Origin: Candidatus Melainabacteria bacterium
Lineage (GTDB): Bacteria; Cyanobacteriota; Vampirovibrionia; Obscuribacterales; Obscuribacteraceae
Assembly (NCBI GenBank): GCA_027451745.1
Contig: DAIDIP010000024.1
Span: forward strand, 1-37,896
Length of the DNA stretch: 37,896 bases
Direction of reading: 5' to 3'
The position numbers were made by a program, and so were the translations under genes. A model generated the notes under the pieces. That model did no database searches. It was not told the DNA's origin and was given only the letters and a program-made list of their open reading frames with translations. Below, piece by piece: positions 1 through 37,896 of this stretch; positions within the stretch are counted from its first letter, which is position 1, and each line of letters begins with the position of its first letter.

Positions 1-75
1 GCCCAGCATTTGAGAGCATTTCCATGTCCCACCGTTATTTTAGCCAAAACTTTTACTAAAGTTCAGTTTGAATAT

Positions 76-1413
76 CTATGCTTTTACTAATGGTTTAGCT
101 GACATGTTGAAGTCAGGAAAAACATTTGCCAGAGATTTTTTGGAAATAGCGAGATTGTTGCTTAGCATATAGCATAAAATGTCGCGAAAATCTGTTGTAG
201 CAGGAACATCGCGACCTTCGTATAAATCACTTTCTTTCAAGCCAGACCAGCGCCCATAGACTTTGCCACCAGGGACGCCACCACCTAATAGCCACATTAC
301 GTTACCGTGTCCGTGGTCTGTGCCATTATTGCCGTTTTCTTTTACAGTGCGTCCAAATTCAGACATAACAATAATAGTTGTTCGACTGTAGAGAGGACCA
401 AGACCATAAGCAAGATTACTCAAGCTAGTCGCCAGCGGCTTTAATAGATTGGACAGCTGTCCTTTGCCGTTGCCTTGATTTACATGTGTGTCCCAACCAC
501 CAAAATCTGTGAATGCAATTTGAATAGAATGATCTCTGGTCATTAGCGTGGATAATTGCTTACCAAAGTCATTATAGTTTTTGGGTTTGGGTGCACCACG
601 GCTAGCTTCCTTTTGTTCGGCTACTAAGGCGGCGACATTAGCATTTTTATTGTTTTGGTTGTCGTTTGGACTGCTGTCTCCAGGGGCATTCATTGTTTGA
701 TTAGTTGGATCCATAACTTGTGACATGGCATCATCAATAGATTTATGTGTGGCCATGCCTTCGGCAAATGCTTGTCCTATAGATGTTCCTTGATCGCGAT
801 AAAGCTGAGAAAAATAATCACCTACGATAGGCTTGTCTAATACAGTTTTATTGTCAGCTAAATTGCGTGGTGCGCTGCCAACTTTGGCTGTGCCAGAAAA
901 TATACGAGGTAACACAGCGCCTAAGCTTAGAGCTTGCACAGGTGAGTTGTTGGAGGGTAGTTCGGCAACCAGTCTGTTTAGCCAGCCAGAAGGAGCAACT
1001 TTGCTGCCAGGCATGCCTGATTCCATATAATCTTGAGCATCAAAATGGGAGCGAGTTGGATCCGGTGAACCACTAGCATGAACAAAAGCCAGCCCCTTTG
1101 ACTGCCAAAAGGGTAGCAATGGCTGTAGAGAAGGGTTCATGCCGAAATGTCCGTCAAGATCTAAGGCGCCTAATTCAGTGCCAGGTTTGGCGATAGCTAT
1201 AGTAGGTCGGACAGCATAGTAGCGGCTATCATCATAAGGAACAACGACGCTAAGCCCGTCAATTGCTCCTCGTAAAAGAATGACAATTAGTTTGTTGCTT
1301 TCTGAACCCGGATTACCATTACTATAAGCCCAACTGCTAGTGCCAGGAAACAGAGCAGAAAGTGATATGAGAGATGCGCCTTTTATAAATTGACGTCGAC
1401 TTAAGTAATCCAT
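76..1413 (-). CDS. DUF1501 family exported protein (Tat substrate)
   Basis: 445 aa, normal for the DUF1501 family, which has an alkaline-phosphatase/sulfatase-like fold and no settled biochemical role. The N-terminus carries a twin-arginine signal (SRRQFIK, residues 5-11) followed by a hydrophobic stretch to about residue 24, so export by the Tat system in folded form is expected. Family motifs seen are FGGWDTHVNQG in the middle and EFGRTVKENG...DHGHG towards the C-terminus; the Asp/His residues are likely metal ligands. The start is supported by GGAGG four bases before ATG. It follows the DUF1800 gene by 22 bp on the same strand; this DUF1800-DUF1501 pairing is recurrent in bacteria, so the two probably form one transcript and act together in the periplasm or at the surface. 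The family is certain; the function is unknown. Confidence 0.93.
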   Translation of the reverse strand: MDYLSRRQFIKGASLISLSALFPGTSSWAYSNGNPGSESNKLIVILLRGAIDGLSVVVPYDDSRYYAVRPTIAIAKPGTELGALDLDGHFGMNPSLQPLLPFWQSKGLAFVHASGSPDPTRSHFDAQDYMESGMPGSKVAPSGWLNRLVAELPSNNSPVQALSLGAVLPRIFSGTAKVGSAPRNLADNKTVLDKPIVGDYFSQLYRDQGTSIGQAFAEGMATHKSIDDAMSQVMDPTNQTMNAPGDSSPNDNQNNKNANVAALVAEQKEASRGAPKPKNYNDFGKQLSTLMTRDHSIQIAFTDFGGWDTHVNQGNGKGQLSNLLKPLATSLSNLAYGLGPLYSRTTIIVMSEFGRTVKENGNNGTDHGHGNVMWLLGGGVPGGKVYGRWSGLKESDLYEGRDVPATTDFRDILCYMLSNNLAISKKSLANVFPDFNMSAKPLVKA

Positions 1414-1435
1414 ATAACCTCCGACCGATAAATGA

Positions 1436-3085
1436 TTAATAGAACATGAACTCAGGACTGCCCAGAAGCAAGGATAATTTTAACTGGGGAGGCGCCTTTT
1501 TTATTACACGCACTGTATTTGCAGAAAGTGTTGCACCGAATACAGTGCCAACCACTGTATAATCTGGCGGCTGGACACATACTTGTGGCATACGGCCAAG
1601 CCCAATGCCTGTAGCAAAACCTATTCTTTTAAGCAGGGTATCCGAGTTCAACCAAGCATCTCTGGTGTTTTTGTAGCCATCAGGCGTTAGACATCCATAA
1701 ATTGGCATGCCTTGTTGACGGAGAAAGCCCATTATTACTTTGTAATTAGTAGGTTGAGCATAAGTTGCTCGTAAAACAGATATTGTGTAACGGAAAGGAT
1801 TTTTGTATTTTGCATAGCGGTAACGAGGGTCCCAGAATTCTGTGCTAGTGAATAAATCAGAAAGCATAGCCCTAATGTCACCACCAGTTTGCATGTAGCG
1901 TGCAGCAAGTTTTTTTACTAAACTTTCTGGTGGCTTGTCGGCCACAAAATATTGAGCCAGTTGATATGAAATATGGTGAGCAGTTGCGGGTTGAGAAGCT
2001 AAGATGTCTAAAGCCTGTTCTATTTCATTGGCACCAGAGCCTTTGATTGGATGTCCAAGTAAAATTTTGTCAGAATAATCATGACGTCTTGCGTCAAAGT
2101 AATCACCCATAATAGGATCTACATTGGCGGGCAGCGCCCGCCTGCCTTGTGGTGGCAGTCCCAATCCTGTTAGAACTTTGGCCAATTGTATAACGTCTTG
2201 TTGTGTATACCCGCCGTCAACACCAAGTGTATGTAATTCCATAAGCTCGCGGGCATAATTTTCATTTAGACCACTAAAGCGGCCTTTGGGTGGGCTAGCG
2301 GCACCTGGATTTATAGCCGTTGCAACATTATTAGGAGGGACTGAATTTTGCCAATTATCCAAATAAAATAACATTGCTGCATGGTGACAGGTTGCACCAA
2401 GCAGATCTCTAAATTTGCCTAGCGCATATGGACGAATGGCTTTATCTTCGTAGACACCTACTAGAAAACGATCAAGACCTTTTTGAGCATAAACGTTGAA
2501 GTGGCTAAACCAAAAATCCGTCATTACTTCTTGTAATTGCTTTGGACTATACAGAGCACGCATAATGCGAAGGGTAGACTCTTTCTCGAAGAGGTCTCGC
2601 TCTTTTTCACGAATTATTTTCATTGCTTCTTTTTTGATGTCGGCATCGTTGCTATTGGCAGATCTGTTTTGCAAAGCCGTTACTGCCGGAGGACCATAAT
2701 TCATAAAGAGTTCTATTGGAGAAGCGGTGAGATCAGGCTCACTGCTTAAATAGGCAGTGATGGCCGGTGATTCAGTAATGGTATTTGGATGTAATTGTTG
2801 ATTTATAAAGGCAGTGAAGCCCATTGACTTAAGAGCCTGTAATTCACCAGGACGGGTCCCAAAAGTGAGGCGATTTAGCAAATAACAGGCGTCACTGTCA
2901 GTAACTTCGCGAAAAGATGTTTCTGCAGAAAAGGGTTTTTTGTGTTGACTTGTTTTAGGGGCTACTTTGGCAGCAGCAAAAGTTTGTAAGTTGGATAACA
3001 CCAAAGATAAAAGTGTAAAAATTAGCCCGATAACAAACAGCTGCCTTATACTTTGATAACCAATACGTTTGATCTTTTTAGACAT
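1436..3085 (-). CDS. DUF1800 family protein, partner of DUF1501
   Basis: 549 aa. An N-terminal hydrophobic segment (about residues 13-37) looks like a signal peptide or anchor. The mature part has DUF1800 hallmarks: LLNRLTFGTRPGEL near residue 70, then FWFSHFNVYAQKG, NYARELMELHTLGVDGGYTQQDV and a C-terminal half with HHISYQLAQYFV and DAWLNSDTLLKR. DUF1800 proteins are uncharacterised, are usually encoded beside DUF1501 genes, and are thought to be exported. It is the first gene of the pair, and the 235-bp gap to the divergent glycosyltransferase gene must hold both promoters. No clear Shine-Dalgarno sequence precedes ATG; a possible TAGAAT -10 box lies about 45 bases upstream but I see no good -35. 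Family call is safe, role unknown. Confidence 0.92.
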   Translation of the reverse strand: MSKKIKRIGYQSIRQLFVIGLIFTLLSLVLSNLQTFAAAKVAPKTSQHKKPFSAETSFREVTDSDACYLLNRLTFGTRPGELQALKSMGFTAFINQQLHPNTITESPAITAYLSSEPDLTASPIELFMNYGPPAVTALQNRSANSNDADIKKEAMKIIREKERDLFEKESTLRIMRALYSPKQLQEVMTDFWFSHFNVYAQKGLDRFLVGVYEDKAIRPYALGKFRDLLGATCHHAAMLFYLDNWQNSVPPNNVATAINPGAASPPKGRFSGLNENYARELMELHTLGVDGGYTQQDVIQLAKVLTGLGLPPQGRRALPANVDPIMGDYFDARRHDYSDKILLGHPIKGSGANEIEQALDILASQPATAHHISYQLAQYFVADKPPESLVKKLAARYMQTGGDIRAMLSDLFTSTEFWDPRYRYAKYKNPFRYTISVLRATYAQPTNYKVIMGFLRQQGMPIYGCLTPDGYKNTRDAWLNSDTLLKRIGFATGIGLGRMPQVCVQPPDYTVVGTVFGATLSANTVRVIKKAPPQLKLSLLLGSPEFMFY

Positions 3086-3320
3086 ACTAGTTGACTTTTA
3101 ACTTAACAATTACTGTTAGAGAACAATTCTATTATTAGATGAATTTTGTGCAAATTATGTGGATAACTAATTAAAGTGTAGCCTAGGAGCAACCAGGATG
3201 GCGTTGGCAAAATCCTATTGAGCCGAAAAGTATGGCCGACTGAGTCATTAACGATTTTAAATTAATGAAGAGATATCTGGTGGATAGTTCTGGAGCGGTG
3301 ACGAGTTACACTGATGTCTT

Positions 3321-5030
3321 ATGCAAAAGACAGCAGAAAACAGATCGACAGCATTAATTAAAAGACCAACCAGTTTTGCGGAATGGGTTTCTGACATAAG
3401 TAAAGAAGAATCTTATGGAAGAGGGCTTTCAGTAAAAGGTTTTGTATTTGAGCTGCTGATAATTCTTTCATTGGCAGCAGTGACTTATGCTGCTCTAGCT
3501 TTTAATTGGAACAAATTTAGTCGAGCTGAAGTATTTTTTGCTGAGTGTGCTAGAGAAATGCTAGTATCCGGCAATTTTATTACCCCTCTTTATCACAATC
3601 AGCCATTTTTTGACAAACCAATTTTTGTTTATTGGTTGATTATTGGGATGTTTAAAACTTTTGGTGTCAGTCATTTTGCTGCCCGAGTCCCATCTATAGT
3701 TGCTTCTTTAGTAACTATTGGTTGTACTGCATTTGCGGGAGCTCGTTTATTTGGCAGGCGGTCGGGACTATTGGCTGGGGCTATTTTAACATCGGCATTT
3801 ATGTATTTATCATTCAGCTATCTTTGTATGTCTGATATGTTTTTGGTGATGTTTGACACGGTATCTTTGATTTTTATATACGCAGGTATGCGATTTTTGC
3901 AGCAAAGAACTACTTTCTGGCGAATTGCTGCTATCAGTACCGGTTTGTCATTTCTAACAAAAGGGCCTGTGGGAGTGGTTCTGCCAGTGGCGGCAAGTCT
4001 TGTGTATATGGCGTTGACTAAACGGCTGAGTTTTATTAAAGCTGGACATGTTTTATGGGCTGCTATTGCTTTGATTGTAATTGCATCACCTTGGTTTTAT
4101 GCCGCATATTTTGCTAATGGTACGTCTGCACTTATTCACTTTTTTGTACAAGAAAATTTGCAGCGTTTTGCTGGTTCTACTTATGATGGACATAAGCCAT
4201 TTTGGTATACGATTTGTTCGTTTTTTCTGGGATTTGCACCTTGGTCAATTTTATTACCACCGGCTTTTATTTGGTTCTGTAAGAATTTAAGCAAACCAAA
4301 CAATAGAGTCCCAGGTCAGATAAAAGTAACCGATGACTTAAACTATGAACCGATGAGCGTAAAAATCGCCCCACGCTTGTCATTAACATCTATGTCATTG
4401 TTGTCTGTTGAATTATCAGCAGAGTTATTTTTGTGGATATGGGTTTTTATATCAGTAGGATTTTTCTGTTTTTCGCGAGGCAAATGTGATTATTACACTT
4501 TGCCGGCTTATCCAGCAGCAGCTATTTTATTGGCAGAGTATATATGTAATTGCTTGCCCAAATTTCAAAATATAATAAAGGGACTGGCATTAGCAATAAG
4601 CGCTGGCACAATAGTCTTTGCTTGTGTTGCTTTGCCGCAAATGATGTGTTTAGTACCCATAAATAAATATGCTTTTCTTATCAAAAACTGCTCCATAGAT
4701 ACAGCTAAGAAAAAAATATCTTTGGGAGTCGATAATTCTTTGTTTTCTTGGATTGATGAAATACTTTTCCAAAGCGGCATAGATGCCCATTGTCTCACTA
4801 GTACCCGAGAGATAGATAATTTTATTGCTCAGAATGAGCCAGCTGTGATAATGGTTCCAGAAGACAAATATAATGCCTTATCGACAAAACAAAAAAAACA
4901 ATGGCGAGTGCTGAGTTGCGATAGGGTTGCTACTCACAGCCTAACACCTGGTTATGTGCTCAGCCGAGGCGGTAATATACTTGATCCTATGCCATTGATT
5001 GTTGCAACTAATACTCCAGAGAAAAAATAA
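3321..5030 (+). CDS. ArnT-like glycosyltransferase (GT39/PMT_2, GT-C fold)
   Basis: 569-aa polytopic membrane protein. After a 40-residue cytoplasmic leader, TM1 (about 41-61) is followed by the first periplasmic loop with SRAEVFFAECAREML (67-81), which carries the acidic residue expected for GT-C enzymes, then NQPFFDKPIFVYWL (93-106), the FxKPPxxYW-type signature of ArnT and related PMT_2 proteins. About ten further hydrophobic segments follow, then a soluble C-terminal part from about residue 450. These enzymes transfer a sugar from a polyprenyl-phosphate donor to lipid A, a protein or another acceptor outside the inner membrane; acceptor and sugar cannot be told here. A TGA lies in frame just upstream, so ATG at 3321 is the earliest start, although no strong ribosome site is seen. 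It is 12 bp before the acyltransferase gene, suggesting an envelope-lipid operon. Confidence 0.88.
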   Translation: MQKTAENRSTALIKRPTSFAEWVSDISKEESYGRGLSVKGFVFELLIILSLAAVTYAALAFNWNKFSRAEVFFAECAREMLVSGNFITPLYHNQPFFDKPIFVYWLIIGMFKTFGVSHFAARVPSIVASLVTIGCTAFAGARLFGRRSGLLAGAILTSAFMYLSFSYLCMSDMFLVMFDTVSLIFIYAGMRFLQQRTTFWRIAAISTGLSFLTKGPVGVVLPVAASLVYMALTKRLSFIKAGHVLWAAIALIVIASPWFYAAYFANGTSALIHFFVQENLQRFAGSTYDGHKPFWYTICSFFLGFAPWSILLPPAFIWFCKNLSKPNNRVPGQIKVTDDLNYEPMSVKIAPRLSLTSMSLLSVELSAELFLWIWVFISVGFFCFSRGKCDYYTLPAYPAAAILLAEYICNCLPKFQNIIKGLALAISAGTIVFACVALPQMMCLVPINKYAFLIKNCSIDTAKKKISLGVDNSLFSWIDEILFQSGIDAHCLTSTREIDNFIAQNEPAVIMVPEDKYNALSTKQKKQWRVLSCDRVATHSLTPGYVLSRGGNILDPMPLIVATNTPEKK

Positions 5031-5042
5031 TTCAGGGCGACA

Positions 5043-5732
5043 ATGAAACTCAAACAAATCATTGGCAATATTCCCTGGTTAGATGAGCTTAGGACAGAAA
5101 CTCTTGCTTCAATTTGTGCGGCAGGAACAAAGTTTTTCGATGATAGTTTTGCGATAACCAAAATTGTTTCGCCGGCGGCTCGAGAATATATGAATTCAGG
5201 AAAACCTGTTATTGTTTCGCTTTATCATGGCCGACTAATAGGCATGTTGCATATTATTGAAGAAAGAGAAAAACTAACCGCCTTAATAAGTCGCAGTCGA
5301 GATGGTGAATTTTTGGCGCGAATGGCGCAGAAAATGGGTTATAGGGTGGCTCGTGGCTCCCCGGCACATAAAGCAGTAGAAGGAGCAAAGCAATTAATTG
5401 ATGCTGCTAAGTCCGGACAGAGTTTAGTCATAGCGATAGATGGACCTAGAGGGCCCATCTACGAGCCAAAGATAGGTGTTATACGCATGGCCGAGCTTAC
5501 AGGTTTGCCATTGCTTCCTTTTGTATGCAAAGGAAAGAAAAATCATTTTTTTTCCGGTTGGGACAAAATGATGGGCTGTTATTATGGTTCGCCAATTGTT
5601 TATATGATTGGTGATCCAATATTTGTGCCTAGTAAACTTGCAGATGAGGAAAGAGAAAAGTACCGCCAGCAATTAGCCAATTCGATGACACAATTGCGAG
5701 ACGGGCTTGATCAATACTGGCTAAATGCCTAA
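5043..5732 (+). CDS. DUF374 lysophospholipid/lipid A-type acyltransferase
   Basis: 229 aa. The DUF374 pattern is clear: YHGRL (61-65) in place of the usual HxxxxD-type box, SRSRDGE (83-89), RVARGS (101-106), DGPRGP (133-138), and a C-terminal region after GVIRMAELTGLPLLPF. Related proteins acylate lysophospholipids or the Kdo-lipid A core at the inner membrane. The gene lies 12 bp after the ArnT-like gene on the same strand, which supports a shared role in outer-membrane lipid building. The stop is only 7 bp from the stop of the convergent CopG gene, so the two transcripts must overlap or end very close together; no convincing terminator is visible there. Confidence 0.87.
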   Translation: MKLKQIIGNIPWLDELRTETLASICAAGTKFFDDSFAITKIVSPAAREYMNSGKPVIVSLYHGRLIGMLHIIEEREKLTALISRSRDGEFLARMAQKMGYRVARGSPAHKAVEGAKQLIDAAKSGQSLVIAIDGPRGPIYEPKIGVIRMAELTGLPLLPFVCKGKKNHFFSGWDKMMGCYYGSPIVYMIGDPIFVPSKLADEEREKYRQQLANSMTQLRDGLDQYWLNA

Positions 5733-5739
5733 TCTCCTT

Positions 5740-6021
5740 TTAAGGAAGATACTTAGAGTCAGCGAATGATTTGAGATCTTCTATAGCTTGTTTGTATAAA
5801 ACCTGTTTGATATAAGTCTGATAAGGCACTCCCAATTTACGAGCCACATGCTGAATTAGCTTAAGCTGTTCGGCTGTCCAGCGAAAGTTGATCCGTACTT
5901 CTTTGGAAAGCTCTTCCTCGGCTTCAGCTATCTTTTTTCTAATCATGCGCGAAGTTTTTGCATCGAGAACCACATCACCAAGTTTTTTGACAGCCTCCGG
6001 TCTAAATTTTCCGCGTGCCAT
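5740..6021 (-). CDS. CopG-type antitoxin of a toxin-antitoxin operon
   Basis: 93 aa, charged, no membrane segment. The C-terminal half (VRINFRWTAEQLKLIQHVAR, then KLGVPYQTYIKQVL) has the CopG/ribbon-helix-helix-like layout of antitoxins: a short strand followed by two helices with the pattern 'lgvpYqtyikqvL'. The N-terminal helix-rich part would bind the partner. Such proteins neutralise the toxin and repress their own operon. A very strong ribosome site (TAGGAGGT, 7-8 bases before ATG) sets the start, and this site overlaps the end of the restored toxin frame, a classic arrangement for coupled translation. The operon reads toxin first, antitoxin second. The likely operator is the palindrome at 6329-6350. 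Confidence 0.82.
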   Translation of the reverse strand: MARGKFRPEAVKKLGDVVLDAKTSRMIRKKIAEAEEELSKEVRINFRWTAEQLKLIQHVARKLGVPYQTYIKQVLYKQAIEDLKSFADSKYLP

Positions 6022-6027
6022 ATGGGG

Positions 6028-6284
6028 CTACCTCCTAAAACACGTAATTATAAGTACTTCGCGATCTTTCTTGAGCCAGAACCAATATAACGTATGAGGT
6101 TCATCACTTGTTTCATAACGATTTCGCTCGATGTTCCAAACTTTCCTTCCCACCAGACTTTGATTGCAATAAGCGGATCAACCAAGTGTCTAGCATAAAT
6201 ATGTAAAAGTGTAGGATCTATGGCATCATAAGCAAATAGAAACTTGATTCCGCTGCTCCAATAAGTTGCATAGCGTACTGTCAT
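6028..6284 (-). pseudogene. Toxin partner of the CopG antitoxin, apparently frameshifted
   Basis: From ATG at 6284 (ribosome site AGAGAG, 8 bases upstream) the frame reads MTVRYATYWSSG..., through HIYARHLVDPLIAIKVWWEGKF, then runs into an unremarkable tail and stops at 6048 (78 aa). If reading shifts by -1 at the TTT codon (6138-6140), a second open stretch of 36 codons follows: WNIERNRYETSDEPHTLYWF, then WLKKDREVLIITCFRR, stopping at 6028 inside the antitoxin ribosome site. This second part has the aromatic, charged and beta-rich make-up of small toxin proteins, and it joins the first to give a compact protein of about 85 residues. I infer a one-base deletion or a sequencing error; no classical slippery heptamer is present. 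I do not assign a toxin family with confidence; it is not a typical BrnT or RelE sequence by eye. Confidence 0.68.
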
Positions 6285-6300
6285 AAAAGTGACTCTCTTC

Positions 6301-6350
6301 AGTATATTGCAGCAACGAGCAGATGTCAATACATAGTATTGACTATGTAT
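6301..6350 (-). promoter_or_regulatory. Promoter and palindromic operator of the toxin-antitoxin operon
   Basis: On the minus strand TTGACA (6324-6329) and TATACT (6301-6306) are separated by exactly 17 bp, a near-perfect sigma-70-type promoter. Touching the outer end of the -35 box is a perfect 9-bp inverted repeat, ATACATAGT and ACTATGTAT, with a 4-bp spacer (6329-6350). This is the expected place for the CopG-type antitoxin to bind and repress. Transcription should start near 6294, only about 10 bases before the toxin ATG, so the leader is extremely short. Confidence 0.78.
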
Positions 6351-6441
6351 GTTAAAGTGCCACAATGCGGACTAGCCAATCTTCTAGCCGTATTTACTTA
6401 ACGATACTTTTTAAGAAAAGTTCAAAGGCTGTGCTAAATTC

Positions 6442-7116
6442 TTATGTTTTGATACCGAATTCAGGTAGTTTTTGACGTAGATCATTGATGCCGGTAAATT
6501 GAATGCCGTGCATACCTACTGATTGAGCAGCTTCAATGTTTTCTTTTAAATCGTCTATGAACAAACATTGATTGGGCTGTAAATTACTGCGTTTAAGAAC
6601 CTCATGATAAATTTCAACGGCTGGCTTGATGTGTCCAACTTTGTAAGACAAGACCAATTCATCAAAATGCCGAGAAACATTGAACTTTTCTTCTAAGAAA
6701 CCAAAAGAAACATCATTTATATTAGATAGTAAATAAAGAGGAATTTGTTTACGTAGTTCTTGGAGAAGCTGTGTCATTTCGGTATCTTCATCCAGAGTGG
6801 AAGTCCATATTGTAGAGAATTCGGAATGACTTAAATTCGCCCCAAGAGAGGTGTTGAAATGATCGATAACTTCTTTGGTAGTAAGATGTCCGCGTTCATA
6901 AGGAAAATAAATAGCTGTGAAAGCCTCTTTTACGGCGGCAATATTTGATTTTGTAACTGAGGCAAAAGTTTCGTATATGGGTGCCCATTCGAAGCGAACA
7001 AATACTTTGCCCATGTCAAATACGAGTAATTTTAGGTCAACAGGTTCGCTAAGTGAGCCAACACTAGAAGGATCTAAGCCAATGGAGGTTTTGTTATCTA
7101 TATTATTCATAACCAT
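6442..7116 (-). CDS. HAD-IA family phosphatase (YihX-like)
   Basis: About 224 aa from ATG at 7116. HAD motifs in order: LLVFDMGKVFV (nucleophile Asp, motif I), LYLLSNIND (Ser, motif II), LSYKVGHIKP (Lys, motif III) and CLFIDDLKENIEAA (two Asp, motif IV). Motif I is DxG rather than DxD, as in the YihX/epoxide-hydrolase-N-terminal subgroup, whose members dephosphorylate sugar phosphates; the substrate here is unknown. A cap domain occupies the region between motifs I and II. The frame stays open to 7200, but that extension runs into the repeat element and is rich in Arg and Pro, so I place the start at 7116 (7110 is equally possible). No ribosome site is visible; TATAAT lies three bases before the ATG, so a nearly leaderless message is possible. 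Confidence 0.85.
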   Translation of the reverse strand: MVMNNIDNKTSIGLDPSSVGSLSEPVDLKLLVFDMGKVFVRFEWAPIYETFASVTKSNIAAVKEAFTAIYFPYERGHLTTKEVIDHFNTSLGANLSHSEFSTIWTSTLDEDTEMTQLLQELRKQIPLYLLSNINDVSFGFLEEKFNVSRHFDELVLSYKVGHIKPAVEIYHEVLKRSNLQPNQCLFIDDLKENIEAAQSVGMHGIQFTGINDLRQKLPEFGIKT

Positions 7117-7171
7117 GATTATATTAGCAGCGGATGTAAAAAGTAAAGGAGTATAGCGGAACGAACAGCGA

Positions 7172-7308
7172 CGTTGAGGCGAGGGACGAAGCCGAAGCAC
7201 AGTTAATAACGAAAATGCGAACGAATGTTAGCAAAGCGAAGGCGGCGAGGAGCCGGCTGAAGCGAGAGCGTGGGTACGCGCGTTGAGGCGAGGGACGAAG
7301 CCGAAGCA
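7172..7308. repeat. Purine-rich intergenic repeat element A (28-bp direct repeat, 109-bp period)
   Basis: Two identical 28-bp copies, 7172-7199 and 7281-7308, begin CGTTGAGGCGAGGGACGAAG and end CCGAAGCA. They are 109 bp apart. The sequence between is GA-rich and contains AGGAGCCGGCTGAAGCGAGA. The GC-rich, strand-biased composition differs sharply from the surrounding AT-rich DNA. The element lies between the HAD gene start and the terminator of the metallopeptidase gene. A related element lies upstream of clpC (18306-18439, opposite orientation). Two copies do not make a CRISPR array, and I see no coding potential. Confidence 0.8.
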
Positions 7309-7316
7309 GCGCTTAT

Positions 7317-7356
7317 AAAAAGTAAAGAAAGAGGCGAAAATTGCCACCTTTCTTTA
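7317..7356 (-). terminator. Rho-independent terminator of the metallopeptidase gene
   Basis: On the minus strand TAAAGAAAG (7356-7348) pairs with CTTTCTTTA (7331-7323), with an inner GGC/GCC, followed by a short T run (7321-7317). It lies 13 bp after the stop of the gene ending at 7369. Confidence 0.7.
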
Positions 7357-7368
7357 ATACTTTCCTCC

Positions 7369-8460
7369 TTAGTTAGTTAGGCCTAATGCCCATTCGATCA
7401 ATGAGATGGTTTTTATGGTATTGGATGTAATACCATGTGTGGCAAAACATTGTTCTATAATAGAGCGGTGTTTGCCTGCACAGATGCGTCTATCGGCAAT
7501 GATAATGGTATCTAGCAGATCAGCAAAAGTTATTTGCCAATCAGGTAATAACGCCAGTGCTAAGAGCATTATTTTGACAAACAAACGAAGTTGTTTTTCA
7601 ACATCAGTACCTTGTTGAGATGCTATTTCTACTAGCAAATCAGCAATAGCACTGCCGATTATCATGCCGTCAGAATGAGGCTCACCAACCATATCCGCAG
7701 GGGCTTTCTTTTTTGTTTTCTGGGTTCTTATTCCGTAAGGCGGCAAGGCATATTTGCCAATTATGCGTTGATCATCTTTTAGATCTTGTGCAGTAAATGG
7801 TTTGCCAATTCGTTTGCCGTGCCAGATACGATTTAAGTAATCCATCACTAGGGTGCCAAGTATGTCTGCTATTCCCTCATGAATGGCCGCACCTTGTTTG
7901 CCTGGTAGATCGGCTCTACCGGTTTGCAAAAAGATTATGGCATGACCAAATTCATGATTAGCAACGCCTAAATCAAAGGCAATTTGTTTAGTTAAACCAC
8001 CGCGAGACACACCTGTGCCAATGCCTATGTGAATTTCGAAGTGTTTTGCATCGAAGTAGGCATTGTCTGGAACAAAGGGATTATTAACAACTACAGATAG
8101 AGGACGTTTGGGTCGTTTTAATCCTAGTTCTAAATAAAGATCCATTTGTTTGCTTAGAGCCATAAACACTGATACAGCAGCTAGTTCAGGATCTCTGACA
8201 CCGTAGCAGTAATTGTCATTTTTGGCACGTACCAAATTAAAACTGGGTCCGGCGTACATTTGAATAAGATCGTTTTTCAACAATGACGGCTTAGGTAAAT
8301 TGTTGATTGCTGTTTTTTCAAGCTGAGAAGATATAGGTTCGTTTGGATCAGGAGTAATTAACAAAGCATTGGCTTTTATGCTAATGCTTTGTTGAAAGTG
8401 CGAGGACTTGCTTACAGGTAGCAGTTGAGCTACTGTTGAATAACAAAGGTTGTTTTTCAT
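7369..8460 (-). CDS. Thermolysin-like (M4-type, gluzincin) metallopeptidase
   Basis: 363 aa. The zinc site is complete: HEFGH at 169-173, HEGIAD at 194-199 giving the third ligand Glu195 with Asp199, and EPHSDG at 260-265 with His262. The spacing Glu195 to His262 (67) is close to thermolysin's Glu166 to His231 (65), so an active gluzincin peptidase is likely. The FTP propeptide usual in secreted M4 enzymes is absent, and I see no convincing signal peptide in the first 40 residues, so export is uncertain; an intracellular or unconventional location is possible. AAGGAAG six bases before ATG supports the start. A hairpin with a T run sits just upstream of this ribosome site (8475-8513), and a terminator follows the stop. 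The gene seems to be its own transcription unit. Confidence 0.82.
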   Translation of the reverse strand: MKNNLCYSTVAQLLPVSKSSHFQQSISIKANALLITPDPNEPISSQLEKTAINNLPKPSLLKNDLIQMYAGPSFNLVRAKNDNYCYGVRDPELAAVSVFMALSKQMDLYLELGLKRPKRPLSVVVNNPFVPDNAYFDAKHFEIHIGIGTGVSRGGLTKQIAFDLGVANHEFGHAIIFLQTGRADLPGKQGAAIHEGIADILGTLVMDYLNRIWHGKRIGKPFTAQDLKDDQRIIGKYALPPYGIRTQKTKKKAPADMVGEPHSDGMIIGSAIADLLVEIASQQGTDVEKQLRLFVKIMLLALALLPDWQITFADLLDTIIIADRRICAGKHRSIIEQCFATHGITSNTIKTISLIEWALGLTN

Positions 8461-8474
8461 AACTTCTTCCTTAT

Positions 8475-8513
8475 AAAAACCCGACTACTCTTTTTGAAAG
8501 GGAAGCAGTCGGG
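8475..8513 (-). terminator. Terminator-like hairpin in the leader of the metallopeptidase gene
   Basis: On the minus strand CCCGACT (8513-8507) pairs perfectly with AGTCGGG (8486-8480), followed directly by TTTTT (8479-8475). The gene's ribosome site begins a few bases later. It could be a second terminator for upstream transcription, or an attenuator. A possible promoter (TTCAAA, 17 bp, TATAAG) overlaps the distal arm. Confidence 0.55.
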
Positions 8514-8531
8514 AGGGGAGTTGAAGCAACC

Positions 8532-8570
8532 AAAAAGCGGTCTTGAAATTTTTCAAGACCGCTTTTATTT
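8532..8570. terminator. Bidirectional terminator hairpin
   Basis: AAAAGCGGTCTTGAAA (8533-8548) is the reverse complement of TTTCAAGACCGCTTTT (8551-8566). A run on one side and T run on the other make it able to end transcription on both strands. It separates the LRV-protein gene (upstream on the minus strand) from the metallopeptidase gene. Confidence 0.8.
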
Positions 8571-8909
8571 GGCTAAACAAATTTACATGTAGCGCTATTA
8601 GCGCTAAGTGAATCGCATAGCGCTCGGCTGCGCTATCTATTAAGAGGGAGAACTAGTTTATAGCTAGCATTCGTCGGCCGGCGTGTTTGCCGGTGATGAA
8701 TTGTTTTTGCTAGAGAATACGCATTGCTGTGTGAGTAACTAGTCCCTGCGCAATTAGGTAGATAGATGATTTGAATATAGAAAATTAGAAAGAGCAAAGC
8801 AATGATTATTGGTTGCAATATAAAACCAATTTGATTAAAAATGGAAATTGGGTGAGATTCACAGATAGCGCAGTTGTGCTAGATTTTTTGGTGGCTCAAC
8901 AAAAACGTT
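8571..8909. other. 339-bp gene-free stretch with AGCGCT palindromes
   Basis: No supported gene. Near 8591-8625 the palindrome AGCGCT occurs three times, followed by CGGCTGCGCTA. At 8863-8878 TAGCGCAGTTGTGCTA can fold (one G-U pair) and is followed by a T run on the plus strand. A 61-codon minus-strand frame (8818-8633) begins with TTG and lacks a ribosome site; its hydrophobic start is explained by AT-rich sequence. Confidence 0.5.
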
Positions 8910-9656
8910 TTAGCCAATTTTTCTTTTAATTGATTTAAGACCGGGAATTTCTATATTAGCTGTAGCGTCCGTAGCGTGGCGACTGTTACTATCAGTTCGT
9001 GCGAAAGGATTTAACCTTTCTTTGGCTCTTTCGGCAATTGTCAGATCGGGTTCTTGAGAGAATCTAATAACTTCATCTCTGGGAAAACTTCCATTTTCTA
9101 AAAGTGTAAGTTTTACACCGCGATCAATATCGCGAGCCAAAATAATAAATATGTCTAAACTCAGGCTGGGATTAGAAGCAAGTGCTCGATGTACAGCTAT
9201 GTCATAATGTGCCGCCAACCACTTTAAAGTATTTATAGGCACATTAGGATCTTTTGCTATTTGCTGTAATGCTGTGGAGGAGAAATGTTCGAAACCTTGC
9301 ATAGTTCGGTCTGCTTCGTGAGCAATCCTTTTTGCATTTTGATGCAAACGGCTTTGTTTTTCAAGTAATTGATAAGCGTTTGGTTCTTCCTGGGACTTTT
9401 CTACCCAAACGGCAAAGCTACCTTTTTTTTGAGGCGAATCATCAAAAATGCTTGGTGTTGGTGCTATTTCTGACTCAGAAGCAAGACTTAATTCTGGATC
9501 AATAACTATATTTTGTTTGGTTCCTCTGAATTTTTTGAGCCTAGTACAGGTCATCCGTACAGGTGGCTTTTTTTCTACTACTTCTTTAGGAGCCGAGCCT
9601 TTAAATAACTCGGACACTCTAGCCAAAACCTTGCTGTTCTGGTTTTCTGCTTTCAT
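8910..9656 (-). CDS. Protein with LRV-like (leucine-rich variant) helical repeats
   Basis: About 248 aa from ATG at 9656 (GAGG 11 bases upstream); a GTG at 9695 with AGG upstream would add 13 residues. The N-terminal 110 residues are polar and probably disordered. From about residue 120 there are roughly four repeats of the LRV type: IAKDPNVPINTLKWLAAHYD, then VHRALASNPSLSLDIFIILA, then RDIDRGVKLTLLENGSFPRD and EVIRFSQEPDLTIAERAKER. Each has an alpha/3-10 pattern with 'A.np..p...l..La.d.d..V'. LRV and related alpha-solenoids bind proteins; no enzyme motif is present. The C-terminal tail is basic. There is no informative neighbour, and function is unknown. The iron-sulfur cysteines seen in the founding LRV protein are absent. 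Confidence 0.75.
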   Translation of the reverse strand: MKAENQNSKVLARVSELFKGSAPKEVVEKKPPVRMTCTRLKKFRGTKQNIVIDPELSLASESEIAPTPSIFDDSPQKKGSFAVWVEKSQEEPNAYQLLEKQSRLHQNAKRIAHEADRTMQGFEHFSSTALQQIAKDPNVPINTLKWLAAHYDIAVHRALASNPSLSLDIFIILARDIDRGVKLTLLENGSFPRDEVIRFSQEPDLTIAERAKERLNPFARTDSNSRHATDATANIEIPGLKSIKRKIG

Positions 9657-9913
9657 GATGGAATAAACCTCACAATGGGCGGATTTTACTGACACTCTTT
9701 ACCTATTCTAGACAAGACAGCGGACGAGGTATTTAAGTGAACATATATATATTTACGTGTAAACCTATAAATTCTGAGGGAATCTTATTGATCAGTTTGT
9801 CTGAGTGAGGCAATTTTTGGGCACTGGTGGCCCTTTTACCCAATAAGAGCAGTTAGCTTTAATTTGAAGCGCTGGGACAGCTTTTTGGCTTGTTCTAGAG
9901 AATGGGCAAGAAG

Positions 9914-9947
9914 GTTCGATAACAGGTTTAAATTTAAGCTATCGAAC
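9914..9947 (-). terminator. Hairpin at the end of metE
   Basis: GTTCGATA (9914-9921) and TATCGAAC (9940-9947) form a perfect 8-bp stem with an 18-base loop that spans the metE stop codon. There is no T run after it on the minus strand, so it may stabilise the 3' end or be a weak terminator. The rest of the gap up to 9656 holds only a small GGGC/GCCC hairpin with a T run (about 9828-9837). Confidence 0.45.
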
Positions 9948-12296
9948 AGGTGCTTCTAGTTTAGCCCGTAATACTTTAGCAGCGGCTACCATGCATTTTA
10001 GGGCAGCAATTACTTCTGGCCAGCCGCGCGTTTTTAAGCCGCAGTCTGGATTTATCCAGAGCTGTTTTGCATCAATGAGGGTAAGAGCTTTTTCCAATAA
10101 CTCAATCATTTCTGATTCTGGAGGTACGCGCGGTGAGTGAATATCATATACACCTGGACCAATATCATTTGGGTATTTGTACTTAACAAACGCAGCAAGC
10201 AAATCTAGTTTAGAGCGTGCTGCTTCAATGGAGACAACATCAGCATCTAATGCGGCAACTGAACCTATAATGTCATTGAATTCGGAATAACACATATGAG
10301 TGTGGATTTGAGTTTCATCTTTTACAGACGAAGAAGCAAGACGAAAACATTTGACTGCCCAATCCAAGTATTCTTGCCAATGAGCACGGTTTAAAGGTAA
10401 TCCTTCACGAATAGCGGGTTCATCAATTTGAATGATGCTTATGCCACTATTTTCTAAATCGAGAACCTCTTCTCTAATTACCCATGCTAATTGCTGGCAA
10501 GTTTCTGACCGAGGCTGATCATTGCGCACAAATGACCATTGCAACATGGTTACTGGACCAGTAAGCATGCCTTTAACGAATTTTTTATTGGCTAATTTAT
10601 TTGCTTGCTGTTGAGCATAAGCAGACCAGGCTATGGTCATAGGCTCTTTGCGGACTATATCACCATAAATAATTGGTGGCTTAACGCAACGAGAGCCATA
10701 GCTTTGCACCCAGCCTTGTTCGGTGAAAGCATAGCCATCGAGAAATTCAGCAAAATATTCAACCATATCATTGCGTTCGGCTTCGCCGTGGACTAGTATG
10801 TCTAGGCCAATTTCAGCTTGTTTAGAAATAGCCATGCTAATTTCTTCTTGCATGTCTTTAATGTAAGCTTCTTGGCTAATTTTACCTTTTTTATAATCAG
10901 CTCTGCATTTGCGAATTTCTTTGGTTTGTGGAAAAGAACCAATTGTAGTGGTAGGCAGCAGAGGTAAATTGAGATGCTGTTGTTGCAGAGACTTCCGCTG
11001 ATTAAAAGAGCTTTTTCTTTTAAATAATTCTGGTTGCAAATTGGCCAGAGTCATTTTTAAAGCATTATTGTGAACCTTTTTAGACGAACGGTGACTATCA
11101 ATTGCTTTGGCATTAGCTTTTATACTGTTAGCAACAATTGTTTTGACAGTAGCTGGATCTTTATCGTTTAGAGCCTCAGTCAAAAGAGAGAGTTCTGCCA
11201 ATTTTTGTTTGGCAAAAGCTAACCAGGAGCGAAGATCATTATCTAAATGAGTTTCATCGTCAAGATCTAATGGAACATGTAATAGAGAACAAGAAGGAGC
11301 AACCATTAGATTATCATTGCCAACCAGCTCTTTAAGTTTGTCGAGCAAGACAAGAGTGTCTTCCAAATTGCAAATCCAAATATTGTGACCGTCCACTACG
11401 CCAGCGGAGAGGATTTTATTCTTAGCCCATAAAGGATGCAGACTGGGCAATTGATTATGACTGACAAAATCTAAATGAATACCTGCTGTAGGTAATTGCA
11501 GTGCTAATTCAAGATTGTCTTCGAGGGGTCCAAAATAAGTGGCGAGCAATAATTTTGCCGATGTCTTAGACAAACCAGCGTAAGCATCAACAAAAGCTTT
11601 TTTAGCTTTGGCGTCTAAGTCCACTACAAGACACGGCTCATCAATTTGAATCCAGTCAGCACCAGCTTTTTCAAGTTCAGAAAATAATTTTGTGTAGACA
11701 GATAAAAGTTTAGGCAGTAAGGTCCAGCGGTCAGAATCGGGGTTCTGTAATTTGGACAAAAGAAGAAATGATACAGGACCGATTATCACCGGCCGTGTTT
11801 TTATTCCAAGAGCTTTTGCCTCAAGAAAATCTTGTACTGGTTTTGGAAAATAAAGGTCAAAATCTTGATTAGCCTCGAGCGTCGGAACAATATAATGATA
11901 ATTAGTGTCAAACCACTTGGTCATTTCTAAAGCAGGTAGGGTTTGTCCTGGATGGCGTGAACACTTAGTATTGGCACAACCCCGAGCTAAATGAAAAGAC
12001 AGATCTAAATACTCGGTAGCCCCCCTTTCTCTAGAAGAAGGACCTAAATAATTTTTTGGAATAACACCAAAAGTGATAGCGGCATCAAGAATATGATCAT
12101 AAAAAGAAAAATCATTAGATGGTATATGCTCAATGCCGAAGTCTTTTTGCATTTGCCAATTACTGGCGCGAATAGACTTTCCTGTTTCAATAAGCTCTTC
12201 AATAGAACTTTGTCCAGCCCAATATTTTTCTGTTGCTTGTTTTAATACTCGGTGATGACCAATGCGCGGGAAACCAAGATTGGAGGCAATTGCCAT
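9939..12296 (-). CDS. metE: Cobalamin-independent methionine synthase
   Basis: 785 aa, close to the usual 750-790. MetE transfers the methyl group of 5-methyltetrahydropteroyl-polyglutamate to homocysteine in the cytoplasm, the last step of methionine synthesis. The N-terminal domain starts SNLGFPRIGHHRVLKQATEKYW-like, and the C-terminal catalytic barrel carries zinc ligands His667, Cys669, Glu691 and Cys752; their spacing matches E. coli His641, Cys643, Glu665 and Cys726 exactly. IIQIDEPAIREG is the other conserved motif. ATG at 12296 is directly followed by the family's N-terminus. The gene lies 23 bp after the FadB-type gene on the same strand, so it probably shares that transcript. No cobalamin or SAM riboswitch precedes it. 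Confidence 0.97.
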   Translation of the reverse strand: MAIASNLGFPRIGHHRVLKQATEKYWAGQSSIEELIETGKSIRASNWQMQKDFGIEHIPSNDFSFYDHILDAAITFGVIPKNYLGPSSRERGATEYLDLSFHLARGCANTKCSRHPGQTLPALEMTKWFDTNYHYIVPTLEANQDFDLYFPKPVQDFLEAKALGIKTRPVIIGPVSFLLLSKLQNPDSDRWTLLPKLLSVYTKLFSELEKAGADWIQIDEPCLVVDLDAKAKKAFVDAYAGLSKTSAKLLLATYFGPLEDNLELALQLPTAGIHLDFVSHNQLPSLHPLWAKNKILSAGVVDGHNIWICNLEDTLVLLDKLKELVGNDNLMVAPSCSLLHVPLDLDDETHLDNDLRSWLAFAKQKLAELSLLTEALNDKDPATVKTIVANSIKANAKAIDSHRSSKKVHNNALKMTLANLQPELFKRKSSFNQRKSLQQQHLNLPLLPTTTIGSFPQTKEIRKCRADYKKGKISQEAYIKDMQEEISMAISKQAEIGLDILVHGEAERNDMVEYFAEFLDGYAFTEQGWVQSYGSRCVKPPIIYGDIVRKEPMTIAWSAYAQQQANKLANKKFVKGMLTGPVTMLQWSFVRNDQPRSETCQQLAWVIREEVLDLENSGISIIQIDEPAIREGLPLNRAHWQEYLDWAVKCFRLASSSVKDETQIHTHMCYSEFNDIIGSVAALDADVVSIEAARSKLDLLAAFVKYKYPNDIGPGVYDIHSPRVPPESEMIELLEKALTLIDAKQLWINPDCGLKTRGWPEVIAALKCMVAAAKVLRAKLEAPVR

Positions 12297-12319
12297 GTTC
12301 TCATCCTCGTATTAATAAA

Positions 12320-14458
12320 CTATGCCTGGTAAAAATTGGATTCTGTAGCCACTTTCTCTAATAATATTTGGGCAGGAGTATAGTTGTCGCCAGCGACCTG
12401 GGACAGAAAAGCTAATTTCTGATGAACGATTTTTAGTCCTGTATGGTCTGCGTAGCGTAATATGCCGCCGCGATAAGGCGGGAAGCCGATACCAAAAATT
12501 AGAGCAAGGTCGAGTTGTCTAGGATCGGTAATAATTTTTTCTTCTAGACAGCGAGTGGCTTCGTTGAGCATGATTAAGAAAAGACGATCCTGTATTTCAC
12601 CAATATGTTTTTTGTTAGGCGGAGCTGTAATAGCAGCTAAAACTTCGGGGTTGAATTCTGTACGTTTACCGTCTTCGTATAAATAAAAACCTTTGCCGCC
12701 TTTTTTGCCAAGCAATTTAGTTGATTCAAGTTTATCCATTAAAGCTGGAGGGGCAACTCGTTCACCTAGAGCTTTGTATAAAACATGAGTAACTTTAACG
12801 CCTATGTCTAGACCGATTTCATCCAGGAGAGTAAATGGCCCCATAGGCATACCAAACGAAGTGGCTGCTTTTTCAATAGATTCAGGCGGCACCCCTTGTT
12901 CTAGAAGAACCACTGCTTCTCGCAAGTAAGGAACAAGAACACGGTTAACGACAAAACCTGGACCATCATTAGTTATAACGGTTGTTTTGCCAAGCTTAAG
13001 AGCAAAAGCTTGAGCAGCAGCAAGAATCTCTGGTGAAGTAAATTCACCTTTTACTACCTCAACTAAAGGCATTTTGTGCACAGGATTAAAGAAATGCAGT
13101 CCAACAATGCGGTCAGGATGACCACTGGCTCTGGCTAGCTCATTGACTGACAAAGAAGATGTATTTGTAGCAAAAATGAAAGGTTTTTGGTTGACCTGCT
13201 CAACAGCAGCTAGAGCCGCTGTTTTTACTTGGATATCTTCTAAAACAGCTTCTATAACTAAATCACAATCAGACAGATCGGCATAGTCTATAGTGCCTTT
13301 GATATTTGCTAGTTTTATATTTCTTTCTTCAGGCTTTATTTTGTGGCGTTCAACTAAATTATCAAAAAGCTTAGTAATTTTGCTCATTCCAGAATCAACA
13401 AATCTTTGGTCGATATCTTTAAGAATAACTTTGTAGCCTGCATAAGCCGCAGCTTGAGCAATTCCAGCTCCCATAACTCCAGCGCCAAGCACACCAACAG
13501 TTTTAATTTCTTGAGCAAAGGATACATCAGCAGGTAATTTTTTTGATTCACTTTGGGCAAAGAAAATGTTGACCAAATTGCGAGATATTTCTGAAGTGGC
13601 TAGATGAGCAAAAGTATTAGACTCAGCTTCATAAGCCTCGTTTGTAGAACGAGTGCAATTTCTTATAATCAATTTGAGTGCTTCAACAGGAGCGGGATAT
13701 TTGCCCTTTGTTTCGCGCATAATGCCTTTGTAAGAGACTTTATAGACCATATCTCGTCCTATTGGGGTTTTTTCCATAAAGAAACGAATAAGTTGGTCTT
13801 TTGTTGATACACGCCTATTCTTTACAGAGGCACCGTTGATAATTTGTTGGGCGCGTAAAATAAGTTTGTCTTGGTCTACATATTCGTCGACAAGCCCTAA
13901 TTTCCAAGCTTTTCTGGCGTCCACTTCTTTACCGGTAAGAATGAGGCTTAGAGCGCCTTCGAGACCAATAAGTTTTGGCAGCCGGACAGTTGCAGCCCAA
14001 CCTGGCACCACGCCCAGTTTGACCTCAGGTAAAGCAATAGCTGTAGCAGGTGAATTTGATGCAATACGATAACGACAGGCAAGAATAAATTCAGTGCCGC
14101 CGCCCAAACATTTGCCATGTATAGCAGCGACGGTTGGAACTTTCAAATTGACAATTTTATCAAAGATCATCTTGCCTATTTTGGAAGCATCATAAGCTTT
14201 AATAGGTGAATCATTTTGTAGAGCCTGAATGACTTTTACATCCGCTCCAGCTATGAAAGTATCAGGTTTAGACGAGGTGAAAATAACACCTTTGACGTTA
14301 TTGTCGGCAGCAACCCGGTCAATAGCGTCATTTAATTCAACTAAAACAGCTTCAGAAAAAACGTTCACTTTGCTATCGGGTTGATTGAAAGCAATAGTGA
14401 CAATATTATTTTTTGAAAGTGGGTCTAATTCAGAATACCGAATGGATGTGTATATCAT
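12320..14458 (-). CDS. fadB: Enoyl-CoA hydratase/3-hydroxyacyl-CoA dehydrogenase (FadB/FadJ type)
   Basis: 712 aa from ATG at 14458 (weak AAAGAG site). The open frame extends back to 14521, but that part lies inside the thiolase gene and is not natural protein. The N-terminal hydratase domain has GADVKV for the oxyanion region, GKCLGGGTEF and LPEVKLGVVPG with both catalytic glutamates. The dehydrogenase half begins with the NAD site GVLGAGVMGAGIAQAAA and has HFFNPVHKMPLVEVV with the catalytic His, followed by two C-terminal helical domains (GPFTLLDEIGLDIG). It converts enoyl-CoA to 3-ketoacyl-CoA in two steps of beta-oxidation. It begins 14 bp after the thiolase stop, giving the alpha and beta subunits of a trifunctional-type complex. 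Confidence 0.95.
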   Translation of the reverse strand: MIYTSIRYSELDPLSKNNIVTIAFNQPDSKVNVFSEAVLVELNDAIDRVAADNNVKGVIFTSSKPDTFIAGADVKVIQALQNDSPIKAYDASKIGKMIFDKIVNLKVPTVAAIHGKCLGGGTEFILACRYRIASNSPATAIALPEVKLGVVPGWAATVRLPKLIGLEGALSLILTGKEVDARKAWKLGLVDEYVDQDKLILRAQQIINGASVKNRRVSTKDQLIRFFMEKTPIGRDMVYKVSYKGIMRETKGKYPAPVEALKLIIRNCTRSTNEAYEAESNTFAHLATSEISRNLVNIFFAQSESKKLPADVSFAQEIKTVGVLGAGVMGAGIAQAAAYAGYKVILKDIDQRFVDSGMSKITKLFDNLVERHKIKPEERNIKLANIKGTIDYADLSDCDLVIEAVLEDIQVKTAALAAVEQVNQKPFIFATNTSSLSVNELARASGHPDRIVGLHFFNPVHKMPLVEVVKGEFTSPEILAAAQAFALKLGKTTVITNDGPGFVVNRVLVPYLREAVVLLEQGVPPESIEKAATSFGMPMGPFTLLDEIGLDIGVKVTHVLYKALGERVAPPALMDKLESTKLLGKKGGKGFYLYEDGKRTEFNPEVLAAITAPPNKKHIGEIQDRLFLIMLNEATRCLEEKIITDPRQLDLALIFGIGFPPYRGGILRYADHTGLKIVHQKLAFLSQVAGDNYTPAQILLEKVATESNFYQA

Positions 14459-14472
14459 TTTCTCTTTCTTTT

Positions 14473-15684
14473 TTAAACCCGTTCTATAAGAGTAGCAACG
14501 CCCATTCCACCGCCGACACATAATGAGGCTATACCTCTTTGTAGTCCTCTTTCTTGTAATTCATATGCAAGTGTAAGTAAAAGACGAGCGCCGGACATAC
14601 CAATGGGGTGTCCTAAGGCAATGGCGCCGCCGTTTACATTTACTTTTTCTCTGTTTAGATGGAGAAATTTTTCGCAGGCTAAATATTGAGCTGCAAAAGC
14701 CTCGTTGATTTCAATGAGATCAATGTCATCGAGAGATAAATTATTTCGTTTAAGTAATTTGCTAATGGCTGCTACGGGTCCAATACCCATTTGTTCGGCA
14801 TCAACACCTGCAACACAATTATCAACCAGACGAGCTAATGGCTTTAAATTTAATTCTTGCACTTTTTCGCCTGAAGCAAGAATAAGAGCACAAGAGCCAT
14901 CATTGATGCCTGAGCTATTACCGGCTGTAATAGCCTTTGTTTTAAGAACCGGGGGCAATGCCGCTAGTTTTTCCAAGCTGGTTTTGCGAGGATGTTCGTC
15001 TACGGCAAAATAACCTTTACTCGGAACAAAAATAGGATCTATTTCTTTAGCAAAACGGCCACTAGCAATTGCTTTTTGTGCTAATTCTTGCGAGCGTAAA
15101 GAATATTCATCAGCAGCTTTGCGGCTAATGCCATACGTATCAGCTAAGCGCTGAGCGGTTCCAGACATATAAACAGTTTTCATATCCCAAATAAGGGCTG
15201 TAGGCGCAATGCCATTATCAGCCAAGGCAAAAGCTACCGGTCTAGGTCCCATGCGCACGAGCTTAGGAAATTGTTTGGCAATAAAACCTTGCCAGCGCAT
15301 TTTGCCTGGCAGCATATAGGGAATTGTAGACATAGATTCACAGCCGCCAGCTAAAATAATGTCCGCTTTGCCTAATAATATTTCTGATGTGGCAATGCTA
15401 GCTGCTTCCATGCCCGAACCGCATTGTCTTTGTACAGTCATAGCCGGAATTGAATCAGGTAATTGGGCATCTTGGGCGGAAACACGAGCAGTATTAGGTG
15501 TATAACTGCTTTGATAGCCATGACCAAAAATAATTGAGTCAATTTGATCAGCAATTAGCCCAGCGCGTCGTATGGACTGGAGCATTGTGTGAGATGCAAG
15601 TTTAGTGACAGGCAAAAATTTTAAGCTGCGACCAAAAGAACCAATCGGTGTACGGCTGCCTGCAACTAGAAAAACTTCCTTCAT
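14473..15684 (-). CDS. fadA: Acetyl-CoA acyltransferase (thiolase)
   Basis: 403 aa. All thiolase catalytic elements are present: nucleophile Cys88 in VQRQCGSGMEA, NEAFAAQ, His359 in GGAIALGHPIGMSGAR and Cys389 in CVGGGMG. The enzyme splits 3-ketoacyl-CoA with CoA to give acetyl-CoA (or the reverse). Its position 14 bp before the FadB-type gene makes a degradative, FadA-like role most likely; a biosynthetic acetoacetyl-CoA thiolase cannot be excluded from sequence alone. It starts 58 bp after the clpC stop; that gap has no obvious terminator, so read-through from clpC is possible. Confidence 0.94.
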   Translation of the reverse strand: MKEVFLVAGSRTPIGSFGRSLKFLPVTKLASHTMLQSIRRAGLIADQIDSIIFGHGYQSSYTPNTARVSAQDAQLPDSIPAMTVQRQCGSGMEAASIATSEILLGKADIILAGGCESMSTIPYMLPGKMRWQGFIAKQFPKLVRMGPRPVAFALADNGIAPTALIWDMKTVYMSGTAQRLADTYGISRKAADEYSLRSQELAQKAIASGRFAKEIDPIFVPSKGYFAVDEHPRKTSLEKLAALPPVLKTKAITAGNSSGINDGSCALILASGEKVQELNLKPLARLVDNCVAGVDAEQMGIGPVAAISKLLKRNNLSLDDIDLIEINEAFAAQYLACEKFLHLNREKVNVNGGAIALGHPIGMSGARLLLTLAYELQERGLQRGIASLCVGGGMGVATLIERV

Positions 15685-15742
15685 GAGCGTTGCCTCGCTT
15701 TGCCAGACTTTTCTTTAACGGTAGGCTCGCTAGTCATGCTCA

Positions 15743-18301
15743 CTAGGCTTTGCTAGATGAAGTGGCTTTTTCTGGCTTTTCGCCTTTTTCAGGTTTGTCA
15801 GATTTATCACTTTTATCGCTGTCTTCTGATTTGTCGGCTTTGCTTGCCTTTTTCTTGGCGGCTTTTTCAAAGCGAATAGTTTCTGCTTCAAGCACAGTTT
15901 CGATAGTGTCGCCTTCTTTGAATTTGCCTTGCAAAACTTGTTCAGCAAGAGCATCTTCGAGTAAGCGTTGAATGGCACGGCGCAATGGTCTTGCGCCATA
16001 AGTTGGATTGTATCCTTCTTTGGCAATAAGATCTTTGCAATTGTCTGTTATGACTAATTCCATGCCTTGTGCTTTTATGCGGCTTTGCAAATCGGCAGAC
16101 ATAAGGTCTACGATACGTCTTATCTCTTCCTTTGTTAACTGTTGGAAGACAATAATTTCGTCGACTCTGTTTAAAAACTCTGGACGGAATGTCTTTTTCA
16201 TGGCATCCATCACTAAGTCTTTAATCTTTTTGTAGCGCTCAGCATGCTGACCTTCGTTGGTAGCGATTTGGAAACCAACTCCCAATGCCGATTTGTCGAT
16301 AAATTGAGCGCCGACATTTGAGGTCATGATGATAATTGTATTTTTGAAATCTACTGTTCTACCCTTACTGTCTGACAAACGTCCGTCATCAAGGATTTGC
16401 AACAGAACATTGAATACATCTGGATGTGCTTTTTCAATTTCATCAAAAAGAACAACACTATAGGGCTTTCTTCTTACTGCTTCAGTAAGCTGGCCGCCTT
16501 CTTGGTAGCCGACATAACCAGGAGGTGAGCCAATCAGCTTGGAAGTTGTGTGGTGTTCCATAAACTCAGACATATCAATGCGGATCATGGCTTCTTCTGA
16601 ACCGAAGAAATAACCAGCTAATGCTTTAGCTAATTCAGTTTTACCTACCCCGGTTGGACCGGAGAAAATAAAGCTACCAATTGGACGGCTTGGGTTTTTC
16701 AAACCAACACGGGCGCGTCTAATAGCTTTGCAAACAGCTTCAACTGCTTCATCTTGTCCAATGACCCGTTGATGCAAAACATCTGACATATGAAGCAGTT
16801 TTTCTGATTCACCTTCAGTTAATTTGAGTAATGGAATACCAGTCCAAGAACTTACGACATAAGCGATTTCTTCTGAAGTAACCATAGGCTTTTCAGATTC
16901 TTGCTTGGTTTTCCAGGCAGTTTGAATTTCGCGAATTTTTTCTGACAATTTGGCTTCTTGTTCGCGCAAGGTGGCTGCTTTGTCAAATTCTTGATTGCGA
17001 ATAGCCATTTCTTTATCACGACGAACTTTCCTTAGTTCACGTTCCACTTCTTTACCTTCTGGCGGCAAGGAGCTGGCACGTAAACGAACGCGAGATGAAG
17101 CTTCGTCAACTAAGTCGATAGCTTTATCTGGCAAATAACGATCGCTAATATAACGGTCTGACAATTTAGCTGCTTGTTCTAGAGACTCATCATCAATAGT
17201 TAAGCGGTGATGCTCTTCATATTTAGGACGCAAGCCTCGCAAAATTTCTACTGTTTCATCAACAGAAGGTGGATCAACAATAACTGGTTGAAAACGGCGC
17301 TCTAAAGCAGCATCTCTTTCAATGTGTTTGCGATACTCGTCCATTGTTGTAGCGCCGATGCATTGCAACTCGCCTCTAGCCAAAGCGGGTTTAAGGATAT
17401 TAGCGGCATCAATGGCTCCCTCAGCAGCACCAGCACCAATCAAAGTGTGCAACTCATCAATTACGAGCATGACATTGCCAGCGGAACGAATTTCGTCCAT
17501 GATTTTTTTGAGGCGTTCTTCGAATTCACCTCTATATTTTGTACCGGCAACTAATAAGCCTATGTCGAGCATAACAATCTTTTTGTCAGCCAAAATTTCT
17601 GGCACATCGGCATTTGCTATGCGGCTAGCAAGTCCTTCAGCAATTGCTGTTTTACCAACACCAGGCTCACCAATTAATACTGGATTATTTTTTGTGCGTC
17701 TGCCCAAAATTTGAATGACGCGCTCAATTTCTTTTTCGCGGCCAACCACTGGGTCAAGACGGTTTTCTTGAGCTGCTTGGGTTAAATTCAAGCCGAATTC
17801 ATCAAGGGTAGGAGTTTTTGAGCGACCAGTACTAGCTGCGCCAGTACTGCCACCGGTAGAAGCTCCTTGTTCTCCCAGGGCCCTTATTACGTGACTGCGA
17901 ACTTTTGTAAGATCTACGCCTAGATTTTCTAATACACGAGCGGCTACGCCCTCACCTTCGCGAATTAATCCAAGCAATAAGTGCTCGGTGCCAATGTAAT
18001 TGTGACCTAATTGTCTTGCTTCATCCCAAGAAAGTTCCAAAACCCGTTTTGCTCTTGGTGTAAAAGGTATTTCTACAGCAACAAAACCGGAGCCACGACC
18101 AATAATTTTTTCAACTTCTACACGGGCATCTTTAAGATTGACACCCATAGATTTAAGCGTTTTGGCGGCAATTCCTGTACCCTCGCCAATCAAACCAAGT
18201 AATATTTGCTCGGTGCCAACGAAATTGTGCCCAAGACGACGTGCTTCTTCTTGAGCAAGCATGATCACTTTGATAGCTTTTTCGGTAAATCTCTCGAACA
18301 T
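15743..18301 (-). CDS. clpC: ClpC-type AAA+ unfoldase of the Clp protease
   Basis: 852 aa. Two Clp_N repeats (about 1-70 and 77-145) bind adaptors and substrates; a Gly/Ser/Thr-rich linker follows. Walker A of the first AAA+ ring is GEPGVGKT (211-218); a UVR-type coiled region (about 420-460) marks ClpC rather than ClpA; the second Walker A is GPTGVGKT near residue 550. The ALGVGFQ loop near 685 fits the (I/L/V)G(F/L) signal that docks onto ClpP. It unfolds proteins for degradation in the cytoplasm. The C-terminal 40 residues are an unusual Lys/Ser/Asp/Glu-rich tail ([16 protein letters not shown]) with internal repeats. GGAG ten bases before ATG lies inside a copy of repeat element B. Confidence 0.97.
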
Positions 18302-18305
18302 TGTA

Positions 18306-18439
18306 TAATCGCTCCGTCGCCTTCAGCCTCTTCGGCTCCTACGCTTGTCCCCGCTTCGTTTCGACCGCCGAAATGGTCGCTCTTTACTCCGCTGCTATTT
18401 CCAACTGTTTTTATTTAATCGCTCCGTCGCCTTCAGCCT
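18306..18439 (-). repeat. Intergenic repeat element B upstream of clpC (24-bp direct repeat, 110-bp period)
   Basis: Two identical 24-bp copies at 18306-18329 and 18416-18439; on the minus strand each reads AGGCTGAAGGCGACGGAGCG then ATTA. The proximal copy supplies the GGAG that probably serves as the clpC ribosome site. The sequence between includes a CGACC/GGTCG inverted repeat and AGCGGGGACAAGC and AGGAGCCGAAG, which resemble element A (7172-7308). Composition is purine-rich on the minus strand, unlike the neighbouring DNA. Confidence 0.75.
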
Positions 18440-18646
18440 TTTAGCTCGTTTACTTAGTAATGTGATTATTCTAACATCATGTTTGTAAGTAATTAGCCCA
18501 CCTACCCAAATCCTTAAACAGTGATTCAGAAAGTATTAGTATTTGTCACCAAAGGGTGATCGAAAAGTAGTCTAAATCCGCTTCTTGACTTGATAGATTA
18601 ATTATCAAATTAAAATTGTTGCTTATTTGCGAGATATACAGTGGTG
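18440..18646. other. Gene-free upstream region of clpC
   Basis: AT-rich, no gene. It contains a small hairpin TCACC-aaag-GGTGA (about 18546-18559). The clpC promoter should lie here, around TTAGAATAAT on the minus strand (near 18468-18477), but I cannot find a convincing -35 box. Confidence 0.4.
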
Positions 18647-19600
18647 TTATAGAGAGGCGAGGAGTGTGAGATCAACATTTCCGCCGCTTAAAACAATGAG
18701 ATTCTTGTCTTTTGGGCGTGTTTTAATTTTGCTTGATAAAAGAGGCGCTAAAGCAGCTGCTCCAGCTGGTTCGACTACTAACTTGCAACGCTCCATTATA
18801 AATTTCATCGCTGCTTTAATTTCATTATCGCTTACACAAATTATTTCATCGACAAATTTGCTACAAGCAGCATAGGTGAATTTACCTGCATAAGGGGATG
18901 CTAAACCATCAGCTATTGTATTGATTTTTGAAATCTTGACTATTTCTTTCTGTTGAAGGCTTTGATACATTGCATTAGCACCTTCTGGTTCAATACCAAT
19001 GACTTTAGTTTCAGGAGACAATGCTTTGATTGCAATAGCAATGCCTGAGATTAAACCGCCGCCTCCAACAGCCACGAAAATATTATCTAAGTGATCTGTT
19101 TGTTCTAATATTTCTAGAGCTATACTTCCTGCTCCGGCGATGATATGAAAGTCATCGAATGGATGTACAAGCGTTAGTTCGCGTTCTGTTTTAATACGCT
19201 CCATCTCAGGAAAGGCTTCAATGCTTGATTCTCCAAAAAGAATGACCTCAGCGCCATAATTGCGTGTAGCAGCAATTTTTACATGACAAGCAGTGTTTGG
19301 CATAACGACTGTAGCGCGTACGCCAACTATTCGAGCTGCCCAGCCAACCGCTGCAGCATGATTACCAGCTGAGACGGCGATGACACCTGCTGCTTTTTCT
19401 TTGTCGGAAAGATGCAATACTTTGTTTAATGCGCCGCGAACTTTGAAAGAACCTGTTTTTTGAAAAAGCTCTGCTTTTAAATAATTAGTGCTGCCCAGTA
19501 ATTCGTCTAAAGAACTTGATTGCAAGATTGGGGTAGCATGGATATACTTGTCAACCAATCTTTTTGCTTCTTTAATATCTGAAAGTTCAGGCAGATTCAT
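18647..19600 (-). CDS. Threonine/serine dehydratase (PLP fold type II)
   Basis: 317 aa, the length of catabolic-type enzymes (TdcB) and serine racemase-like proteins; the C-terminal regulatory ACT domain of biosynthetic IlvA is missing. Pyridoxal phosphate is expected on the Lys of TGSFKVRGALNK, with the phosphate loop VGGGGLISG and C-terminal SGGNVD. It would deaminate threonine to 2-oxobutyrate or serine to pyruvate in the cytoplasm. The gene follows topA by 47 bp on the same strand. A perfect hairpin (19605-19631) in this gap places the GGGGGA ribosome-binding sequence in its loop, so translation may be affected by folding. Function at the family level is firm; the preferred substrate is not. 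Confidence 0.9.
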   Translation of the reverse strand: MNLPELSDIKEAKRLVDKYIHATPILQSSSLDELLGSTNYLKAELFQKTGSFKVRGALNKVLHLSDKEKAAGVIAVSAGNHAAAVGWAARIVGVRATVVMPNTACHVKIAATRNYGAEVILFGESSIEAFPEMERIKTERELTLVHPFDDFHIIAGAGSIALEILEQTDHLDNIFVAVGGGGLISGIAIAIKALSPETKVIGIEPEGANAMYQSLQQKEIVKISKINTIADGLASPYAGKFTYAACSKFVDEIICVSDNEIKAAMKFIMERCKLVVEPAGAAALAPLLSSKIKTRPKDKNLIVLSGGNVDLTLLASL

Positions 19601-19604
19601 TTTT

Positions 19605-19631
19605 AAGATAAGTCCCCCAAGAGCTTATCTT
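19605..19631 (-). promoter_or_regulatory. Hairpin around the ribosome site of the dehydratase gene
   Basis: AAGATAAG (19605-19612) and CTTATCTT (19624-19631) form a perfect 8-bp inverted repeat. On the minus strand the 11-base loop contains GGGGGA, 13 bases from the ATG. It may gate translation or help end topA transcripts; no long T run follows. Confidence 0.45.
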
Positions 19632-19647
19632 GCAATTGTAACCTGTT

Positions 19648-22149
19648 TTAAGCATGCACTTCTTTGCCAGTAGCTAGTTCAGCAAAGTCACATTCTTTAT
19701 TTGGGCAAGCAATTTGGTCGCCACGTTTAAGTGTTTTATAAATGAGAATACTGTCGCATTTTGGACATCTATTGCTGCCTTTTTTTGGACCGCCAGATAA
19801 AAGAGGTGGATACCAATAAGCAGTTTCACATTTCTTACTTGAATAATTACTGCAACCATAAAAGATTTTGCCCATGCGCGATTTCTTTTGGATTATTTGG
19901 CCGCCGCAAGTAGGTCTTGGACAATCAACACCGGTTAATTTGAGAATAGGACGTTTTTCTGTGCATTCTTCTTTGGAACAGGCAAGATAATCACCATATC
20001 TACCATAGCGAATAAGCATTGGCGATCCACATGTATGACATTTTTCATCGCTTGGTCTATCTTCTGGAACAGGAGTTCCTTCTTTTGTCAGAGCAATTTT
20101 GGTTTTGCATTCCGGATAATCAACGCAGCCTAAAAATTGACCAAAACGCGATGAACGAATTGCCATTAATTTCCCACACGTAGGACATTTTTGATCTGAA
20201 AGAATCAAAACTTTGTCCATATTTTCTTGTGCTTTTTTGAGAGTTTCGCCAAAAGGCTTATAAAAGTCTTGAAGCATTCCTTGCCAATCGACTTTATCTT
20301 CTTCTATTTCGTCAAGCTTAGCTTCCATATCGGCGGTAAAGCCAACATCGATGATTGAACCAAAGTGTTCCACTAATAAGCCATTTACGGCCTGCCCCAA
20401 TTTTGTTGGAATTAGTGTTTTATTTTGTTTTTCTACATATTTACGATCAACAATAGTATTAACTGTTGCTGCATACGTAGAAGGACGGCCAATACCTAAT
20501 TCTTCCAAAGTTTTTACCAAACTTGCTTCGTTGTAACGTGGCGGCGGCTGAGTGAAGTGTTGACTCTTCAACAATTCTTTTAGTTTTAATTCTTCGCCTT
20601 TTTCTATACCGTCTGGCAAAGATCCTGAAGATGAATCTGAATGGGATGAATCAGAATCTGATTCATCATCGTTTTTGTTGGCAGTATCGTTATCTTCAGA
20701 AGCTGGACGAAGAGCAACGCTATAAACGATAGAAAAACCGGGAAAAGTTACATCAGTTGATGAGGCTCTAAATATAGCGGGACCGGCCTCTATTTCAGCT
20801 GTGCGAGTAAGCAATTCACAAGCTGACATTTGGCTAGCCATAAAACGCTCCCAAATCAGTTTGTAGAGTTTCATTTGATCTGTAGATAGATATTGTCTAA
20901 TAGTTTCAGGAGCTTTATCTACATAACTTGGTCTAATCGCTTCGTGCGCATCTTGCATACCTTTTGTTTTGCGGGCATAAACTCTTGGGCTATCAGGATA
21001 ATACTTTTTGCCATAGCGGTCTTTTATATATTTTGCCGCTTCTTGCTGTGCTTCAGGAGCGATACGTGTAGAGTCAGTACGCATATAAGTGATAAGACCA
21101 ACAGGACCCTGGCTGCCTAGTTCAACACCTTCATAAAGTGATTGTGCAACTTGCATAGTCTTTTTGACGGTAAAGCCAAGCCTAGTAGCAGCATCACGTT
21201 GCAGAGTCGACGTAATAAAAGGTGGTTGCGGTTGTCTTTTGCTTGGTTTTTCTATTAGTGCTGAAACAACAAAAGGACCTTTTTCAATTGCTTTTAGTAT
21301 TTGTTGTGCTTTCTCTTTGTTTTCAATGAAAAAGGCATTGGCAGAAGGCTTATCAGAAGCCGAAATGACCCGCCTGTCTTTGTATTTATAAAGAGGGGCA
21401 ATAAAAGTTTGTTTTGCACGTTGACGTGACAATTCAGCCTTAATAGCCCAATATTCAACCGGTTTGAAATTTTGAACTTCTTCTTCTCGTTCGCAAATTA
21501 ATCTGACAGCTACACTTTGTACGCGTCCAGCTGAGCGACCATTTACTTTGCGCCACAATAGAGGACTTATTTTATAGCCGACCAATCTATCAAGCACACG
21601 ACGTGCTTGCTGGGCATCCACAAGACGTTTATCAATTTGTCTTGGATGCTTCATTGCCAAAGTTACTGCATCTTTGGTGATTTCATTAAAAGCGACCCGA
21701 TGCAATTTTTTACTAGGTAGATCTAATAATTCAGAAAGATGCCACGCAATTGCTTCACCTTCGCGGTCAGGATCTGGCGCGAGATAAACGTTTTTGGCTG
21801 CGTTAGCTAATGATTTTAACTCTGCTACTACTTGCTCTTTTTCACGCAATATTTGATATTCAGGCTCGAAGTTTTTACGTACATTGACACCCAATTTATT
21901 GCGAGGCAAATCACGGACATGTCCTACGCTTGCTCGCACTTGAAAGTCCTTGCCAAGGATTTTACTTATAGTTTTGGCTTTAGCGGGAGACTCAACTATT
22001 ACAAGCGATCCAGTTCCTGTTATTGGTGCTTCGGCGCGAGGAGCTTTAGACTTTTTCTCCAAAACAGCAACTGCTGCACTCTTGCGAGATGATTTTGTCA
22101 CCTTTGATGTGCGAGTACTGGATTTTTTAGCAACTGTAGTTTTGGGCAT
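19648..22149 (-). CDS. topA: DNA topoisomerase I
   Basis: 833 aa. Relaxes negative supercoils by passing strands through a transient single-strand break. After a 45-residue basic leader, the Toprim domain begins at GSLVIVESPAKAKTI and includes the acidic cluster APDPDREGEA. The active-site Tyr is in TYMRTDSTRI. The C-terminus has four zinc-ribbon modules with CxxC pairs (CPTCGKLM, CHTCGSPM, CPRPTCGG, CPKCDSIL). A Ser/Asp/Asn-rich insert of about 30 residues (around 490-525) lies just before the PPRYNEASLV motif and is probably a disordered loop. It is in a minus-strand run with the dehydratase downstream; tsaE upstream is more than 200 bp away. Confidence 0.97.
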   Translation of the reverse strand: MPKTTVAKKSSTRTSKVTKSSRKSAAVAVLEKKSKAPRAEAPITGTGSLVIVESPAKAKTISKILGKDFQVRASVGHVRDLPRNKLGVNVRKNFEPEYQILREKEQVVAELKSLANAAKNVYLAPDPDREGEAIAWHLSELLDLPSKKLHRVAFNEITKDAVTLAMKHPRQIDKRLVDAQQARRVLDRLVGYKISPLLWRKVNGRSAGRVQSVAVRLICEREEEVQNFKPVEYWAIKAELSRQRAKQTFIAPLYKYKDRRVISASDKPSANAFFIENKEKAQQILKAIEKGPFVVSALIEKPSKRQPQPPFITSTLQRDAATRLGFTVKKTMQVAQSLYEGVELGSQGPVGLITYMRTDSTRIAPEAQQEAAKYIKDRYGKKYYPDSPRVYARKTKGMQDAHEAIRPSYVDKAPETIRQYLSTDQMKLYKLIWERFMASQMSACELLTRTAEIEAGPAIFRASSTDVTFPGFSIVYSVALRPASEDNDTANKNDDESDSDSSHSDSSSGSLPDGIEKGEELKLKELLKSQHFTQPPPRYNEASLVKTLEELGIGRPSTYAATVNTIVDRKYVEKQNKTLIPTKLGQAVNGLLVEHFGSIIDVGFTADMEAKLDEIEEDKVDWQGMLQDFYKPFGETLKKAQENMDKVLILSDQKCPTCGKLMAIRSSRFGQFLGCVDYPECKTKIALTKEGTPVPEDRPSDEKCHTCGSPMLIRYGRYGDYLACSKEECTEKRPILKLTGVDCPRPTCGGQIIQKKSRMGKIFYGCSNYSSKKCETAYWYPPLLSGGPKKGSNRCPKCDSILIYKTLKRGDQIACPNKECDFAELATGKEVHA

Positions 22150-22211
22150 TTCTTAATAACCTATTTTTTGTGCGTCCTTATTCAATATATATGTAGCAAA
22201 TGTTTAAAGCC

Positions 22212-22263
22212 TGTCAAGGGATCTGATGCGCGACGAGTATAGCACGATTAAACTGCGATCCAA
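22212..22263 (-). promoter_or_regulatory. Candidate topA promoter region
   Basis: On the minus strand TTGGAT (22263-22258), 16 bp, TATACT (22241-22236) form a plausible promoter about 90 bases before the topA start. A second -35-like TTGACA lies at 22217-22212, with AT-rich DNA (ACATATATATTG) downstream but no clean -10. An A/T hairpin (CCAAAAAA...TTTTTTGG, around 22260-22281) sits just upstream. Confidence 0.5.
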
Positions 22264-22364
22264 AAAATATTTTTTTTGGTCTAATATTGGCAAGAGTTTC
22301 CATGAAGAAACTAGTAAGTGTTTGATAACGAGGCGTGGACAGCAAAGTAAATTATTTTGTTCTT

Positions 22365-22916
22365 TCATTTTTTGATTGAAATATCTTTTGACAATTTACA
22401 AATTTCTTCAAACAAATAAAATGCAGTCCGTTTATTTTGGTCCATTAAATTCAAAGTTAATATACGGATCTCGTCATTATCTACAGTGCTTTGCAAATTG
22501 AGGCGTAGAAAGCCATTTTTACAAAAATCACTTAACTCCTTTCCATATTGACTCGAAAACATTTCAGCCCATTCAATAATAACTAAACTTTCAGTATTTA
22601 AAACTTCTTCTATTTGTGCAGCAAGAAAAGAAAAGGGAATATTTGGTTGATCAATCAAACGATAAAGATCAATATGATAAAGGGGCAATCGCCCGCTGTG
22701 ATATTCATTCATCATCACAAAAGTAGGGCTAGTAACTGTTTCTTCGACGCCTAAACCATTAGCAATTGCCTTAACCAAGGTAGTTTTACCACTACCAATT
22801 TCGCCTGATAAAGCTAATACTGTATCAGGTTGAATAATCTGACCAATCGATTGGCCAAACTTTTTTGTTGATTCCAAATTAGCCAAACAAAGCTTTACTT
22901 GGTTATTTTCGGGCAT
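22365..22916 (-). CDS. tsaE: tRNA threonylcarbamoyladenosine ATPase TsaE
   Basis: 183 aa, a little longer than the usual 150-160. P-loop GEIGSGKTT (38-46), then TSPTFVMMNEYHSGRLP and HIDLYRL, and the late VIIEWAEMF motif: the full TsaE set. It works with TsaB and TsaD to make t6A on ANN-decoding tRNAs. No Shine-Dalgarno sequence precedes the ATG at 22916; the start is only about 7 bases after the closing stem of the structured RNA at 22924-23148, so translation may use a processed or read-through transcript of that RNA. Confidence 0.93.
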   Translation of the reverse strand: MPENNQVKLCLANLESTKKFGQSIGQIIQPDTVLALSGEIGSGKTTLVKAIANGLGVEETVTSPTFVMMNEYHSGRLPLYHIDLYRLIDQPNIPFSFLAAQIEEVLNTESLVIIEWAEMFSSQYGKELSDFCKNGFLRLNLQSTVDNDEIRILTLNLMDQNKRTAFYLFEEICKLSKDISIKK

Positions 22917-22923
22917 ATATATT

Positions 22924-23148
22924 GTCTCAGTCGAGGACTAGGGCGAGTTTTGACCCGGATTGTCCAGGTGGGGAACCTCCTAACGCCTCACCGTTTCCTA
23001 CTTCTCGGTTCAAACCGCTTATTATTGATCATAATAGATCACGGAAAGTCCTCTGAGCTTCATAGGTCTACGTCGTCGCTTCGAGCTGGAACCCCGATTC
23101 TCAAAGTTGTAGGACAAAACTTTTTAGAGCTCTGTCCTTGACCGAGAC
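22924..23148 (-). ncRNA. Structured RNA of about 225 nt with own promoter, 6S-like in shape
   Basis: The two ends pair over 15 positions with one mismatch and one G-U (5' GTCTCGGTCAAGGAC at 23148-23134; 3' GTCCTCGACTGAGAC at 22938-22924, minus strand). Inside, AGTTTTG pairs with CAAAACT, GGGG with CCCC, and TTTCC with GGAAA, leading to two apical hairpins (TATTAT/ATAATA and CGGT/ACCG). The result is a rod with internal loops. A promoter with TTGACA, 17 bp, TATGAT places transcription start at 23148-23149, exactly at the base of the closing stem. No long reading frame is credible. A rod closed by its own ends suggests 6S RNA (the RNA polymerase regulator); I cannot verify a sequence match, so the family is open. 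It is not tmRNA, RNase P RNA or SRP RNA by their conserved cores. Confidence 0.68.
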
Positions 23149-23155
23149 TAAACAA

Positions 23156-23184
23156 ATCATAGAAAACTGCGGTAAGGCTGTCAA
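23156..23184 (-). promoter_or_regulatory. Consensus promoter of the structured RNA
   Basis: Minus strand: TTGACA (23184-23179), 17-bp spacer, TATGAT (23161-23156), seven bases before the proposed RNA 5' end. The perfect -35 and exact spacing suggest high expression, as expected for an abundant non-coding RNA. Confidence 0.75.
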
Positions 23185-23317
23185 TCAGTTGCAATAGGGT
23201 TTAAGGTTAAATAAGCAAACAGTGCTGGTTTGGAATTGTCTTGCTGAGATTATCAACAAAGTATTCAACTATAATATTATGGTTCAAATAAGAATTTGCG
23301 TGAATAGTTGGTAAAAA

Positions 23318-23899
23318 ATGGTTGATATGGCAAAATGGCTCGCTCTATTAATTGTTTTGGTATGCGAATACCCAGCATTTTCTCAGACCAACCTGGGGCA
23401 GGTTAATTCTGGACAAAGTTCCATAACAAGTGATCAAATTGGTGCTGATAATGCTAAACAAAGCTCTAACGGTTTAGAAATTCCGCCACCGCCGGCAATA
23501 GCACTTCCAGAGCCGGCTATTCTGGGGGAGTCACCTAATTCTTTGGCTTGGAGACTAAGAGCTTTTACTTTAGCTAACGAATATCCAATTAAAAAAAATA
23601 GTTTGATCTGGGCTTTGCCCATTGCTTATAACAAAGGACAAAGCCTTTTAAGACAAGCGATAAGTCAATTAGGTTTGCAGGTTTTATCACAGTATGCCGA
23701 AGCGGGGCAATTTCTCATAAGTAGTCCAGATTCTGGCAGCAAATACGAAATAATTGTTGTTAGTCAGCCAGTTAGCGAGAACACCACTCTCTTTAAAATG
23801 CGGACATACTTAGGTAGTCGCATAGTTGAAAATCAAACAGTGAGCACATTGCCTGATGTAATGAAGAACTTATTAGCTAATCAAGGTTTGTGGCAATGA
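23318..23899 (+). CDS. Small secreted protein of unknown function
   Basis: 193 aa. A signal peptide is evident (MAKWLALLIVLVCEYPAFSQ from the second Met), then a low-complexity Gln/Ser/Asn-rich linker and a Pro-rich stretch (EIPPPPAIALPEPA), then a globular domain of about 125 residues (from LAWRLRAFTLANEYP to the end) with alternating strands and helices that I do not recognise. ATG at 23318 has a weak GGTAAAAA site; 23327 is also possible. A TATAAT box at 23270-23275 may be its -10. Its stop overlaps the coaE start by four bases (ATGA), so translation is coupled, and the message continues to coaE. Confidence 0.75.
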   Translation: MVDMAKWLALLIVLVCEYPAFSQTNLGQVNSGQSSITSDQIGADNAKQSSNGLEIPPPPAIALPEPAILGESPNSLAWRLRAFTLANEYPIKKNSLIWALPIAYNKGQSLLRQAISQLGLQVLSQYAEAGQFLISSPDSGSKYEIIVVSQPVSENTTLFKMRTYLGSRIVENQTVSTLPDVMKNLLANQGLWQ

Positions 23900-24558
23900 G
23901 TGTGCAAAAAAAGGATGTCACTACAATCGGTATCACTGGCACAATTGGTGCCGGCAAATCGCTTGTTGGACAAATTTTGGAAGAAGTAGGTATACCGGTT
24001 ATTGATACAGATAAAATAGTGCATGAACTATTGTCCTCGGACAAAGAAGTGATGCGAGAAGTTAAGTTAGAATTTCCGAGCGCTGTTATAAAAGATACGG
24101 ATGATATAGAAAAAATTAGCCGTAAAGGATTGGCCAAAATAATATTTACTGACAAAGTAGCCAAGTCAAAATTAGAGAAAATTTTGCATCCGAGAGTGCG
24201 TGAGGTTTGTCGGAAGCGAATGAGTGATTTGGCAAATAACGACACGGGAGTAAGGGCTATAGGTGTACTGGTGCCTCTTCTTTTTGAATCTAATCGACAA
24301 TCGGACTATGATCAAGTTTGGACTGTTGTTTGTCCTGAGAATATTTTGCGTGAAAGACTAGCCAAGCGCGACAATTTTTCGACTGAAGAAATTGATAAAC
24401 GATTAACCGGACAATTAAATCAAGCAGAAAAATCTAAATTGGCTAATAGAGTGCTTGATAATTCAAAAGACAGAAAGTACTTGCGTCAACAGGTTTTGGA
24501 AGCATTAAAGGGTTTAGCAATTCCTTTACCGAGTCTTAATAACAATCTGCCAGGATAA
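23896..24558 (+). CDS. coaE: Dephospho-CoA kinase
   Basis: 220 aa. Phosphorylates the 3'-hydroxyl of dephospho-CoA with ATP, the last step of coenzyme A synthesis. The P-loop GITGTIGAGKS is near residue 15, followed by VIDTDKIVHELL (the DxD-type substrate motif), HPRVRE and VPLLFES. The lid region has RLAKRDNFSTEE. The start is ATG at 23896, overlapping the previous stop; an in-frame GTG at 23890 is less likely. Coupling to the secreted-protein gene looks accidental in function but real in expression. Confidence 0.95.
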   Translation: MSVQKKDVTTIGITGTIGAGKSLVGQILEEVGIPVIDTDKIVHELLSSDKEVMREVKLEFPSAVIKDTDDIEKISRKGLAKIIFTDKVAKSKLEKILHPRVREVCRKRMSDLANNDTGVRAIGVLVPLLFESNRQSDYDQVWTVVCPENILRERLAKRDNFSTEEIDKRLTGQLNQAEKSKLANRVLDNSKDRKYLRQQVLEALKGLAIPLPSLNNNLPG

Positions 24559-24610
24559 ACCCCGTTAAGGAAACCTGTTACTGAATTTTCCAGGAGGTAA
24601 TGAGGGGATT

Positions 24611-25015
24611 ATGGCTAATGTGAAAGCTGTGATGGAAGGGAAAGCAGCACTGCGAGCTTTGGAATGTAATTATGAGGAATTTCGCTTGGCATTATCCATG
24701 GAAAAAGAATATGCTCATGGCAAGTGCTATTGCAGACTAAAAGAAATGAGGCGCCAAGCAGGAAAAGTGGGTAATAGTCTCAAGCGCTGTGGCCGTCCAT
24801 CACGATTTCTAGAAGCTGCTCTAACGGCATATGATTATGCCGATGCCATGATTTTAGGAACAACAAGCTTGCCAGAATTAGATCGCAAAGCAGGAGTTTG
24901 TGCTGCTGCTATTGAAGTAGTGCGCGAAGCGTTGCGATATGAAAGTGAAAGTGGGGCTTTAAAAATCCTTATTCCAAAAATCACCGATCAAATGACTTCT
25001 GAGTGTCTTAACTGA
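24611..25015 (+). CDS. Small helical protein of unknown function
   Basis: 134 aa, almost entirely alpha-helical by composition (runs of Ala, Glu, Leu and Arg; few Pro or Gly), with a Cys pair in GKCYCRLKEM around residue 40 and ARG-rich RCGRPSRF near 60. No signal peptide or membrane segment. I recognise no family. The start is well set by AGGAGG and GAGGGG upstream of ATG. It lies 52 bp after coaE and is followed by a hairpin, so it may be the last gene of that transcript. Confidence 0.7.
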   Translation: MANVKAVMEGKAALRALECNYEEFRLALSMEKEYAHGKCYCRLKEMRRQAGKVGNSLKRCGRPSRFLEAALTAYDYADAMILGTTSLPELDRKAGVCAAAIEVVREALRYESESGALKILIPKITDQMTSECLN

Positions 25016-25038
25016 ATTTGGTGCCCAAAGACTAGCGT

Positions 25039-25071
25039 AATATGCCAGGTAGAGCTAATATATGGCATATT
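25039..25071 (+). terminator. Inverted repeat after the small helical gene
   Basis: AATATGCCA (25039-25047) and TGGCATATT (25063-25071) form a perfect 9-bp stem with a 15-base loop. There is no T run, so it could be an operator or RNA-stability hairpin instead of a terminator. Confidence 0.4.
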
Positions 25072-25114
25072 GTCAGTATTGCTTCGCAAATGATAAAGCA
25101 AGTTTTTGGTAAAA

Positions 25115-25336
25115 ATGAGCAAAGTTAATCCAGAATTGTCAACTGTCGAGCTAATGAAATTAGCCGCAGAAGATCATTTAAAAACAATCGAACTTAAGCA
25201 AGAAGAGAGGGATCAATTATTTGATCTTTTAAAAGAGCGCGGTCGAGTAGAGCTCGAATACGGCGAGGAGCTTGAAATCGATTCGGTTAGATTAATTCGT
25301 CGGGTAACAGGGGCGGTGGGTATTTATTTTGATTAA
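25115..25336 (+). CDS. Small acidic protein of unknown function
   Basis: 73 aa from ATG at 25115. Acidic and helix-forming through residue 45 (LKQEERDQLFDLLKERGRVE), then a short beta-like end (SVRLIRRVTGAVGIYFD). No family recognised. Its stop overlaps the pepP start region by 8 bases, so it is probably co-translated with pepP. Because of this tight overlap and the good frame, I take it as real. Confidence 0.6.
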   Translation: MSKVNPELSTVELMKLAAEDHLKTIELKQEERDQLFDLLKERGRVELEYGEELEIDSVRLIRRVTGAVGIYFD

Positions 25337-26720
25337 AAAGAAGACTAAGACAAATAAAACAAGAGTTTCGCATAAAGAAAAGCATATACCAGAAAAAGTA
25401 TTTGCCCAAAGACGGAAGCAATTTATTGAGCAGATGTTGCCCAATAGTATTGCTTTTATTGTGAGTAACCCAGAGCGTGTGCGAAGTAATGACACTGAGT
25501 TTCCTTTTAGACAATCTTCTGATGTTCTCTATTTGAGTAATTTTCCTGAACCTCAATCAGTTTTAATTCTGAGCAATGTCAATAAAAAAGCAGAATTTAA
25601 AATGATTGTTCGTCCACGCGATCGACATAAAGAAATATGGACAGGGAGACGTTTTGGTTCTGAGGGCGCAAAAGAAAACTTTGGCTGTTCAGAGGCTTAT
25701 ACATTTGATCAATTTGCGGCGGTTATTCGAGCGGCTTTGGCTGAAGCAAAAAATGTCTATTACAAATTTGGCTGCAATGAAGAGCTTGACGAGTTATTTG
25801 AACCAGAATGGAAAAAGTCTTCTTGTTCTTTACATAATCCGGAACCCATTACGCATGAGATGCGTATGGTAAAAAATGCTGAAGAGTTAGAGATGATGCG
25901 ACGCGCAGGTGCAATATCGGCTGAGGCGCACTGCACGGCTATGAGAGCATGTCGACCAGGGATGATGGAATATCAAATACAAGCAGAACTAGAGCATGTG
26001 TTCAAAAGTAGAGGAGCTACTGGGCCAGCGTATACCAGTATTGTAGCGAGTGGCGATAATGCAATTATTCTGCACTATATAGAAAATAATATGCCTTTGA
26101 AAAACAATGAACTTTTATTGATTGATGCAGCTTGTGAATATCAAGGTTATGCTTCTGATATTACTCGCACTTTTCCTGTTAATGGCAAATTTACTGAAGC
26201 GCAATTGGAAATTTACAATTTAGTACTAGATGCTCAGAAAGCAGCAATTTCAATAGCTAAGCCTGGTGTGACGCTCAAGCAATTGCATGATAAAGCTTCG
26301 CATGTATTACGCAAAGGGCTTATAGAACTTGGCGTACTTTCTGCCAGTATGACAAATCTAGAAGCAGAAGAAAAGGCACTCAAACACAATAGCAAAAATG
26401 GTAATAGAGCCACACCCGTTGTGCTGCGCGATTTATTTATGCATGGCACCAGCCATTGGTTAGGTTTAGATGTGCATGATGTAGGCACAATAGGTACACG
26501 AAGTAAGCACGCAAAATTGCGACCAATGGAAGTGGGCATGGTGTTTACAGTAGAGCCAGGACTATATTTTGATCCTGAGGATAAAAGATTGCCCAAAAAA
26601 TATCGCGGCATTGGTGTTCGAATTGAAGATGATGTGGTTATCACACGCAAAGGTTGCGAGGTGCTAACGGCAGATGTACCAAAAGAACCAGAAGACATAG
26701 AAGAATTGATGGCGGGTTGA
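25329..26720 (+). CDS. pepP: Xaa-Pro aminopeptidase (M24B)
   Basis: 463 aa. The N-terminal aminopeptidase P domain (RRKQFIEQMLPNSIAFIVSN through FPEPQSVLIL) is followed by the M24 pita-bread domain with its five metal ligands: Asp in LLLIDAACEYQGYASD and in the second Asp of ASDITRTF, His in FMHGTSHWLGLDVHD, Glu in VFTVEPGLY and Glu in RIEDDVV. It removes N-terminal residues before Pro in the cytoplasm using two Mn2+. The start is TTG at 25329 with GGTGGG upstream; the reading frame has no better ATG before the domain begins. Confidence 0.95.
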   Translation: MIKKKTKTNKTRVSHKEKHIPEKVFAQRRKQFIEQMLPNSIAFIVSNPERVRSNDTEFPFRQSSDVLYLSNFPEPQSVLILSNVNKKAEFKMIVRPRDRHKEIWTGRRFGSEGAKENFGCSEAYTFDQFAAVIRAALAEAKNVYYKFGCNEELDELFEPEWKKSSCSLHNPEPITHEMRMVKNAEELEMMRRAGAISAEAHCTAMRACRPGMMEYQIQAELEHVFKSRGATGPAYTSIVASGDNAIILHYIENNMPLKNNELLLIDAACEYQGYASDITRTFPVNGKFTEAQLEIYNLVLDAQKAAISIAKPGVTLKQLHDKASHVLRKGLIELGVLSASMTNLEAEEKALKHNSKNGNRATPVVLRDLFMHGTSHWLGLDVHDVGTIGTRSKHAKLRPMEVGMVFTVEPGLYFDPEDKRLPKKYRGIGVRIEDDVVITRKGCEVLTADVPKEPEDIEELMAG

Positions 26721-26742
26721 TCATGCAAAGAGTTTCTGTAAT

Positions 26743-26919
26743 TTATCCGGGTGGGCCAGTGAAGGCCCAGACGCATAAAGACATGCCAATGATGAAACCA
26801 AGGAAGCCATAAGCAATGCAGGCAAGGGCAGCACGTTGTGATTCCATTGATTCGAAAATGAATTTGACACTGCCAATGACAAATACTAAGCCAACAAGAA
26901 AAGTTAGCGCCCGTTCCAT
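26743..26919 (-). CDS. Small membrane protein with two helices
   Basis: 58 aa from ATG at 26919 (a GTG at 26928 is an alternative). Two hydrophobic segments (ALTFLVGLVFVIGSVKFIF and ACIAYGFLGFIIGMSLCVWAF) separated by a short polar loop ESMESQRAA. The gene lies 30 bp after the Ser/Thr kinase gene on the same strand and convergent to pepP, so it probably shares the kinase transcript. No known family. The two-helix pattern makes it likely real despite the size. Confidence 0.6.
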   Translation of the reverse strand: MERALTFLVGLVFVIGSVKFIFESMESQRAALACIAYGFLGFIIGMSLCVWAFTGPPG

Positions 26920-26949
26920 AATTTCCACAGTTGAAAGTTGCCTCGTTTG

Positions 26950-28146
26950 TTAATGAATTACTTTCGCATTCAAGAATAAACACAAACCAATAACAAAGCA
27001 AGCTATAAGAAAAAGCAGCAAAGATAGGAGAATTTTGTTAACTGCAAGAGATGTTGATGGTTCCGCGCTCCACGGTAGTTCAATTTTTATTGGTCCAGCT
27101 GGATGATTTTTATTGAACATCTCTAGAGCGGCTCTCATTTCACCTGCTGATTGAAAACGATTCTCTGGCTGCTTAGCTAATGCTTTAAATACAAGCGCTT
27201 CTAAATCTTTGGGGATAGGCGGATTTTTTGCATGCTGAGAAAATGGTATTGGTAATTCGTTCACATGTTTGAAAATAGTAGTGAGAAGCGAATCTCCCAT
27301 TAATGGTGGCACGCTGCACAGTGTTTCATACATAACACAACCCAGGGAGTAAATATCGGAGCGATGATCAGGTTTTTTGCCCTGACATTGTTCAGGACTC
27401 ATATAGAGTGGGGTGCCAAAAATCTGGCCTGGCTTCGTTATTGTTCTTTGATTTGGTTTTTGGCTTGTGAATTTGGCAATGCTAAAGTCAATTACTTTGG
27501 CTAATTGATCGCCTTTGTAATCTTGAACAAGCATGATATTACTAGGCTTTAAGTCACGATGAATGAGTCCCTGACTGTGGGCATATTCAAGAGCAAGGCA
27601 TACTTGAATAAAAATTGGCAAAGCTTGTCTATAATCGAGGCGATCTTCTTTTTCTAGAAGATGGGCAAGAGTTTCTCCTTCTAGGTATTCCATTGCCAGG
27701 TAGAGAGTATTACTAGGTAAAACGCCAAAATCGTGAACAGAAATGATGTTTGGATGAGAAAGAGATGCAGCAGCATGTGCTTCGCGCTGGAAGCGCTCGG
27801 TGGATGTATCTTTAAGAGGCTCAACTGGTGAAAGTACTTTGATAGCAAAAAGCTTGTTAAGCATGATGTGCCGAGCTTGATAAACAGCGCCCGTGTTGCC
27901 CCGATTAAGAAATTTAATAATCTGATATTTGCCTGCCAGAATATCATCTGTTTTGAAAACGATAGTGTTAATTAAGCCGAAATCTGTGGCGGCTTTATCA
28001 GCGACAGTTTTTTCCATATGTTCTAATAAATCCTCGCCAGTTTGAGCGGGGACATTTAATGTTGGATCAACTGAAGACTCTGAATGGGCAGGCAAGCTCG
28101 AAGTTTGCTGCCCAGAAAGCAATTGGTTTTCGTTAATTTCTGGCAT
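26950..28146 (-). CDS. Hanks-type Ser/Thr protein kinase, membrane anchored, DFS variant
   Basis: 398 aa. Kinase domain about 73-330: Gly loop RGNTGAVYQA, Lys103 in FAIKVLS, catalytic loop HRDLKPSN (196-203), DFS at 220-222 in place of DFG, activation segment ending TPLYMSPEQC, and SDIYSLGCVMYE. Only the Gly of DFG is changed; the Asp that holds magnesium remains, so activity is likely. The N-terminal 70 residues are polar; a single membrane helix (about 372-393) ends the protein, leaving only a few residues outside, so no sensor domain is present. Upstream minus-strand promoter candidate at 28219-28246. It may phosphorylate proteins near the membrane; partners unknown. Confidence 0.92.
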   Translation of the reverse strand: MPEINENQLLSGQQTSSLPAHSESSVDPTLNVPAQTGEDLLEHMEKTVADKAATDFGLINTIVFKTDDILAGKYQIIKFLNRGNTGAVYQARHIMLNKLFAIKVLSPVEPLKDTSTERFQREAHAAASLSHPNIISVHDFGVLPSNTLYLAMEYLEGETLAHLLEKEDRLDYRQALPIFIQVCLALEYAHSQGLIHRDLKPSNIMLVQDYKGDQLAKVIDFSIAKFTSQKPNQRTITKPGQIFGTPLYMSPEQCQGKKPDHRSDIYSLGCVMYETLCSVPPLMGDSLLTTIFKHVNELPIPFSQHAKNPPIPKDLEALVFKALAKQPENRFQSAGEMRAALEMFNKNHPAGPIKIELPWSAEPSTSLAVNKILLSLLLFLIACFVIGLCLFLNAKVIH

Positions 28147-28218
28147 TTGAATTGATTAGTCCAGTTAATGATACCGAAAGTGGATTCACAGACGGTGGCA
28201 TCTATTTTGAAGTTACCC

Positions 28219-28246
28219 TTTATATAAAAGGCCTAAACCTAGCCAA
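28219..28246 (-). promoter_or_regulatory. Candidate kinase promoter
   Basis: Minus strand TTGGCT (28246-28241), 16 bp, TATAAA (28224-28219), about 75 bases before the kinase ATG. Confidence 0.5.
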
Positions 28247-28311
28247 GGTGCGAGAATTGTAAACTGACGCGAGTTGCGCTAAATGTAATTCTTATCAGAT
28301 GATTATTAGAG

Positions 28312-28376
28312 AAAAAAGTTCATTGGGCAGCAAGCAGCAAGAGATCACCTGCGTGCTTGCTACCCTAGAAATGAAC
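28312..28376 (-). terminator. Rho-independent terminator of the EEP-family gene
   Basis: On the minus strand GTTCATT (28376-28370) pairs with AATGAAC (28324-28318) and AGCAAGCA pairs with TGCTTGCT inside (28361-28354 with 28336-28329). Six T follow (28317-28312). The outer arm overlaps the gene's stop codon. Confidence 0.75.
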
Positions 28377-29251
28377 TATTGCAGGAGTTTCCAGGTAAGC
28401 AAACCATGATCGCTTAACGAGCGTCCAGCGGAATTATGTTGCCAGAAATTTCTTACACTGTAGTGTTTTGGCGTGCCATTAGAAGGAAAGTCTCTATAAA
28501 ACAAGCCGTCTAATCTTCCACCAAAACATTGTGTGGAAATATGATTGGTTCTGTTGGCAATTCTAAACCCATTGTTAAATAAACGAGCGGTATCAAAAGA
28601 CTTATCCAAGAAGCAATTAAAGTCACCAATAATTAGTAGAGGGGTCTTAATATTGTCCAGAGCCCACATCAATTGTTTTATTTGCTCTTGACGGATTCGG
28701 CTTGTAAATTCTAAGCCGCCAATCATTGATTTAAGATGAACGGTCACTACTGATAGTGTCAAGCTAGATTTTGTGTCGAGCAAGTCTACTCTTAAGGCGG
28801 GTCGTAAATTGGGAGCGCCTAAAATATTAGTCAATTCGCTGTATTCATGAATTGCGGTAATAGTAAAACGTGGATGAATAAGAAAACCGAGTGCTTGTCC
28901 ACGATTATTTGATTCTGAAACAATGTATTGATAATCAGAAGATTGACTTAGAACAGCAAGTCCCCATTGACTGACTTCTTGAAGGGCTAAAATGTGATGC
29001 TTGCTGATAATTTCTGCATAGGTGTCGATAAAGTAATTTGCTTTAGCTTGCCAAAGATATTCAGTGTTCCAGGAGGCGAGTGTTATGTGGCTGTCAGTTG
29101 AGCTGACTGTATCTAATCCAGAGAGATCGTTTTGAACTAATGCAAGAACTTCTTTAGAGTCTGACCAATTCTGGTTTGGAAAGTGTTTAAAGGAGAGCTT
29201 GCTGAAGCTGTAAATCGTTTGTGATTGTGACAAAGACTGAGTTATATGCAT
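28376..29251 (-). CDS. Endonuclease/exonuclease/phosphatase (EEP) family hydrolase
   Basis: 291 aa. EEP motifs in order: LASWNTEYLW (Asn), ILALQEVSQWG (Glu, metal), TVHLKS (His), LLIIGDFNCFLDK (DxN), and the C-terminal SDHGLL (Asp-His pair). Such proteins hydrolyse phosphodiester bonds in nucleic acids, lipids or nucleotides. No signal peptide is evident in the first 40 residues, so it is probably cytoplasmic, and the substrate is unknown. GGAGG five bases before ATG is an excellent start. The gene has its own terminator. Confidence 0.87.
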   Translation of the reverse strand: MHITQSLSQSQTIYSFSKLSFKHFPNQNWSDSKEVLALVQNDLSGLDTVSSTDSHITLASWNTEYLWQAKANYFIDTYAEIISKHHILALQEVSQWGLAVLSQSSDYQYIVSESNNRGQALGFLIHPRFTITAIHEYSELTNILGAPNLRPALRVDLLDTKSSLTLSVVTVHLKSMIGGLEFTSRIRQEQIKQLMWALDNIKTPLLIIGDFNCFLDKSFDTARLFNNGFRIANRTNHISTQCFGGRLDGLFYRDFPSNGTPKHYSVRNFWQHNSAGRSLSDHGLLTWKLLQ

Positions 29252-29300
29252 ATTTCCTCCAAATGAAATTGCATCAAATTGTTTTTGATGGCTCAGATAA

Positions 29301-29331
29301 GTAAAATCCTCGCCCGTCGTTACTGGCGAGG
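29301..29331 (-). terminator. Hairpin between EEP gene and upstream gene
   Basis: CCTCGCC (29308-29314) and GGCGAGG (29325-29331) form a perfect 7-bp GC-rich stem. On the minus strand it is followed by ATTTTACTTAT, a weak T-rich tail. Likely ends transcription of the gene at 29547-29849. Confidence 0.6.
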
Positions 29332-29546
29332 AAGGGACATTTTGTTTGGGCTATGATTTGCCCATTAAAGGTTTGAAAGTGGATTTAGCGGCTGGTTTGT
29401 GTTGATTGATAATGATGCTCGTTTGAGAAGGCAAAGATCGAAATGGATCTTTAAACTAACAAAAACGGGGGACTAAATGAAGAAAATTCTGCTCGAATTA
29501 ATCTGTCTGTCGAATTCACAGTTGTGCTAGCTGCGCTAGGTTTTGT
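29332..29546. other. Gene-free stretch with a possible 17-codon micro-ORF
   Basis: Plus-strand frame 29477-29530 reads MKKILLELICLSNSQLC after GGGGG seven bases upstream. The strong ribosome-site spacing is notable, but the peptide is too short to judge. Near 29521-29541 TGTGCTAGCTGCGCTAGG resembles the motif at about 8863-8878. Confidence 0.35.
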
Positions 29547-29849
29547 TTAAGACTCTTCTATGTCATTGAATTCTTTCATCAATTTATTGATTAGGCCTTG
29601 ACGCAACGTAGCATTCAAATCCGAACAATAATAAACAGCAGTTTCTAAACTGTCATAGTGCGACAACTTCTTTTCTGAATCAGTTTGTACTTTCATATAA
29701 TCTTTTACTGATTCACTTTCGTCCATATGAATAAGTTCAAGCTCGTCATTTTCGCGAGCAAGTACTGCCAGAATTCCCGGTTCATTTCGCAAATCACTTA
29801 TCTGGTTGTATGGTCCTTCAAATTCCCAGCTTCCAATCAATACACTCAT
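29547..29849 (-). CDS. Small protein resembling a degenerate GIY-YIG domain
   Basis: 100 aa, acidic. The N-terminal pattern GPYNQISDLRNEPGILAVLA, then ELELIHMDESESVKDYM, recalls the 'PGIYAV...LIDVGES..V' layout of small GIY-YIG-like proteins, but the Tyr of both GIY and YIG is lost (GIL, ELIHMDE), so nuclease activity is unlikely. The C-terminal half is helical. AAGGAG six bases before ATG is a strong start. It appears to be a single-gene unit. The family call is my reading of the pattern, not a firm assignment. Confidence 0.6.
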   Translation of the reverse strand: MSVLIGSWEFEGPYNQISDLRNEPGILAVLARENDELELIHMDESESVKDYMKVQTDSEKKLSHYDSLETAVYYCSDLNATLRQGLINKLMKEFNDIEES

Positions 29850-29998
29850 ATATACTCCTTGGACACAGTGCCGTCTTGTATGTATATATCGGTCTTGACA
29901 CTAAGGGTCGGTAAAGAAAGAAAATTAATGCTAATCAATCTAATGGAGAGCAAGAGCCTGTGGCAAAAACTTTTTGTCAAGAGATGACTGAAGCTAAT

Positions 29999-30754
29999 TT
30001 AGTGTCCTGCTTGTTTGGATAAATCAGCTAGATATTTAACGATTGAATCAATTTGAGCTTTTGATAAAGGACCACCGGCTTCGGCTAAAAATCCTGGCAT
30101 CGAACGATGAGACTTGCTGCCATAACAGGTGACCTGGGTAATATTGTTTTTGTAAAGAGCATATTCGTAAGGGCCGATGAGAGCTGGACCTACTACTCCT
30201 TGGGCCTTTTTACCATGGCACATAGCGCAATCGGCTTCATATAAATCTTTGCCATAAGCGCCAATACCTTTTGACACGTGGCAGGAAGAACAGCGGTCGC
30301 TAGTAAATATTTTGGCGCGGGCTTCATCGCTTAGCCCAATGTGGGGATTTTGTACATTCATGGACAAATAAAAATCTATGGGATTATGAGTGGCATCATT
30401 AGAGGTAAGCGATACTTTTTTTGTTATTTTGCCTTGTTTCATGGTGGTATCGACTATTACTAAAAGATCGGTGCTTTCACCCGGTGCTAACTGTTGTTTG
30501 GCTAGCTTGGGTATGGTGCAACCACAGGTTGAAGTAGCGTGCCAGATTTGCAAAGTTTTAGAACCCACATTGGAGACTTTAAAAGTATGTTTTAACTCCA
30601 CACCTTCTTCGACTTTGCCAAAATCGTATTTGTCTTTGTCTGTAGCGATTTTTGGCAGCTGAAATTTTAAATTGTCAGCCTTTGAAATAGAGCAAAAAAA
30701 CGCGAATAAGCTGAATATCAAGAATATGGTTTTAGATACTGATTTGAATTCCAT
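29999..30754 (-). CDS. DUF1573 domain fused to c-type cytochrome
   Basis: 251 aa. A signal peptide (residues 1-26) sends it to the periplasm. DUF1573 (about 38-135) has the hallmark ATSTCGCTIP at 73-82 in an Ig-like beta domain. The C-terminal part has two heme-attachment motifs, CSSCH (155-159) and CAMCH (176-180), with Met219 in SMPGF as a possible axial ligand for the second. The region after CAMCH resembles a class I cytochrome c domain; the first CxxCH lies only 21 residues earlier. It could carry electrons in the periplasm. Stop of the methyltransferase gene lies 8 bp upstream of its start. Confidence 0.82.
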   Translation of the reverse strand: MEFKSVSKTIFLIFSLFAFFCSISKADNLKFQLPKIATDKDKYDFGKVEEGVELKHTFKVSNVGSKTLQIWHATSTCGCTIPKLAKQQLAPGESTDLLVIVDTTMKQGKITKKVSLTSNDATHNPIDFYLSMNVQNPHIGLSDEARAKIFTSDRCSSCHVSKGIGAYGKDLYEADCAMCHGKKAQGVVGPALIGPYEYALYKNNITQVTCYGSKSHRSMPGFLAEAGGPLSKAQIDSIVKYLADLSKQAGH

Positions 30755-30762
30755 GCCAGTCC

Positions 30763-31614
30763 CTAGTAGTTGGAAATGAAAAGCTCAGCGCCAATTTTAC
30801 TTTCTTTGAGTGTGTTGCAATTGTTCATGCCATATCTTAATTGCCAGCTGGTGCGTTTTGCCCATTTATAGAGCTTTTGTATCTCTGGACAATTGTCGTA
30901 TGTAATTAAAAATTTGTGCTCAGTCTTTTTCAAAATATTAGCCAGCCTTTCGTGATCAAATGAGTGGAGAGCGCCTTTGGGTCCATATAATTTTTTGGCG
31001 GTATAGTACGGTGGATCTAGGAATAAAAAAACATCTTTGCCGGGTGAACTAATTACTTGTTCGAAATCCCAATTAGTAATTGTCGTTTCAGATAAAGCCT
31101 CAGGCAGACCAGCAAGCCTTTGAATAGATGAGGCTGTAAAACGGTGCATACTGGCTAATTTTGAGAAGCCACCAGCATTGGTTGTGCCTGAGAAGCTTAC
31201 TCGATTAAAAAAGAAAAAGAGTAATGCTTTACGATAAGGGTTCTCAGTAAGCTCCCCCTTGGCGCGTTCATAGAATTTTTTTATTTGACTTGGAGATGAA
31301 AACCCTGATCTCAAGCTTTCTAGATCGTTTATGAGTTTTTTGCAGGTAATTGGATTTTGTACAATTTGCCAAAAAAGCGTGAGATCTTTGAAAACATCAT
31401 TAATCCAATACTTTTTTGCCAAAGTAATGGTTCTAGCGTGAAAATATACGCTCCCTCCGCCCACAAAGGCCTCACGATACTCGTATGCTGACTGCGGCAG
31501 CCATTTTGCGATTTCACCAATGGCTTTCTGCTTTCCACCAGGATATCTAAGAGGAGAGCGATACTTAGTCTTTGGACTTAGAGAATTATCTGACAGTATA
31601 GTTTGATGGGTCAT
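30763..31614 (-). CDS. DNA adenine methyltransferase, D12 class
   Basis: 283 aa. The N-terminus has SPLRYPGGKQKA (SAM-binding, motif I-like), then REAFVGGGSVYF, and the catalytic FLFLDPPYYTAKKLYG near residue 200. D12-class enzymes methylate adenine N6, often in GATC, but the target site cannot be read here. There is no restriction enzyme gene beside it, so it acts alone or belongs to a larger split system outside the window. The downstream cytochrome gene starts 8 bp after its stop, so they share a transcript, an unexpected pairing. The start ATG has no strong ribosome site. Confidence 0.88.
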   Translation of the reverse strand: MTHQTILSDNSLSPKTKYRSPLRYPGGKQKAIGEIAKWLPQSAYEYREAFVGGGSVYFHARTITLAKKYWINDVFKDLTLFWQIVQNPITCKKLINDLESLRSGFSSPSQIKKFYERAKGELTENPYRKALLFFFFNRVSFSGTTNAGGFSKLASMHRFTASSIQRLAGLPEALSETTITNWDFEQVISSPGKDVFLFLDPPYYTAKKLYGPKGALHSFDHERLANILKKTEHKFLITYDNCPEIQKLYKWAKRTSWQLRYGMNNCNTLKESKIGAELFISNY

Positions 31615-31836
31615 TTTGATAATAATGCTTACTAACCCTATTAGTTTAGGCTAAGGTAAGCGAAAACTGTTATACAGCCATAGTTTACAGTCTTGGCAAT
31701 AGATTAATTATAAGCAACTCGATTCCTGGCAGCTAGCTAGTTTATGTGTAAACCTTTCCAGAAATATATATGATATTGCTGTTTTAATTGGGCAAATCTG
31801 CAATACTATATTGGGGCTCATAGCATTAAGAGTCCT

Positions 31837-31866
31837 CTGGCAGATTCCTATGTTATTTTTTGCCAG
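31837..31866 (+). promoter_or_regulatory. Leader hairpin before the RRM gene
   Basis: CTGGCA (31837-31842) and TGCCAG (31861-31866) can pair, with a T-rich stretch in the loop, 19 bases before the RRM start. Cold-shock RRM genes often have folded leaders; this one would put the hairpin just before the GAAAGAG ribosome site. The rest of the gap from 31615 has no gene; CAATACTATATT near 31801-31812 may be part of the promoter. Confidence 0.45.
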
Positions 31867-31884
31867 TCATGCGAAAGAGAATAA

Positions 31885-32163
31885 ATGAACAACAAACTGT
31901 TTATCGGCAACCTTGCCTATAAAGTAAGCGAAGAAGAATTACAACAATTATTTGCCCAAGCTGGTGAAGTAGTCTCCACGACCATCGTGACAGATCGTCA
32001 TACCGGACAAAAACGTGGTTTTGGATTTGTTGAAATGGTTGACCAAGCTGCTGCTGAAACTGCCATTAAGACATTGAATGGACATGATTTACAGGGACGG
32101 CAAATTGCAGTAAGCATTTCGCAACCTAAACCAAAATCAAGTTTCGGTCGCAATCGCTATTAA
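31885..32163 (+). CDS. Single-RRM RNA-binding protein (cyanobacterial Rbp type)
   Basis: 92 aa. One RRM fills nearly the whole protein: RNP2 LFIGNL (5-10), RNP1 KRGFGFVEM (43-51), and DLQGRQIAVSISQPKP at the end, followed by a short basic tail. Such proteins bind single-stranded RNA and are typical of cyanobacteria, where many are cold induced. Start set by GAAAGAG nine bases upstream. It is followed by a clear terminator and then a desaturase gene, another frequent cold-response gene, though the two are separate units. Confidence 0.95.
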   Translation: MNNKLFIGNLAYKVSEEELQQLFAQAGEVVSTTIVTDRHTGQKRGFGFVEMVDQAAAETAIKTLNGHDLQGRQIAVSISQPKPKSSFGRNRY

Positions 32164-32196
32164 ATTGGTACCTCAATAATTAGAGACTGTTCGGAG

Positions 32197-32240
32197 AAAA
32201 AGCATCAGTAAATTTCAAAAAATATTCTGATGCTTTTCGT
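32197..32240 (+). terminator. Terminator of the RRM gene
   Basis: AAAAGCATCAG (32198-32208) and CTGATGCTTTT (32227-32237) form an 11-bp stem followed by TTTTCGTTT. The desaturase GTG start lies 15 bp after it. Confidence 0.72.
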
Positions 32241-32254
32241 TTAAGGAGATCGTA

Positions 32255-33148
32255 GTGATAGAACTCACAGTGTTTTTTATAATTTCATACATCATTCATG
32301 GACTTGGTGTCACTGTTGGCTATCACCGTCTCCTTTCTCACCGAACATTTAAATGTGCCAAGTTTGTTGAATACTTTTTTGTATTCGCAGGTTATCTAGC
32401 TTTTGAAGGCTCACCCATCTGGTGGACAGCCATACATAGAGCCCATCATCGCCATGTAGATACCCCGTTAGATCCTCATTCTCCTCGGTATGGGTTGTGG
32501 CATTCTTATATGGGTTGGTTATTTGAACTCAAATACCCGGATCATATTAATCCAGCAGAACAATGCAAAGATTTGATCAATGATCCAATCTATAAATTCT
32601 TTGAACAAGGTGGCAACATGCAGCGCATGAATGCCTGCAATTTTATTATTAATCTTGGTGTTAGAGCTATTATTTGGGCTTTCTTCGGCTGGCAATATGC
32701 TTTGGCAAGCTTATTGGCCGGTGCTGCAGTTTTACAAATCCCTCTAATGCTTAATGTTGCCTGCCATATTCCTAAATTAGGTTATAAAAACTTTGCCACC
32801 AAAGATGATGGTGTCAATGTTTGGTGGGTTGGCATACTGGGATTGGGCGAAGGGTGGCATAATAACCACCATGCATATCCAGGTTCCGCCAGAAATGGTA
32901 TGCGCCTATTTGAAGTAGATCTTTCATATGCTGTTATCAAAGCAATGAAAAAATTGGGCTGGGTTGGTTGGATAAACCATGGTCCCAAAGACATTTCATT
33001 GGCTCGTAAAGAATGGAATAAAAAGTTTGTATTGCAAGAATCTATCGAAAGAGGCAAGCATTATTTAGATAATGTGGCAAAAGACGTAGCCAAAGATTTA
33101 GATATGGTTGCCAATCAAACCAAAGAAAAAGCATTAACGAGAGTGTAA
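32255..33148 (+). CDS. Acyl-lipid or acyl-CoA fatty acid desaturase
   Basis: 297 aa. Three histidine boxes bind the di-iron centre: HRLLSH (24-29), HRAHH (61-65) and HNNHH (202-206). Hydrophobic segments around 1-20, 38-50 and 135-170 anchor it in the membrane. This is the delta-9-like group that introduces a double bond into saturated acyl chains with O2. The start is GTG at 32255 with AAGGAG nine bases upstream; no earlier start is possible because of the terminator. The N-terminus is short compared with many relatives but the first box is intact. It ends 2 bp from the convergent metalloprotease gene. Confidence 0.93.
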   Translation: MIELTVFFIISYIIHGLGVTVGYHRLLSHRTFKCAKFVEYFFVFAGYLAFEGSPIWWTAIHRAHHRHVDTPLDPHSPRYGLWHSYMGWLFELKYPDHINPAEQCKDLINDPIYKFFEQGGNMQRMNACNFIINLGVRAIIWAFFGWQYALASLLAGAAVLQIPLMLNVACHIPKLGYKNFATKDDGVNVWWVGILGLGEGWHNNHHAYPGSARNGMRLFEVDLSYAVIKAMKKLGWVGWINHGPKDISLARKEWNKKFVLQESIERGKHYLDNVAKDVAKDLDMVANQTKEKALTRV

Positions 33149-33150
33149 TT

Positions 33151-34410
33151 CTAAAACGGTTGTTGATAGAGCAAGAACAAAGTATTTAAATCACGTTGTG
33201 ATAACCCTACATGTTCTACATTTGGGTCTGTTGCACAATACATAATATCTTGCGCGCTATCACTATGTCCTTCAAGTCCAAGAGCGTGACCAATTTCGTG
33301 CAAACAAACCTGCTGCATAAGATTTAAACTAAGTCGTTCGGAGGGTATATCAGGACGACATGTAAGTAAAGTGATAATTACATGATTGATTGTATTCGTT
33401 CTTCGGTCGGCAATAATCTGTGCGTCCCCAGCTTCTGCTGCTAAGGAGACATCTTTTAAAGAGTCTGTCCAGCGACATTCTATATTGGATTGACTTGCAT
33501 CGCTAACTGGAATAAAACGCATAAGTCCGCGAGAGGCATTCTGCCAAGCCATGAATGAGCCAATAAGAGTGGCTTCATAAGAAGGTAAAAAGCCTTTGTA
33601 ATTTTGGCCCGGATAAATGTAAACTTTAATTGGCATTGAATATGGTGCCCATCGTCTGCGTCCATTTGGTGTGGAAAGAAATAAATAATTATCAGGAGCA
33701 CCAGGGGGAGGCAGTACCCCTCTGGCTTTGGCGCGACGGTCCATTTCTTGAGCCACAGCAACCACTTCATTAGACAGAGTCGTTCTATTGTGACCATTAG
33801 GAAAACGATTTAAATATTCTTGCCCTACGCGAAGAGCATCTTGCATATGATTAGCGCCAATGGCAGCTGCTAAATAATTGAGATAACCTTTTTCTTCATC
33901 TGGGGTAAGCTGCAAAACAATAGAGCTTTCTTTTAAGGCTTCGTCATAGCGTTTCAGGGCAATCAGAGCCACCGACATATTAAGATGGGCAATACTTGAA
34001 GATGGATCAATTGCTAGAGCTTGATTGAGGAGCTCTATTGCTTGTTCGTTATTACCCTCTTTGGTTAAGCGATAAGCCTGATTAGTCAAATCCGCTGCTT
34101 GATGAATAAGGGCCGGAGTTAAAGCACTTGCAGGACTCTGAGTGGGTAAAGGCTGTATGCCAGGAGGCATGGCACTGGTGGGCGTTGTACTTCGCGGCGG
34201 ATATTGAGGCGAGTTATTAACTGGCGGGGCATAATCAGTATTTGGCGTTGGATATTGGTAAGGTGATTGCTGAGGCGGGGCTGAATACTGATAGGGTGAG
34301 ATGAAATTCATGCCTTGTGCCATTGCAGGCAATGAGTTATTTAGAGACAGCACTAATAGAGCGGTAAATTTAAAATAGTACTTATGCTTTTCTGTGAATA
34401 CTCTGTTCAT
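33151..34410 (-). CDS. TPR protein with C-terminal matrixin-like metalloprotease
   Basis: 419 aa. A signal peptide (about 1-31, cut near AMAQG) is followed by a Pro/Tyr/Gln-rich linker (35-95), then two to three TPR repeats (LTNQAYRLTKEGNNEQAIEL, IAHLNMSVALIALKRYDEAL; about 105-200), and a protease domain (about 250-419). The zinc site reads HEIGHALGLEGHS (371-383) with Met-turn QDIMY. The third His is 11 residues after the first, one more than in the usual HExxHxxGxxH motif, but HExxHxxGxxGH is known in bacterial relatives. It would cut proteins outside the cytoplasm. It is divergent to amtB. Confidence 0.85.
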   Translation of the reverse strand: MNRVFTEKHKYYFKFTALLVLSLNNSLPAMAQGMNFISPYQYSAPPQQSPYQYPTPNTDYAPPVNNSPQYPPRSTTPTSAMPPGIQPLPTQSPASALTPALIHQAADLTNQAYRLTKEGNNEQAIELLNQALAIDPSSSIAHLNMSVALIALKRYDEALKESSIVLQLTPDEEKGYLNYLAAAIGANHMQDALRVGQEYLNRFPNGHNRTTLSNEVVAVAQEMDRRAKARGVLPPPGAPDNYLFLSTPNGRRRWAPYSMPIKVYIYPGQNYKGFLPSYEATLIGSFMAWQNASRGLMRFIPVSDASQSNIECRWTDSLKDVSLAAEAGDAQIIADRRTNTINHVIITLLTCRPDIPSERLSLNLMQQVCLHEIGHALGLEGHSDSAQDIMYCATDPNVEHVGLSQRDLNTLFLLYQQPF

Positions 34411-34451
34411 ATATTGAGCATTAGAGCAATAAACTGTTTGCTGGAGACGCT

Positions 34452-34480
34452 TTGGCTGATACCATTATCAGCATTATATT
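34452..34480 (+). promoter_or_regulatory. Candidate amtB promoter with palindrome in the spacer
   Basis: TTGGCT (34452-34457), 17 bp, TATATT (34475-34480). The spacer holds a perfect inverted repeat GCTGATA-ccat-TATCAGC (34455-34472), a likely regulator site. It is not the NtcA consensus GTA-N8-TAC. Confidence 0.5.
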
Positions 34481-34557
34481 TTAACGTAATTAATGAAGAC
34501 AGCGACTCTTGATTTAATTTTCCCAGACATTAACCAGTTGTAACTCTGGAGGGATTT

Positions 34558-35799
34558 ATGAGCATAAATACAGGCGATACAGCATGGGTGCTGGTTTCGT
34601 CGTCTCTAGTTATGTTGATGACGCCGGCTATTGGATTATTCTATGGCGGGATGGTACAGCAGAAAAATTTGCTTTCTACGATCATGCTTAGCTTCATCAC
34701 TCTGTTAGTGGTTACCCTTCAATGGGTTGTTTTTGGCTATGTACTATGTTTTGGTCCTGATTGGCATCATATTATTGGGCATTTAGACTTAGGACTTGTT
34801 TCAACGGCCATTAGCGCTGTTTCAAGTTATGCGCCGACAATACCGCAAACAGCATTTATGTTGTTTCAGATGAAATTTGCTGTTATAACCCCTGCTTTAA
34901 TAACCGGTGCTTTTGCAGAAAGAGTGAAATTTTCTGCTTTTGTTCTATTTACCTTGCTGTGGACAAGTTTGGTTTATGATCCGATAGCTCATTGGGTATG
35001 GGGTGAAGGGGGTTGGCTGAGATCGCTTGGGGCGCTCGACTTTGCTGGTGGCACAGTTGTGCACATAAGTGCTGGTGTGGCTGCATTAGCTATGTCAATT
35101 GTATTGCGGCGCCAAAAACGCATGATTGATGGCCGGTTTACACCTTTTAGTGTGCCGTTAACACTTTTTGGTGCTGTGTTACTTTGGTTTGGCTGGTTTG
35201 GTTTTAATGGTGGCAGTGCTTTAGCTGCTAATGAAATTGCTGTGCAAGCCCTGGTTACAACTAATGTAGCAGCAGCAGCGTCGGCACTCACTTGGATGAT
35301 GCTCAGCCGATACAAAGGAAAACCGAGTGCTGTTGGCACAGCCACAGGGGCAGTAGTTGGTTTGGTGGCGATTACCCCAGCTTGTGGTTATGTAGACGTT
35401 TTTTCGGCAATAGCCATTGGTATCATTGGCGCAGGAGTATCTTTTTTCTCTATTAAAATAGCTGAAAAAATTGGTATAGACGATGCTTTAGATGTGTGTG
35501 CTTGCCATGGCATGGCTGGAACATGGGGAGCAATTGCCACTGGAATTTTTGCTAGTAAAGCTATAAATCCAGCTGGAGACAATGGACTATTGCATGGAAA
35601 TGCAGGATTGCTATATGCGCAAATAGTAACAGCAGCGGTAGTCTGGGTATTTTCTTTTGTACTGACTTATGGCATAGCAAAAGTAGTAGATATGCTGATT
35701 GGATTTACTGTTAGTCGTGAAGAGCAAAGAGTAGGGTTAGACATTTCTCACTATTGGGATGATCTGTTGGAAGGCGAATCAATAGAATCTCTCAACTAA
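34558..35799 (+). CDS. amtB: Ammonium transporter
   Basis: 413 aa, eleven hydrophobic segments. The twin-His pair that lines the pore is present: His169 in DFAGGTVVHISAG and His317 in DVCACHGMAGTWG, aligned with E. coli AmtB His168 and His318. Other conserved elements are FYGGMVQQKN, TGAFAERVKF and GWFGFNGGSALAAN. It conducts ammonia/ammonium across the inner membrane. No glnK lies beside it, so a PII protein must be elsewhere. TGGAGG six bases before ATG supports the start. No signal peptide is visible, unlike in several other Amt proteins. Confidence 0.96.
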   Translation: MSINTGDTAWVLVSSSLVMLMTPAIGLFYGGMVQQKNLLSTIMLSFITLLVVTLQWVVFGYVLCFGPDWHHIIGHLDLGLVSTAISAVSSYAPTIPQTAFMLFQMKFAVITPALITGAFAERVKFSAFVLFTLLWTSLVYDPIAHWVWGEGGWLRSLGALDFAGGTVVHISAGVAALAMSIVLRRQKRMIDGRFTPFSVPLTLFGAVLLWFGWFGFNGGSALAANEIAVQALVTTNVAAAASALTWMMLSRYKGKPSAVGTATGAVVGLVAITPACGYVDVFSAIAIGIIGAGVSFFSIKIAEKIGIDDALDVCACHGMAGTWGAIATGIFASKAINPAGDNGLLHGNAGLLYAQIVTAAVVWVFSFVLTYGIAKVVDMLIGFTVSREEQRVGLDISHYWDDLLEGESIESLN

Positions 35800-35825
35800 A
35801 ATGAAAACATGAGTCTTAAGTAGAA

Positions 35826-37004
35826 ATGAAACTAACAGATGATGAAATTAAAAGATATGATCGGCATTTAAAGCTGTCTGGTTTTGGCTTGGAAAAGCAA
35901 TTACAGCTAAAAGAAGCAAGAATATTAATTGTCGGAGCAGGAGGACTGGGCTGCCCAATTGCTCTTTATCTGGCTGCCTCAGGAGTGGGTAATATCACAA
36001 TTGTTGATGACGATAAAATAGAGCTTTCTAATTTGCAAAGACAAATAGCTTTTTCAGTCAATCAAATAGGTCAATTTAAAGCTACTGCTCTTGCTCAGAA
36101 AATATCAAGTCTTAACCCTTTGGTGAAAGTGAATGATGTTGTAGTAAGAATTGAAGCTAGTAATGTTGAGAAAATAATTTCTGGCTATGATTTGATAATT
36201 GATGGTACAGATAATTTTGCCACACGTTTTCTAATTGCTGATGCGTGTTATCTAGCTAAAATCCCATATCTACACGCTTCTGTTTATCAATATCAAGGAC
36301 AAGTTTTTCTTTCTGTGCCAGGTAAGACTGCTTGCTTTCGTTGTTTATTTAAGCAAGCTCCGCAAACCTCAGCACTTCCAGCTTGTGGAGAAGCAGGCAT
36401 ATTGGGCGTGGTTGTTGGACCAATTGGTTTAATGGCTGCCACTGAAGCAGTGAAATACTTAACGGGCTTAGGAGATTCAATAGCAGGCAAAGTGCTTATA
36501 TATAATATTTTGCAGCAAGAATTGAAAAAATTCAATCTTGAGCAAGATAATGAATGTGTTTTGTGCAGCAAAAAGGCAACAATAAAAGAAATAGATAAAA
36601 ATAATGGCAACGACAGAGCTAGCTGTGAACAAAATAATGTGCAAGAGCGATTGCAAGCCAACGAATACATTATTAGTATTGATCGAGCAAATGAATTAAT
36701 AAAGCAAAATACAGCCAAAAATAATATGTATTTGTTGGATGTTAGAGAAGGTTATGAATACGAACAAGGACATTTGGATAATGCGATTTTCTTGCCTTTG
36801 TCTTTGTTGCAGTCGATGCCTATCGACGTATTAGGTCAAGAATTAAAATCAAAATTGAATCTTGCTGATGATGGCGAGCAAATTGTATTGTGTTATTGTC
36901 AGCGCGGTACACGAAGTCTAAAAGCCACAAAAATATTGCGTCAATCAGGGATTGCAAATACTTTTAGTGTTGAAGGTGGATTAGAAGCTTGGACTACAAA
37001 TTAG
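35826..37004 (+). CDS. moeB: MoeB/ThiF-type adenylyltransferase with rhodanese domain
   Basis: 392 aa. The E1-like domain (1-250) has the ATP site GAGGLG (37-42), IDGTDNFATRF, and two zinc pairs (CFRC and CVLC). The C-terminal rhodanese domain (about 285-392) has LLDVREGYEYEQGHL and the active Cys358 in CQRGTRS. Such fusions adenylate the C-terminus of a small sulfur carrier (MoaD or ThiS) and then deliver sulfur, in molybdopterin or thiamine synthesis. The carrier protein is not in the window, so which pathway cannot be decided. It follows amtB by 26 bp. The fusion is common in cyanobacteria. Confidence 0.93.
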   Translation: MKLTDDEIKRYDRHLKLSGFGLEKQLQLKEARILIVGAGGLGCPIALYLAASGVGNITIVDDDKIELSNLQRQIAFSVNQIGQFKATALAQKISSLNPLVKVNDVVVRIEASNVEKIISGYDLIIDGTDNFATRFLIADACYLAKIPYLHASVYQYQGQVFLSVPGKTACFRCLFKQAPQTSALPACGEAGILGVVVGPIGLMAATEAVKYLTGLGDSIAGKVLIYNILQQELKKFNLEQDNECVLCSKKATIKEIDKNNGNDRASCEQNNVQERLQANEYIISIDRANELIKQNTAKNNMYLLDVREGYEYEQGHLDNAIFLPLSLLQSMPIDVLGQELKSKLNLADDGEQIVLCYCQRGTRSLKATKILRQSGIANTFSVEGGLEAWTTN

Positions 37005-37025
37005 CTATCCATAGCTAATTTGTAG
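36994..37025. terminator. Perfect 15-bp inverted repeat between convergent genes
   Basis: CTACAAATTAGCTAT (36994-37008) and ATAGCTAATTTGTAG (37011-37025), spacer CC. It spans the moeB stop codon and lies 16 bp before the convergent gene's stop. No T run follows on either strand, but the stem would make a very stable 3' hairpin for both transcripts. Confidence 0.6.
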
Positions 37026-37040
37026 TCTGGTTGATTGACT

Positions 37041-37520
37041 TTATTGTTTTGGATCAGTGATGCTGATCGGCAGCAGGACAATTGTTGGTGCGGTCAATGT
37101 GTCGATCTTCTCTGGATCTATACATTTGCCTCTGCAAACTTCGGGGGCACGTAGCACGAGCCAAGTATATACTGCAAGCTGCATGGCAGCGCTGGGGCGA
37201 GGGATAGCAACAACAATATCGTCATTTTGCAGTGTTTCTGAGGATCGCTCCTTTCGCACATAAATTGTGCAATTATATGTGCGCAGCAGGCGAAAGATAT
37301 GCCAGTCGATCAAAGTAGGGGAGGGGCAGAGTGACTCAATGTCGGCATAAGCGCTCAGATCAATTGTGTGAGAAAGCAAGTCTGTGCCCCGGGGTGGTGG
37401 CCCTGAAGTGACCTTGTTGTTTGTGACAGCAATGTCGTGGTTGGGATCTGGACCAGTAGTTTCGATTGTTTGGTTGGGCCCTTCAACGGGTCCTTCATTG
37501 TTCAAATTTTCGACGCACAT
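37041..37520 (-). CDS. Protein of unknown function
   Basis: 159 aa from ATG at 37520 (GGAGG eight bases upstream; the frame is open to 37559 but without a better site). The first 60 residues are polar and rich in Asn, Pro and Thr. The second part (from SLCPSPTLIDWHIFRLLRTY onwards) has a mixed alpha/beta look, includes DDIVVAIPRPSAAMQLAVYT and ends with a hydrophobic strand. No family recognised. Two hairpins lie directly upstream. Confidence 0.65.
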   Translation of the reverse strand: MCVENLNNEGPVEGPNQTIETTGPDPNHDIAVTNNKVTSGPPPRGTDLLSHTIDLSAYADIESLCPSPTLIDWHIFRLLRTYNCTIYVRKERSSETLQNDDIVVAIPRPSAAMQLAVYTWLVLRAPEVCRGKCIDPEKIDTLTAPTIVLLPISITDPKQ

Positions 37521-37556
37521 GGACACATCCTCCAGTAGGCAATTTGAGAACACAAA

Positions 37557-37603
37557 CATATATGGCTACAGTCCATATATGAAAATTCCCAAAACGGGAA
37601 TTT
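37557..37603. promoter_or_regulatory. Two adjacent inverted repeats upstream of the last gene
   Basis: CATATATGG (37557-37565) with CCATATATG (37573-37581), and AAATTCCC (37583-37590) with GGGAATTT (37596-37603), each perfect. They lie about 40-80 bases before the ATG at 37520 and may be operators or leader hairpins. Confidence 0.5.
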
Positions 37604-37896
37604 AGGCTAATAGAGAAGATTGGAAAATGCGATCAAGCCCCGGCTGATAACAAAAGGTGAACGCTTATAGATTGTCAGAAAAGAGGCAAATCGATCAAGT
37701 AGAACAAAAGCCATAATGATGGTCGGAAAATACTGAAAGGCTATATTTATAGAGGCCAAAAACTGGTTGAATTGGAATCATTAGAGACTTATTAACCCAA
37801 TGTACTAATTAGTCCATCCTGCAAAATAGCTTTTTAAAAACGGGTAATTGGGCAGTGGGTTCTGGAAAACCATTTTGATATTTTACATTGAGTTCG
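37604..37896. other. Gene-free end of the window
   Basis: AT-rich, no supported gene. A possible minus-strand promoter TTGATC (37638-37633), 18 bp, TATTAG lies upstream of the hairpins. The remainder holds nothing I can support. Confidence 0.4.

Follow-up and report, generated by a model that had tools for sequence, protein, structure and literature searches.

The window analysed here, i.e. the whole stretch of 37,896 nt, carries on its minus strand a 225 nt region (22924–23148, with nt 1 of the RNA at 23148) located directly upstream of tsaE (22365–22916, minus strand). The tsaE gene matches TIGR00150, where its 103.6 bits compare with a cut-off of 60.1, and also PF02367. Its ATG lies at 22916, 7 nt past the 3′ end of the RNA, and no recognisable Shine-Dalgarno sequence was found ahead of it. 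On the other side, and divergent to the RNA gene, a gene located immediately before coaE encodes a 193-aa protein (23318–23899, plus strand) that matched no Pfam or NCBIfam family. Upstream of nt 1 are a −35 element, TTGACA (23179–23184, minus strand), and a −10 element, TATGAT (23156–23161, minus strand), separated by a 17 nt spacer. With 11 out of 12 matching positions this is the top promoter-like site of the stretch, and judged by its sequence it is a sigma70-type promoter that would aim at nt 1, 7 nt downstream of the −10 element. The two ends of the region are complementary; nt 1–15 (23148–23134) pair with nt 211–225 (22938–22924) over 15 positions, including one A·C mismatch (nt 10 with nt 216) and two G·U pairs. 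The paired ends, a promoter pointing at the 5′ base of the stem, and a tsaE start about 7 bases past the 3′ end with no ribosome site had all been described in a first-pass annotation of this DNA, and all three hold, with coordinates that were right to the base.

6S RNA mimics an open promoter and thereby keeps RNA polymerase in check. A search of the window against Rfam at the curated gathering cut-offs returned zero matches, which taken alone would suggest a new class of RNA; a relaxed search set that right. Using an E-value threshold, the window RNA gave a full-length match to the 6S family RF00013 (30.8 bits, E 1.4e-4 to 2.1e-4), a score beneath the gathering cut-off of 46.4 bits. RF00013 was the sole family matched by the region out of 4227 Rfam families, and the locus at 22924–23148 was its one match in the 3.0-Mb genome. 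A scan for tRNA and tmRNA genes found nothing here. A conserved protein frame was also looked for across the region, and none was found; the indels among the homologues are not multiples of three, and an antisense ORF of 80 aa matched no protein family. A coding reading of the region was therefore dropped. We conclude that 22924–23148 (minus strand) is almost certainly the single 6S RNA gene (an ssrS/ssaA homologue) of an Obscuribacterales genome, and a 6S function of its RNA is predicted by homology. It is a divergent yet genuine 6S RNA, i.e. a member of a known family from a lineage in which the standard threshold misses most copies.

RNAfold of the minus-strand RNA gave −79.0 kcal/mol with a z-score of −3.45; among 200 shuffled sequences there was not one of equal stability. 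The RNAalifold consensus, computed from an unfitted alignment, consists of a closing stem, a second helix (P2), a central bubble with a 3′ hairpin, an upper stem and an apical part. This is the canonical 6S architecture, and it is supported by covariation. The closing stem P1 is formed by nt 1–9 (23140–23148) and nt 217–225 (22924–22932), both with compensatory changes, and is extended in the rod by GGAC (nt 12–15, 23134–23137) pairing with GUCC (nt 211–214, 22935–22938), where columns 12, 13 and 15 are compensatory. P2 pairs AGUUUUG (nt 28–34, 23115–23121) with CAAAACU (nt 197–203, 22946–22952); it is near-invariant inside the order and covaries at class level. The 5′ side of the central bubble (nt 35–53, 23096–23114) is unpaired in the consensus and lies between P2 and the upper stem, which joins GGGGUUCC (nt 54–61, 23088–23095) to GGUUCCCC (nt 172–179, 22970–22977) and covaries as well. 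On the 3′ side, the bubble holds the small hairpin ACCUGG-ACAAU-CCGGGU (nt 180–196, 22953–22969), which has a similar counterpart in cyanobacterial 6S RNA. The apical part (22991–23074) contains an internal helix of GACGUA-ACCUA with UAGGAAACGG, compensatory in CCUA:UAGG, and a variable tip. The first-pass annotation had described a rod with two apical hairpins. The rod stands, whereas in place of the two hairpins there are the central bubble, the small hairpin on its 3′ side and a variable apex.

Homologues of the RNA are 177–245 nt long, compared with about 180–200 nt for a typical 6S RNA, and most of the variation is found in the apical tip. Most of the extra length over a typical 6S RNA is located in this tip, and the 225 nt are probably explained by the size of the poorly conserved apical region. 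Within this region GACGUA.ACCUA (nt 75–86, 23074–23063) and the facing UAGGAAACGG (nt 149–158, 23000–22991) belong to the best-conserved segments of the RNA, and their conservation exceeds what base pairing needs. A protein contact or a non-canonical internal loop is possible at this place.

Covariation was assessed in two alignments, A4 and A5, which were fitted to the tested structure and hence are biased towards it; A4 was used instead of A2, which contained antisense matches of the palindromic rod. In the 45 sequences from the order 97.2% of the pair cells are standard, and this falls to 35–58% when the partners are slid by 1–3 columns. Two-sided changes occur in 11 pairs at the order level compared with 4.8 in shuffles, and in 25 pairs and 200 cells for order and class together compared with 15.8 and 39.6. 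In both cases none of 500 shuffles reached the observed value, and the slid controls for order and class together were likewise far lower.

Of 60 relatives searched, 32 contain a DNA homologue of the 6S locus and 33 an RF00013 match; within the order both searches agree on the location wherever both match. Matches over the Rfam cut-off are few, two out of 33 in this search and one out of 35 in another, with one relative (L010) reaching 48.4 bits in cmscan. A model built without Rfam (model R1), for which 29 homologues were collected through DNA similarity and a sequence pattern, matches the window RNA with 191.6 bits and ends exactly at 22924 and 23148. It detects exactly one copy each in 46 of 53 Obscuribacterales genomes, and in 20 of 22 when the good-quality genomes are considered. 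The seven order genomes where a confident copy is missing are all draft assemblies; searching them with relaxed filters gave six negatives and, in the seventh, just a match with E 0.1.

In the wider class R1 gives weaker matches. At class-level loci read by both models the intervals of R1 and RF00013 nearly always coincide end to end, and two such relatives pass the Rfam cut-off (L146 with 52.5 bits and L155 with 46.8 bits). E. coli ssrS gave no match to R1, so the homology link passes through the class-level 6S RNAs; the shared intervals, two of them over the cut-off, close this chain. Across the phylum RF00013 was matched in 130 of 146 genomes, where the scores of nearly all photosynthetic members exceed the cut-off by far and those of most members of this class stay below it. 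Named database records with the core pattern belong to Candidatus Obscuribacter, Obscuribacterales and “Melainabacteria”, some with less precise labels. A pattern match in Chitinophaga (L058) was treated as chance. Two metagenome-assembled genomes titled “Actinobacteria bacterium” (L053, CAJCIF010000308.1) and “Proteobacteria bacterium” (L071, JAJPJO010000482.1) carry an Obscuribacterales 6S RNA, and their titles look mislabelled, since the same RNAs (L004 and L012) precede tsaE.

In the literature searched, no paper mentions 6S RNA in connection with Melainabacteria, Vampirovibrio, Gastranaerophilales or Obscuribacter. As nearly all copies fall under the Rfam cut-off, 6S RNA is apparently little or not annotated in the non-photosynthetic Cyanobacteriota. 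The R1 model and its alignment recover it in the 46 genomes mentioned above, predict a pRNA and reveal an alternative fold that can be tested.

Beside a divergent 6S RNA of the lineage, the first-pass annotation had considered a new RNA class. A class that is like 6S RNA merely in its rod shape would fit the score of the window RNA beneath the Rfam cut-off and the lack of a match between R1 and E. coli ssrS, but it leaves unexplained that the match to RF00013 is full-length, covers sequence as well as structure and is exclusive among the families searched. Furthermore, R1 and RF00013 find identical loci class-wide, several of them over the cut-off, the gene is present as a single copy, and the 6S RNA of photosynthetic members of the phylum carries the same 3′ bubble hairpin. 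A new class is accordingly very improbable and without support, whereas the RF00013 match, the homology to class-level 6S RNAs over the cut-off, the compensatory changes and the conserved promoter all speak for the divergent 6S RNA.

The position of tsaE raises another reading, in which the region is a long structured 5′ leader of that gene, a cis-regulator such as a riboswitch, and no free RNA is made. According to tblastn, tsaE is located downstream in 42 of 45 homologues, and no intrinsic terminator was found between the RNA and tsaE at the window locus. However, the spacing to tsaE ranges from 7 to over 200 nt among the homologues, the ends of the RNA pair with each other to give a closed rod, and the conserved core is that of 6S RNA, with no ligand pocket of any Rfam riboswitch. 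We consider a mere leader hardly credible; the 6S RNA may additionally act as one. The first-pass annotation had considered a link between RNA processing and tsaE expression; it is the synteny that is conserved, and a regulatory coupling would be hypothetical. The synteny and the absence of a terminator make co-transcription plausible, and by analogy with E. coli ssrS-fau tsaE and 6S RNA probably share a primary transcript, from which the mature 6S RNA would likely be cut. If the excision is precise, the tsaE mRNA would be nearly leaderless.

The promoter of the 6S gene is conserved. Of 45 homologues, 43 have a perfect TATGAT that lies 6–8 nt ahead of nt 1, and 34 have a perfect TTGACA at a spacing of 16–18 nt. 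In L018, L024, L025, L130 and L134–L137 the −35 box is absent and a TGN extended −10 stands ahead of TATGAT, as if one type of promoter had been exchanged for another at the same gene. Cyanobacteria possess sets of group 1 and group 2 sigma factors. The genome (G000) encodes four RpoD-type sigma factors that resemble these sets, at C6:19566, C11:82042, C3:72437 and C13:12445, scoring 387, 374, 343 and 296 bits against TIGR02393 (cut-off 354), i.e. two over the cut-off and two near it. That the genome has such housekeeping-type sigma factors is in keeping with a 6S RNA. In Synechocystis, 6S RNA has reportedly been proposed to arbitrate among sigma factors, and by analogy the 6S RNA of G000 may do so among its four.

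From its position, on the 5′ side of the central bubble and extending into P2, and its similarity to the pRNA of B. subtilis 6S-1, we predict the pRNA template to be AGUUUUGUCCUAC (nt 28–40, 23109–23121, minus strand), giving a putative pRNA 5′-GUAGGACAAAACU that would start opposite C40. The template start reads UAC, UAU or GAU in the homologues, so that for almost every homologue the first base of the pRNA, opposite C or U, would be a purine. Extrapolating from the 6S family, the RNA would adopt the rod, whose central bubble would imitate an open promoter and capture RNA polymerase with its housekeeping sigma factor, blocking the enzyme when growth stops. Once nucleoside triphosphates return, the polymerase would copy the short pRNA from the position opposite nt 40, and this synthesis would unwind P2 and free the enzyme. 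Transcription is expected to read through into tsaE, the mature RNA being trimmed from that transcript as for E. coli ssrS-fau. More tentatively, the freed or nascent 5′ part of the RNA could form a hairpin of nt 11–38 that shuts out P2 and aids refolding or release.

This hairpin (23111–23138, minus strand) appears in the minimum free energy fold of the window RNA, where nt 11–21 pair with nt 28–38, masking the template and excluding P2, a point to be set against the 6S assignment. The rod with P2 costs 2.1 kcal/mol more than this fold, and in ensembles across the family the hairpin and rod states are often balanced. Compared with shuffled versions of itself, the hairpin arm has a far higher stability across 34 distinct variants (mean z −3.8), and it occurs in two registers, GGACAGAGCU and GUAGGAUGAAGCU. 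If nt 10–16 (the first 7 nt of the shuffled part, which pair in P1) are held fixed, the mean z drops to −1.8, and the excess loses significance in about half of the 34 variants. No similar 5′ hairpin was found at class level, and a uniform one was not seen in the photosynthetic cyanobacterial 6S RNAs inspected. Since the template arm is invariant, compensatory changes cannot show in this hairpin, and as the variants are also related to each other, the evidence for it is suggestive at most.

Two readings of the hairpin were weighed. We lean slightly towards a by-product, in which GGAC is kept for P1 and a purine-rich loop pairs by chance with the invariant template. The smaller excess stability with nt 10–16 fixed agrees with this, as does an invariant template arm in which compensatory changes would be invisible anyway; the marked stability of all 34 variants over shuffles, in two registers, argues against it. 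A conserved two-state switch of the Obscuribacteraceae 6S RNA, in which the hairpin sequesters the template together with the P2 strand and the RNA would by this means time its own binding and release of polymerase, is conceivable but rather doubtful. If true, it would be a device for release and folding unlike the 3′ hairpin of E. coli and the collapse helix of B. subtilis; the literature searched on the 6S RNAs of these two species describes no such 5′ hairpin switch. A candidate for a collapse helix of the central bubble looks plausible by eye; in it the 5′ bubble would contribute CGAG or UGAG, to pair with CUCG or CUCA after P2.

Compared with RF00013 6S/SsrS RNAs in general, the RNA described here shares the full-length alignment with closing stem, P2 and upper stem, the central bubble with its CCACCUGG motif and 3′ hairpin, the single copy per genome and a consensus sigma70 promoter at the 5′ base. 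It differs in its score (30.8 against the cut-off of 46.4), a longer apical part and the conserved alternative 5′ hairpin. The SsaA RNAs of Synechocystis and Synechococcus, from the same phylum, have the same 3′ bubble hairpin, ACCUGG...CC(A/G)GGU, and similar template strands (AAGUUUUUUGAUCUAU vs AAGUUUUGUCCUAC). The 6S RNAs of photosynthetic cyanobacteria score far over the cut-off, whereas those of this lineage mostly lie under it and upstream of tsaE. SsaA binds E. coli RNA polymerase and templates pRNA in vitro (PMC5721685).

In B. subtilis 6S-1 the pRNA is GUUCGGUCAAAACU, started at nt 40 (PMC8876501, PMC12005410); the pRNA predicted here would likewise start opposite nt 40 and has a near-identical body (GUAGGACAAAACU). 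The small 3′ bubble hairpin of 6S-1 exists already in the free RNA (PMC8876501, PMC12005410), a further likeness to the present RNA. The 5′ hairpin predicted here joins the 5′ strand of P2 to nt 11–21, whereas for 6S-1 just a weak, unconfirmed pairing inside the 5′ bubble has been predicted. In the E. coli ssrS-fau dicistron a protein gene directly follows the 6S gene and the transcript is processed to mature 6S RNA (PMC7641849). The downstream gene is fau in E. coli and tsaE in the present lineage, for which the processing is proposed by analogy.
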